A stretch of 64,000 bases of DNA from Psychrobacter sp. Ps6 (GTDB lineage: Bacteria; Pseudomonadota; Gammaproteobacteria; Pseudomonadales; Moraxellaceae), in contig NZ_JADQAI010000004.1 in assembly GCF_022129235.1 (NCBI RefSeq), forward strand, positions 248,001 through 312,000. Reading direction: 5' to 3'. Below are positions 1 through 64,000 of the stretch, piece after piece; position 1 is the stretch's first letter; the number at the start of each line of letters is the position of its first letter. Position numbers and translations under genes: made by a program. The notes under the pieces are model-generated. The model was given only the letters and a program-made list of their open reading frames with translations, was not told the origin of the DNA and searched no databases.

Positions 1-327
1 TTTGAAGGGACTGACGTCGCGCAGCACAGCGCTTCTGCCCGTTTGATGGGTGAGTCGCTCATGCATATCGATGCCGCGCAAAAAATCGCTCAAGCAACGC
101 TACGCAATATCAAGCAAAATTTGTTTTTTGCCTTTATTTATAACTGCCTTGGTATTCCACTTGCTGCGTTTGGATTTTTGAATCCGATGATTGCGGCTGC
201 TGCTATGGCGCTTAGTTCTATCTCAGTTTTGATGAATGCGCTACGATTGACACGCTTTAAAACAGAGGTTGAGCTAGATAATACGGTATCTGCCCCGCAC
301 ACCAATGAAACGCGTTTGGTGAAATAA
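1..327 (+). CDS. Metal-translocating P-type ATPase, C-terminal end (5' truncated)
   Basis: This is the last 108 codons of a heavy-metal P1B-type ATPase, open in frame from base 1. The visible part reads through [15 protein letters not shown], then [22 protein letters not shown] and [17 protein letters not shown], ending in NALRL and a short polar tail. These are the last two membrane helices of CopA/SilP-type copper exporters, which pump Cu(I) (or Ag+) out of the cytoplasm using ATP. The P-domain phosphorylation site, the ATP-binding motifs and the CPC metal motif lie upstream of the window, so the metal cannot be read here. TTG and ATG codons at 43-48 are internal, not starts. No clear terminator follows the stop. 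Confidence 0.85.
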
Positions 328-1969
<1,642 letters not shown>

Positions 1970-2045
1970 CAGACAGACTTGGCTTTTTAACGTGTAATAT
2001 GCGTCAAAAAGTATAAGCTTAAAAGTCGAACTTATCATTGAATCT

Positions 2046-2075
2046 AGGCGATATATAATCATTTGTATATCGCCT
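2046..2075. other. Intergenic hairpin between eno and ftsB
   Basis: A perfect 10-bp inverted repeat (AGGCGATATA at 2046-2055, its complement at 2066-2075) has a 10-base loop. No T-run follows on the + strand, so it may be an mRNA 3'-end stabiliser or weak attenuator rather than a standard intrinsic terminator. Confidence 0.5.
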
Positions 2076-2130
2076 AATCATCTTAAAACTTTAATCTCAT
2101 TCTTTCTATGTTGTTTGGCGTTGTCACCTT

Positions 2131-2439
2131 ATGAAATATTTTAGCCAATTTATACTACTTGCTTTAGCCGTTGCAGTGCTTTTGGGATTGCAATATCAGT
2201 ATTGGCTGGGAGAAAATGGCCATTTTGAACATAACAAGTTGACGGCTCAAATTGAAGAGCAACAACGCTTAAATGACAACCAAGTGGCAGCAAACAATCT
2301 ATTACGTACCGATGTTCAAGATCTAAAAACTGGACTTGAGGCAGTAGAAGAGCACGCTCGCTTAGATTTGGGATTAATCAAACCAAATGAAACTTTTGTC
2401 CAAGTATCAACTGCACCAACGACACATAGTAGCTATTAA
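2131..2439 (+). CDS. ftsB: Cell division protein FtsB
   Basis: FtsB is a small bitopic divisome protein that joins FtsL and FtsQ at mid-cell and helps activate septal peptidoglycan synthesis. The 102-residue product has a short cytoplasmic N-terminus, one membrane helix (about residues 5-24, FILLALAVAVLLGLQYQYW), then a periplasmic coiled coil (about 34-72, rich in Q, N, L and E). The family-typical segment EEHARLDLGLIKPNETFVQV follows. A short T/S-rich tail ends the protein. The start is the only ATG that leaves a full membrane helix. Position between eno and ispD is the standard order in gammaproteobacteria. Confidence 0.95.
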   Translation: MKYFSQFILLALAVAVLLGLQYQYWLGENGHFEHNKLTAQIEEQQRLNDNQVAANNLLRTDVQDLKTGLEAVEEHARLDLGLIKPNETFVQVSTAPTTHSSY

Positions 2440-2569
2440 ACTTTAGCTATCGATCTGTATGATGTGATATCAAGCATTATCATTGATTATAAAGCTATCC
2501 GTCATTCTTATCATTTTCACTATCTCTCTGTAAATATATCGTCATGGGTTCAACCATGAGTATCACACT

Positions 2570-3304
2570 ATGAATAAAACCCCTAATATACATGCCATGA
2601 TCGTCGCAGCTGGTCGCGGCAGTCGTTTTGGTGCGTCTATCGCCAAGCAATATACAATGCTAGAAGGTCAGACGTTATTGCAGCACAGCGTGGCTAGGCT
2701 TAGCCATAGCAATTATATTAATAAATGTCTATTGGTCGTAGCAGCAGACGATAGCACAGCGCAGGAGTTAGAGTTTGAGCTTCCTATATATTACGCAGTT
2801 GGCGGGACCGAGCGTTGGCAATCAGTACAGGCAGGGGTAGAGGCCATCAGTCAGTCAGGCGCCGATGATTCAGATTTGGTACTCATTCATGATGCGGCAC
2901 GTCCCGCTGTACCGAGTGTGGATGTCGAGCAAGTTATCAAAGCGGCGATGATGGAGCCTTATGGTGCTATTTTAGCGACACCGGTGGCCGATACGTTGAA
3001 GACATCCTATCAGCAAACCACACCTACTGAGGAAGATAGACTTATTCCTTATGCGAAATGCACTATTGACCGTAGCAACATATGGCAAGCACAAACCCCG
3101 CAAGTTTTTCGTTTAGGTCAGCTGAAACGCGTCCTACGCTATGTATCTGAACATCAGCTTAGCATTACAGACGAAGCCAGTGCTTTTGAACACTTAGAGC
3201 TACCTATACGTTTGGTACCTGGTAGTCGACAAAACATCAAGCTTACGTATCCTGATGATGCCATTTTACTGGCAGCAATTCTTAATATCCAATCCTCACA
3301 TTAA
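2570..3304 (+). CDS. ispD: 2-C-methyl-D-erythritol 4-phosphate cytidylyltransferase
   Basis: IspD transfers CMP from CTP to methylerythritol phosphate in the non-mevalonate isoprenoid pathway. The 244-residue protein has the nucleotide-binding loop AAGRGSRFG (residues 13-21) with the conserved Lys26 after it, the LIHDAARP motif near 105-112, ATPVADTLK, TPQVFRLGQLKRVL and ITDEASAFE. The terminal NIKLTYPDD is the signature of the family. Length is normal for a single-domain IspD. The usual partner ispF is not adjacent, which is common outside enterobacteria. It follows ftsB by about 130 bases. Confidence 0.97.
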   Translation: MNKTPNIHAMIVAAGRGSRFGASIAKQYTMLEGQTLLQHSVARLSHSNYINKCLLVVAADDSTAQELEFELPIYYAVGGTERWQSVQAGVEAISQSGADDSDLVLIHDAARPAVPSVDVEQVIKAAMMEPYGAILATPVADTLKTSYQQTTPTEEDRLIPYAKCTIDRSNIWQAQTPQVFRLGQLKRVLRYVSEHQLSITDEASAFEHLELPIRLVPGSRQNIKLTYPDDAILLAAILNIQSSH

Positions 3305-3661
3305 TCAAATTTATAGATTTGCTTCGTATTTATATCAGATAGCTCAAGGTAATGACTGTCAATATCGCATCAATTTCACGGAAAGTTCGAGCCTCAATGG
3401 AAGTTAAGATATATTAATTTAATATATAATATATATTTAAAACATGTTTTTTGTATATAAGCAAGGTTATTAATTAATAAGAGGTTGCTTTGATGACCAA
3501 TCTAACCTATGATGTAACTAACTTAATACAATTAATATAAAAACTTATAAAATCAATAATATATCAGAGAAAGTTATTACATTTAGTGATGTTATCTCTA
3601 TATTTTCTGAAGTTAGTATGATTGTTTTAGCGACATTTACCTAATAATAGGGAGAAGCTGA
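3305..3661. other. AT-rich intergenic region before the BLUF gene
   Basis: About 355 bases, very AT-rich, with runs such as AATATATAATATATA near 3420. It holds no recognisable gene; the longest ATG frame near 3493 is 15 codons without a ribosome site. It likely contains the promoter of the BLUF gene. An AGGGAGA ribosome site lies just before 3662. Confidence 0.5.
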
Positions 3662-4270
3662 TTGTCAACAATCAACGATTCGACAAATCCAGTAACGACA
3701 GATCTCTGCCAGCTTGTATATATAAGCCGGATTACTTCTACTGGTCTTTCAAGTCCTAGCACGCTTAATGACATCTCAGAGACCGCAGTTGAGCGTAACC
3801 ACGCCGATAACATTACCGGTATTCTTTGCTATGGCAATGGATACTTTTTGCAATGTGTAGAAGGGTCAGAACAAGCACTAACAAATCTAAAAAACCGATT
3901 GCTAACAGATGATCGACATAAAGAATTAGAAATCTTAGACTTCTCGGAAATCACAAAGCGCCGTTTTGGCAGTTGGTCATTACGCTCTATTACACTTGAG
4001 CGCTGGATGACTAAAGAGTCTGAGCTCAAAAAACTGATGCCATTTAAGCCTTATGATTGGAATGCTAATGAGTGGCAGAAATTCTTAGATATTTTGCAAG
4101 AGTATTATGAAGAGCAGAATAGAACAGGCAACATCGATACAGCACCTATTAAGTATAATACTCTAGGCGTGACGTTGAGTAAGGTCGTTGGTCAACATCA
4201 GGCATTCTTTTTAATTCAGACGGTACTCGGCCTGATGATAGCTGCCACATTACTATGGCTAATGCTGTAA
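3662..4270 (+). CDS. BLUF-domain blue-light sensor with C-terminal membrane helix
   Basis: BLUF domains bind FAD and sense blue light. In this 202-residue protein the domain spans about residues 15-110: CQLVYISR carries the flavin-contacting Tyr20, ERNHADNITGILCY the Asn46, and GYFLQCVEG the Gln64. These positions closely match those of known BLUF proteins. The beta-5 strand reads GSWSLRS, with Trp105 present but Leu107 where many members have Met. No EAL, GGDEF or cyclase output domain follows. Instead there is a helical linker (about 110-180) and one strong membrane helix at 183-202 at the very C-terminus, suggesting a tail-anchored protein. Translation appears to start at a TTG (3662) just after AGGGAGAAGCTGA; no better ATG exists upstream of the domain. 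The output partner is unknown. Confidence 0.88.
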   Translation: MSTINDSTNPVTTDLCQLVYISRITSTGLSSPSTLNDISETAVERNHADNITGILCYGNGYFLQCVEGSEQALTNLKNRLLTDDRHKELEILDFSEITKRRFGSWSLRSITLERWMTKESELKKLMPFKPYDWNANEWQKFLDILQEYYEEQNRTGNIDTAPIKYNTLGVTLSKVVGQHQAFFLIQTVLGLMIAATLLWLML

Positions 4271-4380
4271 TCGATAGATAATATCATCATAGGAGTTAAC
4301 TCTCTTATAATTTTAAGTATATTAATACGATTGCTCATCGAGCTAAATACTAATTATATCCAGTTGAGCAGACAAGCAAG

Positions 4381-4415
4381 AAAAAGCCAGCATTGATTTA
4401 ATGCTGGCTTTTTTA
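4381..4415 (+). terminator. Intrinsic terminator after the BLUF gene
   Basis: An 8-bp stem (GCCAGCAT at 4386-4393, ATGCTGGC at 4401-4408) is followed by a T-run. A-tract before the stem could make it work in both directions. Confidence 0.85.
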
Positions 4416-4470
4416 TTCAAACAAATAGCTTGGAGATTAAGAATAGTTTGGATGTTAAGAGCAGAAATAA

Positions 4471-4507
4471 AAAAACCCACTCATAATATATTATGAGTGG
4501 GTTTTTT
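4471..4507. terminator. Bidirectional terminator beside tRNA-Glu
   Basis: A long, near-perfect hairpin (AAACCCACTCATAA paired with TTATGAGTGGGTTT) is flanked by A and T runs. On the minus strand it sits about 50 bases after the end of tRNA-Glu, so it most likely ends that transcript. Confidence 0.85.
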
Positions 4508-4557
4508 GGTGGTACCATTGTTAGTCTTATTGAGTGCTAACAAGTGACGCCAAATAG

Positions 4558-4633
4558 TGGCGTCCCCAGGGGGATTCGAACCCCCGTTACCGCCGTGAAA
4601 GGGCGGTGTCCTAGGCCTCTAGACGATGGGGAC
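4558..4633 (-). tRNA. tRNA-Glu (anticodon UUC)
   Basis: The minus strand folds as a 76-nt cloverleaf. The acceptor stem is GTCCCCA with TGGGGAC, the D arm is TCGTCTAGAGGCCTAGGACA, the anticodon loop is CTTTCAC (UUC), and the T arm is CGGGGGTTCGAATCCCCC. The 3' CCA is encoded (4558-4560). Confidence 0.97.
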
Positions 4634-4685
4634 TAGTAACATCACTTCAACTGCTTTCACCATTTATGCTGAAGTGGTGCGTATT

Positions 4686-4883
4686 TTAATAGCGTCTGCG
4701 TTTCCTGTCAAGCCTTTTTCTACGTCTTTTTAAAATTAAATATCTTTTTTTAATTGCACGGCGAGGATGGAGATCGTTGCGCTTTAAATGATACCGAATC
4801 CATAGGGAAGTACAAGCACTAATAGTTAAAGCGAGCAACATATAGCCTAGGATGGTTCCCCATAACTTGAGTTGTGGATCCAT
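4686..4883 (-). CDS. Small basic membrane protein of unknown function
   Basis: I do not recognise this 65-residue protein. Residues about 8-31 (WGTILGYMLLALTISACTSLW) form one membrane helix. The remaining half is extremely basic, ending in RRRKRLDRKRRRY, and would face the cytoplasm or bind nucleic acid or phospholipid. A perfect AGGAGG (complement of 4893-4898) lies 9 bases before the ATG, which is strong support that it is translated. It lies alone between tRNA-Glu and rnt on the same strand. The basic tail resembles that of some small ribosome- or membrane-associated proteins, but no function can be assigned. Confidence 0.65.
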   Translation of the reverse strand: MDPQLKLWGTILGYMLLALTISACTSLWIRYHLKRNDLHPRRAIKKRYLILKRRRKRLDRKRRRY

Positions 4884-5164
4884 AATAAAGTCCCTCCTAT
4901 TAGGCCTCGATAGTATTCGCTATCAAGGCAGAGTGAGCAACTTGAACTATCTATAGGATATAACTGCATCGCTTAAGCACGACATTCATCATAAGTAGTC
5001 ATATTAGCCGTCCAAAAATATGACATTTATTATCATACAAAATAATTCCATCTGCTTATCGTGATATCAATCATATCCCTATTGATTATCAAATCAAGAT
5101 GTCAAAGTCAGCAAGTATTACAAATAGCACTATTATGTATGATTGGCAATATATGATATGTGAC

Positions 5165-5944
5165 TTATTCACTATCGTTATCAGCTGATGCTTCTTTAGC
5201 CTCTTCATGGTGCATTGCATTAGCGAGCATAGGATAATTATTAAGTATGTGACAGAACAGCTCGGCTGTCTTTTGAGTGTCATACAGTGCTGAGTGAGCA
5301 TTTTTACCATCAAACTCGAGTCCTGCTGCCTTACATGCCCGTGCTAGTACAGTTTGTCCGAATGCCAATGCAGACAAAGTCACGGTATCAAACACTGAAA
5401 AATTGTGAAAAGGATTGTGGTTCTTACTATTGGTGCGTAGCACAGCTGCATTTAGAAATGCCAAATCGAAATGCGCGTTGTGTCCAATCAGGACACATTG
5501 ACGGCACTCTTCTTCGCGGCGTACTTCTTTTAAGCCTTTAAAGATACGGCGAAGGGCCGTTTTTTCATCTTCAGCAATGGCTTTGCGCATTGGGTTGTTA
5601 GGATCGATGCCAGTAAAGGCAAGGGCACTGGGCTCTAAATTTGCACCCTCAAATGGCTCAATATGAGCATTGAATGCCTCACCTGGATAAAATACGCCAT
5701 GCTCATCAAGTAATACAGGGATACAGGCGATTTCTAATAGCGCATCAGTTTGAGAATTAAAACCCGCTGTCTCAACATCGACAACGACAGGCAAAAACTT
5801 ACGAAATCGGTCTTTTAGACTTAAGGGTGTTTGTTCGTCGTCGCTCTTGTCTTGAGTAGCAGCACTTGGGATTACGTTCAGGTCATCATCTGTAGAATTT
5901 GAGACATCTGCGTCAGGCAAGGTTGCTGTATTTTGATTGGTCAT
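5165..5944 (-). CDS. rnt: Ribonuclease T
   Basis: RNase T is a DEDDh 3'-5' exoribonuclease that trims the 3' ends of tRNA and other stable RNAs as a dimer. Motifs in order: VVDVETAGFN (ExoI, Asp and Glu), IGHNAHFDLAFL (ExoII Asp), and AHSALYDTQKTAELF (ExoIII His and Asp). The RNase T-specific segments TDALLEIA, KNHNPFHNFSVFDT and GQTVLARACKAAG are also present. I place the start at the ATG at 5944. A frame extension to a GTG at 5992 exists but has no ribosome site. Even so, about 45 polar, acidic residues precede the nuclease core, and the protein is longer than the roughly 215-residue E. coli enzyme. It follows pyrC on the same strand. Confidence 0.95.
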   Translation of the reverse strand: MTNQNTATLPDADVSNSTDDDLNVIPSAATQDKSDDEQTPLSLKDRFRKFLPVVVDVETAGFNSQTDALLEIACIPVLLDEHGVFYPGEAFNAHIEPFEGANLEPSALAFTGIDPNNPMRKAIAEDEKTALRRIFKGLKEVRREEECRQCVLIGHNAHFDLAFLNAAVLRTNSKNHNPFHNFSVFDTVTLSALAFGQTVLARACKAAGLEFDGKNAHSALYDTQKTAELFCHILNNYPMLANAMHHEEAKEASADNDSE

Positions 5945-6108
5945 ATCAAGTTCAATCACTTTTATCAGTCGTGCTGGTATATGGAATTGCACATCATTAT
6001 TTCATAACATCGATAACGCCTTTGCACTAAGGAGGTTTAGTACAAATGTATCATTGGCATTATAGAAAAAATAATAAGTTGCTTTGTCAGTGCTAGGCTG
6101 TGTGGCTA

Positions 6109-7179
6109 CTAAACCTTAAGCGACCAAGGCAGTGTTTCACCTGCCATGAGCGGCGTCAGAGAAGCGTCATCAAAATAAGGGTAGTCAGTTGGCACTTGCA
6201 TAGGGGTGTTGACGAGTGTAATGGTACTCTCATTTACAGGTAGGCCATAAAATTGCGGACCAAAACGACTGGCGAACCCTTCTAGCTTGTCTATTTTGCC
6301 CACACTATCAAAAGCGGTTGCGTATAACGGTAAGGCAGTCGCTGCACTATAGCAGCCAGCACAGCCACAAGCGGCTTCTTTCTTGTCGGTAGCATGTGGC
6401 GCAGAGTCGGTACCCAAGAAAAATTTCGGATTACCACTCGTGGCCACATCCAACAGGACTTTTTGATGGCTTTCACGCTTTAAAATCGGTAAACAATAAA
6501 AGTGCGGTTTGATACCACCAACCAATAGATGGTTGCGGTTAAACATTAAATGCTGCGGCGTAATAGTAGCAGCAACATGATTACCTTGAGCCAATACAAA
6601 ATCCGCTGCATCACTGGTCGTTATATGCTCTACCACGATTTTTAATGTTGGGAATTTGACGATGATTTGTGCCAGTACTTCGTCTAAGAAACGCTTTTCG
6701 CGATCAAAGATATCTATATGGTCTTGCGTCACTTCACCATGTATCAATAGTGGTAAATTGTGCTTTTCTAGTGCTTCAAACACATCGACACAGGCATTGA
6801 TGTTGGTAACACCATCGGCAGAATTGGTGGTCGCTCCAGCAGGGTAAAGTTTGACCGCTTGTACGATGCCTGACTGTGCGGCCAACTCGATATCTTGGGC
6901 AGTAGTATTGTCCGTTAAGTACAGAGTCATACGTGGATCAAAGGCTGATTTTCGCTCAAGACTTAAATCGCTTGCTGCCAAACTTTCCATGATACGCGCG
7001 CGATAGGCCTGTGCATCATGTGCATTTTTGACTGGCGGCACAAGGTTTGGCATACAGATCACACGGTTAAAACTACCTGCTGCGTGCGGTACGGTCGTGC
7101 TCAAAGCCTGATCGTCGCGCAAGTGAATATGCCAATCATCTGGCTGAAGGATGGTTAATTCTCTAATCGAATCAGTCAT
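6109..7179 (-). CDS. pyrC: Dihydroorotase (class II)
   Basis: PyrC cyclises N-carbamoyl-aspartate to dihydroorotate in pyrimidine synthesis. The 356-residue length fits the E. coli-type class II enzyme. Zinc ligands His17 and His19 lie in DDWHIHLRD. The bridging, carboxylated Lys is in [12 protein letters not shown], further His ligands are in LLIHGEV and VVEHITT, and the catalytic Asp is in [13 protein letters not shown]. The substrate loop [18 protein letters not shown] is complete. It is divergent from argG, with about 290 bases between them holding both promoters, and is followed by rnt. Confidence 0.98.
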
Positions 7180-7472
7180 AGTGTCAAAGCGCTCTATATC
7201 GTCAAATAAAGGAAAAAAAGAGGATAATACTGTGCGACTATCATAACAGATTTGCCCAGTTGACTAAATATAAGGCGAAATATCTATACATAATTCATTG
7301 AGTACTATTTAACCCTTTTTAAGATTTAAGCCAAAAGCACACGCCTTATGGCAGTTAGACTTTTGCCTATAGTAAATATGATGTACACTGAGCAGGTAAT
7401 TTCTTTTTAACTTGCTTTCGATTTGATCTTAGCGCGTTTACTAAAACTAAATTCTCATAACAGGAGTTTTTC

Positions 7473-8711
7473 ATGGCTCAACTTGATCCAAAAAATATTA
7501 ATAAAATCGTATTGGCATACTCAGGTGGTCTTGATACCTCAATCATCGCTAAATGGCTGCAAGAAACCTATGATGCGGAAGTGATCACCTTTACCGCTGA
7601 TATCGGTCAAGGCGAAGAAGTTGAGCCAGCAAGAGCCAAAGCTCAAGCAATGGGTATCAAGCACATCCATATCGAAGATTTGCGCGAAGAGTTTGCCCGC
7701 GATTACGTATTCCCGATGTTCCGTGCCAATGCTATCTATGAAGGTGAGTATTTACTCGGTACGTCTATCGCCCGTCCACTAATCGCTAAGCGTTTGGTTG
7801 AGATTGCTAGAGAACACAATGCCGATGCCATTAGCCATGGCGCGACTGGTAAAGGTAATGACCAAGTTCGTTTTGAGCTAGGTGCTGTCGCTTTGTCACC
7901 AGACGTGGTAACGATCGCTCCTTGGCGTGAGTGGGATTTATCAAGCCGCGAAAGCTTGATGCAATATGCCGAAGAGCATGACATCGCAATTGATTATGCG
8001 GGCAATAAGAAAAAATCTCCTTATTCAATGGATGCCAACTTGCTACATATCTCTTATGAAGGTGGCGTTCTAGAAGAGCCGTACACTGAAGCAGAAGAAG
8101 ATATGTGGCGCTGGTCTGTCAGCCCAGAAGACGCGCCTGATGAAGCGCAATATTTAGAACTAGAATACAAGAAAGGTGACATCGTTGCTATCGATGGCGA
8201 AGCACTAAAGCCTTATGAAGTCATGATTAAGCTGAATGAAATCGGCGGCAAACATGGTATCGGTCGTTTAGATATCGTCGAAAACCGTTATGTTGGCATG
8301 AAGTCACGTGGTTGCTACGAGACGCCAGCTGGCACGATTATGCTAAAAGCCCATCGCGGTATCGAGTCATTAACGCTTGATCGTGAAGCCGCCCATCTAA
8401 AAGATGAGCTCATGCCACGCTATGCAAAAATCATCTACAACGGCTATTGGTTCAGCCCTGAGCGTATGATGCTACAGGCATTGATTGACAAATCACAAGA
8501 ATACGTCAACGGTACCGTACGTGTAAAATTATACAAAGGTGCTGTGAGCGTCGTCGGTCGCAAGTCAGATGATTCGTTATTTGACGAAAAAATCGCAACT
8601 TTCGAAGATGATGCGGGTGCTTACGATCAAAAAGACGCAGAAGGTTTTATCCGTCTAAATGGTCTACGTTTGGCTATCGAAGCTAGCCGTGGTCGTGATT
8701 TGTCTAAATAA
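7473..8711 (+). CDS. argG: Argininosuccinate synthase
   Basis: ArgG joins citrulline and aspartate using ATP in arginine synthesis. The 412-residue protein begins with the PP-loop AYSGGLDTS (residues 15-23). It continues with [21 protein letters not shown] (citrulline and aspartate contacts), [14 protein letters not shown] and YEGGVLEEP. The length matches the type common in most bacteria (about 400-415). A good ACAGGAG ribosome site lies 8 bases before the ATG. It is monocistronic, divergent from pyrC and closed by the hairpin at 8760-8794. Confidence 0.98.
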
Positions 8712-8759
8712 GCGTTTCGATTGTACGTAGTTAATTAAACATTTAGCTCAACAGCAATA

Positions 8760-8794
8760 AAAAAGAGGCCTATATAAATAGCGCCTCTTTTTTT
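8760..8794. terminator. Bidirectional terminator after argG
   Basis: AGAGGC at 8764-8769 pairs with GCCTCT at 8783-8788. It has an A-run before it and a T-run after it, between the convergent argG and the gene ending at 8855. Confidence 0.8.
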
Positions 8795-8854
8795 ATGGCT
8801 GATGCGTTTCTATCAAGACTCTGTTTTGAACATCACTTTATTAATCACATGTCT

Positions 8855-10132
8855 TTATTGAGCTTGTGCTGTCTCTGCCGTATCAGACTCTTCATCGTCC
8901 ATTCTCACAATAGCGACATCTTGTTGCTGACGTTCATCAGTGATATCTTGTGCTAATATCTCTTCGGTGGCAAGCACGACGCCATCAGATTTTTGCGATT
9001 GATATTTGAGCGTAGCAAGCGCCCCCAGTACACCAATGACAAGCATAATAATAAGAATGACAGGGTTTTTCCAAAGCGGCGTTGAAGCGTCATATTCTAT
9101 CGGCTTTTCGCTCGTTGTCGCTGGCGTGTTGTCATTATTGCCACCGATCAATCCTAAGCTTACCAAAGGCGGCTTTGGTGGATTGGCGGGTTCAGAGTTG
9201 ATGCGCAGGCGATTTCGACTAAGATAAATATCAGAGATTTTTGCCAGCTGCAGCAACCAACGCTGATGTGGCAAAGCAATAGCGTGCATCTCTTCAAATA
9301 CCAGCATGTCGTTATGACGACCCTGCGGCAAGTTATCCGGTGAGCGACCAATGGCTTTTAGGTAATTACCCGTTGCTAATTGCATGTCTTGTACAGGTTC
9401 ATGGTTTTTAGGCTCGAACCCTGTCAACTCGTACCAGTGGCTATCAAAAGGTGGCGGGGTGCTTGATAGCTGCTCAGCGTTTAATAGCTTGAGCTCTGTA
9501 CTATCTGTATGATTTTCCAAAGGTTCTTTGTCTTCTATAGACTCTGTCAGTGTGGCCGGCTCACTGTTAGCACGCTCTGATTCAACAGTAGGCACTGCTT
9601 GCGTTTGCTCATTGCTAAAGCGTGCTGCGGACAAAAACTGTGGCTGTAGGGCGAACCATTTATTCATCTCGTCACTATCGAGTTGACTGTATTCTGCCAA
9701 GATAGCCAATTCTCGAAGGACAATCACGCATAAAGAGGTGAGTAAGATTTGAACTTGCTGCGTTTTTGCATGAATATCTTCAGCAATATGATCACTGATT
9801 TTTATCACACGGGCGCTGTTATTAAAAACGGCGTCTGCCGCATCGTTTCGGTGATATAACGTCGCCTTAAGAGTCGCAAAATTCATGGAGTTGTATTGTC
9901 GTAACTCTTTGACAGCAGCACGTCCAAATAGTCTTTTGCTGAGTGCTTGTCCTTGATGTTGCTGCTGATAGGCAAGAAGCGCACTCACAATGGCTTGTAG
10001 ACTGGCATCCATTGCGAGCCTCGCTTGTGGCAATGAGAGCTGTGCGGCATCAGCCAAAAGTGGCAGCATAGGCTTGGTATCATGATATAAAAAATCATAC
10101 ATCGACACACGTGTCGGTGAAATAGTCGTCAT
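8855..10132 (-). CDS. Hypothetical protein with one membrane helix
   Basis: I do not recognise this 425-residue protein with certainty. The N-terminal 150 residues are helical and Ala/Leu/Gln-rich (LLADAAQLSLPQARLAM, QAIVSALLAYQQQHQGQAL), a texture like DUF937-type domains found in some Acinetobacter envelope proteins. The middle (about 180-300) is acidic and low in hydrophobics. One membrane helix lies at about 362-382 (ILIIMLVIGVLGALATL), followed by an acidic tail. No signal peptide is seen, so the long N-terminal part is probably cytoplasmic. It stands alone on the minus strand between argG and a divergent L,D-transpeptidase gene. A link to the cell envelope is only a guess. Confidence 0.75.
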   Translation of the reverse strand: MTTISPTRVSMYDFLYHDTKPMLPLLADAAQLSLPQARLAMDASLQAIVSALLAYQQQHQGQALSKRLFGRAAVKELRQYNSMNFATLKATLYHRNDAADAVFNNSARVIKISDHIAEDIHAKTQQVQILLTSLCVIVLRELAILAEYSQLDSDEMNKWFALQPQFLSAARFSNEQTQAVPTVESERANSEPATLTESIEDKEPLENHTDSTELKLLNAEQLSSTPPPFDSHWYELTGFEPKNHEPVQDMQLATGNYLKAIGRSPDNLPQGRHNDMLVFEEMHAIALPHQRWLLQLAKISDIYLSRNRLRINSEPANPPKPPLVSLGLIGGNNDNTPATTSEKPIEYDASTPLWKNPVILIIMLVIGVLGALATLKYQSQKSDGVVLATEEILAQDITDERQQQDVAIVRMDDEESDTAETAQAQ

Positions 10133-10273
10133 AATCTGCTAGCATCAAAAAGTGTGCCTCTATATTACGGTGCCAAAAGCATTGACACAATCCCTTGATA
10201 ATAGAAATTTTGAATCAGTTTTACCAATTACCTTAACAGTTATCTTATGGATGACTGATAGCGGGAAGCATTT

Positions 10274-10789
10274 ATGACGAATAATGAAACTTTTAATAAG
10301 CATCTAGTGATCAACATTGCTAAGCAGACATTAACAATTCATAAGCAGCAAGCTGAGGTCACTGAATACACCGTCTCTACGGCAAAAAATGGCATCGGTA
10401 GTCAGCAAGATAGCGGTTGCACGCCACTTGGTCAGCATAGTATTGCAAAAAAAATAGGCGGCAGCGAGCCTATGAATGCTGTGTTTGTGGGGCGAGTACC
10501 AACTGGCGAGGTATATGATGCCGCTCTTGGCACGTTACATCCTAAACGTGATTGGATACTGAGCCGTATTCTTTGGTTGAGCGGTTTGGAAGAAGGCTCG
10601 AATAAAGGTAGCAACAGTCAAGGCGGCTGTGATACTTATGAGCGCTATATCTATATCCATGGCACACCAGATACTGAGCCGATGGGTATACCACTCTCAC
10701 ATGGCTGTATACGTATGCGTAATACAGATATCGTGGAATTATTTGAGCAAGTCGAAGAGGGTATGCCAGTAATGATCGTTGCAGATTAA
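10274..10789 (+). CDS. L,D-transpeptidase (YkuD family)
   Basis: YkuD-domain enzymes form 3-3 peptidoglycan cross-links or attach proteins to it through an active-site Cys. The 171-residue protein is little more than the catalytic domain. LVINIAKQTLTIHK (about 11-24) is the first strand pair, YIHGTP near 129-134 holds the first His, and SHGCIRMRN holds His143 and Cys145. No signal peptide or membrane anchor is visible, which is odd for a periplasmic enzyme but common in this short subgroup (ErfK/YbiS relatives lacking LysM). A GGAAG ribosome site precedes the ATG. The gene is closed by the hairpin at 10937-10974. Confidence 0.9.
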   Translation: MTNNETFNKHLVINIAKQTLTIHKQQAEVTEYTVSTAKNGIGSQQDSGCTPLGQHSIAKKIGGSEPMNAVFVGRVPTGEVYDAALGTLHPKRDWILSRILWLSGLEEGSNKGSNSQGGCDTYERYIYIHGTPDTEPMGIPLSHGCIRMRNTDIVELFEQVEEGMPVMIVAD

Positions 10790-10936
10790 CTAAGATTAAT
10801 TGTACTCATTATTTCTAAAGCATATTTATTTATCGGTATTTGAGCCCAAAAAATCCGATGACGGCTAAGGATGGTAGTGAAAGGTGTAAATATTGAACAA
10901 TAAGATTAAAGCGAAAAATAAAATGGTGTATCTATA

Positions 10937-10974
10937 AAAAAGGACAGCTTTATTGATAAAAACTGTCCTTTTTA
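10937..10974. terminator. Bidirectional terminator between convergent genes
   Basis: AAAGGACAG pairs with CTGTCCTTT across a loop of about 15 bases, with A and T tracts on the two sides. It serves the L,D-transpeptidase gene and the CYTH-CHAD gene from the other side. Confidence 0.8.
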
Positions 10975-11034
10975 CTAAGCAATGTATCTTTATCGAGGCA
11001 TCTTTATCAAGGTATCTTTACCGAGTAATACGTT

Positions 11035-12621
11035 TTACCAGAATGTTGAGCTGTCTTTAAATTTGGCCAAACGTGTTTCGATATAACTTGGGTCATCCGT
11101 GAGCATGGCAGCAAACCAACCTGCACCATATAGGGCATTGGTATCCTTCGCTGATTTTAGGGCATAGAACTGTTGATATTGATTGTCATCATTGCGTTGC
11201 TCTAGCGCTATTTGCGCTTTTATCAGACGCTTTAACCAACGCTTGGTTTTCTTCTTGGCTTTTTTCTTACTTAACAAAGGCGCAGAGAACTCACTTATGT
11301 AGCGTAGCGCTTTTAGGTGATCGCATAGTAGCGCTTCATCCTGATTATCCTCAGAGATATCCGTATCAACATCTACATCATTGCTCACAATCTCGGTATC
11401 ACTTACTGCATCAGTTTTTTTATCTGCTTTAATGCACTTCTTATACTGTTTCGATAGAATTTTTGCTAGCTTGTCGAGAGCAAGTTTATCCGTTTGAGGC
11501 TCAATACTAGGGTCACTCATGGTAAATGCAATCAGCTCTAGCAAGGTGAGCTGAAAGTCATTGGCTTGCAGCGTATTGATCGGTGTGATCTTTATATCTT
11601 CGATATCTGTTGTCCAGTCAACAGCAGGGGCTCCGAGTGCCTGTAGCTCAGGTTCGATATAGGCCTCGATATGAGCGAGTTGGTAATAATTGTCAAGCAA
11701 CGTCGAGGTTTGCTTTAGTATCGGTAGCCATTCTGGGTTGATTTCATCGGAAAAGTCAGCAAATGCTGTTAATGCAGCTTGCATACGATCAATACCGATG
11801 CGTGTTTGCAAAATATGCTCGTGATCAATGCTTCCAGCGACGATAGCACTACTATTTGGTAATATCTGTAATAGACAGTTATGTACGGCTGCTCGTATAA
11901 AGGCGGGCATGCTACTGTCTTTGTTCATATCCAGTTGGTTTAGGTCAGCGCCAACTGCTGGACTGTGGTTCTGTCCATTGACGAGCAAGCCACCGTTCTC
12001 AGCTTTTGTCACGGTAGATAGACACAGCTTGTAGCGTTTGCACCATGTTTTGGCTGTCGTAAATAAAAAATCTATATCTCCTGACACCAATTCGAACTCT
12101 ATCTCCTGAATGGTTTTTCGCTGAGAGTCGTCAGTACCATGGACAATTTCTCCATGATCGTAAGCCATCTCGATACAACTATCAGTTTCGTCACTATTAT
12201 CTTCTGTGAGCAATCGTGTGGTGCGCTCGACGTCGGTGACATACAGTCGTGTTAGGTTTTTTGACAACTTTTTGAGTTTAAAGTCAGCCAGCGCAGAGGC
12301 GATAGGATTTTTTGCATATATCGTCAAATCAGGCATCAGCTCGTTATTATCAAGCATTTCCTGTACTTGTTTGTCGTCTAACAAAGCGTTGTGCTCCAAA
12401 CGGGCAGCAATGCCATCACCACCAGCTTTGATGGTTTGTACCCAAGTATCGCCTTCTTTACGAATACGCAAACCAATACCTGCCTGTGCAAGCTGCTGAT
12501 CAGGGGTATCGTAATAGTGTGCAGCCAGTGGTGTCACTTGTGAGGATTTAACTTTTGCTTGACGCATTAAACCTTTTAGACGTGACTCTGGTACCAAAAA
12601 CTTCAGCTCTATCTCTTGCAT
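11035..12621 (-). CDS. CYTH-CHAD domain protein (inorganic triphosphatase-like)
   Basis: The N-terminal half is a CYTH / triphosphate tunnel metalloenzyme domain. It begins with the ExExK motif (Glu3, Glu5, Lys7 in MQEIELKFLV) and continues with YYDTPDQQLAQAGIGLRIR, WVQTIKAGG and EIEFELVSGD. The C-terminal part is a CHAD domain, helical with conserved basic and His residues (RIGIDRMQAALTAFADF), and linked in this family to polyphosphate. E. coli YgiF has the same order and hydrolyses inorganic triphosphate. I chose the ATG at 12621 because AGGAG lies 5 bases upstream and the ExExK motif then sits at the N-terminus. The frame is open for 18 more codons. The CHAD domain has an acidic insert near residues 405-435. 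Confidence 0.92.
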   Translation of the reverse strand: MQEIELKFLVPESRLKGLMRQAKVKSSQVTPLAAHYYDTPDQQLAQAGIGLRIRKEGDTWVQTIKAGGDGIAARLEHNALLDDKQVQEMLDNNELMPDLTIYAKNPIASALADFKLKKLSKNLTRLYVTDVERTTRLLTEDNSDETDSCIEMAYDHGEIVHGTDDSQRKTIQEIEFELVSGDIDFLFTTAKTWCKRYKLCLSTVTKAENGGLLVNGQNHSPAVGADLNQLDMNKDSSMPAFIRAAVHNCLLQILPNSSAIVAGSIDHEHILQTRIGIDRMQAALTAFADFSDEINPEWLPILKQTSTLLDNYYQLAHIEAYIEPELQALGAPAVDWTTDIEDIKITPINTLQANDFQLTLLELIAFTMSDPSIEPQTDKLALDKLAKILSKQYKKCIKADKKTDAVSDTEIVSNDVDVDTDISEDNQDEALLCDHLKALRYISEFSAPLLSKKKAKKKTKRWLKRLIKAQIALEQRNDDNQYQQFYALKSAKDTNALYGAGWFAAMLTDDPSYIETRLAKFKDSSTFW

Positions 12622-12714
12622 ATTGGCTCCTAATAATTCTGACTGATGGCTCTGATCAATGATTGTGATAAACAATTATTAGTCTACCATTCTCTGATTA
12701 TTTAAACCGCAATA

Positions 12715-12748
12715 AAAAACCGCCCTATATGATGTAGGGCGGTTTTTT
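12715..12748 (-). terminator. Terminator after isocitrate lyase
   Basis: AACCGCCCTA pairs with TAGGGCGGTT over a short loop, with A and T runs outside. It lies about 25 bases beyond the icl stop in its reading direction and separates icl from the CYTH-CHAD gene. Confidence 0.88.
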
Positions 12749-12774
12749 GATAAATACTGCTAGTCTGTCAGTTA

Positions 12775-14361
12775 TTAGAACTGGTTCATCGTGTTCTTGC
12801 CGCCGCCAGCTTTCAGTGCGTTATCGCCTGAGAAGATTTCTTTGTGGTCATCGCCAAGGTCAGAACCAGCCATTGCTTGGTGCTTAACACAAGAGATGCC
12901 TTCACGGATTTCTTTACGTTGTACGCCAGCTGCATAAGCAAGCATGCCTTCTTCACCGAAGTAGCCTTTAGCAAGTTCATGAACGCTAAGAGCAGTGGTG
13001 TGGTAAGTCGGTAGCGTGATTAAGTGATGGAATACACCAGCTTCACGTGACGCATCACGTTGGAAGTTCTTAGCGGCTACGTCAGCTGCAGCATCAAGCT
13101 CAGTACCGTCGTAATCAGCACTCATCAAGTCATCTTTATTGTATGCAGAGATGTCTTTGCCCTCGGTTTCCCACTGTGCGATAACTTGCTTACGGAAGTT
13201 AAGCGTCCAGTTGAACGATGGGCTGTTGTTGTATACAAGCTTCGCTTTAGGCTGTTGCTCTTTAATACGGTCAACCATTGATTTGATGTGTGCAACGTCT
13301 GGAGTCGGTGTTTCGATCCATAGTAGGTCAGCACCGTTTTCTAGAGCAGTGACACAGTCAAGTACAACGCGGTCAATGTTAGTCTCTTCACGGAACTGAT
13401 ATAGGCCGTTAGGTAGACGAACTGGGCGTACTAGTTTGCCGTTGTGCTTAAGTAGGCTATCGTTTTCTTTGGCATCTTCAAGAGATACTTCTTCCATTTC
13501 GATGAAATCAATGTATTTAGAAGCAAGATCGCCCGGCTCATTTGATACTGGGATTTTTTGCGTGAGTGATGCGCCTTCAGAGTCAGTACGAGCAACGATA
13601 ATGCCGTCTTCAACACCAAGCTCTAAGAATGCATAACGGATAGCATTTAGCTTAGAGATGAAGTCTTCGTGCGGTACGGTGACTTTACCAGCTTGGTGAC
13701 CACACTGCTTAGCATCAGATACTTGGTTCTCAACCTGGATGGCACAAGCGCCAGCTTCGATCATTTGCTTAGTCAATAGGTAAGTCGCTTCTTCGTTACC
13801 GAAACCTGCATCGATATCTGCAATGATTGGCACAACATGCGAATCAAAGTTTTCGATTTTTTCTAAGATTGCTGAGGTGTCTTGGCCCGCTTCTTCAGCA
13901 GCGTTTAGCTCACGGAAGTAGTCGTTCAATACTTTAGCATCTGCTTGACGCAAGAACGTGTAGATTTCTTCGATTAGCTTAGGCACTGATGTTTTTTCGT
14001 GCATAGATTGGTCAGGTAGTGGGCCAAATTCAGAACGTAACGCCGCTACCATCCAACCTGAAAGATAGATATAAGTTTTAGAGGTCGTACCGAAGTATTT
14101 TTTCTTGGCATACATAGTTTGCTGTGCCACAAAACCATGCCATGCACCTAGAGACTGTGTGTACTGAGACGTATCATTGTCATAATCTTCCATGTCTTGA
14201 CGCATGATTTTTGCAGTATACTTTGCGATATCCAAGCCCGTTTTAAAACGGTTTTGTGACATCATACGTGCGGCATCAGTCTCGCTAATGTTCTGCCAGT
14301 TGCCGTGCTTTTGCTTTAATTCACGTACTAGGTCGATCGCTGATTTATATGCAGTTGACAT
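12775..14361 (-). CDS. aceA: Isocitrate lyase
   Basis: Isocitrate lyase splits isocitrate to succinate and glyoxylate, the first step of the glyoxylate shunt needed for growth on acetate and fatty acids. The 528-residue length and the catalytic segment DAKQCGHQAGKVTVP (active Cys near residue 220, KQCGH rather than KKCGH) place it in the long form seen in Pseudomonas and Acinetobacter. Metal-binding PIIADIDAGFGNEEATY and the C-terminal segment ISCVKHQAMAGSDLGDDHKE are intact. AAGGAGA lies before the ATG. It is divergent from a LysR-type regulator across a 650-base region that contains a perfect inverted repeat, so control by that regulator is a reasonable guess. Confidence 0.97.
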   Translation of the reverse strand: MSTAYKSAIDLVRELKQKHGNWQNISETDAARMMSQNRFKTGLDIAKYTAKIMRQDMEDYDNDTSQYTQSLGAWHGFVAQQTMYAKKKYFGTTSKTYIYLSGWMVAALRSEFGPLPDQSMHEKTSVPKLIEEIYTFLRQADAKVLNDYFRELNAAEEAGQDTSAILEKIENFDSHVVPIIADIDAGFGNEEATYLLTKQMIEAGACAIQVENQVSDAKQCGHQAGKVTVPHEDFISKLNAIRYAFLELGVEDGIIVARTDSEGASLTQKIPVSNEPGDLASKYIDFIEMEEVSLEDAKENDSLLKHNGKLVRPVRLPNGLYQFREETNIDRVVLDCVTALENGADLLWIETPTPDVAHIKSMVDRIKEQQPKAKLVYNNSPSFNWTLNFRKQVIAQWETEGKDISAYNKDDLMSADYDGTELDAAADVAAKNFQRDASREAGVFHHLITLPTYHTTALSVHELAKGYFGEEGMLAYAAGVQRKEIREGISCVKHQAMAGSDLGDDHKEIFSGDNALKAGGGKNTMNQF

Positions 14362-15014
14362 CTATAGTCTCCTTGGTAGGGTGTAAAAAATAATAAATTG
14401 AGCGTTAAAATAATAATTTGTGTTGTCAATAAATTTGGTAGTAATGGTATTAATATCTCGTAACGGTCTTCTCTACCCTAAACAAACCTGTGCATGAATA
14501 CAAGAAGATTGCTGAACTCAGCAGTTGATAAATAATTGCTGATTTATAGTGCTGATTCAGCTTACCCATATCTATCAAAGGTGTTTGAGCATTTAATAAA
14601 CAGCGTTGTCATAATTAGCAACAAGAGATGTTACAATTATACTGACACTTGGTAATGTTTCACTGTCGAGATAAACCGTTACTATGCTATTTAACTATAT
14701 TGTTTTATGAACGATAACCCGTTCATAAAACTCAGGTTTGTGGTCTGTACCGCAAATCCTTTATGGGATTCACTATAACTGCCTTACCAAGATTTATCTA
14801 ATTTATGATACTTATCTTTAGTATTTTTATAGGTTATAATGTAGTTATAACAGTATCTTATGGTGATGAAATTGAGTTATGCTGAGTGTCTTTTGCGGTA
14901 AAACCAATAAAAATTCGCAAAATTATGCTGTCCTAGATCGAAAATCACCATTTCATCACTGATAATACCAAGTGTGCCGTGGTGCTTATCTTTTAAAAGC
15001 TAAGAGAAATACAT
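14362..15014. promoter_or_regulatory. Divergent control region between icl and the LysR gene
   Basis: This 653-base region has no coding frame. It carries a perfect 12-bp inverted repeat, GTTTTATGAACG at 14702-14713 and CGTTCATAAAAC at 14720-14731, with a 6-base spacer. A second, widely spaced pair is ACCGCAAA at 14749-14756 and TTTGCGGT at 14892-14899. Both arrangements would suit dimeric regulators. The assignment to the adjacent LysR protein is inference. Confidence 0.5.
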
Positions 15015-16004
15015 ATGAATTTGCAGCGGGTTGATTTAAATTTATTAGTCCATCTAGATGTGTTGCTACGAGAAAAAAACGTCACTCGCGCAGCTGAGCA
15101 GCTTGGTATCACCCAGCCTGCCATGAGCAATATCTTGCGCCGTTTGCGTAAGTTATTTAATGATCCGTTATTAGTGCGCTCCTCTGAAGGGATGACACCG
15201 ACTGAGCGCGCCCTTGAGTTGCAGCCACGCATCCGTGAGATACTTGCAGATTTGACTCAAGTACTAGAGCCACGCACTGAATTCCGTCCTTATAGTACGT
15301 CACGCGTCTTTCGTATTATGACGTCAGATTATGCTGAGGCGACTTTGGTGCCAAAGCTAGTAAAAGCGCTACGTTCGGAAGCGCCCAACGTTATTTTAGA
15401 TTTCTTGACACCCTCAGATGTCTCTTATCGCGATATGGAGCAGGGGCGTGTTGATTTGGCGATCAATCGCTTTAATGAGATACCACAAAGCTTTCATCAG
15501 GTTTTGGTATGGCGTGATACGTTTAGTTGCTTGCTATCGTCTGAAAGTCCCTATGCCAACCGTTTTAATCTGAAAAACTATCTAAAAGCACAGCACGTAT
15601 GGGTATCTAAAACAGGGATGGGCGTGGGATTTGGGGTTAATCCAGAAAAATCAGGCGGCCTAGGGTCTATTGATCAGGCATTGCAACGTTTGGGCCAAAA
15701 ACGCCAAATTAGTGTCTTCACCCGCCACTATCAGATGCCAGCCATGCTTGCCGCGAATAAAGATTTGATAGCGACATTGCCAACCCGCGTGGCAAGAATG
15801 CAGGCCAATAACGACAGTATCATGATGGAAGAACCGCCGTTTTTTATTCCTGAGTTTGAGCTGACCATGGCATGGTCACCATTGCTACAGCACCATCCTG
15901 CTCACCGTTGGTTGCGTCAATTAATCATGCATGTGGCACGGCAAGTGGTGGCTGAGGAAGAAAACCCACCACAAGAAATACCTGTCATTAATCACTTGTT
16001 CTAA
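15015..16004 (+). CDS. LysR-family transcriptional regulator
   Basis: The 329-residue protein has the LysR winged helix-turn-helix at the N-terminus (RVDLNLLVHLDVLLREKNVT, then AAEQLGITQPAMSNILRRLR, about residues 5-45), followed by DPLLVRSSEGMTPTERA. A periplasmic-binding-like effector domain runs from about 90 to 310. The early residues (MNLQRVDLNLL) and the SGG-rich loop resemble NodD/NahR-type members that respond to small aromatic or acid ligands. Its ligand cannot be told from sequence. It is divergent from isocitrate lyase, the usual geometry for a LysR regulator and its target. It is monocistronic, ending at the hairpin at 16101. Confidence 0.92.
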   Translation: MNLQRVDLNLLVHLDVLLREKNVTRAAEQLGITQPAMSNILRRLRKLFNDPLLVRSSEGMTPTERALELQPRIREILADLTQVLEPRTEFRPYSTSRVFRIMTSDYAEATLVPKLVKALRSEAPNVILDFLTPSDVSYRDMEQGRVDLAINRFNEIPQSFHQVLVWRDTFSCLLSSESPYANRFNLKNYLKAQHVWVSKTGMGVGFGVNPEKSGGLGSIDQALQRLGQKRQISVFTRHYQMPAMLAANKDLIATLPTRVARMQANNDSIMMEEPPFFIPEFELTMAWSPLLQHHPAHRWLRQLIMHVARQVVAEEENPPQEIPVINHLF

Positions 16005-16100
16005 TGAGAATTTTTATAAAGTAGTAAGTATCTTATAGTAAGTAATTAATTCACTTTTAATGTTATTGTTTAACCTATATTTGGTGTATTTAACGAACCA

Positions 16101-16126
16101 AACCAGCCACTAGGCTGGTTTTTTTG
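16101..16126 (+). terminator. Terminator after the LysR gene
   Basis: AACCAGCC at 16101-16108 pairs with GGCTGGTT at 16113-16120 over a 4-base loop, followed by seven Ts. The surrounding 16005-16370 gap otherwise shows only AT-rich DNA and presumably the promoter of the next gene. Confidence 0.9.
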
Positions 16127-16370
16127 TTTAGTCTTGCTATGTAGTCTTATTCAATATTTAGCTATTCTTAATAAGACAGTCACACTATTAACATCTTCAA
16201 CACACTTCACAATATATTGTAAAACTCTTCGCCAAATACCTTGTTATGATAGGTGCAGATAGAAAATAATTTATCGATTCATTTGTTGAATTATCCTATC
16301 GACGTAATACCAAACAATTAAAAGTGACAATAATACTAAATACATAAAATCAAATAATAAGGACATCCAC

Positions 16371-17744
16371 ATGTCAGATATTACTACTGTTAACCCAGCA
16401 ACGGGCGAAGACATTAAAAATTATGATTACATGAGCAACGACGAAGTTAACAAGATTGTTGACGCCTCACACAATGCATTTTTAAAATGGCGTACTGTGA
16501 GCCACGAAGAACGTGGTCGTGTCATCAAGTCTATCGGTGACAAGCTGATGGAATATAAAGAAGAGCTATCTAAGCTTATGACCGAAGAGCGCGGTAAGCT
16601 CTATGGTCAAAGCATGCAAGAAGTCGATCTCTGTAAAGCGATTTGTGACTATACGTCTGAAAATGGTGTCGCTGCGCTTGCAGATGATGAGCGAGATATC
16701 GAAAGCATGAAGAAAGGTATCGTGACTTATCAGCCAATCGGCGTTATCTATGGTATGCAACCTTGGAACTTCCCAGCGTATCAAGTATTCCGTTATGCCA
16801 TTGCTAACTTGATGGCAGGTAACAGCGTTTTACTTAAACATGCAGCAAACGTCACAGGTTCTGGCTTATTGATTGAAAAAATATTCCATGAGTCTGAATT
16901 GCCAGATGATTTGTTCCGTACGATTTTGATTGATCATGACCAATCAGAAAAATTGATCGAAAATGACAAGGTACGCGGCGTAACACTCACAGGTAGTGAT
17001 GATGCTGGTCGTATCGTTGGTCAACAAGCGGCCAAAGCAATCAAAAAGTCAGTACTAGAGCTTGGCTCAAATGACGCCTTTATCGTACTAGAAGACGCTG
17101 ACATCGAAACCGCTGTAGAGACCTGTACACAAGCCCGTTTGATTAATAACGGTGAAACTTGTGTAGCAGCGAAACGCTTTATTGTCGTTGATAGCGTCTA
17201 TGATGAATTCCGTAAGCGTATCGTAGAGAAGTTTGAAGGTACAAAATCTGGCGATCCAATGGATGACAGCTCAGACATCGGTCCATTAGCGCGCAAAGAT
17301 TTGCAAGAAAAACTGCATGAGCAAGTAGAAGAAAGCTTGAAAAAAGGCGCGACGATCGCCGTTGGTGGTCAACTACCAGAAGGTAAAAGCAGTTATTATC
17401 CAGCGACTATTTTAGAAAACGTTGAGAAAGGTCAGCCTGCTTATGACGACGAGCTGTTCGGTCCAGTAGCTTCGCTCATTCGTGCCAAAGACCAAGACGA
17501 TGCCATGCGCATTGCCAACGACAGCCGTTATGGTCTAGGTGGCGCTATCTTCTCAAAAGATGAAGAAAAAGCGATTCGCCTAGCCAGTGAGCAATTCGAT
17601 ACTGGTATGGTCTATATCAATGGTTATGGTCTTGCCAATCCTGCATTACCATTTGGTGGTGTGAAGAACTCAGGCTATGGTCGCGAGCATGGTGGATTTG
17701 GTATCAAAGAGTTTGTAAACATTAAAGCAGTACATGTATTTTAA
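16371..17744 (+). CDS. NAD(P)-dependent succinate-semialdehyde dehydrogenase family protein
   Basis: This is an aldehyde dehydrogenase superfamily member of 457 residues, the compact length of the Sad/YneI group. That group oxidises succinate semialdehyde to succinate in GABA and putrescine breakdown. Visible motifs are [23 protein letters not shown], the base Glu in [18 protein letters not shown], the catalytic Cys in [19 protein letters not shown] and the C-terminal [15 protein letters not shown]. The usual ELGG is ELGS here. No gabT or transporter is adjacent, so substrate is inferred from subfamily only. An AAGGACA ribosome site precedes the ATG. It ends at a bidirectional terminator facing purN. 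Confidence 0.85.
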
Positions 17745-17766
17745 GAAACCAAAACCTGTTATGAAT

Positions 17767-17797
17767 GACCATTTATAGTTATTATTTATAAATGGTC
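17767..17797 (+). other. Hairpin just after the SSADH gene
   Basis: An 11-bp perfect inverted repeat (GACCATTTATA at 17767-17777, TATAAATGGTC at 17787-17797) sits 22 bases after the stop codon and lacks a T-run. It precedes the true terminator and may shield the 3' end of the mRNA. Confidence 0.5.
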
Positions 17798-17806
17798 GCT
17801 ACACAA

Positions 17807-17846
17807 GAAAAGCCCAGCTGCTCATTACGAGTAACTGGGCTTTTTG
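17807..17846. terminator. Bidirectional terminator between SSADH and purN
   Basis: AAAAGCCCAG at 17808-17817 pairs with CTGGGCTTTT at 17835-17844. A and T tracts on both sides suit the two convergent genes. Confidence 0.85.
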
Positions 17847-17920
17847 GTGTTTTACACAATAAAGAACGGCTCAAACAAGCAAAGGTTTTATCCGTCTATA
17901 TGTTAGGCATTACTCATATT

Positions 17921-18613
17921 CTATGAAGTCATAAACAGCTGCAATGGCAGGGTCGGCAAATAGCTTGTAGCCTGTGAGGAGGTGCTCTCTACCTCAAGTG
18001 ACAAGACGTTTTTTGCCAGCAGCAATATTGTCCACGGTAGAAGCTTGTGCTCAAGCTTTTGTACCCGTGACTGTAAACTCTCTGCTGTATCGTTGATATC
18101 AACACTCAGTACCGCTTGAGTCAGCACCTGACCTGCATCTAGCTCCGCTGTCACCTTGTGAATACTACAGCCATGATGACGATCACCCGCTTGTAGTACT
18201 CGCTGATGCGTATCTAGCCCCTTATAAACTGGCAGGAGAGACGGATGCAAGTTAATCATTGGTGCAGGCGCATTATCGATAAATGAGCCACTGAGCACAC
18301 GCATAAAACCAGCCAAAACGATCAGATCAGGTTGCCATGCGATAAGTTGCTCGTTGGCGTGAGCTTCAAAGGTTTTGATGCCCATGCGTTTACCACTCGC
18401 AACATGCGACAAGACAGCAACCGGAATGGCTGCATCGGTCGCACGTGTCAACGCATAAGCGTCCTCGCGATTACTAATGACACCAACGATCTCAATCGGT
18501 AGCGCACCTGCTTGCATGGCATCTATGAGCACTTGTAGGTTGCTACCACTTCCTGATACCAGGACCGCAATGCGTAACGGTTTGATAGGTTGGCTTGTTT
18601 TATCAATTGACAT
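17921..18613 (-). CDS. purN: Phosphoribosylglycinamide formyltransferase
   Basis: PurN adds the C8 formyl group from 10-formyl-THF to GAR in purine synthesis. The 230-residue protein starts its Rossmann-like fold with IAVLVSGSGSNLQ. It carries GVISNREDAYAL, LAGFMRVLS, the catalytic Asn and His in MINLHPSLLP and the catalytic Asp in KVTAELDAGQVL. It runs about 15 residues past the usual end (ATSYLPTLPLQLFMTS). The ATG shares its first base with the purM stop (TAATG), so translation is coupled to purM. It is the second gene of a purMN operon. Confidence 0.97.
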   Translation of the reverse strand: MSIDKTSQPIKPLRIAVLVSGSGSNLQVLIDAMQAGALPIEIVGVISNREDAYALTRATDAAIPVAVLSHVASGKRMGIKTFEAHANEQLIAWQPDLIVLAGFMRVLSGSFIDNAPAPMINLHPSLLPVYKGLDTHQRVLQAGDRHHGCSIHKVTAELDAGQVLTQAVLSVDINDTAESLQSRVQKLEHKLLPWTILLLAKNVLSLEVESTSSQATSYLPTLPLQLFMTS

Positions 18614-19668
18614 TAACGGTATACCACGGCATCGGCTTCACGTTTGACCATTTCGCCCAGCTGCCAAGCATTTTCGCCAGCGTCAGTCAATGTCTCGATC
18701 GCTGCTTCAGCTTTATCTTTAGGCACCACAATGACAAAACCAACGCCGCAGTTGAAGGTACGGTACATCTCACTTTGTTCAATGTTGCCTTGAGTTTGTA
18801 ACCAAGTGAATAACTCTGAGAACTGCCAGCTGCTCGTATCGATGCTAGCGGCTAGGTCATCAGGGAGCACACGTGGCAAGTTGTCAGTGAGACCGCCACC
18901 TGTGATATGTGACATCGCATGAAGCGCTGAGCTACCAAGGGTATCTTGTAATGCCTTGATGGCTTTAACATAGATACGAGTAGGGGCCATCAAGGCGTCT
19001 TGAATAGGCTGACCATCTAGTTGCTCATCGCTACTCGTAACATCCACACCGCTAACTTCGATCACTTTACGTACTAATGAGTAGCCGTTTGAGTGTGCGC
19101 CACTTGAAGCCAGTGCAATCAGGACATCGCCTTCGGCAACGTTGTCACCAGTCACGACCTCGCTTTCTTCAACCACGCCCACACAAAATCCAGCGAGGTC
19201 ATAATCGTCGTCTTGATACATACCTGGCATTTCAGCAGTTTCGCCGCCGATCAAGGCACAGTTAGCTAGTTTACAACCATCGCCAATACCAGTGACTACA
19301 GTCGCAGCTACATCAACATCAAGCTTGCCTGTTGCGTAGTAATCTAAGAAAAATAGTGGCTCTGCACCGCAAACTAACAAATCATTGACGCACATCGCGA
19401 CCAAGTCAATACCGATGGTATCGTGACGATTGAGCTGTAATGCCAATTTTAGTTTGGTGCCCACACCATCAGTACCAGACACTAATAACGGCGAATTGTA
19501 ACCTGTTGGGATACGGCATAACGCACCAAAACCGCCAAGTCCACCCACGACTTCAGGACGAGTAGTGGCTTTTGCAACGGACTTGATTCGCTGAACCAAA
19601 GCATCGCCTGCATCGATATCAACGCCGGCGTCTTTGTAGCTTAAAGAAGGCTTGTCACTCATAGTCAT
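18613..19668 (-). CDS. purM: Phosphoribosylformylglycinamidine cyclo-ligase
   Basis: PurM closes the imidazole ring, turning FGAM into AIR with ATP. The 351-residue protein has the family opening [17 protein letters not shown], then [23 protein letters not shown], the ATP-binding segment [20 protein letters not shown] and [24 protein letters not shown], and [13 protein letters not shown]. Everything expected is present. It is first in the purMN operon and divergent from the PerM-like gene, an arrangement shared by many gammaproteobacteria. Confidence 0.98.
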
Positions 19669-19985
19669 CTCACAGTTGGGGATAGATAATTGGAATTAAA
19701 AAGTAAGGGAGTCACTCACGCTAAAATCAGCGAGAGAAAGTTTAAAGGCAAAGTTTAAAGATAGTGCGCGCATTATACCCAAAAACAGACCGTACTCGCA
19801 AAGCAACTTGCCAATATTTGGCTAAGATTTGCATTAAGTGGTAAATAAGCGGTTAAGAAACAAAAAATGACTGATTTTTTGTTGTACTCTGCGATAATAA
19901 AACGCTAAATTTACGACTCCTGACGGCTCAAGTACCGCAATTTTTGTCACTATCTCAAATCAGCCTACGTATAGGATTACTTATC
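19669..19985. other. Divergent promoter region purM / PerM-like gene
   Basis: About 317 bases without an ORF. It must hold promoters for purMN leftward and perM-hda rightward. I could not identify a PurR-type operator with confidence. Confidence 0.4.
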
Positions 19986-21092
19986 ATGATGAACCAACCA
20001 ATCGACCCTTTTTTCAGACGTTTATTTATCGTCGTCGCTTTGGTTGTGGCGCTGTTCCTTCTCTACTTGATGATACCAGTCATTGTGCCGTTTATATTTG
20101 CTTTTATGCTGGCTTATTTGTTCAATCCTTTGGTAAAGCGATTGTCAAAACATCTCAGACGTTGGATCGCAATTATTATTGTTTACTCTACTATCACTGT
20201 AGGGATGGCGCTGTTGCTCTGGTGGTTGGTACCGACATTGTGGCATCAGCTACAAGCCGCTTGGGAGTATCTACCTAAGATATCTGGCTGGTATAACCAA
20301 GTAGTACGCGAGTGGTTCAACAGCAATACTCGTTTTCAATTACCTGTCTTAGAGTCTAAGGATTTTTCTGAGACGCTGGTCGAATATATGCAAACGAATT
20401 ATAAGTTTGCTGATGCCAGTACCATGATGAGCCAAGTACTGACTTCAAGTATGAACTTTATTAATAGTGCAGGACTGATCGTGTTGGTGCCAATTTTAAC
20501 GTTTTATTTTTTGTTCAATTGGGATCAGCGTTTACAGACGTGGAAGATGGCGATACCGGGAGCATACTGCAAACAAGTCATTGGCATCGCCAAAGAGTGC
20601 GATCAGGCTTTAATGGCGTTTATTAAAGGCCAGTTGTTGGTGATGGTGCTACTGGGTGCTATTTATGCAGTACAGCTGCAGCTTATTGGACTAGAGCTTG
20701 GACTTATCATCGGTATGGTGGCTGGTATTGCTAGCTTTGTGCCTTATTTGGGTTTTGGCATTGGATTTGTGGCTGCTATCATCGCCTGCTTGTTTCAGTT
20801 TGGATTGGATTGGACCTATTTGTTATTGGTCGTAGGGGCGTTTTTGGTCGGGCAAGCTGCAGAAGGTTATATTCTGCAGCCGCTACTATTAGGTGATAAG
20901 ATTGGTTTATCACCATTATGGGTTATATTTGCGGTATTAGCAGGCGCCAGTCTATTAGGTTTTGTGGGTATGTTAATCGCGCTACCAGTCTCTGCTGTCT
21001 TGAATGTATTGTTCCGCCACCTATATGCGTATTATCGTACGACAGATTTTTACAAAGGTCGTAAACAACTGCTATTGTTTGAGAAGAAGTAA
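19986..21092 (+). CDS. AI-2E family transporter (PerM-like)
   Basis: This is a multi-pass inner-membrane protein of the AI-2E/PerM family, whose members export small molecules or act as Na+/H+ antiporters. The start is the ATG at 19986, after AGGAT. The frame is open to a TTG at 19944 but that has no ribosome site. Hydrophobic segments appear at about residues 13-33 and 35-55 (LLYLMIPVIVPFIFAFMLAY), 63-85, 145-165, and a C-terminal block of four (VMVLLGAIYAVQLQLIG to LIALPVSAVLNVLF). Family-typical SFVPYLGFGIGF and EGYILQPLLLG are present. It lies directly upstream of hda, a common pairing. Confidence 0.9.
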   Translation: MMNQPIDPFFRRLFIVVALVVALFLLYLMIPVIVPFIFAFMLAYLFNPLVKRLSKHLRRWIAIIIVYSTITVGMALLLWWLVPTLWHQLQAAWEYLPKISGWYNQVVREWFNSNTRFQLPVLESKDFSETLVEYMQTNYKFADASTMMSQVLTSSMNFINSAGLIVLVPILTFYFLFNWDQRLQTWKMAIPGAYCKQVIGIAKECDQALMAFIKGQLLVMVLLGAIYAVQLQLIGLELGLIIGMVAGIASFVPYLGFGIGFVAAIIACLFQFGLDWTYLLLVVGAFLVGQAAEGYILQPLLLGDKIGLSPLWVIFAVLAGASLLGFVGMLIALPVSAVLNVLFRHLYAYYRTTDFYKGRKQLLLFEKK

Positions 21093-21408
21093 ATATTCTA
21101 TTATTGAATATAGTGAGCGGATAGCGTACAAATGGGAAGCACAAAGCAAATGATTGATAAGGCTTAGTAGGTAAAAGACTTGTCAGTCATTTTGCAAATA
21201 TGTTATATATAGTCGCAGTGTTGATCGTATCAGCCGTTGCTATATTTTTTTATCAAGATTAGCCTGATTAAGGCAATTCATCCATCATAAAAAAGCTATA
21301 TATCCACTGCACACATTTTTGTCAGGTAGTATGGATAGTACTGAATAGCAATTTATTCCTTTTCTACTGCACTTTTATATTGCACTACGCAACACGAGTT
21401 GATGATTC
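21093..21408. other. Gap between the PerM-like gene and hda
   Basis: About 316 bases, AT-rich. The only frame worth naming is a 20-codon hydrophobic one at 21200-21262, which lacks a ribosome site. No terminator hairpin with a T-run was seen, so some read-through into hda is possible. Confidence 0.4.
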
Positions 21409-22212
21409 ATGGCAGAAGCACAGCTAAGTCTCAATCTGGACATTAAGCATGATGCAAGTCTCAGCGACTTTGCCGGTCCCGGTTGGATGTCTATTATTGA
21501 TGCAGTGCGGCAATTACATGTCGGCCTGATTGGTCAGTTATACCTGTTTGGTAGCCCTGCGACGGGTAAGTCTCACTTGCTCTCCGCTATTTGTGAGTCA
21601 TTTATTGAAATGGACAAATCAGCAATTTGCCTGTCACTCAATGAATTAATCCATACCGATGTCCATGTGTTATCTTCTTTAGAGAACTTTGATCTGATTG
21701 CTATCGATGATTTAGAAGTGCTTGAGCAAAGTAGCCAGTGGCAAGAAGCGCTGTTTCATCTGATCAACCGTAGCCGCGAAGGTCAGCGCCAGCTTTTATT
21801 TGCGGCCAATAAGCCAGCGGGTGACTTGCCGTTTCAACTCAGAGATTTATTGACGCGTTTGGCACAAGCTCCAGCCTTTAAAGTGCCTACTGGTCATGAT
21901 TTAGCAGACCGTCAAGCATTGCTCCAATCCATTTTGCGTCGGCGCGGCTGGCAGTTTGATGATCGAATTATCAATCATTTATTGACTGAAGGGCCGCATC
22001 GTATCGGTGCAATGATGGAAGTGCTTAATTATATTCAGCCAATGTTTTCTAACCTTGGCCGCAGTAATATATCAAAAGCGGTGATAAGTGATGCATTACG
22101 TACCATTGATGAGCAAACACTCGCAGCAGAGCTGGCTGATATAGCCCAAGAGACGCAAGTAGACAACGAGATAACGGATCAAGACCAACATACGATGCCA
22201 CTTGATTTTTAG
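21409..22212 (+). CDS. hda: Hda, regulatory inactivator of DnaA
   Basis: Hda is a DnaA-related AAA+ protein. Bound to the DNA-loaded beta clamp, it stimulates ATP hydrolysis by DnaA so that replication starts only once per cycle. The clamp-binding peptide QLSLNL is at residues 5-10, exactly where the family has it. Walker A is GSPATGKSH (about 48-56), Walker B is LIAIDDLEVL (about 94-103), and the arginine-finger region QLRDLLTRL follows. The DnaA DNA-binding domain IV is absent, as expected. At 267 residues it has about 30 extra polar residues at the C-terminus (ending HTMPLDF) compared with E. coli Hda. Confidence 0.93.
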   Translation: MAEAQLSLNLDIKHDASLSDFAGPGWMSIIDAVRQLHVGLIGQLYLFGSPATGKSHLLSAICESFIEMDKSAICLSLNELIHTDVHVLSSLENFDLIAIDDLEVLEQSSQWQEALFHLINRSREGQRQLLFAANKPAGDLPFQLRDLLTRLAQAPAFKVPTGHDLADRQALLQSILRRRGWQFDDRIINHLLTEGPHRIGAMMEVLNYIQPMFSNLGRSNISKAVISDALRTIDEQTLAAELADIAQETQVDNEITDQDQHTMPLDF

Positions 22213-22315
22213 CCGTAAAACTTTTGATCGTAAAACTTTTAGCAGCAAAAATACAAATAACAGTAAGAATACGAACTTTTTATCCAACCTGCTTTCACTA
22301 TTAATGGAATAACCT

Positions 22316-23017
22316 ATGAAATCGAATGCTTCTTTGCTAAAAAAATTGACTATTGGTATGTTGTTTGTGGGTGCGACCTCAGTCTCTATGATGTCACAAG
22401 CCGCTGTGACGCTATTGGTTGATGACCATATCAAAGTGACTGCCATCAATGGACAAGAAGTTCAGCAGAGCGCTTTTCAGCCATTAACCAAGAAGTTCAC
22501 GCTCCAGCCGGGCCAACACGCTATCACTGCTAAGTATGACCGCTTATATAACTTGCAGCGTGATGAGCATGATTACCTGCGTTCAGGTAACGTCAGCGTG
22601 ACGGCGGAATTGGCAGATAACCAAACGTATCGTTTGACGATGCCGAACCAGCCAGAAGATTACGAAGCCGCTAAAGATTATGCTAAGCAGCCAACACTCG
22701 CTATCCAGCAGAACAACACGGTTATCGCAAGTCAGCAGGGTATGGCTGGTAATCAAGGTGGACTGTTTTCAGGACTTGGTAAGGCGTTAGGGGGTGTGTT
22801 TGGTGGGGCGGGCGATGCCGAGCTACAAAATCAACGTGCGATTGCTGCGTTAGATCAACCAGCAGTAATGCCAAACAATGCTAATGTTGGTACGACCAAT
22901 ATCAAGCAAACTACGAGTGTGAATACCTCTACCAATACCTTAGATTCATTTATGCAGATTTGGCTACAAGCAACGCCTGCTGAGCGTGAAAAGATGCGTC
23001 AATGGATTCAACAGTAA
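22316..23017 (+). CDS. DUF2057 family periplasmic protein (YccT/CsgI-like)
   Basis: The product is a 233-residue secreted protein with a clear signal peptide (KKLTIGMLFVGATSVSMMSQ, cleavage near residue 29-30). The mature start VTLLVDDHIKVTAINGQEV and the QPLTKKFTLQPGQHAITAKY segment fit DUF2057, a family that includes E. coli YccT/CsgI, a periplasmic inhibitor of curli assembly. No csg genes are nearby, so the role here is open. The middle holds a Gly-rich stretch (GGLFSGLGKALGGVFGG) and the C-terminus an amphipathic helix (DSFMQIWLQATPAEREKMR). The gene follows hda by about 100 bases and is closed by a strong terminator. Confidence 0.8.
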   Translation: MKSNASLLKKLTIGMLFVGATSVSMMSQAAVTLLVDDHIKVTAINGQEVQQSAFQPLTKKFTLQPGQHAITAKYDRLYNLQRDEHDYLRSGNVSVTAELADNQTYRLTMPNQPEDYEAAKDYAKQPTLAIQQNNTVIASQQGMAGNQGGLFSGLGKALGGVFGGAGDAELQNQRAIAALDQPAVMPNNANVGTTNIKQTTSVNTSTNTLDSFMQIWLQATPAEREKMRQWIQQ

Positions 23018-23044
23018 ATCAATCTGTTACAGATTGCTGAGCAT

Positions 23045-23073
23045 AAAAAAGCACCCAACTGGGTGCTTTTTTA
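23045..23073. terminator. Bidirectional terminator between DUF2057 gene and dps
   Basis: AAAAAGCACCCA pairs with TGGGTGCTTTTT over a short loop. A and T tracts serve both convergent genes. Confidence 0.9.
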
Positions 23074-23136
23074 TGGTTCTAAATTTTACTGTTATTTGGC
23101 TTAATTTAAGCGATATATAATCAGCTTAATAAAGTA

Positions 23137-23622
23137 TTACCCCAAAAAGGCATTGTACATCCATACCAGTTTCTCTTGCTCTTGTACGTATGCATCGACC
23201 AGATCAGCGGTACCTTGATCATCGCTTTCTGCTGCTAATGAAGATACTTGACGCTGCTCTGCGATTAAGGCTTGTAAACCAGTTACTACGCCTTTAACGC
23301 AAGATGTACCATCTTTGACGTTTTTGTCTTCGCTGATGCTCGTGTGTTGTACAAAATCGCTATAAGCGTGAAGTGGTGTACCACCGAGAGTCAAGATACG
23401 CTCAGCGATCTCATCAATCTGTAACTGCAGCGCTGTATACAATTCCTCAAACTTTGGATGCAAAGTAAAGAAATGCTCACCTTTTACATTCCAGTGATAG
23501 CCACGTACGTTTAAGTAAAACACATGATACGTTGATAGCAGGTTGTTTAATTGAGCGATGACTTCGCTCATGTCAGCTTTTTCTAGACCGATCTGGTTAG
23601 TAGCGTTATTAGTATTACTCAT
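23137..23622 (-). CDS. dps: Dps family ferritin-like DNA-protection protein
   Basis: Dps proteins form 12-subunit shells that store iron, use peroxide to oxidise Fe(II) and often bind DNA in stationary phase or oxidative stress. The 161-residue protein has the ferroxidase signature split across subunits: YHVFYLNVRGYHWNVKGEHF (His ligands), then FEELYTALQLQIDEIAERIL (Asp and Glu ligands) and LGGTPLHAYSDF. The N-terminus is short and not Lys-rich, so DNA binding may be weak. AAGGACA precedes the ATG. The roughly 255-base upstream gap is very AT-rich; I could not define an OxyR or Fur site. Confidence 0.93.
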   Translation of the reverse strand: MSNTNNATNQIGLEKADMSEVIAQLNNLLSTYHVFYLNVRGYHWNVKGEHFFTLHPKFEELYTALQLQIDEIAERILTLGGTPLHAYSDFVQHTSISEDKNVKDGTSCVKGVVTGLQALIAEQRQVSSLAAESDDQGTADLVDAYVQEQEKLVWMYNAFLG

Positions 23623-23835
23623 AATGTTGTCCTTATAATGTGAGTGTTGTTATACGAAATTGAAGAAAGATGAATAGTAGTTACTTAATATAGAAATAAA
23701 AATATCTTAACTTTTATTAATATCAGTGTAAGCTCTATCTCTTCCTTTTATGCTTATAATAATAGCAAACTATCATTAATAAGTTAAATATAATAAATGC
23801 AATTTTACGATTGGTTTTATAAAACTATAATTGAG

Positions 23836-23867
23836 TCTCTCTATCGATTTTCTAAACAATAGAGAGA
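23836..23867 (-). other. Hairpin after the YcxB-like gene
   Basis: TCTCTCTAT at 23836-23844 and its complement at 23859-23867 form a 9-bp stem just beyond the stop of the minus-strand gene. The T-content after it is poor, so termination is uncertain. Confidence 0.4.
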
Positions 23868-23878
23868 GCTGATAACCG

Positions 23879-24538
23879 TTATACTGGCGGCTGCAATTTT
23901 TCAGGATTTAAGCCTTTAACCGGAACCACTTCTTGTAAATGTTGACGTACCGTATCGATAGGGAATTTTTGCGCTTGCAAGCGTTTCGGAAGGATTTGGC
24001 TACCTTGCTGACCTTTCATCTCAAACATCATAAAGATATAGTCGTCAGTCTCATCCCAGCTCTTGATAGCAGTCCACGGAATAACCGCTTGCTGGGTCGC
24101 ACCTGCACGCATTTGCATACCGCGCATTTGCGAGTTTTTCATCATCTCAGGCTGGTTGCTTGGCATCGCCATGACTAGACCATGTTTTTGTACACCAAGC
24201 TTCATTTGACGCATTTCATCTGGCATCTCTTGATCAGCAATTTGTTTTTCAAACTCTCTTTTTACATACCATCTAAAGCCTAAAGTACGCGCCAAAAGAT
24301 AAATCACCACACCAACGAGCATCAACCAAAAAATGATGGTTGAGTAGCCTGTTACAAAGATCAGTCCTGCAACAGCAAGTACCACAACCACAGCCATAAT
24401 GATCCATTCTTTGGTCTTAAAGCTCGACAGACCAAAAGAGGGGCTGGCACTGGCAAACAGTTCATATTGGGCTTGAAGAAATTCAGCTTCAGTCAGGTTT
24501 AAGGCGACAGGTTGGAGCGTGTAAGGATACAGGGCCAT
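23879..24538 (-). CDS. YcxB-like membrane protein
   Basis: This 219-residue inner-membrane protein has two adjacent membrane helices (about residues 46-66, IIMAVVVVLAVAGLIFVTGY, and 68-88). A cytoplasmic C-terminal domain follows, with VIPWTAIKSWDETDDYIFMM and SQILPKRLQ. That order and the PW...I...E-D-Y...ILPKR pattern fit the YcxB-like family, whose function is unknown. The stretch between (MKNSQMRGMQMRAGATQQ) is Met- and Gln-rich. It is monocistronic between dps and serS. The ribosome site is weak. Confidence 0.75.
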   Translation of the reverse strand: MALYPYTLQPVALNLTEAEFLQAQYELFASASPSFGLSSFKTKEWIIMAVVVVLAVAGLIFVTGYSTIIFWLMLVGVVIYLLARTLGFRWYVKREFEKQIADQEMPDEMRQMKLGVQKHGLVMAMPSNQPEMMKNSQMRGMQMRAGATQQAVIPWTAIKSWDETDDYIFMMFEMKGQQGSQILPKRLQAQKFPIDTVRQHLQEVVPVKGLNPEKLQPPV

Positions 24539-25023
24539 AAAGGTTTCTCAGATGCTTGTGTTAAAAGTGTTGGGTTTACATCGCCAAAGCCAAGTCGTGA
24601 TGTACTACTTGGCTGTAGGTAAATAAAGGTATGCGCTTATCTTACCGAAAAGTACTCTTAAATGAAACATATAAGCGGTTCTGTTCACTGATAGCGGCGA
24701 TATTAATGGCTTTAATAAAGGTAGATGAGCCTTATTAAAGTAAGTTGAACTTTAGGATATGTATTTCGGGTAAGTATAACTGGCTATGGATAATGAAAGT
24801 AGTAGCCCAAAATCACGCTAAAAGCGCTCAAAAAGGCTCAAAGCATGGTCAAATCTGCTGGGTCTTGGTATGATAGCGGCACCCATATAGTTTGATAAAA
24901 AATATGGCAGCATGGCAAGGTAGTTATTGAGTTATCAAGCTTTGCAATAAGTATAAGCTGACCAATAATTATACTAATAATGTTTTAACTTCTTATTCAC
25001 TCTTAGTGTTACAGGCAACGATT
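24539..25023. other. Divergent intergenic region upstream of serS
   Basis: About 485 bases with no coding frame. It contains an imperfect hairpin around 24710-24740 (CTTTAATA-AAGG facing CCTTATTAAAG). Promoters for the YcxB-like gene and serS are expected here, but I could not place them reliably. Confidence 0.4.
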
Positions 25024-26313
25024 ATGATAGATCCAAAACTCTTACGCGGCGATTTGAGCGATTTACAACAGCAGCTGGCCACTCGTGGCTACACGCTTGA
25101 TATGGAGTTTTGGCAGTCGATTGAATCCGAGCGTAAGTCATTGCAAGTCAAAACAGAGGAGTTGCAATCGCGCCGTAACACCGGGGCTAAGCAAGTCGGT
25201 GCCCTAAAAAAATCAGGCGAAGATGCCAGTGAGCTATTGGCTGAGATGCAAAGCGTTAGCGGTGAGATCAAAGCTGCGGAAGACGAGCTACGCACCTTAC
25301 AAGAGCGACTCACTCAAGCGGCGCTACAGATTCCAAATATTCCAGCGGCAGATGTACCAGTGGGTACGTCAGAAGACGATAACGTAGAAGTGCGTAAATG
25401 GGGCACGCCGCGTACGTTTGATTTTGAGATTCAAGATCATACTCATATCGGTGAGACGCTTGGTATGCTCGACTTTGAGGCCGCGACCAAGTTGACTGGT
25501 AGCCGTTTTAACGTGCTAAAAGGTCAATTGGCGCAGCTGCATCGTGCACTGATTCAATTTATGCTCAACACCCATACGATGAAATATGGTTATCTTGAGA
25601 CCTATGTGCCTTATATCGTCAATAGCGATAGCTTAAAAGGGACGGGTCAGTTGCCTAAGTTTGAAGATGATTTGTTTAAGCTAAGCAATCACACGAATAA
25701 CGATGAGATGGATTTTTATCTCATCCCAACCGCTGAAGTGCCAATGACTAATTTAGTACGCGGCGAACGTTTGGATATCAAAGAGCTACCGCTAAAATTC
25801 ACCGCGCATACGCCATGTTTCCGTAGTGAAGCAGGTTCGCACGGGCGTGATACGCGTGGCTTGATTCGTCAGCATCAGTTTGAAAAAGTGGAAATGGTCA
25901 ATGTTGGCACCGCAGAGCAATCTGATGATTTGCTAGAGGCGATGACAGGGCAGGCCGAATATATCTTGCAGCAGCTTGAGTTGCCATACCGTACAGTACA
26001 ACTATGTACGGGCGATATGGGTTTCGCCGCACAAAAAACTTATGACATCGAAGTATGGTTACCAAGCCAAGACACGTACCGTGAAATCTCTAGCTGCTCT
26101 AACTGTGGTGATTTCCAAGCGCGCCGTATGGGTACGCGTGTCAAAGATGGCAAACAAACCAGCTTAGCTCATACTTTAAATGGTTCAGGTTTGGCCGTGG
26201 GTCGTACGCTGCTCGCCGTGATGGAAAACCATCAAAACGCGGATGGTAGCATCACGATTCCAGAAGTATTGCGTCCGTTTATGGGCGGTGCTGAGACAAT
26301 CTCAGTAGTATAA
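25024..26313 (+). CDS. serS: Seryl-tRNA synthetase
   Basis: SerRS charges tRNA-Ser and tRNA-Sec with serine. The protein is 429 residues from the ATG at 25024, where [10 protein letters not shown] matches the family N-terminus. The frame extends 6 codons upstream but without support. The N-terminal antiparallel coiled coil (about 28-105) grips the long variable arm of tRNA-Ser. Class II motifs follow: motif 2 region [24 protein letters not shown] and motif 3 region [18 protein letters not shown], with [18 protein letters not shown] for ATP and serine. The organism's tRNA-Ser(UGA) gene is also in this window at 46151. Confidence 0.98.
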
Positions 26314-26592
26314 GTAATCCATCAATAGGGAGCTGTCAGTTGTTTAAGTTTCTGGCAGCATGCTATTTGGTTTTGCCACTATTTGTTATTTAACAAAACT
26401 GATGTGAGTCATTGCTAAATATAAACGGTCTTGTCACCGCATTTTTGGCTAGGCTCATAGCAAATATGTTAAAATTGCATTTTTATTTTATAGCCTATCC
26501 ACTGAGGACGCCTGCCGCGTTTTTGGTGGATTATCCTTTGAGTAAACTCTCCTCTTATCTTTATACGACTCATTCGAATATTAGGACACTCT

Positions 26593-28590
26593 ATGCCAGC
26601 TCCAATTAGCGAACGTAAACTAGCCAATGCCATCCGTGTACTGTCGTTTGACGCGGTTCAAAAAGCCAACTCTGGACATCCGGGTGCGCCAATGGGTATG
26701 GCTGATATTGCCGAAGTTTTGTGGCGCAAATTTTTGAAGCACAATCCAGCAGATCCTAATTGGCACAACCGTGACCGCTTTGTACTGTCAAACGGTCACG
26801 GCTCGATGCTTATTTATTCATTGTTACATTTATCAGGTTATGATGTGAGTGTTGATGACCTAAAAGGTTTCCGTCAGCTGCATTCAAAGACCCCAGGTCA
26901 TCCTGAACTTGGCTACACGCCTGGTGTAGAAACGACTACTGGTCCACTAGGACAAGGTATTGCCAATGCCGTTGGTTTTGCGATTGCAGAAAAAACGCTC
27001 GCCGCACAGTTCAACCGTGACGGTCATAATATCGTTGATCACCATACCTATGCATTCTTAGGCGATGGTTGCTTGATGGAAGGTATCAGTCATGAAGTAT
27101 GCTCACTCGCTGGCACATTAGGCCTGGGCAAATTGGTATTCTTCTATGATGATAATGGTATCTCAATCGATGGTAATGTCGAAGGTTGGTTCACTGATGA
27201 TACCGAAGCGCGCTTTGAGTCGTACGGCTGGCAAGTTATCAAAGTCGATGGTCACGATACTGATGCGATCACGCAAGCAACTGAGCAAGCGATTGCAGAG
27301 ACTGCTAAGCCAAGCTTGATCATTTGTAAAACCACCATCGGTGCTGGTAGCCCGAACAAACAAGGTCTTGCAGCCAGTCATGGCGCGCCACTCGGTGATG
27401 ACGAAATTGCCCTGACGCGTGATGCATTGTCTTGGAAACATGCACCGTTTGAATTAGCTGACGAAATCTATGAAGCATGGGATGCTAAAGCCAAAGGCGA
27501 CGTACAGCAAAAGAACTGGGATGCAGACTTTGAAGCGTATAAAAAAGCCTATCCAGAGCTTGCCGCAGAACTATCACGCCGTCTAAATGGCGAGTTGCCC
27601 GCTGACTTTGCTAGCCAAGCGCAAGCTTATATTCAGCAAACGCAAGAAGCGGGCGGTGATGTTGCTAGTCGTAAAGCTAGCCAAAATGCTATCAACAGCT
27701 TGCAGCCGTTATTGCCAGAATTGCTAGGCGGTTCAGCGGATCTAGCTGGCTCGAACCTTACGCTATTCAAAGGCGCGAAAGGCATCGAAAAAGACGCTGA
27801 CGGCAACTATATCTATTACGGTGTGCGCGAGTTCGGTATGACCGCGATTGCCAATGGTATCGCACTACATGGCGGCTTTATCCCTTACGTAGCGACTTTC
27901 CTAATGTTTATGGAATACGCACGTAACGCCGTACGCATGGGCGCACTCATGAAGCAGCGCGTCATCCACGTCTATACGCATGACTCTATCGGTCTGGGTG
28001 AAGACGGCCCGACGCATCAGCCAGTTGAGCAATTGACGAGCCTACGTACCACGCCGAATCTACGTACATGGCGTCCGTGTGATGCGACTGAATCTGCCAG
28101 CGCTTGGGTAGAAGCAATCAAATCAGAAAACAACCCATCAGCATTGATCTTTAGCCGTCAAAGCTTGCCACATCAAGCGCGCGATAGCGAGCAAGTAGCG
28201 AACATCACCAAAGGTGGTTATGTATTGGCAAAAGAGCAAGGCGAGCTACAAGCCATCATCATCGCAACTGGTTCAGAAGTTGGCCTAGCGATGGAAGCGT
28301 ACGAGACGTTAAGTGCAAACGGTGTTGGCGTCCGTGTGGTGTCTATGCCGTGTGCTGAGATTTTCGTCGAGCAAGATGCTAGCTATCGTGAAGCCGTATT
28401 GCCTGCCAATATCCGTGCCCGCGTCGCAGTAGAAGCCGCTCATGTAGATTACTGGTATAAGTTCGTTGGTCTAGATGGCAAAGTCATCGGTATGACCACT
28501 TATGGCGAATCTGCCCCAGCTAGCGATCTATATAAAGAGTTTGGTATTACCACTAATGCTGTGGTTGAAGCGGTAAATAGTTTGGTGTAA
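26593..28590 (+). CDS. tkt: Transketolase
   Basis: Transketolase moves two-carbon ketol units between sugar phosphates in the pentose phosphate pathway using thiamine diphosphate. The 665-residue protein has [20 protein letters not shown] at the N-terminus, [27 protein letters not shown], the TPP/Mg motif [14 protein letters not shown], then [20 protein letters not shown] and [17 protein letters not shown]. The C-terminal domain ends normally. The ATG at 26593 sits after AGGACACTCT. A strong terminator follows. Identification is certain. Confidence 0.98.
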
Positions 28591-28613
28591 TAAACCTAAC
28601 TTAGTTGAAGTCT

Positions 28614-28652
28614 AAAAAAGAGCCATTAGAGAAATCTAGTGGCTCTTTTTTT
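28614..28652 (+). terminator. Terminator after tkt
   Basis: AGAGCCATTAGA pairs with TCTAGTGGCTCT (one G-T wobble), with an A-run before and a T-run after. A diverged copy of this hairpin occurs at 30231-30264. Confidence 0.9.
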
Positions 28653-28807
28653 ATGATGGAAAGATGAAAATATGTTGACTAATTTTTATAAGAATCTATA
28701 ATTCAGTTTGTAGTAAAAAGTTATTTTAAGTTTTTGTTATGTAACAAATATTCATGGTTTGATGCGTAGCACGAACCTTTAAACAGCTCCTTTGAGTGAG
28801 TACTCAT

Positions 28808-30154
28808 ATGCCATATCCTCGCGTAAATAAAAACCTTGGTTTAACCCTTTTCACTATTCTTTTTACTATCTCTTTAGCTGCGTGTGGGGGTTCTGGGGAT
28901 GGCTCTGGAAGTGAAAATAATGATGACATTGTTAAGCCTAATACTCCTACGTCCACCGATAAATGCAAAGATAAAACTGCTAGTAATTCAGGGCAGGCTG
29001 ACTTAGACGAAGATGGAATCATTGACGACTGCGACGATGACATCGATGGTGACGGCGTTGTGAATGCAAAAGACGCAAGACCTTTGGATGCCACTATTGC
29101 TGGCATCAGCACTAAATCTTATAAAGGAGACGGTTTTGGCTATATAAATGCAACTGAAAGTTTTTACTTTAATGGCAAAAATCAGCTGGTTGAGCAAGAA
29201 TACCTATCATCTAGCAATCCTGATCGAGCTAATACCTCAACGCAGTTTACTTACGACAATAAAGATCGCCTAATTCGCCGCGAACAAACCCGTGGTCTCG
29301 ATAAGCGAAGTGATGGTATCGAAGTATGGGTATATGATCAAAAAGGTCAGCTAACTGAGTTCAATACTAATTCTGATGGAGATAGTATTTTTGAGAGAAC
29401 AGTAACTTATCAATATAATTCAAACGGTAATATCGAACAGATAGTAGAAAAGGATTCAAGTGATTCGAGGTTTTTCTATAATTCAACAAGAACATATACT
29501 TATAATAGCTCTAATCAGTTAGAAAAAATTGAGACGGATGAATATAACGACGGTAGTATAGACAGAGTTGAAGATATAACTTTTAATATTAATAATTACC
29601 TAGCTAAGTCTGCTCTATCTTTTGTAAGAGTTGATGAAAATACTAATAATGATGTTAGAGAATTGCGTAATACTTTAGAGCTCAGCTACGATAATCAAGG
29701 TAATGTTACAAAAGTTGTTGATAGCTCAATCGATTATGGAAGTGTTCGAGCTGTTACCTATAGCTATGATAATCAAAAAAATATTATTAGAAAGACAACT
29801 AATGACGAACCATCTGTTATCGATATTGAAGTTTCTTATAATAATTTAGGCTTAGCGACTAGTGCTACGGAAACATATGAAGGGTTTAGAGCTAACGTTC
29901 AGAATGTTACTAATAAAGCTGAATATAATAATGCAGGATACTTAACTAAAACTCTAGTAGATGTTAGTCAAAATGGAAAAATCAACCAAGAGATTACTTA
30001 CAGCTATGAAGGAAGCGTCCCACTAAAGTTTAATATGCCAACATTTATAGATTTTGGATTATCTAATAATAGAGCTCCTACTGCGACTAGTTTATTGAAT
30101 AAAGTGAATGCTAGATATACCGCAGATATGATTAAAGAGTCTTATTATGACTAA
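28808..30154 (+). CDS. Lipoprotein with calcium-type repeats and YD-like repeats
   Basis: I do not know the function of this 448-residue protein. A signal peptide ends at a good lipobox (SLAAC, Cys26 counted from the ATG at 28808). A GTG 12 bases upstream is an alternative start. A Gly/Ser/Asp spacer leads to thrombospondin-3-like acidic repeats (ADLDEDGIIDDCDDDIDGDG, about 67-87) that usually bind Ca2+. From about residue 105 on, YD/RHS-like units recur, for example FTYDNKDRLIRRE, YDQKGQLTEFN, YQYNSNGNIEQI, LSYDNQGNVTKV and YSYDNQKNIIRK. It is therefore a predicted outer-membrane-anchored, beta-rich surface protein. The second half is strikingly AT-rich and Asn-rich, unlike tkt next door. 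There is no RHS core or toxin tip. Confidence 0.8.
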   Translation: MPYPRVNKNLGLTLFTILFTISLAACGGSGDGSGSENNDDIVKPNTPTSTDKCKDKTASNSGQADLDEDGIIDDCDDDIDGDGVVNAKDARPLDATIAGISTKSYKGDGFGYINATESFYFNGKNQLVEQEYLSSSNPDRANTSTQFTYDNKDRLIRREQTRGLDKRSDGIEVWVYDQKGQLTEFNTNSDGDSIFERTVTYQYNSNGNIEQIVEKDSSDSRFFYNSTRTYTYNSSNQLEKIETDEYNDGSIDRVEDITFNINNYLAKSALSFVRVDENTNNDVRELRNTLELSYDNQGNVTKVVDSSIDYGSVRAVTYSYDNQKNIIRKTTNDEPSVIDIEVSYNNLGLATSATETYEGFRANVQNVTNKAEYNNAGYLTKTLVDVSQNGKINQEITYSYEGSVPLKFNMPTFIDFGLSNNRAPTATSLLNKVNARYTADMIKESYYD

Positions 30155-30230
30155 CTATATATCTGAGATTGTTATGTCTATAAAGAGTTTACTGTAATTT
30201 AAGCATAAACTAAATTTTTAGTTTATGAGA

Positions 30231-30264
30231 GAGCCGTTAGAGTAGTCTAATAGTTCTTTTTAGT
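30231..30264 (+). terminator. Terminator-like hairpin after the lipoprotein gene
   Basis: AGAGCCGTTAGA faces TCTAATAGTTCT with two wobbles and one mismatch, then TTTTTA. A second small hairpin (CATAAACTA at 30204-30212, TAGTTTATG at 30219-30227) lies just before it. The sequence is clearly related to the tkt terminator. Confidence 0.6.
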
Positions 30265-30295
30265 TGCACACCAAGTTTGATGAGCGAGATATTAA

Positions 30296-31045
30296 ATGAG
30301 CAATAATTATACAGTCGATGACAATAGCATTGCTTCAAATCCCGGTAATACAGAGCTAAATAAATGGGTATGGTTTTGTCATAATAAAATGTTCGTAAGC
30401 TTATTGACACTATTTCTAATTTGCTCATTATTAGCTACGATGGTCATCGATGTTATGTATTTCTTAGTTACTGTTATTGCAGTAGTGATGAACCTTTATT
30501 ACTGGGTAAATAAAAAGGAGCATTTTCTAAGTGGAGATTCAAATGGAGGTATTGTTGTAGATACTTATCCTACTCTCATTGCAGTTAATACAAATTTAAC
30601 TAAAGGTTACGGTCATTTCCCAGTAGTCAAAATAATGAAATGTACTTCATTAGAAAATGTGTCTGTTGGCGATAGAGTACCAACAGTTGCGCTCTATACT
30701 GCCTCAACTAATGACGATTTAGCACATTGGCTAGACTTCAACCCTATTCCTTTATCCTACGCAACTAATGATGCAAAGATAATAAAGTTAGCTATGCAAA
30801 GTTATTCGAACGAACAGTGGGAGGAGTTGGAAAAATATTTATTAGAATTAGAGAAGCCATATAAGCCAGGTTTATATCATGTTGATAAAGAACAGAGTAA
30901 TTGGAATGAGCAATTGAATGACTCTCTAAGTATTTTGAGTAGTATTGAACTTGAAGGAGGAAGTGGACGAATTAATCTAATGAAGATTGTAATTAGCGTA
31001 ATGGTATTTATAGCTATTTTATATGGGCTAAAGATTTTCATTTAA
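30296..31045 (+). CDS. Uncharacterised membrane protein (possibly DUF3239)
   Basis: The 249-residue product has two close membrane helices near the N-terminus (about residues 31-50, KMFVSLLTLFLICSLLATMV, and 51-70), a soluble middle domain and a final membrane helix (about 231-249). The middle contains GDSNGGIVVDTYPTLIAV and TNLTKGYGHFPVVKIMKC, which remind me of the DUF3239 family, of unknown function. That match is from memory and weak. Codon use is AT-rich like the preceding gene. It precedes the NERD nuclease gene by about 40 bases on the same strand, so the two are probably co-transcribed. Confidence 0.65.
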   Translation: MSNNYTVDDNSIASNPGNTELNKWVWFCHNKMFVSLLTLFLICSLLATMVIDVMYFLVTVIAVVMNLYYWVNKKEHFLSGDSNGGIVVDTYPTLIAVNTNLTKGYGHFPVVKIMKCTSLENVSVGDRVPTVALYTASTNDDLAHWLDFNPIPLSYATNDAKIIKLAMQSYSNEQWEELEKYLLELEKPYKPGLYHVDKEQSNWNEQLNDSLSILSSIELEGGSGRINLMKIVISVMVFIAILYGLKIFI

Positions 31046-31085
31046 CGGGTATCAACCTAATGAGTTATTTCTCGAGAAATCTACA

Positions 31086-32081
31086 ATGTCCCTAAAATCC
31101 AGTTTTAAAGGTTTCCTAGGTGAAACCGTCATCAATGTTGCCATGTGGCTTAAGCTTGAAAAAGATGTTTACCATAGATTAAACGGTATTACCTTGCCAT
31201 TAGCTAATGGTGGCAGTACGCAAATCGATCATATTATTGTCTCTGTTTACGGTATTTTCGTGATTGAGACCAAAAACTATAAAGGCTGGATATACGGTAG
31301 CGAGAATCAAAGACAGTGGACGCAAGCCTTTCCTAATGGAAGTAAATTCAAATTCCAAAATCCATTGCGCCAAAACTACTTGCACATTAAGACGCTGGCA
31401 GATTTATTAGGCTTGGAGCTGAGCTATTTTCATTCGATGATTGCGTTCATTGGTGAGTGCGAGTTGAAAACCCGTGATGAGCTACCCGAGCATGTATTGA
31501 CGAGTGGTATGGTCTCTTATGTTAAGAAGAAAAAAGATAAGCTACTCACCGAAGACGAGGTTACATCCATCGTTGAGCAGATTAATAGCAATAGGTTTAG
31601 CAAATCATGGCGTACCAATCGGCAGCACAAAGCCTATCTAAAAGATAAGCATAGTAACCCAAGCAAGAATACTGATAATCCTACACTTGAACCAATAGTT
31701 AAAGAAACTGTAAAAAGAACTCCTCTAAAAAGTAGGGAAGTACATGGATGGTCTGGTCAAACTGAGATTGAATCTAGCGAGTTACCGATTGATAGTTTAA
31801 ATACTCAGCAGACAATCACACCGCATAACAGTATGTCGCATGATATGGCCAATAAAGTGTTTATGACGCCGTTTGAGGTTGTAGAATTTGAGCCACAGGT
31901 GGATGAGCCTGCGATACTTAAAGCGACAGACCATGACGCTAATATCGATCAAGCGCCAATCTGCCCAAGATGTAACGGCGAGATGGTTGAACGCATCGCA
32001 AAAAAAGGCGCACGCCAAGGACAATCCTTTTATGGGTGCGCGCAGTTTCCTAAGTGCCGAGGTGTGGTGAATATTACTTAG
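31086..32081 (+). CDS. NERD-domain nuclease with topoisomerase-type zinc finger
   Basis: The 331-residue protein starts with a NERD (nuclease-related) domain, a PD-(D/E)xK-like fold. Glu13 (FLGETV), Asp48 (STQIDHIIVS) and the pair Glu61/Lys63 (FVIETKNYKG) form a complete active site. The domain runs to about residue 175. A polar linker of about 110 residues follows. The C-terminus is a four-Cys zinc ribbon of the topoisomerase I type (Cys293, Cys296, Cys318 and Cys324, with FYGCAQFPKC), which usually binds DNA. NERD-zinc finger fusions are known, and some NERD proteins occur with DNA-processing or defence genes, but the role of this one is not known. It converges on dppF with only 12 bases between stops. 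Confidence 0.88.
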   Translation: MSLKSSFKGFLGETVINVAMWLKLEKDVYHRLNGITLPLANGGSTQIDHIIVSVYGIFVIETKNYKGWIYGSENQRQWTQAFPNGSKFKFQNPLRQNYLHIKTLADLLGLELSYFHSMIAFIGECELKTRDELPEHVLTSGMVSYVKKKKDKLLTEDEVTSIVEQINSNRFSKSWRTNRQHKAYLKDKHSNPSKNTDNPTLEPIVKETVKRTPLKSREVHGWSGQTEIESSELPIDSLNTQQTITPHNSMSHDMANKVFMTPFEVVEFEPQVDEPAILKATDHDANIDQAPICPRCNGEMVERIAKKGARQGQSFYGCAQFPKCRGVVNIT

Positions 32082-32093
32082 CCGTTAGTCACC

Positions 32094-33065
32094 TTAACCA
32101 TATATCTCTTCCAAACGCAGACAAGCCACCAATCGACCGTCCCATTCGCGCAGTTGTGGCTCGATTTCGCTGCACTGCGAGGTCGCATATGGGCAGCGTT
32201 TATGTAGAGCACAGCCGCTTGGCGGATTAAGCGGGCTTGGTAGCTCACCTTGTAGCGTCAAATCTTTCTTTTGGCCATTTACTGTGGGTGCAGCCGCCAG
32301 TAATGCGATGGTATAAGGATGCTTTGGCGCATTATAAATGGCTTCTTTCGGCCCGTGCTCGACCGCTTGACCCAAATACATCACCATCACATCATCAGCG
32401 ACATGACGTACGACTGATAAGTTGTGTGAGATAAAAACGTAGGCAGTACGATATTCATCTTGCAAATCCATAAACAGATTTAAGACCTGCGCCTGAATAG
32501 ATACGTCGAGCGCGGAGGTCGGCTCATCAGCGACGACAATTTTTGGATTGAGCATCATCGCGCGGGCGAGGGCAATCCGCTGGCGCTGACCACCCGAAAA
32601 CATATGTGGAAAACGACCAGCATGTTCAGGACGTAGGCCAACATTTCTCATCATCTCGTTGATTTTGTCACGCTTTTCTTCTTTAGACAGATTGGTATGA
32701 ATATCCAACGGCTCCGTCAGTTGATAGGCGATAGTATGACGCGGGTTTAAGCTACCATAAGGGTTTTGGAAGACCATTTGAATTTCGGTACGTAAGTCTT
32801 TGAGCGCCTTTCTGCTATAGCCGGTGGTGCCTTCATCATTGATAAACAGCTCGCCTTGCGTAGGCGCTTCGATCAGCGTCAACTGGCGGGCAAGGGTAGA
32901 TTTGCCGCAGCCTGACTCACCAACGACTGCGAGCGTCTTCCCAGCTTCAAGCTCGAATGAGATACCGTTTAGGGCTTTGACATACGCTTTTGGTTTACCC
33001 AGTCCTTGTGATACTGGGTAATGCTTGTGTAGATTGTCTGCTTTTAAAACCACTTTATTACTCAT
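32094..33065 (-). CDS. dppF: Dipeptide ABC transporter, ATP-binding subunit DppF
   Basis: This is the second ATPase of a peptide/nickel-type ABC importer. The 323-residue protein has Walker [10 protein letters not shown], the Q-loop segment [15 protein letters not shown], the signature [14 protein letters not shown], Walker [13 protein letters not shown] and the His switch SHNLSV. The C-terminal oligopeptide domain has [18 protein letters not shown] with its Cys cluster, which in related proteins holds an iron-sulfur cluster. ATG overlaps the dppD stop by 4 bases (ATGA), so translation is coupled. It is the last gene of the operon. Confidence 0.93.
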
Positions 33066-34135
33066 ACTTGTGACTCCAAAATAGCAGCGTGAGAGATAGG
33101 GGTGCGAGAAGAGGGATCAGCATGAATACAGCGTACCTTACCATTCGGTGTATCCAAAATAGGCGGTGGTACATCACACGTTGGCTCTTTGTACGGGCAA
33201 CGGGGAGACAATAAGCAACCGCTTGGGCGATCATATTGGCTTGGTACGACACCGGGTAAGCTGTTCAATCGATCTTGACCAATAGCCAACTCAGGAATGG
33301 CTTGTAATAGCGCCTCTGTATAAGGGTGTGCAGGATGTTGGAAAATCTCTGGAACGGTACTGGTTTCAACCACTTGCCCAGCATACATGACCGCGACATC
33401 ACGCGAGTTTTGTGCAACGAGGCCCAAATCATGGGTGATCAGTACCATTGCCATCTGTTTTTCACGTTGCAATCGACCGAGCAAATCCATAATCTGCGCT
33501 TGTACGGTGACATCAAGTGCAGTAGTCGGTTCATCGGCGATGAGCAGTTTTGGCTCGCAAGCAAGCGCCATCGCAATCATAACGCGCTGGCTCATACCGC
33601 CTGAGAGTTGATGCGGATAGACCTTGAGTCGGTTTTTGGCGTCAGGCATTTCGACCAACTCTAACAGCTCTAATATACGTGCCTGTACTGCTGCACCGCG
33701 TAAACCAAGATGCTTGCGCAGTACTTCGCCCAACTGCATCTCAACGGTAAAGCTTGGATTGAGACAAGACATCGCGTTTTGAAAGATCATAGAGATGTCT
33801 TTGCCAATGATGCCGCGTTTTTCTTTGGCAGGCATACTGATCATGTCTTTATTATCAAACATCACTCGCTTGGCACGGACGGTGGCAGACGGCGGCAGTA
33901 GCCCCATCAGCGCCATCATAGTGACCGACTTACCTGAGCCGGATTCACCCACGACGGCGATGACTTCACCTTGTGTGATTTTTAAAGATACATCATCTAC
34001 AGCGCGAAAGGCACGCTTTCCTTGACCAAAAGTAACCGACAGATTTTCGATATCCAACAGCAACGGCGCGTCTTTTGTTGATGCGCCATTCATAGAAGTA
34101 TGAGTGGTAGGCGTTTTAATTAAGGTATCAGTCAT
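33062..34135 (-). CDS. dppD: Dipeptide ABC transporter, ATP-binding subunit DppD
   Basis: This is the first ATPase of the importer, 357 residues. It has Walker [11 protein letters not shown]-loop [14 protein letters not shown], signature [16 protein letters not shown], Walker [13 protein letters not shown] and THDLGLV. The C-terminal domain carries [19 protein letters not shown], the Cys-rich peptide-transporter motif. An unusual polar N-terminal extension of about 25 residues ([18 protein letters not shown]) precedes the domain. The ATG follows the dppC stop by one base. With DppF it would energise DppB/DppC. Confidence 0.93.
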
Positions 34136-34136
34136 C

Positions 34137-35051
34137 TTAGGTCACCTGCTTTAATTTGGGATCGAGCGCGTCACGCAGGCCATCACCCGTCAAGTTAATC
34201 GACAATGCAGCCAAGAAGATAGCGACACCTGGCCAAATAGCGAGCCAAACGTTACTTTGGATATATTGACGAGCCGTACCGAGCATCGCGCCCCATTCAG
34301 CATCAGGTGGCTGTACACCAAAGCCTAAGAAACCAATCGCACCTGCTTCTAAAATAGCAGACGAGAAAATCATCGTCGCCTGTACGATAAGCGGTGCCAT
34401 ACAGTTAGGCAAAATGGTAATAAATAATAAACGCAGTACGCCAGCACCCATCACTTGCGAGGCGATAAAGTATTCACGTTGTAATTCGACCATCGCGGTG
34501 GCGCGAGTCAGACGAATAAAAGGCGGCGTACAGACCAAAGCGATGGTAATAATCGTATTGGTCATAGATGGCCCTAAGATAGCGGCAATGATAATCGCTA
34601 GTAGTAAGCTGGGGTATGACATCAAAATATCATTGACCAGCATGACCGCTTTGCCCCAAACCTTGGGCCAAAATGCGGCACTAAGTCCTAATGAAATACC
34701 GACTAGCATCGCGAGGGTGGTTGCGCTCAGACCGATAAATAAAGAATAACGCGCGCCATACATCACCCGAGACAAGGTATCTCGTCCAGCATCATCAGTA
34801 CCCAACCAAAACATCGCATCGCCGCCACTCAAAAAGGCTGGCGGCAACTGCTCTTGGCCGGTAAACAATTCATAAGGGTCGTGGGGTGCAATAGTGGGCG
34901 CGAGTATGGCAATGATGACCATCAATGCCAATACAATAAAACCAAGTACTGCGCCTTTATTGCGACAAAATGTCGATAAAAATAGCTGCCAAGATGATGG
35001 TGGTGTGGCGGCCATGAGTTTGACATCAGAGGGGAGAACAGAAGGCTTCAT
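34137..35051 (-). CDS. dppC: Dipeptide ABC transporter permease DppC
   Basis: This is an inner-membrane permease of 304 residues with the typical N-terminal helix (about 32-53, [20 protein letters not shown]), the APHDPYELF periplasmic loop and [19 protein letters not shown]. Four to five further helices follow, and [20 protein letters not shown] is the EAA loop that contacts the ATPases. [15 protein letters not shown] is the family C-terminal signature. It lies 1 base before dppD and 133 bases after dppB. Confidence 0.95.
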
Positions 35052-35184
35052 GAGCAGTTCCTATAGTGGCTAGCGCAGTGACAGTTTTTAGAATTTTGTT
35101 CCTAAAAAAGTACTAAGCATTGCTAAAATATCACTTCAGCGCCAATCCTCACTATTTATAATATGAGTATTTATCAATGTGACA

Positions 35185-36201
35185 TTAAGAGGTATGTCGA
35201 ATACGTGGATTGATCAGACCATACAAAATATCAATAAATAAACTGACCAAAATCAAGGCAGTGGCGACTAGTAAAATACCGTTTTGCACAATGGGGTAAT
35301 CACGAGTGAAAAAGCCATCGAGGAGCCAATTACCAACACCTGGCCAGCTAAAGATAGTTTCAGTGATAATCGCGCCCGCAAGCAGCGTCGCCATTTGCAA
35401 GCCAACCACAGTGACCACGGTAATCAACGCATTACGCATCACGTGTATCATTATCACGCGGCGTGGCGATAAGCCTTTGGCTCTGGCAGTACGCACATAG
35501 TCTTCATCCAACACTTCCAGCATCGCAGAGCGTGTCATCCGCGCGATCATGGCGAGTGGGATAGTCGATAAGGCAATTGAAGGCAAGATAAAGTGTTTGA
35601 CCACATTCCAGAATGCGCCCGGTTCTCCTGATGTGAGAGAGCCGAGTAACCATGAACCGTATAGTGGCTGGACATCTAAGAACTGTGCGACAGAAATTAC
35701 CCCAGCAACGGGTAAAAGGCCAAGATAGTGAGCGAATATACCAGTTAGGATAGGTCCCAATAGATAGATCGGCATTGAGTATCCTGCCAGCGCTCCTGAC
35801 ATCAGGGTATAGTCAATCCAAGTACCACGGCGTAAGGCGGCAAAAATACCTAAGCTCACACCAATGACACTAGCAATGACAATCGCGCACAACGCCAACT
35901 CTAAGGTTGGTACGAAGTGAGCAAAAAAGTCTTGTAATACGGGAGAACGAGTACGAAAAGATTGACCAAAATTACCGGTCAATATACCCGTCAAATAGTC
36001 CCAATATTGGACAACGAGTGGTTTATCTAATCCGAGTCTTTCTAAGGCGCGGGCATGTAGCTCTGGATCGACCATACGCTCACCCATCATGATCTCGACA
36101 GCATCGCCCGGTACGAGACGAATCAACGTAAAGGTCGATAGCGTGAGGCCAAGATAGACAGGAATGAGAATGGCAATACGGCGCAGAATATAAAGTAGCA
36201 T
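35185..36201 (-). CDS. dppB: Dipeptide ABC transporter permease DppB
   Basis: This is the other permease half, 338 residues. It opens with LLYILRRIAILIPVYLGLTL, followed by FTLIRLVPGDAVEIMMG, then four central helices. The EAA loop reads YVRTARAKGLSPRRVIMIHV. The segment ETIFSWPGVGNWLLDGFFTR is the family signature. It is separated from dppA by about 240 bases that contain a hairpin, which is usual where the binding protein is made in excess. Confidence 0.95.
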   Translation of the reverse strand: MLLYILRRIAILIPVYLGLTLSTFTLIRLVPGDAVEIMMGERMVDPELHARALERLGLDKPLVVQYWDYLTGILTGNFGQSFRTRSPVLQDFFAHFVPTLELALCAIVIASVIGVSLGIFAALRRGTWIDYTLMSGALAGYSMPIYLLGPILTGIFAHYLGLLPVAGVISVAQFLDVQPLYGSWLLGSLTSGEPGAFWNVVKHFILPSIALSTIPLAMIARMTRSAMLEVLDEDYVRTARAKGLSPRRVIMIHVMRNALITVVTVVGLQMATLLAGAIITETIFSWPGVGNWLLDGFFTRDYPIVQNGILLVATALILVSLFIDILYGLINPRIRHTS

Positions 36202-36363
36202 GGGCTGCTCAGTAGTTGTGATTCAATGAGTGGAGTGGTAGCGATGAATGAAGTCGTCCGTGACCATGCATTTAAGTCATAAGGCACTTGAGTGAAAGGC
36301 AATTAAATGACAAATACTTAAATAATGAGCACTTAAATGAAAAGTATTTAACGCATATAAATA

Positions 36364-36392
36364 CGGCTGGAACAGAGATTCTGAGCCAGCCG
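36364..36392 (-). other. Hairpin between dppA and dppB
   Basis: CGGCTGG at 36364-36370 and CCAGCCG at 36386-36392 form a 7-bp GC-rich stem. It lies 50 bases beyond the dppA stop and has only a weak T tract in the reading direction. It probably attenuates transcription or protects the 3' end of the dppA message. Confidence 0.55.
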
Positions 36393-36442
36393 AATACAAA
36401 TTAAATAATAGTGCATGTCGTACCGGACTTAATTAGCTAAGG

Positions 36443-38083
36443 CTATTCGACCTTCACGCCATCGAAGCGTACAGCACCAAGTGGACTGATTTTGAAATCC
36501 ACAACGTTTGGTGCAGTGAATACGGTGACTACCGAATGCGCCATTGTCGTCCAAGGCAGTTGCTCTTTGAATATTTGCTGAGCTTGTATGTAGTCATCCA
36601 CACGCTCATCTTGATTGGTCACCTGACGCGCCTTCATGACTAAATTATCAAAGTCTTTATTACACCAGCGTGAGTAGTTGTTACCACCGACAGCGTCGCA
36701 AGACAATAATGAACCTAGCCAGTTATCTGGATCACCATTGTCGCCAGTCCAACCTGCCAAGATCACATCAGGCTCACCTTTGGCAGCGCGTTTTAAATAC
36801 TCGCCCCACTCATAGGTTACCAGTTTGGTATTAACGCCAATCTTCGCCCAATCGGCTTGCAGCATTTCAGCCATTAGCTTGGCATTGGGGTTGTACGGAC
36901 GTTGGACAGGCATATACCACAGGTCGATGCTCATGTTATCAGCACCTGCTTCTTTAATCAGCGCTTTTGCTTTTTCGACATCATAAGGCGCATCTTTAAG
37001 CGATTTATCATACCCCCACTGCGTTGGAGGCATTGGGTTGGTTGCTTTAAGACCTTCGCTTTGATAGACGGCATTGATAATCGCGTCTTTATTAATCGCC
37101 ATATCTAACGCTTGACGGACTTTAAGATCACTAAGCTTCGGTTTTTCGACGTTGTAGCCTACATAGCCGACGTTAAAACCTGGTTGATCAAGAACGGTGG
37201 CTTTACCAGATTTTTTGACCGATTCAATTTCGGCAGGTTTTGGATATGCCGATACATGACATTCACCCGCTTGAACTTTTTGCGCACGAACCGCTGAATC
37301 CTTGGTGATAACAAATACGAGGTTATCGATGTAGATGTTATCTTTGTCCCAATAGTCTGGGTTTTTGGTATAACGAATTTGCGCGTCTTTTTGATAAGAA
37401 GTGAAGACGAAAGGACCAGTACCAACTGGTTTGGTATTAAGGTCAGCGGCATTACCAGAAGCCATCAATTTGTCTGCATATTCAGCAGAATTGATATAAG
37501 CAAACGGCATCGCTAAGTTCTGTAAAAATGGTGCGTTGGTCTCGCTTAGAGTAACTTTTACCGTGTAATCGTCAACTTTTTCAATGTTAGAAATAATATC
37601 AGGCAGTCCCATGCCAACTGAATACGGGAACTCAGCGGGATAGGCTTTGTTGAATTCATAGTCTGGGTTGGTAAGACGTTCTAGGGTAAAAATAAGGTCG
37701 TCTGCGTTAAAGTCACGGCTTGGCGTGAAATAATCGGTTTTACCGAACTTGACACCTTTACGTAGATTAAAGGTGTAAGTCTTGCCATCTTCGCTAATAT
37801 CCCAGCTTTCAGCCAGTCCTGGCTGAATCTCAGTACCGTCTCTTTTAAATTGTACCAAACCGTTATAAATAGGGTAGGCGCTCGCATCAAAATCTGTACC
37901 TGCGGTGTACTGTGCTGGATCGAAACCAGCAGGGCTACCTTCTGAACAATAAAGCAAGGTCTTGGCAGCTTTGGCATCTGAGCTGACAGCAGATTCATCA
38001 GTGGTTTTGTTGTCGCCGCTACAGGCGCTTACACCCAAGATAAGCGTGGCCAACATCGTAAGTTTAAAGAGTGATTTTTGCAT
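36443..38083 (-). CDS. dppA: Dipeptide-binding lipoprotein DppA
   Basis: This is a substrate-binding protein of the SBP family 5 type (peptides; also heme or nickel in relatives). The 546-residue precursor has a lipobox (LGVSAC) at about residue 21, so it is a lipoprotein rather than a free periplasmic protein as in E. coli. LLYCSEGSPAGFDPAQYTAG is the mature start typical of DppA, and GLAESWDISEDGKTYTFNLR is the family signature. NAPFLQNLAMPFAYINS, QALDMAINKDAI and GWTGDNGDPDNWLGSLLSC, a DppA-like binding-site loop, follow. First gene of dppABCDF; the upstream gap of nearly 490 bases should hold the promoter. Confidence 0.94.
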   Translation of the reverse strand: MQKSLFKLTMLATLILGVSACSGDNKTTDESAVSSDAKAAKTLLYCSEGSPAGFDPAQYTAGTDFDASAYPIYNGLVQFKRDGTEIQPGLAESWDISEDGKTYTFNLRKGVKFGKTDYFTPSRDFNADDLIFTLERLTNPDYEFNKAYPAEFPYSVGMGLPDIISNIEKVDDYTVKVTLSETNAPFLQNLAMPFAYINSAEYADKLMASGNAADLNTKPVGTGPFVFTSYQKDAQIRYTKNPDYWDKDNIYIDNLVFVITKDSAVRAQKVQAGECHVSAYPKPAEIESVKKSGKATVLDQPGFNVGYVGYNVEKPKLSDLKVRQALDMAINKDAIINAVYQSEGLKATNPMPPTQWGYDKSLKDAPYDVEKAKALIKEAGADNMSIDLWYMPVQRPYNPNAKLMAEMLQADWAKIGVNTKLVTYEWGEYLKRAAKGEPDVILAGWTGDNGDPDNWLGSLLSCDAVGGNNYSRWCNKDFDNLVMKARQVTNQDERVDDYIQAQQIFKEQLPWTTMAHSVVTVFTAPNVVDFKISPLGAVRFDGVKVE

Positions 38084-38570
38084 TATTACGTCCCATGTAA
38101 TGATAGGTAGTCACTCATATATTTACCTAGTTTGTATTCGACCATGAATACAATGTGCGAGAAATATAATGAGCAAGCACTAAACTGACTTTGAGTATTT
38201 ATTCTAACGATATATTTTTACAAAAAAATACAAAATTAAAGTTGATATAACTTTAATTGATGTAGTTAAAAACATAACGATATGAATAGTTGTTCGAATA
38301 TACTCTCATAAATAGCCGTAATGCAAGAAATATTTGAACTAATTTTTATAAAAAACATGGGTTTCTGCTCGTTTTGATATTATTTTGATCAATAATATCA
38401 ACCATTGTTTCATTCTATCCCTGTGATACCAATAGGAATGAGACGCAATAATGTATTAATCCTTAATTATAATTTTACTCAATAAAAACAATCAGAAATA
38501 AATTGGTTACATTTTGTGTATGTCAATTTATGAGAAATTGAGGTTATGAGATATTGAGAGGATACATAAT
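38084..38570. other. Long AT-rich region upstream of dppA
   Basis: About 487 bases with no supported gene. It contains many short A/T tracts and separates dppA from the end of the GMC oxidoreductase gene, which reads toward it. I see no clear terminator for that gene. Confidence 0.4.
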
Positions 38571-40214
38571 CTACGTAGTGACTACCTCAGCATCACTGTG
38601 TTTTGCCTTAATAAGATCTGCTATTTTTTCAGCAATCATGATGGTTGGCGCATTGGTATTGGCACTAATGAGTGTCGGTATGATTGAAGCGTCAATAACC
38701 CGTAACCCACTCACACCGCGTACTTTTAATTCTAAATCAACCACTGACTTATCATCCGCACCCATACGGCAAGTGCCCACGGGGTGATAAATAGTGTCTG
38801 ACTTATTGCGGATATAACCGAGCATGCCGTCTTTTTCGATATAAGGGGCGGGGTAGTCTTCGGTGATGTACTTGGCGAGTGCGGACTCTTGCATAATAGC
38901 GCGAGTACGCTCGGCACCTGCCACCATATGCTCGACGTCTTTTGGATGTGAGAGGTAGTTGGGATCAATCAGTACGGCGTCAGAAGGATCAGCTGAGCCT
39001 AGTCTCACGGTGCCGCGGCTCTCAGGACGCAGGTAGCAGCTGTGGCAAGAAATGGCATAGCCACGTCTCAAATCGCGACCATGCTCTATCACGCGCGAGA
39101 TGACGAAATGCAACTGGGTATTTGGCCACTCTTTTGGCGCGTCGCCCACACTAAAGAAGGCACCCGCTTCTGCATAATTGGTAGATAGTATCCCTGTACC
39201 GTCTTTTCTCCACTGCCGAATGCTCTTGGGTAATGTCGCCATGGCTGCCAGACCGATGCCGATGACATCAGTGGTATTGACCTCGTAATCAAAAACGACA
39301 TCCAAATGATCTTGTAGATTGCCACCGACGTCAGGTGCGTCTACCACGACATCAATGCCATGCGACTTTAGATGCTCAGCCGGTCCGATACCAGACAGCA
39401 TCAGGACTTTGGGCGAGCCAAACGCACCACCTGATAAGAGGACTTCATGACGCGCCTGAACGGTATGCTTCACACCATCTTTTTCGTAGATGACACCAGT
39501 GGCTTGATGGTCTTCGATAATGACGCGGTTGGCTTGCGCATGGGTAATCACGGTGAGGTTCGGACGGTTTTGCACAGGGTGCAAGTAAGCCGCAGCAGCA
39601 GAGCAGCGTTGGCCTTGTTTTTCACCATGAAAATGGGTAACTTGATATAACCCTGCACCGTCTTGTTTTTCGCTATTAAAATCGGTGTTATGGTCGAGAC
39701 CATTGGCGACGGCAGCTTCTACAAAGGCTTTTGAGATGTCTCGCGGACTCAGTAAGTCGCTAACATGCAGCGGTCCACTATCACCATGCAAGGCATCACT
39801 ACCGTGAATATTGTTTTCAGCTTTGATAAAGTAAGGCAGCACATCATCAAATCCCCAGCCGGTGCAGCCTTGTTCCACCCAGCGCTCATAATCTAGCTTA
39901 CTGCCCCGCGTATACACCATGGCATTGATTGCCGATGAGCCACCCAAGCATTGCCCGCGTGGCTGAAAACCGCGACGATTATTGAGATGCGTCTGAGGGG
40001 TAGTATGAAAGCACCAGTTATTCAATTTGAGCGGCTTGCCAGGAACTAACAGAATCAGTCCAGCAGGCACGCGTATCGCAAGATCCTTACCATCGCCGCC
40101 GTATTCTAATAGGCAAACGCTGATGTTTGGGTTCTCGGTGAGGCGGCTCGCCAATACACAACCTGCAGACCCACCGCCGACGATGACGTAATCAAATAGT
40201 GTGTCAGATTCCAT
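38571..40214 (-). CDS. GMC-family FAD alcohol dehydrogenase (choline dehydrogenase-like)
   Basis: The 547-residue protein has the GMC FAD-binding motif [17 protein letters not shown] (about residues 9-25), the second signature around [36 protein letters not shown], and the catalytic His region [10 protein letters not shown] near the C-terminus. It belongs to the same superfamily as BetA. However, it lies in a cluster with an aldehyde dehydrogenase and a DUF779 gene rather than with bet genes, and more resembles AlkJ-type alcohol dehydrogenases. The likely role is oxidation of a primary alcohol to an aldehyde with transfer of electrons to the respiratory chain. The substrate is unknown. Confidence 0.88.
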
Positions 40215-40390
40215 GTCATATTCCTTATAGCGTCCATGCTAATCAAAATAGTTTAAGCTTTACCATATCCATTATTTTGTAGAAATAATAAAATATAAAT
40301 GACTCGGTGGTATCTATTTATATAAGTACAGGTTTATACGAGTATAGGAAAGTACGCTGGTATGTTGATACTCAGCTTATCGATTGGAAT

Positions 40391-40732
40391 TTATGATATA
40401 TCATCTGATACCGAGCAGACCTCTGAGCGAACGATAAAACGTTTGCCTTCAGGTATCTCTAGTGAAAAGCTAGCACCGCGTCCTTTGACGACATCAATGG
40501 TCAAATCGGTATGCTGCCATAGATTGTATTGTGCGCGCCCCATATAAAATGGACAGCCAGCAAGATCACCAACCAGCACATCCTGACCACCCACTTTGAA
40601 CTCCCCTAATGGATAGCACATGGGCGAGCTGCCATCACAGCAGCCGCCTGATTGATGAAACATCAAATCGCCATGCTTTGATTGCAATAGTTCAATGAGT
40701 GCCTTGCAAGACTCTGTTGCCATAATTTTCAT
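40391..40732 (-). CDS. DUF779 protein
   Basis: This is a small soluble protein of 113 residues. The Cys-rich motif HQSGGCCDGSSPMCYPLGEF, then DVLVGDLAGCPFYMGRAQY and ITIDVVKGRG-like VVKGRGASFSLEIPEGKRF, are characteristic of DUF779. That family is almost always found next to acetaldehyde-type aldehyde dehydrogenases and alcohol dehydrogenases, and its function is not established. I chose the ATG at 40732 with AAGGAG 6 bases upstream; ATG at 40735 or TTG at 40738 are alternatives. It lies between the aldehyde dehydrogenase and GMC genes on the same strand. Confidence 0.9.
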   Translation of the reverse strand: MKIMATESCKALIELLQSKHGDLMFHQSGGCCDGSSPMCYPLGEFKVGGQDVLVGDLAGCPFYMGRAQYNLWQHTDLTIDVVKGRGASFSLEIPEGKRFIVRSEVCSVSDDIS

Positions 40733-40930
40733 CATCAACTCCTTAACTATTTACATTCGCAATAGTTAAAAACTATCGCTAAAAACCATACGATGATTAA
40801 AAACCATATAGTGACTAAACTTCGAGCTGTAGCTCGAACTATTTCTAATAGGCTTTAAAGCAAAAATGCAACCTATCCTGCGATAGATTGCATTTGTTTT
40901 CTATCTACTGTCATCTTCTCGCAGTTTATA

Positions 40931-42457
40931 TTAGAAGAACCCCATTTTTTTAGGATTGTATGAAACCAGCATGTTTTTGGTTTGTTGGTAATGATCGAGC
41001 ATCATCAGATGGTTTTCGCGTCCAATACCTGATTGCTTGTAGCCACCGAACGCTGCATGTGATGGATAAATATGATAGCAGTTGGTCCATACGCGGCCTG
41101 CTTGGATACCACGTCCGAAACGATACGCCTTGTGTACACTACGGGTCCATACACCAGCGCCTAGACCATACAAAGTATCATTGGCGATCTGCATGGCTTC
41201 ATCGTCGTCTTTAAAAGTAGTAACCGCGAGCACAGGTCCAAAGATTTCTTCTTGGAACACGCGCATATCATTGGTACCTTCAAAGATAGTTGGCTTAACG
41301 TAGTAGCCATCTGCTAGGTCGCCGTCATGTTTGGCTTGCTCGCCACCGACTAGGACTTTTGCGCCTTCTTTTTTACCGATATCAAGATAAGATAGAATTT
41401 TCTCTAGCTGATCTGAGCTGGCTTGCGCACCAATCATGGTATCCGTGTCTAATGGATTGCCCATTTTGATGGCTTCGACACGAGCGATACAGCGTTTGAT
41501 AAATTCATCATAGATGCTCTCATGTACCAGTGCCCGTGATGGACAGGTACAGACTTCGCCTTGGTTGAGCGCGAACATGACTAGACCTTCGACCGCTTTG
41601 TCCAAGAAATCATCGTCTTCGTCCATAACATCGGCAAAGAAGATGTTGGGGCTTTTGCCGCCAAGCTCTAGCGTCACTGGAATGATGTTTTCGCTCGCAT
41701 ACTGCATGATGAGGCGACCAGTCGTGGTCTCACCAGTGAAGGCGACTTTATTGATACGAGGGTTTGAGGCGAGTGGTTTACCTGCTTCGACCCCAAAGCC
41801 ATTGACGATGTTTAGCACGCCTTTAGGCAAGATATCAGCAATACCGATGGTCTCTAACATATATAGAACGGAAGCTGGGGTTTGCTCAGCAGGTTTCATG
41901 ACGATACAGTTACCCGCGGCTAGTGCAGGGGCAATCTTCCATACCGCCATTAGGATAGGAAAGTTCCATGGGATAATCTGACCCACGACGCCGAGCGGCT
42001 CATGAAAATGATAAGCAACCGTGTCTTCATCGATTTGGCTAATGCCGCCTTCCTGCGCACGAATGGCACTGGCAAAATAACGGAATTGATCGATAGCGAG
42101 TGGAATATCTGCCATCAAGGTTTCGCGCACAGGCTTACCGTTTTCATAGCATTCAGCAATGGCGATGGCTTCTAGGTTAGCTTCCATGCTATCTGCGATT
42201 TTTAATAACAAGTTAGCACGTTCAGCGACGCTGGTTTTGCCCCAAGCGTCCTTAGCAGCATGGGCGGCATCTAGGGCTTTTTCGATATCGGCTTCTTTTG
42301 AACGGGCAACTTGGCAAATAATCTTGCCATCGATGGGGCTTGGGTTGTCAAAGTACTCGCCATCGACAGGAGGAGTCCACTCACCATTAATAAAATTATC
42401 GTATTTTTCGCGGAATTGGACGGGACTGTTTTCAGTATTGGGATAAGCGTATAACAT
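40931..42457 (-). CDS. Aldehyde dehydrogenase (AldB/ExaC-type)
   Basis: This NAD(P)-dependent aldehyde dehydrogenase has 508 residues. Motifs are [40 protein letters not shown], the base Glu in [14 protein letters not shown], the catalytic Cys in [24 protein letters not shown] and the C-terminal [16 protein letters not shown]. The opening ([19 protein letters not shown]) and CTCPSR are typical of the AldB/ExaC group that oxidises acetaldehyde and similar short aldehydes. With the DUF779 and GMC genes it forms an alcohol-to-acid pathway. The upstream gap of 325 bases holds its promoter. Confidence 0.93.
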
Positions 42458-42782
42458 TAACCACTCCTTGTTGTGTATGATGATTATTTAAAATATGACT
42501 ATTTATAGACAGCCATTTAAAAATGAATCCTTGGTCTTCCTGAACCAATTATTCCTCTATCGTACTGAGCTTTTAGGCAGAACGATAATGATTTTTTATA
42601 ATGATATATTTTGTATCACATAACTTTAAGTTATATAGTGTGGGTCAGTTAAAATGGTCCGCAAAGTGAGTGCAGCTGTTATAATTGTGGGCATCTACTT
42701 TGGCTTACTGTGGTTATTGCCTTAATCACGGTGGCTTTCTTTTTTATACTATTTTTTTCATAATATTGGTTGGTTTGGATCT
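42458..42782. other. Divergent gap upstream of aldehyde dehydrogenase and the Pif1-like gene
   Basis: About 325 bases. One short frame, 42654-42725, would encode a 23-residue hydrophobic peptide beginning MVRKVSAAVIIVG, but its ribosome site is weak. Otherwise I see only AT-rich promoter-like DNA. Confidence 0.4.
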
Positions 42783-44729
42783 ATGCGTCAATCTTCTGCT
42801 CTTGATATCTTAAAAACAGGTCAAAACGTCTTTTTGACTGGCTCGGCAGGCTCAGGTAAGACTTATACCCTCAATCAATACATCGATTATCTACGCGCTC
42901 GCCGTGTGCCAGTGGCGGTGACGGCCAGTACTGGTATTGCCGCCACGCATATGAATGGCACGACCATTCATAGTTGGTCAGGCATCGGTATCAAAGATGA
43001 GCTGAGCGACCGAGATTTGACTAATTTGTCACGCAAACAGTTCTTGGCAGACAGATTAAAAGACACAGCGGTACTGGTCATCGATGAGATATCAATGCTA
43101 CATGCCAAGCAGCTCAATTTGGTCAATCAAGTACTCAAGCATATTCGCAAAAACGACAAAGCCTTTGGCGGCATCCAAGTCGTCGTCGCAGGAGATTTTT
43201 TTCAGTTACCGCCGATTGGTAGTAAAGGGGAGACCAATCGTGAAAAGTTCGCCTTTATGTCTGAGGCGTGGCTCGATGCCAAGTTCCATATTTGCTATTT
43301 ATCAGAGCAGCATAGACAAGTCAGTGAAGCGGCAAATGGCGGGCTTGATTTGGATGATATTCTCAACCAAATCCGTCGTCAGGAAGTGACGTTTGAGGCG
43401 ATTGCCGCCTTAGAGAATACGTACGATCAAAGCGTCGATATCAAACGCACTCGTCTCTATACGCACAATCTCAATGTCAATAAAATCAATGACAAAGAGT
43501 TGGCACTGTTAGACGGTGAGATGATGCGCTTTGAGGCGACCACCTCTGGTGACAGTAAGCTGGTTGAGACCTTAAAAAAGACCGTACGTACCCAAGACGA
43601 GCTGATTCTCAAAGTGGGTGCAAAGGTGATGTTTATCAAAAACAATGCCGAGCTTGGGGTGTCTAACGGGACGATGGGTGAGCTGATTGGGTTTGCTGCG
43701 GTCAAGCTAGATGACAGTAAAGACAGTAGTGATGCGTTAATTAAAGATGATACCAGTAGTGACAGTGAAGATACTGATGAAGCGACTGATAAAAAGACGA
43801 TCAAAGACAAAAAAAGCGCTGCCAAAAAAGAAGCTGAGCAATCAAAAGCAAAAAAACCAACGACACAAAAAATGCCTGTGGTCAGGCTGAACTCAGGACG
43901 TGAAGTCATCGCTGAGCCTGAAGAATGGATTATCGAAGATGAAGCGGGTGAGGTGCTGGCAAGTTACCTACAAGTGCCGCTCTGTCTAGCATGGGCGATT
44001 ACGATTCATAAATCGCAAGGCATGACCCTTGACGCCGCTGAAATCGACTTGTCGCGTACCTTTGAGTTGGGACAAGGCTACGTGGCGTTATCACGCCTCA
44101 AATCATTGGCAGGATTGCAGCTGCTAGGTATGAATGACATGAGCTTGCAACTAGATCCGCTGGCACGCGGCGCAGACAAGCGCTTTTTGGTACTGTCTGA
44201 CGAAGCAGACGCCAACTATGCCATGCTCGATGAAGAAAGCATGCAGCAGGCCCACGAGAAGTTTGTCTTAAAGTCAGGCGGTACACTGAGTAAATCTGTG
44301 ATTGATGCCTATGCCGCGCTGCAAAAAAAGCGCCGCGAGCAGCAGCAAGCGCAAATCGATAAAAAACAAAAACTAGGCAATCAAGTCTCTGACAAATCAG
44401 AAAGTACCTTGCGTGCGACTAGAGTATTATTGGAAGAGAGTTTGACCATCGCGGAGATATCACAAGCCCGTCAGTTGTCACAGTCCACCATCATGCGCCA
44501 TATTGGTGAGCTAAAATCGCAAGATCCAAGCCTCGCCTGCGATCATCTACGTCCAGAGGATGAAGTGATGACCGCGGTTGGTAATGCTTATGTCGCTATC
44601 AAAGTCGCGAACAATCCGAACGATTTTAATGATGATGGTAGTATCAAACTGCGTCCGATATTTGATCATCTCAAACAAAGCATCGATTACAACACCATTC
44701 GTTTGGCATTGATTTTTATCACGCCGTAA
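42783..44729 (+). CDS. Pif1-like superfamily 1 DNA helicase with C-terminal HTH
   Basis: The 648-residue protein has Pif1/RecD-type SF1B helicase motifs: motif I FLTGSAGSGKTYTL (about 17-30), Ia TASTGIAATHMNGTTIHSW, II VLVIDEISML (near 98-107), III VVVAGDFFQLPPIG, then a C-terminal block with LCLAWAITIHKSQGMTLD and GQGYVALSRLKSLAGLQL. Pif1 relatives unwind DNA 5' to 3'. Within the helicase core, about residues 318-372, there is a highly charged insert (DSSDALIKDDTSSDSEDTD, then KDKKSAAKKEAEQSKAKK) that would be a flexible loop. After residue 540 a helicase-associated HTH region (TIAEISQARQLSQSTIMRH) is present. Located alone; the role may be replication or repair. Confidence 0.9.
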   Translation: MRQSSALDILKTGQNVFLTGSAGSGKTYTLNQYIDYLRARRVPVAVTASTGIAATHMNGTTIHSWSGIGIKDELSDRDLTNLSRKQFLADRLKDTAVLVIDEISMLHAKQLNLVNQVLKHIRKNDKAFGGIQVVVAGDFFQLPPIGSKGETNREKFAFMSEAWLDAKFHICYLSEQHRQVSEAANGGLDLDDILNQIRRQEVTFEAIAALENTYDQSVDIKRTRLYTHNLNVNKINDKELALLDGEMMRFEATTSGDSKLVETLKKTVRTQDELILKVGAKVMFIKNNAELGVSNGTMGELIGFAAVKLDDSKDSSDALIKDDTSSDSEDTDEATDKKTIKDKKSAAKKEAEQSKAKKPTTQKMPVVRLNSGREVIAEPEEWIIEDEAGEVLASYLQVPLCLAWAITIHKSQGMTLDAAEIDLSRTFELGQGYVALSRLKSLAGLQLLGMNDMSLQLDPLARGADKRFLVLSDEADANYAMLDEESMQQAHEKFVLKSGGTLSKSVIDAYAALQKKRREQQQAQIDKKQKLGNQVSDKSESTLRATRVLLEESLTIAEISQARQLSQSTIMRHIGELKSQDPSLACDHLRPEDEVMTAVGNAYVAIKVANNPNDFNDDGSIKLRPIFDHLKQSIDYNTIRLALIFITP

Positions 44730-44730
44730 T

Positions 44731-44812
44731 TTTTTATGACATGATAGTTTTTTATGACATGATAGTTTTTTATGACATGATAGTTTGTTATGACATGATA
44801 GATTTTTATGAC
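44731..44812 (+). repeat. 18-bp tandem repeat, four and a half copies
   Basis: TATGACATGATAG recurs at 44735, 44753, 44771 and 44789 with an exact 18-bp period, joined by T-rich spacers. A fifth partial copy (TATGAC) starts at 44807. It begins right after the stop of the Pif1-like gene. Confidence 0.92.
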
Positions 44813-44910
44813 TCTGTAGGTTTTTTGAAAAACCAGTATTAAACCAACTATTAGAGCGTGTCTAAAGCGACAACGCTCATTCTTTATATCCCTTTATAGC
44901 GATATCTTTT

Positions 44911-46059
44911 ATGCCTGATTTTTCTAGCGCCACCTACCAGTTGACCTCTGACCCGATAGCGGCGACGTATCGTACTACTGGTGAACACTCACAGCCACTG
45001 AGAGTCGCTATCAATGGCTTTGGTCGTATAGGGCGCAATGTTCTGCGAGCCTTGCTAGAGCGCTTTGAGGTGTTAGGACGTGCCATTCATGTGGTCGCCA
45101 TCAATGATTTGGCGCCAGCAGATATTTTGTTGCATTTATTAAAGTTCGATAGCACGCATGGTCGCCTGAGTCGGTTGGGCGTCAATGCTGAGATTGTAGA
45201 CAGTGGAGCAGATAAGGATAGTAGAACTCAGCTCTGTCTGACCAAAAATAATCTGACCTATTGTATTAATATGCTCTCAGAGCCCAATCCACAAAACTTA
45301 CCTTGGCAGTCGCTGAATGTCGATGTGGTATTAGAGTGTACGGGGCATTTTCGCTCGTATGAGCAAGCCACTCTACATATTGAAGCTGGCGCACAGCAAG
45401 TAATCATTGGTGCCGCGCCATTCGATGACGTGGACGCTTGTATCGTCATGGGTGTGAATACTGATGCACTCACGCTTGATCTACCGATTATCTCCAGTGT
45501 CTCTTGTACCACGCAGGCATTGGTGCCGCTGATTGATACACTTGATAAAGCATTTGGTGTGAAATCTGCCATGATGACGGAGATTCATGCGGTCACCGCT
45601 GACCAAACTGTGCTTGATCAGGCGCATCGAGACCCAAGACGGGCGCGTGCTTCTGGCTATAATATTATCCCTACGACCTCTAGTAGTATCGCTGCAACAG
45701 AGCGTGTCCTACCAGCGATGGTGGGCAAGATAAATGGGCATTCGATACGCGTGCCCACCATTGATGTGGCAGCGATTGATGTTACTTTTGTATTTGATAC
45801 GCCAGACGTCAGTGTCGAGGCTATCCGTGATGTACTCAAATCTGCCAGTCAGGCGCACCTACATGACATCATGGCCTATACCGATGAGCCTTTGGTCTCT
45901 AGTGATTTTATCCATCAGACTGAGTCGCTTATCATTGATGGTCAGCAGCTGATGCAAGTAGGCGAGCAGTACAAGGTTTTTGCTTGGTATGATAACGAAT
46001 GGGGGTATGCCAACAGGCTACTCGATATGTGCTTACATCTGGCGTACAGCAAGCGATAA
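44911..46059 (+). CDS. Glyceraldehyde-3-phosphate / erythrose-4-phosphate dehydrogenase family
   Basis: This NAD(P)-dependent sugar-phosphate dehydrogenase has 382 residues, longer than the usual 330-340 because of a polar N-terminal extension of about 28 residues. LRVAINGFGRIGRNVLRALL is the Rossmann motif, and KFDSTHGRL, SVSCTTQALVPLIDTLDKAF (catalytic Cys199), TEIHAVTADQTVLDQAHRDP and YDNEWGYANRLLDM follow. DPRRARASGYNIIP resembles E. coli Epd as much as GapA, so a role in making 4-phosphoerythronate for pyridoxal phosphate is possible. The residue after CTT is Gln, while nearly all family members have Asn there. The substrate is left open. Confidence 0.8.
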   Translation: MPDFSSATYQLTSDPIAATYRTTGEHSQPLRVAINGFGRIGRNVLRALLERFEVLGRAIHVVAINDLAPADILLHLLKFDSTHGRLSRLGVNAEIVDSGADKDSRTQLCLTKNNLTYCINMLSEPNPQNLPWQSLNVDVVLECTGHFRSYEQATLHIEAGAQQVIIGAAPFDDVDACIVMGVNTDALTLDLPIISSVSCTTQALVPLIDTLDKAFGVKSAMMTEIHAVTADQTVLDQAHRDPRRARASGYNIIPTTSSSIAATERVLPAMVGKINGHSIRVPTIDVAAIDVTFVFDTPDVSVEAIRDVLKSASQAHLHDIMAYTDEPLVSSDFIHQTESLIIDGQQLMQVGEQYKVFAWYDNEWGYANRLLDMCLHLAYSKR

Positions 46060-46150
46060 TGCACAATTTAGAAGTATTTTAAAATTAATTGAGTTTTTTT
46101 AATTTAGGGGCTTGCATTATAAAATGATATCTATATAATGATGCACCAAT

Positions 46151-46241
46151 GGAGACGTGGCAGAGCGGTTGAATGCACCGGTCTTGAAAACCGACAAGGG
46201 TTAATAGCCCTTCGAGAGTTCGAATCTCTCCGTCTCCGCCA
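46151..46241 (+). tRNA. tRNA-Ser (anticodon UGA)
   Basis: The 91-nt class II tRNA has acceptor stem GGAGACG with CGTCTCC, the anticodon loop CTTGAAA (UGA), a long variable arm (CAAGGGTTAATAGCCCTT) and T arm GAGAGTTCGAATCTCTC. The 3' CCA is encoded at 46239-46241. Confidence 0.97.
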
Positions 46242-46247
46242 AATTCG

Positions 46248-46284
46248 AAAAAGCCCCAATCAGCAATGATTGGGGCTTTTTTTA
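46248..46284 (+). terminator. Terminator after tRNA-Ser
   Basis: AAGCCCCAATCA at 46251-46262 pairs perfectly with TGATTGGGGCTT at 46267-46278, followed by a T-run. It also faces the end of the lipoprotein gene read from the right. Confidence 0.9.
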
Positions 46285-46353
46285 TGGGTCTGTTATATAT
46301 AAAAAAAGATTGAATCACATGCTCTGCAAAATTTTAAATAGTACGTTGTACGG

Positions 46354-47085
46354 CTATTTTGCCAGTGAGCTGCCAAACTCAACAGTCTGATCATCTGCTA
46401 ATATAAGTGTGCCTTCCTCAATCTCGATTGTCATGCCGTTGGGGTTTTTGATTGCACGCATGACATTGATGTCCTCAATACTACTCTCGATAATGATTTT
46501 GCCAGATTGTTCTGGCTCGATAGCTGGATCGAATTGTATCAAGGGAACATTGAAGCTTTTACCTTGCGTAAGATTAGCATCTTTCATGCTCAGCACGCCT
46601 TTGAAGCTCTGTATAGCGACATCGCCATGATTAGATAGCATGAACTGCATTTTGACTTGGTTTAAGCTATCGCTGTCACTGGTCTTAATTGGTAGTAGGG
46701 CGACAGGGTATTTCTGTGCTGTCGCATTTGCCGCCTGACCAGTCACAACGGGGCTCTTCTTGCCCGTTGGATTATTGGGATGCAAACGCTCGTACTCACG
46801 TTGCTGTATAAGTGCTTGCTTAATCGTAGTACGCGGCATGGCGCCTGATTCATAAGCCTCGCTGAGTTTCATCCGCAGCATATATCGGCTCAGCACTTGC
46901 TGATCAGCCGCAGGTAATTGCTCAAAGGTTTGCCCTAGCTTTTTTTGCCACTGGTCAGAATCAGTCGGTATGGTTGTTTTGCTGGGGTCCGTTTGTGGTG
47001 ATGAGCAGCCAGGTGCAATCGCTAGCATCGCCACCGTTATGCTCAAACACAAAGTTTTATTAAAACGATTTTGTAAACTCATCAT
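46354..47085 (-). CDS. Putative lipoprotein of unknown function
   Basis: This is a 243-residue protein I do not recognise. It has a signal peptide ending in an atypical lipobox (AIAPGC, Cys27, with Pro at -2). A helical segment at about 45-110 (QWQKKLGQTFEQLPAADQQV, then ALIQQREYERLHPNNP) leads to a beta-rich C-terminal domain of about 120 residues (YPVALLPIKTSDSD, VAIQSFKGVLSMKD, GKIIIESSIEDINVMRAI). The second part looks like a small immunoglobulin-like fold of the kind found in envelope proteins, but this is only a guess. GGAGG lies before two consecutive ATGs, so expression is likely good. It stands alone between tRNA-Ser and a ribbon-helix-helix gene. Confidence 0.75.
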   Translation of the reverse strand: MMSLQNRFNKTLCLSITVAMLAIAPGCSSPQTDPSKTTIPTDSDQWQKKLGQTFEQLPAADQQVLSRYMLRMKLSEAYESGAMPRTTIKQALIQQREYERLHPNNPTGKKSPVVTGQAANATAQKYPVALLPIKTSDSDSLNQVKMQFMLSNHGDVAIQSFKGVLSMKDANLTQGKSFNVPLIQFDPAIEPEQSGKIIIESSIEDINVMRAIKNPNGMTIEIEEGTLILADDQTVEFGSSLAK

Positions 47086-47313
47086 CGTACACCTCCTTAT
47101 ACATTTTTATTATGATAAAACCTGACGAACAATCGCGACTGTTATTCTTAATATACCTCGTTTAAGGAGAGGTTTTGTTTAATTATGGCTAACTACCGTA
47201 GCAAACTGACGATAGTGTCAAAAAATCAGTGCTGTGAAGTATGAAAAGAATGTATAACGGTTAAAAGTTTTAATAAAGCTTTACTCTGGATAATAGCTCT
47301 GGATAACAGCCAC

Positions 47314-47356
47314 AAAAAAAGACCAAGCTTGCGTTAGCAAACTTGGTCTTTTTTAT
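47314..47356. terminator. Bidirectional terminator after the ribbon-helix-helix gene
   Basis: AAGACCAAGCTTGC pairs with GCAAACTTGGTCTT (one mismatch), flanked by A and T runs. It ends the minus-strand gene that stops at 47423. Confidence 0.85.
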
Positions 47357-47422
47357 AAAAGTCGTTATCGGCTACTATCTGACCTCATAGTGACTTCTAG
47401 TTTGTCATTTCAACATTGGTTA

Positions 47423-47752
47423 TTAATCGTTGTCTTGCAACTCAGATAAAGAGTGAGAGATATTGTTGTTGTGCGTTACTACGATTGCTTCATCGATAAT
47501 ACGCTGACTGACGCCGCGCTTGCGTAGCGTTTCGATAAATACCTCGTCATGAGCGAGCGTGTAATCTTGATGGTCACGATCTAAGCCTTGACGAATATAA
47601 AGGCGAATAAGACCTTGAATGCGTTTAAAGCCTAATTCTGACGTTGTCGCTTCCAATAGGCCAATCATTTCTTCAGACAAACGAATGCTGATCGGGCGCA
47701 TGATTTTTTGCGGATGATCAGAAAACTTATTTTTTACACGTACAGGTATCAT
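47423..47752 (-). CDS. Ribbon-helix-helix (CopG/Arc-like) protein
   Basis: The 109-residue protein has an RHH DNA-binding fold at about residues 18-56. The ribbon is MRPISIRLSEEM, the first helix is GLLEATTSELGFKR, and the second is IQGLIRLYIRQGLDR. The remaining half is helical and ends in an acidic tail. RHH proteins bind DNA as dimers and often autoregulate toxin-antitoxin pairs, but no toxin-sized gene overlaps or adjoins it here. It is more likely a lone regulator. The ribosome site is weak; ATG at 47701 (MRPISIRL) is a possible alternative start. Confidence 0.7.
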   Translation of the reverse strand: MIPVRVKNKFSDHPQKIMRPISIRLSEEMIGLLEATTSELGFKRIQGLIRLYIRQGLDRDHQDYTLAHDEVFIETLRKRGVSQRIIDEAIVVTHNNNISHSLSELQDND

Positions 47753-47901
47753 AATAAACCATTATTTTTAGTGAGTAGGAGTAAAACACTCAAACAAAAA
47801 CGAACCCAATCAGAACTCATCTTACCATACAACAAAAATGCCTAAAAGAACACAGCCGCCATGCGAATATTATTATAGACAAATGCAAAAACGGCAACAA
47901 T

Positions 47902-47937
47902 AAAAAAACCTTCATCAAATAGTGATGAAGGTTTTTA
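47902..47937. terminator. Terminator after tRNA-Asn
   Basis: AAAAACCTTCATCA pairs with TGATGAAGGTTTTT over a 6-base loop. It lies just beyond the tRNA-Asn 3' end and has T-runs on both strands. Confidence 0.9.
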
Positions 47938-47942
47938 GTATA

Positions 47943-48018
47943 TGGCTCTCCAACCTGGGCTCGAACCAGGGACACACGGATTAACAGTCCGTTGCTCTAC
48001 CAACTGAGCTATTGGAGA
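47943..48018 (-). tRNA. tRNA-Asn (anticodon GUU)
   Basis: The minus strand gives a 76-nt cloverleaf with acceptor stem TCTCCAA and TTGGAGA, D arm TAGCTCAGTTGGTAGAGCA, anticodon loop CTGTTAA and T arm CCTGGTTCGAGCCCAGG. CCA is encoded at 47943-47945. Confidence 0.97.
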
Positions 48019-48512
48019 ATAAGCTGTCATAACGGCAAGTGTTTCAAGCTTTATAAAGCAGTAGTTACTTGGCTTGTTTGCGTTATGTGGGGCACATTTT
48101 AGCCAAGTCATCAAAGGCTGTCAACCATATTATTCGATTAATTATAAATATTGTCGCAATTATTAAAAATAGGCGTTTATCCCTTGCTAGATAGGGCATT
48201 TCAGCACCTTTATTCACCCAAGAATAATGCAAGGTTACTGATTTGCTCTAATCGCTACCTACATTTATAGAAAACATCAGACTTTAAAAAGCATAATTGG
48301 TGCAATGTTGACACGATTACTAACCTAACCGGATAGAACTAACTATAAATGTAGCAATATCTTGCTATTAAGAAGACCGTTATACCTTTTGACACAATAT
48401 AGACGCAGGACAGCCCTTCACATTGCTAGAATATTGCTATAAAATACCTACCATATGGTTTCTTTGCTATACTTTAATTAGCAAATGCTTGGATAAAGGT
48501 GGTGTGCTAACA
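48019..48512. promoter_or_regulatory. Promoter region of the SMR-TetR pair
   Basis: About 494 bases of AT-rich DNA with no supported gene. Near its right end a -10-like TATAAAAT (48438-48445) is followed by a perfect 10-bp palindrome ACCATATGGT at 48450-48459, some 54 bases before the SMR ATG. The position would suit autoregulation by the TetR-family gene downstream. Confidence 0.5.
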
Positions 48513-48857
48513 ATGAGTCCTACGACAATTGCTTACGGTTATCTGACGATCGCTATTGTATGCGAGGTGATTGGCACGACTTTTTTAGTAAAGTCAGAGC
48601 AGTTTACCCGTTTGGGGCCGACGCTGATGATGGGTGCGCTTTACGCGTTCTCATTTTACTTATTGGCACAGACACTTAAGGTGATACCGCTAGGCATCGC
48701 TTATGCGCTGTGGGGCGGATTGGGCATTGTGCTGACATCGCTCGCAGGTTTAGTGCTATTCAAGCAAAACCTAGACACGGCAGCAGTGGTTGGCATCGCT
48801 ATGATCGTCGGCGGTGTTGTTGTGATGAACTTATTGTCTAACTCTGTGGTGCATTAA
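48513..48857 (+). CDS. Small multidrug resistance (SMR) transporter
   Basis: SMR proteins are four-helix antiporters that export quaternary cations in exchange for protons. From the ATG at 48513 (AAAGGTGG upstream) the protein has 114 residues. The essential Glu is in the first helix (IAIVCEVIGTTFLV), ALYAFSFYLLAQTLKVIPLG follows, and AYALWGGLGIVLTSLAG is the third helix with the family Trp. The frame is open for 30 more codons upstream, but they do not fit the family. It lies 1 base before the TetR gene. EmrE-type members can also export betaine and choline, which fits the neighbouring bet genes, although a role in biocide export is equally possible. Confidence 0.92.
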   Translation: MSPTTIAYGYLTIAIVCEVIGTTFLVKSEQFTRLGPTLMMGALYAFSFYLLAQTLKVIPLGIAYALWGGLGIVLTSLAGLVLFKQNLDTAAVVGIAMIVGGVVVMNLLSNSVVH

Positions 48858-48858
48858 T

Positions 48859-49449
48859 ATGAATATAGAAGTGGAAAATGCTCATAAGCGTAAAAAACAA
48901 CCAGAAGTAGTTCGCCGTGCCTTACTTGATCAGGCAGCACGAATAACGCTTGAGCAAGGACTGACGAAGGTAACGTTTCAGGCGGTCGCTGATGCCGTAG
49001 GCGTGACAAAGGGCGGCGTGATGCATCATTTCGCAACCAAAAACGCCCTTGTGCTTGAAGTGTTTAATGATGCAATGGCGAAATTTGAGGCAGAAGTAAA
49101 TGCCGCCATGGCCAGTGACCCTGTAAGTTATGGCTCTTTTACCCGTGCCTATATAGATGCCACCATTAGCTTGGGCGAAAAAGCGCAAGCTGAATACGAT
49201 AATCAAGCAACATTATATGTATTGATGTTAGGCGATAGCGAGCTACGTGAGTTGTGGGCCAAATGGGCCAATGCTCAATTAAAGAAACACGCAGCTACTG
49301 ACGATACTGAAACACTAAGTATGGTTCGTCTGACGGCTGATGGGATTTGGCTCTCGGACTTTTCAGGCATTCACATAGCGGATAAGCAGTCATTACATGA
49401 TCGGTTGATAAAAATGACGCACCGCGATTTTGATACAAGTTCGGATTAG
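48859..49449 (+). CDS. TetR-family transcriptional regulator
   Basis: The 196-residue protein has an N-terminal TetR helix-turn-helix: RRALLDQAARITLEQGLTKV, then TFQAVADAVGVTKGGVMHHF (about residues 39-59) and ATKNALVLEVF. The C-terminal domain is helical and ligand-binding. Typical BetI wording is not seen, so I do not call it betI. Its ATG follows the SMR stop by 1 base, which makes the SMR gene its first likely target. The gap to betB is about 117 bases, so it may also act on the choline genes. The ligand could be a quaternary amine. Confidence 0.88.
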   Translation: MNIEVENAHKRKKQPEVVRRALLDQAARITLEQGLTKVTFQAVADAVGVTKGGVMHHFATKNALVLEVFNDAMAKFEAEVNAAMASDPVSYGSFTRAYIDATISLGEKAQAEYDNQATLYVLMLGDSELRELWAKWANAQLKKHAATDDTETLSMVRLTADGIWLSDFSGIHIADKQSLHDRLIKMTHRDFDTSSD

Positions 49450-49566
49450 TAAACATTTAGCCAATGAAAAGCTACGAAAACTATATTCACAAAATTAAAT
49501 AATGACGACATTATATGGTAAGAGCCTTTATATGGCGGCTTTTATCCATCGTCTTAAGGAGAATTT

Positions 49567-51069
49567 ATGACGGATATCAACAATTTGACAGACATTATCG
49601 ATTTAGAAAAAGTGCAAACCGCTTATATCAATGGTCGTTACTTGGCGGTAGATGACACGCTCAACACTTTTGAAGATATCAATCCAGCGACTGGTGAGGT
49701 ATTGGCAACTATTCAGCAAACGAGCAATGAGCAGATCGATGAAGCGGTAAAAGCGGCACATAAAGGTCAAAAAATCTGGGCGGCGATGACCACCGTTGAA
49801 CGTGGTCGTATTCTCTCAAAAGCCGTGGAGATATTGCGTGCGCGCAATGATGTGCTCGCGCTACTTGAGACAAAAGACACGGGTAAAGCCTACTCTGAGA
49901 CAAAGTATGTCGATATTGTGACTGGTGCTGATGTCATCGAGTACTATGCAGGGCTTGCGCCAATGATCGAAGGTCGTCAGATTCCACTGCGTGATACGAG
50001 CTTTGTCTATACTCGCCGCGAGCCACTTGGCGTAGTCGCTGGTATTGGTGCATGGAACTATCCTATTCAGATCGCGATGTGGAAAGCAGCACCTGCATTG
50101 GCTGCTGGTAATGCAATGATCTTTAAGCCGTCAGAAGTCACCCCTTTGACCGCCTTAAAACTGGCTGAGATTTTGACAGAAGCGGGACTACCAGATGGTG
50201 TATTCAATGTCGTGCAAGGCAACTACGAAGTGGGTCAAGCGCTAACTAATCATCCAGATATCGCCAAAGTATCATTCACTGGTGGTGTGCCGACGGGTAA
50301 AAAGGTGATGTCGAGTGCAGCAAGCTCATCGCTAAAAGATGTGACGCTAGAGCTTGGTGGCAAATCACCGTTGATCATATTTGATGATGCCGATATTGAT
50401 ACCGCGGCTGACATCGCCATGATGGCGAATTTTTATAGTACGGGTCAGGTATGTACCAACGGTACGCGAGTGTTTGTCCCTAAGTCGCTACAAGCCAAGT
50501 TTGAACAAGCCATCTTAACGCGTGTCGAGCGTATTAGGCTGGGCGATCCGGTGGATGAGAGCATCAATATGGGTCCATTGGTCAGCTTCCCACATATGGA
50601 AAGAGTGCTTGGTTATATTGAGCAAGGTAAAGCGGACGGTGCTCGTCTATTAACGGGCGGCGCGCGCGTCACAACAGATGCGCTTGCCAGTGGTGCCTTT
50701 GTCGAACCGACCGTATTTACAGATTGCAGCGATGATATGACCATCGTCCGTGAGGAAATCTTTGGTCCAGTCATGTCAATATTAACCTACGAGACCGAAG
50801 AGGAAGTCATCCGCCGCGCCAATGATACCGATTATGGTTTGGCGGCTGGAGTTGTGACTGCGGATCTAAATCGCGCGCATCGCGTCATCGCTCAGATCGA
50901 AGCGGGTATCTGCTGGTTGAACACGTGGGGTGAGTCAGCGGCACAGATGCCAGTCGGTGGCTATAAGCACTCAGGTATTGGCCGCGAAAACGGGGTTGAG
51001 GCGCTTGAGCATTATACTCAAACCAAATCTATCCAAGTAGAGTTGGGTGCGTTTGAATCGGTCTTTTAA
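49567..51069 (+). CDS. betB: Betaine aldehyde dehydrogenase
   Basis: BetB oxidises betaine aldehyde to the osmoprotectant glycine betaine with NAD(P)+. The 500-residue protein has [69 protein letters not shown], the base Glu in [20 protein letters not shown], the nucleophile Cys in [15 protein letters not shown] and [15 protein letters not shown]. These are typical BetB motifs. AAGGAGA precedes the ATG. betA follows by about 100 bases, and the two are probably one transcript. Confidence 0.95.
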
Positions 51070-51174
51070 TGATTGGTATTGAGAAAAACGAGGGCAGTTT
51101 GGGTCTGATGACGCTGTGCATTTGACCTCACTGCTACCAACCGATTTATATTTTTCAATATTATGGAGCATGTT

Positions 51175-52875
51175 ATGACATCAACCACCCCTGAGTACGA
51201 TTATATTATTGTTGGTGCAGGGTCAGCAGGTAATGTGCTGGCCACGCGTTTGACCGAAGATGCCAATATCAAAGTATTACTACTAGAAGCCGGTCGTCCA
51301 GATTATCGATTGGACTTTCGTACCCAAATGCCAGCGGCGCTTGCGATGCCGCTGCAAGGCACGACCTACAACTGGGGCTACAAGACAGATCCTGAGCCAT
51401 ATATGAACAACCGTGTCATGGATTGTGGTCGCGGTAAAGGGCTTGGCGGCTCATCACTCATCAACGGTATGTGCTATATCCGCGGCAACGCGCTCGATTA
51501 TGATGACTGGGCAAAAATCAAAGGTCTGGAAGACTGGACGTATTTAGATTGCCTACCGTATTTTAAAAAGTCAGAAAACCGTGATGTAGGCGAAAATGAC
51601 TACCACGGTGCGGGCGGCCCTGTTGAGATGACTACCTCAAAGCCAGGCGTCAATCCTCTGTTCCAAGCCATGATCGAAGCTGGCGTACAAGCAGGATATC
51701 CGCGTACCGAAGACTTAAACGGCTATCAGCAAGAGGGCTTCGGTCCGATGGATCGCTTTGTGACCCCAAATGGTCGCCGCGCATCTACGGCTCGAGGCTA
51801 TCTGGATCGCGCCAAGCCGCGTGACAATATCACGATCTTGACAGGTGCGCTGACCGATGTGATCTTATTCGATGGTAAGCGTGCCGTCGGTGTCAAGGTA
51901 GAGCACGGAGGCCAAACCAAAAAGTTTTACGCATCTCGTGAAGTGGTGGTGTCTTCTGGTGCGATTGCCTCACCGCAGCTACTGCAGCGCTCAGGTATCG
52001 GCCCTGGTCAGTGGCTCAGAGACGCTGGCGTGACGGAAATACTAGATTTACCGGGCGTTGGTAATAACTTGCAGGATCATTTAGAGCTGTATATGCAGTA
52101 CGAATGTAAGCTGCCAGTCTCGATTGCGCCTGCCAACAAATGGTGGAATAAACCTGCCATTGGTGCGGAGTGGTTATTCAATGGTACAGGTCTTGGGGCT
52201 TCCAACCAGTTTGAAGGTGGCGGTTTTATCCGTACGGATGAGAAATTCACTCACCCGAATATTCAGTATCATTTCTTGCCACTTGCCGTGCGTTATGATG
52301 GCCGTAGCGCCAGTGATTCGCACAGTTTTCAAGCGCACGTAGGCTCATTACGCTCGCCCAGTCGCGGCCGTGTCAAGCTGACATCAAAAGATCCAAGTGC
52401 GCATCCAAGTATTTTATTTAACTATATGTCGCATGATCAGGATTGGCAGGAGTTCCGTGCGGCGATGCGTATCACGCGTGAGATCATGCATCAACCTGCG
52501 CTAGACCCTTATCGCGGTGCTGCCATCTCACCAACCGAAGACTTGGTCACCGATCAGCAGCTAGATGATTATGTGCGCGAGCATGGCGAGACGGCTTACC
52601 ATCCTTCGTGTACTTGTCCCATGGGTGAAGATAACGATTCGGTCGTCAATGGTGAAGGGCTGGTACATGGTATCGATGGTTTGCGAGTCGTCGATGCGTC
52701 TATTATGCCAAATATTATTAGCGGCAATCTCAATGCCACTACCATTATGTTGGCCGAAAAAATCGTTGATAAAATGAAAGGCGTACAACTGCCTCGCTCT
52801 ACGGCAGATTATTATGTCGCCAACGGCGCACCGCTACGCTCTGAGCCAATGCGCGATTACCTCTCAACGATGTAA
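51175..52875 (+). CDS. betA: Choline dehydrogenase
   Basis: BetA is a membrane-associated FAD flavoprotein (GMC family) that oxidises choline to betaine aldehyde and can continue to betaine. I start it at the ATG at 51175, since GGAG (51165-51168) sits 6 bases ahead. An ATG at 51163 would add four residues but overlaps that site. The 566-residue protein has [73 protein letters not shown] and the catalytic [31 protein letters not shown] and FGPMDRFV are BetA-typical. It ends at a terminator, so betT is separate. Confidence 0.96.
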
Positions 52876-52951
52876 GCTAAGCGGCTGGGCAGGTAGGCAG
52901 GGCGAGATGCGCTGCTGAATAAATAACGACATAAGATAACTTCAAAGTAAT

Positions 52952-52976
52952 GGCCTTTCAAGTAAAGGCCTTTTTT
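52952..52976 (+). terminator. Terminator after betA
   Basis: GGCCTTT at 52952-52958 pairs with AAAGGCC at 52964-52970 over a 5-base loop, followed by six Ts. Confidence 0.9.
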
Positions 52977-53085
52977 ATCAGCGCTGATGTAGTAGAGCGA
53001 TGCAAGTCGTTATGGTCGGCGCTGTTTATCATTTTATTCGCTTTTATTCATTGGTACTGCTTTGTGCGTCATGCGGTTATGTATA

Positions 53086-53110
53086 CATTATGTGGTTAAA
53101 AACCATAATG
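53086..53110. promoter_or_regulatory. Inverted repeat upstream of betT
   Basis: CATTATGTGGTT at 53086-53097 and AACCATAATG at 53101-53110 are inverted around AAA, with one bulged base. The repeat lies 57 bases before the betT ATG. It shares TATGG/CCATA-type half-sites with the SMR and betB upstream regions. Confidence 0.45.
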
Positions 53111-53166
53111 CTATGCCGGACAAAGCAATATCGGACACTGTTTAATTTACCTATTTGAGGTCTTTT

Positions 53167-55212
53167 ATGTACAGTTCGCCATCACAAGATGTGACGAAAC
53201 CTTTGAGCCTAAATAAAACTGTGTTTTTAGGTTCGGCTATTATTTCTATTTTATTGATCATCTGGACGATTGTTTTTCCAGATTATAGTGAGACCTTACT
53301 TGGTGCAAGTATGGCGTGGGTATCAGACAAGTTTGGCTGGTATTACATGCTAGTGGTTGCCGCTTATAGTATTTTTGCTTTGTTCGTTGGTTTTTCTAAG
53401 TATGGCGATATCAAGCTGGGTCAGGATCATGAAAAAGCACAGTTTCCGTTTTTAGCGTGGGCGGCCATGCTGTTTTCAGCGGGCATCGGTATTGACCTGC
53501 TATTTTTTGGTGCGTCAGAGCCGTTGATGCATTATTTAACGCCGCATACGGGACTAGAGCCTGCGAGCGCCGAGGCAATGCGTCAAGCGCTTGCTCAGAC
53601 TTTTTTGCATTGGGGTTTGCACGGTTGGGGTATCTATGCGCTGATTGGTATGGCATTGGCTTACTTCGCTTACCGCAAAAACATGCCACTCGCGCTACGC
53701 TCACCGCTCACACCGATATTTGGCGAGCGCTTAATTAAAGGCTGGCTAGGTGATGGGATTGATACCTTTGGTGTCGTGTGTACGTTGATGGGTATTGCGA
53801 CCAGTCTGGGTATTGGGGTCTTACAGGCCAATGCTGGCTTGACCCATGTCTTTGGTATTGAATCTAGCAAGATGGTGCAAGCGCTTATCATTGTCGGTGT
53901 GGTCGTCGCCGCCGCTGTCTCTGCAATGACAGGGGTTGAAAAAGGCGTACGTCGTCTGTCTGAATTCAATATGCTGTCGTCAATATTGTTATTACTTGCC
54001 ATCCTCGTAATGGGTAATACGGTCTATTTATTAAACACTTTTACGCAAAATATTGGTCAATATTTCCAAACCATTATTTATAAAACCTTTGATGTTTATG
54101 CTTACGACGGTACTGCCGGTGCCGACTGGAAATCAAGTTGGACGATATTTTTCTGGGCATGGTGGGTGGCTTGGGCACCGTTTGTTGGTCTGTTTATTGC
54201 GCGTATTAGCCGTGGTCGCACGCTACGTGAGTTTGTCTTTGGCGTGATGTTCATTCCATTGGGCTTTATTTTTGCATGGTTCTCTATCTTTGGTAACACC
54301 GCGATAGATCTAGTCGCTAATGGTGCAACGGCGCTTGGTGAAACTGCTGTCAATAATGCCGCGATGGGTATGTTTGCACTATTTGAGTACTTCCCTTATA
54401 GCGAAGTCCTATCATTTGCAGGTGTCATCATCGGTCTGGTATTCTTTGTCACTTCTGCGGACTCAGGCGCGTTGGTACTTGCGAACCTAAGCTCAAAAGG
54501 TATGACCAATGATACGGATGCACCCGTTTGGCTGCGTTTGTTTTGGGCGGCTGCAACGGGTCTTATCACGCTAGGATTATTATTTGCAGGTGGTTTTGCC
54601 TCATTACAATCCGTCTCTGTCATTGCAGGCTTGCCGTTCTCTCTGATTCTAGTGCTCTATATGATGTCCATGTGGAAGTCATTAAAAGAAGAGGGCAATA
54701 AGCGTAAAGCCAGCACCATTGGTACTGCCAATGTACTTGACAGCGGTAAAGGCTGGAAAGCTCGCCTACAGCGTATTGTGAGCTTCCCAGGACACGCACA
54801 GGTTGAAAAGTTCCTGAAAACGGTGGTGATGCCAGCGATGACTGAGGTCGAAAAAGAGTTTAAAGCAGGCGGTCTCAAAACCTCGTTAGATGCGCATAAC
54901 CTTGCCAGTATTGGTGAAGATATCGATGCCGGTATGGATAAAGACAGTGTTCAGGTAGACGGCCTAAAACTGCGTGTCGGTCATGGCGATGAAGATGACT
55001 TTATTTATGAAGTCAATTTGATCAAAGCTGAACGACCTAACTTTACACTCAACACATCAAACAAGCAGGCAGAGTACTATTATCGTGCTGAGGTGTTCTT
55101 AAGTGAAGGCTCGCAAGAGTATGACTTGGTCGGTTATACCAAAGAGCAAGTATTGGTTGATATCTTAAATCAGTACGAGCGTCATTTGCAGTATCTACAT
55201 TTAGAGCGTTGA
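53167..55212 (+). CDS. betT: High-affinity choline transporter, BCCT family
   Basis: BetT takes up choline with protons or sodium for betaine synthesis. From the ATG at 53167 (GAGG 6 bases upstream) it has 681 residues, as long as E. coli BetT. The N-terminal two thirds hold about 12 membrane helices with the BCCT signatures SAGIGIDLLFFGASEPLMHY and FWAWWVAWAPFVGLFIARIS, plus LGIGVLQANAGLTHVFGI. The G-I-D-L-L form of the substrate segment is the choline-type wording rather than the betaine-type. After about residue 520 comes a cytoplasmic C-terminal domain of about 160 residues (RLQRIVSFPGHAQVEKFLKT, then GHGDEDDFIYEVNLIKAERP), which in E. coli BetT governs osmotic activation. Confidence 0.95.
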   Translation: MYSSPSQDVTKPLSLNKTVFLGSAIISILLIIWTIVFPDYSETLLGASMAWVSDKFGWYYMLVVAAYSIFALFVGFSKYGDIKLGQDHEKAQFPFLAWAAMLFSAGIGIDLLFFGASEPLMHYLTPHTGLEPASAEAMRQALAQTFLHWGLHGWGIYALIGMALAYFAYRKNMPLALRSPLTPIFGERLIKGWLGDGIDTFGVVCTLMGIATSLGIGVLQANAGLTHVFGIESSKMVQALIIVGVVVAAAVSAMTGVEKGVRRLSEFNMLSSILLLLAILVMGNTVYLLNTFTQNIGQYFQTIIYKTFDVYAYDGTAGADWKSSWTIFFWAWWVAWAPFVGLFIARISRGRTLREFVFGVMFIPLGFIFAWFSIFGNTAIDLVANGATALGETAVNNAAMGMFALFEYFPYSEVLSFAGVIIGLVFFVTSADSGALVLANLSSKGMTNDTDAPVWLRLFWAAATGLITLGLLFAGGFASLQSVSVIAGLPFSLILVLYMMSMWKSLKEEGNKRKASTIGTANVLDSGKGWKARLQRIVSFPGHAQVEKFLKTVVMPAMTEVEKEFKAGGLKTSLDAHNLASIGEDIDAGMDKDSVQVDGLKLRVGHGDEDDFIYEVNLIKAERPNFTLNTSNKQAEYYYRAEVFLSEGSQEYDLVGYTKEQVLVDILNQYERHLQYLHLER

Positions 55213-55294
55213 TGGCTTAGACTAACGCGCTATCAATCGATATATACGATAGCTGATAAGTGACTGTCTTTATAAGAAACTTTTATAAGCAATG

Positions 55295-55331
55295 ACCCCA
55301 TAAGCTGACTACCGCTTATGGGGTTTTTTTA
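55295..55331 (+). terminator. Terminator after betT
   Basis: ACCCCATAAGC at 55295-55305 pairs with GCTTATGGGGT at 55314-55324, followed by seven Ts. Confidence 0.92.
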
Positions 55332-55445
55332 TGAAAATTAAGGTAAATGGAAAGTAGAACAAGCTAGAGATGACATATAGCCAATATAAGGTAAAATCCA
55401 TCAAACAAGCGGACAGGTTTTAACACATAGACAAAGGATATCGTT

Positions 55446-55934
55446 GTGACCAGATTAAAATACATAGCGCATTACTCAGAGCAGATTCAAACGCAAGCCG
55501 CGCAAATGATAAGTGACGGCAGGATGGGTGAGTATTTGGATAAAAAATATCCCACCCAGCACCAAGTACAAAGCGATAAGGCGCTTTATCACTATGTCAA
55601 TGAGATAAAAAACCAATACATGCGCAAGATTGGCCCGCTATCAAATGTCAGTTACAGCAGTAAATTAAAGGTCTTAAAACATGCGCTAGGTATCCATACT
55701 ACCCAGTCTCGCGTGCAAGGCAGCAAGCTTAAATCCCATAACAGCATCACGGTGGCCAGTCTATTCAAAGACGCACCGCCAGAGTTTTTACGGATGATTG
55801 TGGTACATGAGCTGGCGCATTTTAAAGAACATGATCATAACAAGGCGTTTTATCAACTGTGTTGTCATATGGAACCTGAGTATCATCAGCTCGAATTAGA
55901 TATGCGTTTATGGTTGCACTGGCAAGAGCGTTGA
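55446..55934 (+). CDS. YgjP-like metallopeptidase domain protein
   Basis: This 162-residue protein of the YgjP/DUF45 family has zinc-metallopeptidase ligands in VVHELAHFKEHDHNKAFYQL (HExxH variant HELAH near residue 121, with a third ligand downstream) and the typical MEPEYHQLELDMRLWLHWQ end. The upstream segment (NSITVASLFKDAPPEFLRMI) is also conserved in the family. Translation starts at a GTG after AAAGGAT. The substrate is unknown. It is monocistronic, or the first of a loose cluster with the TPR and amine oxidase genes. Confidence 0.88.
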   Translation: MTRLKYIAHYSEQIQTQAAQMISDGRMGEYLDKKYPTQHQVQSDKALYHYVNEIKNQYMRKIGPLSNVSYSSKLKVLKHALGIHTTQSRVQGSKLKSHNSITVASLFKDAPPEFLRMIVVHELAHFKEHDHNKAFYQLCCHMEPEYHQLELDMRLWLHWQER

Positions 55935-56092
55935 TTGGACAGAAATATAAAGTCAAAACATCTCTTTGCCACCGTCTGAAAACGCTCAACGTTATCACTA
56001 ACCGTGCTAAGCTAGCCTGTACTAAAAATTTAATTGCCAAATCATAAACTGAGACACAGTTTTTTGTTATCTCACGAAAAATAGAGAAAAAA

Positions 56093-56515
56093 ATGATCAA
56101 TACCAAAATATACAAAGCCATCTATACCTTAGCCGAAGAATTGCTAGAGGCTGACCGTCGCGGCGATCAAGCAAAATTTGACGCGCTTTATGCGGAACTA
56201 AAAGCCATCTGTACCGACAACGAAAATATCGATAAAGATCATCCAGAGCAGTGGGAGACACTTGCTGATTTCACAGAGGATTTGGATGAGGCATTGGTTA
56301 TTTATGACAAAGCGTTGGTCAAAGCCACAGCGATCAATTCAAAAGATCATATGTCATCGATCGCTTTTTCTATGGCGGTTCTACAGCTTGAGACAGGTGA
56401 GACAGAAGCTGCTATCCAAAATCTACAAAATGCCAAAGTCACGGCCAACAAAATTGAAGATAAAGAGTTTAAGGTTGAGATAGATGAACTACTCACAAAA
56501 TTGCTAGCTGAGTAA
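56093..56515 (+). CDS. TPR-like repeat protein
   Basis: A 140-residue, all-helical acidic protein with about three tetratricopeptide-type helix pairs (LAEELLEADRRGDQAKFDAL, EDLDEALVIYDKALVKATAI, VLQLETGETEAAIQNLQNAK). TPR repeats bind other proteins. There is no signal peptide. It lies 27 bases upstream of the amine oxidase gene and is likely co-transcribed with it. I do not know its partner. Confidence 0.8.
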   Translation: MINTKIYKAIYTLAEELLEADRRGDQAKFDALYAELKAICTDNENIDKDHPEQWETLADFTEDLDEALVIYDKALVKATAINSKDHMSSIAFSMAVLQLETGETEAAIQNLQNAKVTANKIEDKEFKVEIDELLTKLLAE

Positions 56516-56542
56516 CTTCTACCAAATAGGAATAAATCTGAT

Positions 56543-57724
56543 ATGCAAGACGTCCCTATAGTGATCATTGGCGGTGGCTTGAGTGGACTATACGCCGCCT
56601 TTTTATTAGAGCAAAAAGGCATCGCGTATAGATTGTTAGAGGCTCGTGATACATTGGGTGGTCGGATTGCAGTCGCCAAGTCTTCAGGTATGATCGATGC
56701 TGAACCGGTAGTTTTTGACAAAAAGGCTGCTGATAATGATCATTCTAATAAAATATCTGACAACGCAGAGTCAAATAATGTATTTGATTTGGGGCCTTCT
56801 TGGTTTTGGCCAGACTATCAGCCGCAGTTGAGTAGTCTTATTGAATCATTAAATCTATTGTGCTTTGCTCAGGTTGAAGAGGGCGATATGATGGTTGAGC
56901 GCGCTGCTGATCAACCACCTGTACGTATGCAAGGCTATAAAAGCGCGCCGCCTTCTATGCGCCTAGTCGGTGGAATGGCTGCTTTGATTGAGGCGCTATA
57001 TGCGCGCCTAGATGCTCGCTGTATCATGACCAATCAAAAGGTACGGCAGTTGACTAAATCGGATGGGCATATTGAAGTGCAGAGCGAAGATAGCTCTCGG
57101 TATATGACGACGCTTAGAGCGCAGCATGTGTTACTTGCGCTACCACCTCGGTTGGTAGAAGGTCGTATAACATTTCAACCAGCATTACCGCAGAATCTGA
57201 GCACCCAGTGGCGAGAAACAGCAACTTGGATGGCACCTCATGCCAAATATGTGGCGGTCTATGAGTCACCATTTTGGCGAGATAACGGTCTCTCAGGCGC
57301 AGCACGCAGTGCGATAGGGCCACTCACCGAAATACATGACGCTTCTACGCTAGAAGGCAATGGCGCGTTGTTTGGTTTCTTTGGCGCTCCCGCGCAAGTA
57401 CGCGAAAGCGTCTCTGATGATGTGTTAAAAGAACACTGCCGTGCGCAGTTGGCACGTCTGTTTGGTATACAGGCTAGTACGCCAATCGCTGAGTATCTCA
57501 AAGACTGGGCGCAAGACCCATTGACGGCGATGCCAGCTGATATCAGCGGCGATGGTCAGCATGCAGTAGCGCCGCCATCCAAACCAAAAATAGGTGAGTG
57601 GCAAGACTGTCTAACAGGCTGTGGTAGCGAATGGTCAGCGCAGTTTTCTGGTTATATTGCTGGCGCTATTGATGCGGCAACGATGGCGGTACAAAGCTTG
57701 CCTGTCAAAGTTTTGCGCCAGTAG
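56543..57724 (+). CDS. FAD-dependent flavin monoamine oxidase family protein
   Basis: This 393-residue soluble oxidoreductase opens with the dinucleotide motif VIIGGGLSGLYAAFLLEQKG (about residues 7-26), then LLEARDTLGGRI. FDLGPSWFWPDYQPQLSSLI is the second FAD contact, and RLVGGMAALIEALYARL and CLTGCGSEWSAQFSGYIAGA (C-terminal FAD contact) follow. The Tyr/Trp cage of known monoamine oxidases cannot be assigned. There is no export signal. Substrate could be an amine, but this family also holds putative protoporphyrinogen-like enzymes. Given the nearby betaine and K+ genes, a polyamine is possible but unproven. Confidence 0.85.
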   Translation: MQDVPIVIIGGGLSGLYAAFLLEQKGIAYRLLEARDTLGGRIAVAKSSGMIDAEPVVFDKKAADNDHSNKISDNAESNNVFDLGPSWFWPDYQPQLSSLIESLNLLCFAQVEEGDMMVERAADQPPVRMQGYKSAPPSMRLVGGMAALIEALYARLDARCIMTNQKVRQLTKSDGHIEVQSEDSSRYMTTLRAQHVLLALPPRLVEGRITFQPALPQNLSTQWRETATWMAPHAKYVAVYESPFWRDNGLSGAARSAIGPLTEIHDASTLEGNGALFGFFGAPAQVRESVSDDVLKEHCRAQLARLFGIQASTPIAEYLKDWAQDPLTAMPADISGDGQHAVAPPSKPKIGEWQDCLTGCGSEWSAQFSGYIAGAIDAATMAVQSLPVKVLRQ

Positions 57725-57782
57725 TATGTGACGCTAAAATTTATCCAACTAGATAAAACATCGTCATCCAATAGGATAGTTG

Positions 57783-58721
57783 ATGAATGACTTACTCAAA
57801 AAAAACGCTCGCAAGGCTACTTGGCTGGTTCCTTTTGCTTGTCTGTTAGCAGGCGGTGCGCTCACCGGCATTTCGACCAATCTAGCAAAATACGCTGGTG
57901 ACATTGGGCTGACACCACTAGCGTTTTTGTTTTGGTCGATCACTGGTGCTGCTATTATTCTCTTGATAGTCTCTTTTCTGAGAAAAGAAGCCCTTCCTTT
58001 TAGCGCTCATAGTATCGAGTATTATTTCGTTGCTGCCTTTGTTAGCGTGGCTGCTGCTAATTTACTGTTATTTTCTGCTATTCCTCATGTTGGGGCAGGG
58101 TTTGTTGCCCTTATCATATCTTTACCCCCACTGCTAACGTATGTTGGCGCACTAATGCTACGTATGGAGCGTTTTTATCTCATTCGTGCGCTTGGCGTAG
58201 TGACGGCGCTTTTTGGCGCAGGGGTGTTGGCTATCCACAAGCTTTCTGCACCAGAGTCTAGTGTTTTCTGGACCTTAGTCGCGCTGTGCGGGCCAGTGCT
58301 GCTCGCCATTGGTAATATCTATCGGTCATTACGCTGGCCTGACAATGCTTCATCTGGTGCGCTCGCACCCGGCATGTTGATTGCAGCGGCGCTGTTGTTA
58401 GGTTTATTTAGTGCGTTCTCTGATTTTTCTGTCGCGATATCTTTGGATGCTTGGTTGCCGCTAGGATTGATAGCCGTACAAGCATGGGTGTTTGCTGGTC
58501 AGTTCTTCTTATTATTTCTTTTGCAAAAAACAGGCGGCCCTGTTTTGCTCAGTCTATTAGGTGCAGTGGGGGCAGTCGTTGGTGTGCCTATTGCGATTTT
58601 TTTACAAGGGGAGCGTCCGCCTGAAGGCTTGTTTTTGGGAGCGACGTTAATAGCCATTGGTGTGGTGTTGGTGACATGGGGCGGTGTAAAGATGACGACG
58701 GTAACGATAAAGGACGAGTGA
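57783..58721 (+). CDS. EamA/DMT-superfamily transporter
   Basis: A 312-residue inner-membrane protein with about ten hydrophobic segments arranged as two five-helix EamA repeats. The first helix is WLVPFACLLAGGALTGISTN, and the last three are LLSLLGAVGAVVGVPIAIFL, then LFLGATLIAIGVVLVTWGG. The DMT superfamily includes exporters of amino acids and other metabolites. The ATG at 57783 has AGGA 7 bases upstream; a TTG at 57780 is an alternative. It follows the amine oxidase by about 60 bases. Confidence 0.9.
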   Translation: MNDLLKKNARKATWLVPFACLLAGGALTGISTNLAKYAGDIGLTPLAFLFWSITGAAIILLIVSFLRKEALPFSAHSIEYYFVAAFVSVAAANLLLFSAIPHVGAGFVALIISLPPLLTYVGALMLRMERFYLIRALGVVTALFGAGVLAIHKLSAPESSVFWTLVALCGPVLLAIGNIYRSLRWPDNASSGALAPGMLIAAALLLGLFSAFSDFSVAISLDAWLPLGLIAVQAWVFAGQFFLLFLLQKTGGPVLLSLLGAVGAVVGVPIAIFLQGERPPEGLFLGATLIAIGVVLVTWGGVKMTTVTIKDE

Positions 58722-58892
58722 AAGTCAGCTTATTAAGCGACACAATCAGTAAGTGTGCTATATCCTTGCAAGTATTTGATATTCTTTTTTAATCCTGATT
58801 ATGATCTATATTGATTCAATAATTCGTTACGATTATTGCAAATCAGTTTTTGTGAATGCGATGAAAAAGGAGTATAAGTATCGTGGTTATCG

Positions 58893-60671
58893 TTGTCATG
58901 GACTCAGGCTATGAATGCAGCCGCACGTTATCAATTATTAAATAATTTTACGATTCTCATTAGTGTTATCGGGGTAGTTATTGCCTTGTTAGATAGTGGC
59001 TTTACACTACCGATATGGATACAACAAGTTTTTCATATTTTTTATTTGGTCATTATCTTGCTGAGCTTTGTGGTGACGGTTGGCCGTTATCTCTACACAA
59101 AAAAACCGCTAACACTTAATAAAGTCGCCGTGTTTGATGCCTTTACCAGTACAGCGATTGTCATTTTATTGATGGCGCATTTCACTGACTTGGTGCGTTC
59201 TGGATTGGACGCCGCCGTTGATGGTTTTGTCGCGATAAAAATCGCCGTGTTTGTCACCTTTATCCGTGAACTCTCTGATCATAATTTCAATCTCAATCGC
59301 ACCTTTTTACATCCTGCACAGTTTTTTATTTTAAGTTTCTTAGCCGTTGTGCTGGTTGGTGCTTTGCTCCTAATGATGCCCAATGCGACAACGCAGCCGC
59401 TCTCCTTTGTTGATGCGCTCTTTACTGCGACCAGTGCCGTTTGTGTGACTGGGCTTATTGTGGTGGATACGGCAACCTATTTTACGACGTTTGGCCAAGT
59501 CATTATCATGGGACTGATACAAATTGGTGGCCTAGGTATTTTGACGTTCGTGACGTACTTTAGTTACTTTTTTAAGGGCGGTGTCAGCTACGAGACGCAA
59601 GCGAGTATTAGCGAGATGTCTTATATGCGCGGCATGGGTAATGTGGTGTCGACGCTTAAGTCTATCTTATATGTGACATTCGCCGTTGAGGCAGTGGCGG
59701 CAGCACTCATTTATATCAGTATTTATGATATGCCTGATATGGACTGGTCTGAGCAGTTATTTTTTTCGGTCTTTCATGCGATATCCGCTTTTTGTAATGC
59801 TGGGTTTTCTACCTTTAGTGCTGGCATGTATGACGATTCGCTACGCTTTAATTATCCATTACAGCTTATTATTGCGATGACCTTTATCTTTGGTGGTATG
59901 GGCTTCACCATTGTGGTCAATGTGCTGCGGTATTTGCGTCATCGTGCTGAGCGACTCATATATCGCAATGACCGGCACTATATTTATCAGCCTTGGTTGC
60001 TGAATATCAACAGCCGTATTACTTTGATTACGACTGGTGCGTTATTGTTGACTGGTCTGATCGGTGTGATGGTATTTGAATACAACAATGTACTCGCTGA
60101 CCATACCAGCTTTTTTGGTAAGCTTATCACAGGGTTTTTTACGGCTGCCACGCCGCGAACCGCAGGGTTCAATGTCATTGATATGGGTGAGCTGACTTTT
60201 CCAACGGTCATGCTAACGATATTTTTGATGTGGATTGGGGCGTCGCCCAACTCGACGGGTGGTGGTATCAAGACCAGTACCTTTGCGATTGCGCTATTAA
60301 ATACACTGAGTCTAGCCCGTGGGCAAACGAAGATAGAAGTCTTCAAGCGTCAGATTGCGGAGATTTCAGTCCGCCGCGCGTTCTCTATTATGTGGTTGTC
60401 ATTATTGGTCATCGGTACGGGTGTGACGCTGATTAGTTATGATCAGCCAGAGCTTGATTTGATCAAAGTGGTGTTTGAATGCTTCTCAGCTTATAGCACG
60501 GTGGGCTTAAGTTTAAACCTGACAGCAGACTTATCAGATTTTAGCAAAGTGGTGGTGTCGGTCATCATGTTTGTTGGACGGGTCAGTATGCTGACGATAT
60601 TTATTGCGCTACTCAAAAACATGCGCCAACGCAATTATCGCTATCCGACTGAGGAAATCACGATTAACTAA
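58893..60671 (+). CDS. TrkH/KtrB-type potassium channel subunit
   Basis: The 592-residue membrane protein belongs to the TrkH/Ktr/HKT family. The four pore loops with their selectivity Gly are visible: ATSAVCVTGLIVV, SAFCNAGFSTFSAG, TAATPRTAGFNVID and SAYSTVGLSLNLTA. An extra N-terminal region with about three helices precedes the first M1-P-M2 unit, longer than in KtrB. GASPNSTGGGIKTSTFAI marks the cytoplasmic gate region. The start is uncertain: TTG at 58893 gives MSWTQAM, while ATG at 58911 would also leave the domain intact. An AAGGAG at 58866-58871 is too far from either. The regulatory TrkA/KtrA partner is immediately downstream. Confidence 0.93.
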   Translation: MSWTQAMNAAARYQLLNNFTILISVIGVVIALLDSGFTLPIWIQQVFHIFYLVIILLSFVVTVGRYLYTKKPLTLNKVAVFDAFTSTAIVILLMAHFTDLVRSGLDAAVDGFVAIKIAVFVTFIRELSDHNFNLNRTFLHPAQFFILSFLAVVLVGALLLMMPNATTQPLSFVDALFTATSAVCVTGLIVVDTATYFTTFGQVIIMGLIQIGGLGILTFVTYFSYFFKGGVSYETQASISEMSYMRGMGNVVSTLKSILYVTFAVEAVAAALIYISIYDMPDMDWSEQLFFSVFHAISAFCNAGFSTFSAGMYDDSLRFNYPLQLIIAMTFIFGGMGFTIVVNVLRYLRHRAERLIYRNDRHYIYQPWLLNINSRITLITTGALLLTGLIGVMVFEYNNVLADHTSFFGKLITGFFTAATPRTAGFNVIDMGELTFPTVMLTIFLMWIGASPNSTGGGIKTSTFAIALLNTLSLARGQTKIEVFKRQIAEISVRRAFSIMWLSLLVIGTGVTLISYDQPELDLIKVVFECFSAYSTVGLSLNLTADLSDFSKVVVSVIMFVGRVSMLTIFIALLKNMRQRNYRYPTEEITIN

Positions 60672-60749
60672 ATCGTCGTAAACAGACGGTTTTATGCTTA
60701 AAAACGAGTGAAGATATATCAAAAGATACTGAAAAAGGTCATTAAGGTT

Positions 60750-61451
60750 ATGAAATACATCATCGTAGGGTTGGGGAATTTTGGTGCATCACTAGGAGCA
60801 GCATTGACCCGCCAAGGTCACGAAGTGATTGCCATTGATAACAGCATGCAACGGGTAGAAGCCTATAAGGAGGTCATCTCTCATACGCTCTGTATGGATG
60901 CCACGGATGAGTACACCGTGAGCGGATTACCGATTGTCGATACCGATACTGTTATTGTGGCTATAGGGGAGGATCAAGGCGCCAACGTGATGGCAACGGC
61001 GTTGTTCAAGACGTTAAAAGCGAAACGTTTGATCAGTCGCAGCATTAATCCGCTGCACAAAAAAGTCCTGCAAGCCATCGGTGTCGATGACATTATTTAC
61101 CCTGAAAAAGAAGCGGCCAATCGCTGGGCCAAACGACTGTCACTAAGCCACTTTGTTGATTCGTTCGAGTTAAGCGATAACTTCAGTATGGTAGAAATCA
61201 AGATTCCAAATGTGTTGATCGGCAAGACGGTTGATGAATTGCGGTTGGAGCAAAAATTCAATATCCGATTGCTTAGTACCTTGCGCTATGAGTATTATGA
61301 AGACAGCTTTGGTCGTACCCAGACCAAACCTAGCGTCCAAGGTCTGGCCACGCCTGAACAAATATTGCAAGACCGTGATGTATTGGTCATTTATGGCGCA
61401 AACAAACACATCAACCAGTTCTTACGTAGCGTGGGTGTGAAAATCAAATAA
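60750..61451 (+). CDS. TrkA/KtrA-type potassium uptake regulatory subunit
   Basis: KtrA-like RCK protein that binds NAD(H) or ATP and gates the TrkH/KtrB channel. From the ATG at 60750 it has 233 residues, the size of a single RCK-N plus RCK-C unit rather than the double TrkA of E. coli. YIIVGLGNFGASLGAAL is the Rossmann motif, VIAIDNSMQRVEAYKE follows, and KEAANRWAKRLS lies between the domains. FSMVEIKIPNVLIGKTVDEL is the RCK-C start. The frame is open 14 codons farther upstream, but those codons are Lys-rich and not part of the family. It follows the channel gene by about 80 bases. Confidence 0.94.
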   Translation: MKYIIVGLGNFGASLGAALTRQGHEVIAIDNSMQRVEAYKEVISHTLCMDATDEYTVSGLPIVDTDTVIVAIGEDQGANVMATALFKTLKAKRLISRSINPLHKKVLQAIGVDDIIYPEKEAANRWAKRLSLSHFVDSFELSDNFSMVEIKIPNVLIGKTVDELRLEQKFNIRLLSTLRYEYYEDSFGRTQTKPSVQGLATPEQILQDRDVLVIYGANKHINQFLRSVGVKIK

Positions 61452-61494
61452 CGGCTTGCAATCGCAGTGACATGAAAAGAGACAGGGGAAGTTT

Positions 61495-62037
61495 ATGAAT
61501 AAGCGCAGTATATCCGTTCTATTGGTCGCTGTTATGGTGTTGCTGTCAGGCTGTGATCCGGCTGCGCAAGATCCAAATGTTCTTATGTCCGAGCACCAAC
61601 AAGATCCGATTGAAGCGTTAGAGGTAACGTCCAATGTGGATCGTAGCGAGTTCAGCTATAAAGAAACCTTTTATGTGCCCATTTATTCAGATATTTATAC
61701 TGATAAAGACAATCGAAAAGTACTACTGGCTGCGACGTTGAGCGTACGCAATACCACGCTGAAAAAGTCACTATATATCAATAAAATTGATTACTACGAC
61801 ACCGATGGCGCCCTTGTCAAATCCTATATAGACAAGCCAATCAAGCTACCAGCAATGGCCACGCTCAACTATATCGTCGAGAAAGAAGAAGATAAAGGCG
61901 GGTCGGGTGCCAACTTCATTATCGAGGTCGAAGGTGTCGATGAAACCGTCAGACCAGTTATCGAAGCGGTCATGATTGGTAATTTTAGTAATAAAGGATT
62001 TGCCTTTAGTACGGAAGGTACGCCAGTAATACATTAA
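61495..62037 (+). CDS. DUF3124 lipoprotein
   Basis: The 180-residue precursor has a clean lipobox (LLSGC, Cys20), then a short acidic spacer and a beta-rich domain. VPIYSDIYTDKDNRKVLLAA, TLSVRNTTLKKSLYINKIDY and YDTDGALVKSYIDKP, with EKEEDKGGSGANFIIEVEG and PVIEAVMIGNFSNKGFAFST, are the conserved parts of DUF3124, whose function is unknown. It follows the TrkA/KtrA-type gene by 43 bases and has GGGGAAG before the ATG, so it is probably in the same transcript. A periplasmic sensor or accessory role for the potassium system is a guess. Confidence 0.88.
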   Translation: MNKRSISVLLVAVMVLLSGCDPAAQDPNVLMSEHQQDPIEALEVTSNVDRSEFSYKETFYVPIYSDIYTDKDNRKVLLAATLSVRNTTLKKSLYINKIDYYDTDGALVKSYIDKPIKLPAMATLNYIVEKEEDKGGSGANFIIEVEGVDETVRPVIEAVMIGNFSNKGFAFSTEGTPVIH

Positions 62038-62087
62038 AGGAATGTATTCAGTGAAGTAATAAGGACAGTTCAATTCAAGGAAGAATT

Positions 62088-62501
62088 ATGTCTGCAACCA
62101 AAGAAGAAATCAGCGCCTTTATGGCGTTAGAATTTCCACAAACCAAATGTATCGTCGAAGCAGTCAGTGAAAATGGCGCGACCTTATCACACGATATTGG
62201 CATAGATGAGCTACGTCCCGGTGGCACCGTGTCAGGACCTGTCATGATGGCCGTCGCTGACGTCGCCATCTATGTTGCGATACTTGGGAAAATCGGTATC
62301 GTGCCATTGACAGTGACGACGAGTCTGACTATCAATTTTTTGCGTAAACCATCAGCGGATGCACGTATTATCGCTGAATGCACCTTACTAAAAGTAGGGC
62401 GAGCCTTGATAGTGGGTGAGGTGTCTCTGTATTCAGAAGGTTCAGATGAGGTAGTGGCTCATGTCGTCGGTACCTATTCTGTACCGCCCAAGCATGTATG
62501 A
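62088..62501 (+). CDS. PaaI-like hotdog-fold thioesterase
   Basis: This 137-residue single hotdog-domain protein belongs to the PaaI/YbgC-type acyl-CoA thioesterase group. GGTVSGPVMMAVADVAIYVA covers the central helix with Asp59 (the catalytic Asp in PaaI is on this helix). TVTTSLTINFLRKPSADARI and GRALIVGEVSLYSEG are typical strands. The substrate is unknown. AAGGAAGAATT precedes the ATG. It follows the DUF3124 gene by 50 bases and could be the last gene of that transcript. Confidence 0.9.
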   Translation: MSATKEEISAFMALEFPQTKCIVEAVSENGATLSHDIGIDELRPGGTVSGPVMMAVADVAIYVAILGKIGIVPLTVTTSLTINFLRKPSADARIIAECTLLKVGRALIVGEVSLYSEGSDEVVAHVVGTYSVPPKHV

Positions 62502-63299
62502 ATTTTGCTTTTCTGCGTATGATGCTTTAGCACCCAACCATTTTATAATTAAATACGTCCGTTTCCAATGTTGCTACTTCGTAAACTAAATTGATAACAT
62601 TGAGATGCTAGGTACTATCAATTTAATTTTAGGCGAAGGTTTAATTATCACTTGCTGATCAGTTAGAAATAATCATTAAGCTAAAAAATTCAAAATCGTT
62701 TTATCTAAAACAAGCCTCGCAAGATATAAAAAATTGCGAGGTTTATTTTATGACTATAAATGTTTTTTGAGACTTGTTAAATATAGATATATAGTCAATC
62801 CGCTGTAAACGTGTTACAGCGTTAACCTTACTTGAAGTATGACAGATACATTTAGGCTCGGTTGCTTTGTACCACTCTTATATTGGATAAGCTATACCCA
62901 CAGTATAGTATATAGTCAAATCCATATAAGTCCGCTACATCCTCCTTCTCGCTAACCATACTGATGTATAGCTTGCTCTCAGCTTCCTTGTATCGAAATT
63001 ATTTGAACGCACCTATAGAAAGTTAGGGGACTTTTCCTCTAGAATTAACAAATAAACTATTGCTTACTTAATACATGATTTTTGATGTAAAATAATCATA
63101 GTTCAAATATATAGAATTTTTTGCGTAAGAATTTTTTGATTAACAAAGTTAAATATTTGATTTTCACTTTATGAATAATAAATGATGAGCGGTCAGTTTT
63201 GTGGTTCAAACTGACTAGTATAAATATATGAAAATAGATAGTATAAAATACACATGAGCATGTGCACCTAGTTAGTGACCAACCAGTTAGGGAGTAATT
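62502..63299. other. Non-coding region upstream of the OmpA-like gene
   Basis: About 800 bases without a supported gene. It contains a terminator at 62714-62750. A more GC-rich patch at about 62789-63000, holding a perfect 8-bp hairpin (CGCTGTAA at 62801-62808, TTACAGCG at 62814-62821) and two TATAGTCAA-type boxes, may be an interspersed repeat. Minus-strand frames inside it lack ribosome sites and overlap the OmpA-like gene. Confidence 0.5.
62714..62750 (+). terminator. Terminator downstream of the thioesterase gene
   Basis: CCTCGCAA at 62715-62722 pairs with TTGCGAGG at 62734-62741, followed by TTTATTTTA. It sits some 200 bases after the stop. Confidence 0.65.
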
Positions 63300-64000
63300 A
63301 TGGAAAGCATACTCAAAAAAACCATCAATATTATCGCGTTGCCAGCGCTTCTGTGCGGGATGACGGCATGTGTGGTGACTGGTAACGGTAACAATAGTAT
63401 CGATAACGACGGAGACAGTCGCCATGTGAGTAAGGTTGCATGGAATAACCAAACTGATGCTGATATCAATCGTATATTAGATAGAAGCGTATCCGCTGAC
63501 AAAACCCGCTTAGTCTTTATTAGACAAAATGATGGTCATCCTGAACAAACGAGTGCCAATATTGCAGTGAATAATAGATTTCAAGTGAGTCTACATGCAG
63601 GCAACTATACGGTGGTTGAATCATGTGTCGGTATAAATCAATTAAGTGCTCATGCCACAGGATTTAAAGACAATAACTTGCTCGCAAATAAAAAAGATTA
63701 CGAGCTAGCTGGCGGTCAAACTTACTTTTTCCATGTGAATATGACTGAAACAGGTCAAAGTACCTTACAGCGAATCACTGCTGATAGTGCATTGCAACTA
63801 CTGGCAAAAAAACGTTATCAATCTCACCAAATTAGCCGTGTTGTTCCTAACTGTCCACTACCTATCGTAGCCGCACCACTAACCAACCTACCTACCGTGA
63901 TAAAGACCCCAACGCCAGCTTTGTCCGAAAGAATGACTATTGATCTTGAAATATTATTCGAGACAGACAAATCAACGGTACGTCCGGCCTATTATGCAAA
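63300..64000 (+). CDS. OmpA-family lipoprotein (3' end outside window)
   Basis: The frame opens at the ATG at 63300, with GGGAG at 63290-63294, and stays open to the window edge. A signal peptide of about 23 residues ends in a lipobox (GMTAC, Cys24). About 180 residues of mixed beta structure follow, including FQVSLHAGNYTVVESCVGIN and ELAGGQTYFFHVNMTETGQS, with two Cys that could pair. Just before the edge LEILFETDKSTVRPAYY marks the first strand and helix of an OmpA C-terminal (peptidoglycan-binding) domain. The protein would therefore be an outer-membrane lipoprotein that grips the cell wall, like Pal or YiaD, though with a much longer N-terminal part. The remaining 90-100 residues lie outside. 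Confidence 0.85.
   Translation, partial: MESILKKTINIIALPALLCGMTACVVTGNGNNSIDNDGDSRHVSKVAWNNQTDADINRILDRSVSADKTRLVFIRQNDGHPEQTSANIAVNNRFQVSLHAGNYTVVESCVGINQLSAHATGFKDNNLLANKKDYELAGGQTYFFHVNMTETGQSTLQRITADSALQLLAKKRYQSHQISRVVPNCPLPIVAAPLTNLPTVIKTPTPALSERMTIDLEILFETDKSTVRPAYYA

Follow-up and report, generated by a model that had tools for sequence, protein, structure and literature searches.

Gene content of the region between tkt and dppF

The window analysed here is a stretch of 64,000 nt from Psychrobacter sp. Ps6, which was compared with a set of 105 Psychrobacter genomes. Between tkt and dppF it carries three ORFs on the same strand, encoding a lipoprotein, a DUF3239 protein and a NERD nuclease-like protein, in agreement with the first-pass annotation (Table 1). 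For the lipoprotein gene, the ORF listing gives a GTG start at 28796, but the ATG at 28808 is preferred. The lipoprotein and DUF3239 genes have a GC content of 0.351 and 0.329, compared with 0.416 for the NERD gene, 0.435 for the whole window and 0.45-0.49 for the flanking genes. At third codon positions (GC3) the values are 0.25, 0.28 and 0.42, respectively, the last being ordinary. The raised A+T content originally ascribed to all three genes therefore applies to the first two but not to the NERD gene. The interval between the NERD gene and dppF is also variable in some genomes.

Table 1. Positions of genes and other features around the tkt-NERD interval of the window
Feature	Position	Strand	Remark
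tkt (transketolase)	26593..28590	+	Left slot border, constant
Intrinsic terminator hairpin of tkt	28614..28651	+	RNA fold -24.3 kcal/mol, z -6.7
Variable slot (insertion site of the replacement type)	28656..31085	.	Holds the lipoprotein and DUF3239 genes here
Cargo 1: RHS/YD-repeat lipoprotein gene, weak TSP3 match	28808..30154	+	Pfam
Terminator-like hairpin (30227-30260), resembling the tkt 3' untranslated region	30206..30261	+	Fold -13.2 kcal/mol
Cargo 2: DUF3239 membrane protein gene (249 aa)	30296..31045	+	PF11580
NERD nuclease-like gene carrying a zinc ribbon; right slot border	31086..32081	+	Pfam
dppF	32094..33065	-	Next gene to the right

The first cargo protein displays a lipobox (LFTISLAAC, recognised by eye) and an RHS repeat above the Pfam cut-off (E 1.5e-7). 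Its TSP3 match, part of the earlier description, falls below the cut-off (16.2 vs 25 bits). Strong matches occur in 4/105 genomes, in each case within the tkt-NERD interval. A hairpin follows the lipoprotein gene and precedes the DUF3239 gene. Its region, 30206-30261, aligns to the tkt 3' region with a local score of 50, the maximum in 100 shuffles of the slot being 36. It may possibly be a decayed tkt 3' copy left by cassette stacking; we keep it as a weak indication only, because a score of 46 was reached by a different terminator in the window.

The second cargo protein matches PF11580 (DUF3239; E 9.8e-14, 52.2 bits vs a gathering score of 25). Its predicted model (mean pLDDT 57.4, pTM 0.50) contains long helices at residues 31-51, 53-77 and 228-248, which agrees with the three-helix membrane protein proposed at first reading and suggests an architecture of two N-terminal helices, a soluble domain and a C-terminal helix. 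A Foldseek search with this model returned a single fold match with E <0.001, namely the DUF3239 structure 3c8i of Corynebacterium diphtheriae (E 9.4e-5). 3c8i comprises ~130 residues, to which the slot version adds its two N-terminal helices and its C-terminal helix.

The third protein combines a NERD domain (PF08378, E 1.7e-29) with a zinc ribbon (Zn_ribbon_Top1, PF01396, E 2.7e-9; cysteines C293, C296, C318 and C324), and both Pfam matches support its initial identification as a putative NERD nuclease with a four-Cys ribbon. Residues D47, E61 and K63 form a D...ExK pattern, which we take to be the catalytic motif. This type of pattern is kept in 55/55 NERD ORFs of at least 250 aa, and dN/dS amounts to 0.07-0.17. 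In PADLOC the protein has partial matches only, which involve the NERD part of PglW and others; it stays far under the NCBIfam PglW cut-off (27.9 vs 990 bits).

Contents of the slot across the genus

While tkt was matched in all 105 genomes, the NERD gene was matched in 78, fragments included, mostly beside tkt; in part of the genus this right border gene is lost or reduced to a remnant. Regions were first taken from 78 of the 105 genomes, yielding 80 loci. Loci with a missing or short NERD start or a contig end (23/80) were excluded, and in the remaining 57 a single contig spans both tkt and the start of NERD. Cargo families were counted at ≥ 100 aa, and three further regions (L204-L206) were also used. 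In blastn comparisons with other genomes, homology to the window mostly breaks off at 28650-28661 and in most cases picks up again at 31072-31086. The slot is accordingly bordered by the terminator of tkt and the start codon of the NERD gene. The junction on the other side of tkt, with serS, served as a control and is constant in 30/30 loci.

The slot is 826-10,780 bp long (median 1.4 kb) and holds 33 gene arrangements made up of 40 families. The three nearest relatives by control gene (G041, G042 and G037) carry different cargo, and an empty slot occurs in 0/57 loci. Several cassette families are locked to this locus: the slot houses the c8 family (≥ 52% identity) in 13/13 genomes, the close DUF3239 homologues in 4/4, and every strong lipoprotein match.

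The NERD gene is an old resident, outside the AT-rich patch. Horizontal gain, suggested at first for the whole trio, finds support in the rarity of the lipoprotein and DUF3239 genes but not in the case of the NERD gene, given its wide occurrence and normal GC3; the three genes therefore have no common origin. The 40-bp gap between the DUF3239 and NERD genes contains no terminator-like site. Their co-transcription, likewise proposed, is plausible, but the pairing is not kept in other genomes. An obligate two-gene system of DUF3239 and NERD was rejected because each is found intact without the other.

Much of the slot cargo consists of single-gene or two-gene defence-like units. These include AbiTii, a SAVED-HNH-like protein, a ThsB-like TIR (TIR+NTPase) plus PDC-S60, an NsnB/PDC-M55-like ATPase and NucC-like genes. 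Outside the 57 loci, Shedu (SduA) and PDC-S28 occupy the site in G008 and G048, where NERD is not intact. Non-defence cargo is plentiful as well (a LysE exporter, YceI, DUF4424, PAAR/T6SS-type arrays). PADLOC was run on 28/40 families, the first 16 chosen partly by eye. In this small and partly selected sample, 7/28 families matched at E ≤ 1e-10, one of them as a generic methyltransferase, compared with 1/10 control genes (an ABC ATPase).

Neither the lipoprotein nor the DUF3239 protein has a PADLOC match to curated anti-phage system proteins, and literature searches, with most subscription papers beyond their reach, found no paper naming DUF3239. Homologues of DUF3239 occur in 8/105 Psychrobacter genomes, four of them being close. 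In G039 and G047, relatives are found immediately after hsdS within type I restriction loci; no defence neighbours were recognised around the homologues of G078 and G079 (same genus) or of G183 and G283 (another family of the order). Because of the two relatives next to hsdS, a defence role for DUF3239 is plausible but unproven; the protein would most likely be an accessory factor, anchored in the membrane, that takes part in phage or DNA defence. The suspected defence function of the locus accordingly gains indirect support, from these relatives and from the other cargo of the slot, and is likewise unproven.

Probable exchange between species and competing readings

When species are compared, cassette identity frequently exceeds that of the flanking genes. 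Between the window genome and G035 (P. nivimaris), the DUF3239 gene is 98.1% identical and a 774-base piece of the lipoprotein gene 96.6%, compared with 92.4% for tkt, 88.4% for NERD codons 1-198, 88.8% for dppF and 87% for a control gene 22 kb away. In steps of 100 bases, identity climbs to 92-100% only within the slot, from ~28694, and is down to ~90% at ~31078. The LysE-like family c11 exceeds the tkt 3' end in 45/45 pairs and both flanks in 44/45, with a maximum of 99.5% against flanks of 89.1% and 87.3%, and the SLATT-like family c8 exceeds both flanks in 48/66 pairs. Exchange has not been equally recent for all cassettes, since the rarer cassettes c15, c23 and c31 never exceed both flanks (0/10, 0/3 and 0/1 pairs). 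In addition, tandem pieces of the NERD 5' and tkt 3' ends are present in G069, G029 and G083; G041, G104, G003 and G026 likewise retain pieces of the NERD 5' end. The tandem pieces and the excess of cassette identity over the flanks would be compatible with homologous recombination.

We consider it probable, at roughly 0.78, that the interval from the tkt terminator to the NERD start is a replacement slot whose contents are changed by homologous recombination, the lipoprotein and DUF3239 genes being its current occupants. Incoming Psychrobacter DNA would bring a cargo gene between stretches of tkt and NERD sequence. It would probably enter by transformation and recombine in the two flanks, and new cargo would thereby take the place of the old or be added to it with no need for an integrase. 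The ComEC family is present but says little about competence, being found in E. coli of the control set too. The borders, the constant occupation, the variety of cargo, the excess of cassette over flank identity, the locus-locked families and the tandem flank pieces are shown by the comparison; how the DNA enters, how it recombines and what DUF3239 does in defence are inferred.

Three other readings were weighed against this replacement slot. As initially proposed, the three genes could form a single defence or toxin patch of recent gain, in keeping with their adjacency, common strand and the AT-richness of two of them. The genus survey contradicts such a patch: the NERD gene is widespread and stands beside unrelated cargo, the lipoprotein gene occurs without a full DUF3239 gene in G088 and, as far as its contigs show, in G003, and DUF3239 occurs without the lipoprotein in G036 and G096, which leaves this reading extremely unlikely. 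Alternatively, a site-specific integrative element or transposon might use the slot for attachment and bring in the cargo by its recombinase. Its sharp, constant borders would suit such an element, as would the IS letters or transposase-like ORFs seen, partly by eye, in the slots of G035, G037, G042, G017, G008 and G027. However, a Pfam scan of all 40 cargo families recovered no integrase or recombinase, the sole mobile-element genes among them being c76 and c77, two adjacent ORFs of transposase type from a single genome. The majority of cassettes comprise one or two genes, the locus-locked families are confined to this site, and integrases leave no duplicated coding pieces of both border genes. 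Searches of 72,556 plasmid records with the cassette DNA, and of these and 50,697 phage records with the DUF3239 protein, were negative, on which ground plasmid or phage carriage was rejected. We regard a site-specific element as very unlikely.

An unlikely but more elaborate reading is a modular immune device in which a constant NERD effector is read as one transcript with a swappable, co-oriented upstream gene for sensing, regulation or second killing, the modules being traded via the conserved flanks. It draws on the constant occupation of the slot, on the conserved D...ExK-type pattern and on orientation: 34/40 cargo families occur exclusively on the strand of NERD, the other 6 exclusively on the opposite one (sign test p 8e-6), and in 40/57 loci the nearest gene upstream of NERD shares its strand, lying within 150 bp in 37. 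Cassettes inherited along with their flanks would, however, preserve orientation regardless. NERD is intact about equally often with an opposite-strand (15/17) as with a same-strand neighbour (37/40; Fisher p 0.63), so that decay of NERD behind an opposite-strand neighbour is unsupported. Two of the four close DUF3239 genes adjoin a stop-bearing NERD (G036) or a NERD remnant (G096), the Shedu and PDC-S28 cargo persists without intact NERD, and no fold common to the cargo families was seen.

Relation to known variable loci

The replacement slot in Psychrobacter appears to resemble the known type of minimal mobile element or replacement island. The original papers on minimal mobile elements are reportedly those of Saunders and Snyder in 2002 and of Snyder in 2007. 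Literature searches, which could not reach most subscription papers, found no description of the tkt-NERD locus itself. The slot is a predictable place in the Psychrobacter chromosome that collects small, mostly uncharacterised and often defence-like genes, and for that reason its 40 families form a short list of candidates.

In Streptococcus suis, the accessible part of one report describes a single chromosomal site, rpiA-trmE, whose defence cargo varies from lineage to lineage in this species, which is known for developing competence (PMC5398294). A single site with changing defence cargo is common to both, whereas the S. suis site, as far as described there, holds whole RM and CRISPR systems, varies within one species and is presented without an analysis of border duplications. 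Neisseria minimal mobile elements, in the available portion of their source, are different whole-gene cassettes between two conserved genes in different strains, without mobility genes and with exchange ascribed to homologous recombination (PMC3082526). As far as that portion extends, two flanking genes, differing whole-gene cassettes and a near-absence of mobility genes are shared. The Psychrobacter slot would differ in its exchange across species, by recombination that we infer rather than observe, in its right border, an unevenly kept nuclease gene, and in the tandem border-gene pieces of some genomes.

The Pseudomonas aeruginosa sites cDHS1 and cDHS2 are, according to the accessible text of their description, flanked by tRNA or tmRNA genes, with medians of 26 and 6 kb, and many contain transposases, prophage or conjugative genes (PMC10250203). 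On that partial account they share with the slot defence-like cargo, conserved flanks, near-constant occupation and the lack of a single mobilising element, but differ from its median of 1.4 kb and almost complete lack of mobile genes. The same text left transfer via conserved flanks as an open question (PMC10250203). On this question the Psychrobacter slot offers sequence evidence that points to movement via homologous recombination in the conserved flanks, with no mobile element involved: species whose flanking genes differ by >10% have cassettes with an identity of up to 99.5%, which would be a direct sign of such exchange.

Window genes and their spread across Psychrobacter

Between tkt and dppF, three same-strand open reading frames (ORFs) were found at the positions claimed by the first-pass annotation. 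Its description of the first product as a TSP3 and YD-repeat lipoprotein holds for the RHS/YD part; the TSP3 match lies under the Pfam cut-off. The GC content is 0.351 for the lipoprotein gene, 0.329 for DUF3239 and 0.416 for NERD (window 0.435; dpp genes 0.45-0.49), and the respective GC3 values are 0.25, 0.28 and 0.42. The AT-rich patch, previously drawn around all three genes, therefore consists of the lipoprotein and DUF3239 genes, without the NERD gene. Purifying selection acts on both of these cargo genes, with dN/dS at 0.16-0.24 in the lipoprotein and, where computable, 0.18-0.26 in DUF3239; the values are 0.07-0.17 for NERD and 0.007-0.030 for dppF.

Genes between tkt and dppF and the variable interval (slot) in the window
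Feature	Position	Strand	Basis
Slot	28656-31085
RHS/YD-repeat lipoprotein	28808-30154	+	Pfam
DUF3239 membrane protein	30296-31045	+	Pfam
NERD protein with topoisomerase-type zinc ribbon	31086-32081	+	Pfam

Among 105 surveyed Psychrobacter genomes, tkt was matched in 105, NERD in 78 (counting fragments), DUF3239 in eight and the lipoprotein strongly in four (the window's own genome G000, G003, G035 and G088). Weak lipoprotein matches in 10 further genomes span 126-189 bases of the N-terminal part only. Close DUF3239 genes occur in four genomes (G000, G035, G036 and G096), and these, like the four strong lipoprotein genes, are all located on the tkt side of the locus. A full DUF3239 gene is missing beside the lipoprotein in G088 and, within the limits of its broken contigs, in G003; conversely, G036 and G096 have DUF3239 but no lipoprotein gene.

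Borders and cargo of the slot

When 80 regions out of 78 genomes were aligned against the window, homology mostly ended where the tkt terminator ends (28650-28661) and mostly resumed at the NERD start codon (31072-31086). In the 57 loci with both borders on one contig, this slot measures 826-10,780 bp (median 1,432) and holds 33 arrangements from 40 cargo families, 34 on the NERD strand and six on the opposite strand; none of the 57 lacks an ORF of at least 100 aa. As a control on the other side of tkt, the distance to the upstream gene serS is 255-491 bp in 28 of 30 loci and about 1.1 kb in the other two. The slot is best explained as a minimal-mobile-element type of replacement island whose cargo is partly defence-like and whose right border is NERD.

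Cargo was named by Pfam and PADLOC, and includes AbiTii (G060, G005), an HNH protein resembling SAVED effectors (G066), a ThsB-like TIR protein with a PDC-S60-like NTPase (G027), an AAA_15 ATPase resembling NsnB/PDC-M55 (G031), a NucC-like DUF6602 protein (G001), PIN_12 (G018) and a HEPN-like protein below the Pfam cut-off (G034). Family c8 is weakly SLATT_6-like; its relatives at ≥ 52% identity are in the slot in 13/13 genomes, and 13 more distant matches lie elsewhere. Two sites without an intact NERD gene encode SduA of Shedu (G008, E 2.1e-107) and PDC-S28 (G048, E 2.4e-285). A LysE exporter (c11), YceI, DUF4424 and PAAR-type arrays are not defence-like. PADLOC matches at E 1e-10 or better were obtained for 7/28 slot families versus 1/10 window control genes; because this sample is small and partly eye-chosen, the excess of defence genes is no more than suggestive. 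The Pfam scan found no integrase among the 40 cargo families; c76 and c77 are transposase-type ORFs of one genome. In two long slots of ~10 kb (L162 in G097, L169 in G030), the gene for a PAAR-motif protein precedes multiple small lipoprotein-like and Sel1-repeat genes, an arrangement that resembles a secretion effector and its arrays of immunity genes.

NERD is intact in 15/17 loci with an opposite-strand neighbour versus 37/40 with a same-strand neighbour, and thus has no need for its upstream neighbour. The NERD gene and its homologues are mosaic, in that the nearest relatives of codons 1-198 are not those of the linker/zinc-ribbon part (in G053, for example, 95% and 63% protein identity). 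It is truncated or a short remnant in L184 (G101), L177 (G011), L149 (G085), L129 (G048) and L170 (G096); frequently, just the zinc-ribbon end of degraded copies is left. Variability is seen a second time between NERD and dppF (L138, L142, L118, L156), where c12 and c13 (a LysR-like regulator and a small gene, recognised by eye) and DUF4424 genes (c5), the last also found in the slot, vary in presence.

Probable exchange between species and possible traces of recombination

Relatedness to the window's genome was ranked with a control gene at a distance of 22 kb. The nearest genomes by this gene are G042 (93%), G041 (93%) and G037 (92%), and all three carry other cargo: G042 a gene whose weak HEPN match is under the Pfam cut-off, G041 c8 with c14, and G037 an interrupted RelA/SpoT-like gene. 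P. nivimaris LAMA 639 (G035), at 87% control-gene identity, shares the window's cargo at 96.6% (lipoprotein, 774-base piece) and 98.1% (DUF3239); identity is lower in tkt (92.4%), in codons 1-198 of NERD (88.4%), in the remaining NERD (74.4%) and in dppF (88.8%). In 100-base steps, identity is high from just past the tkt terminator until the NERD start. For LysE cassettes, identity is above that of the tkt 3' end in 45/45 pairs and above that of both flanks in 44/45, reaching 99.5% versus 89.1% and 87.3% for the flanks. Cassette identity exceeds that of both flanks in 48/66 pairs for c8, and in 0/10, 0/3 and 0/1 pairs for c15, c23 and c31. The slot cargo of G035 (L192 end, L193 start) and G037 (L073 end, L014 start) is interrupted at contig breaks, judged by the end letters by the same kind of insertion sequence.

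In G069, G029 and G083, the order is tkt, cargo, a NERD 5' piece, c14, a tkt 3' piece, more cargo and a full NERD; NERD 5' pieces are also left in G041, G104, G003 and G026. Stacking of two slot units via shared border sequence would leave such tandem NERD 5'/tkt 3' pieces as its expected residue. Between the lipoprotein and DUF3239 genes of the window, a terminator-like hairpin looks similar to the tkt 3' region and might be a decayed stacking trace, weak evidence because another window terminator is almost as similar. The stretch made up of the final ~66 bases of the DUF3239 gene, the gap and the NERD start has 82-84% identity with the end of c19, an otherwise unrelated cargo gene, in G069 and G029 (window 30980-31168; L132 3160-3348 and L140 3179-3364, oriented copies). 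The two proteins therefore have one C-terminal membrane helix in common, perhaps through recombination within a cargo gene.

Possible cargo roles and comparison with known systems

Outside the slot, DUF3239 relatives immediately follow hsdS in two genomes: in P. phenylpyruvicus (G039) the type I restriction locus also contains hsdR, and in G047 an Abi_2 gene is close by; no defence gene was seen in the flanks listed for the relatives in G078 and G079. The sole fold match of the protein is 3c8i (model mean pLDDT 57). Its likeliest role, put forward tentatively, is that of a membrane-anchored accessory in DNA or phage defence. For the lipoprotein, the lipobox and repeats prompt the guess of a surface role.

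Against the definition of minimal mobile elements, as set out in PMC3082526, recombination at the slot is the step that we infer, and the remaining features of the definition are present. Similar known sites are described in Pseudomonas (PMC10250203), and a similar site in Streptococcus suis (PMC5398294).
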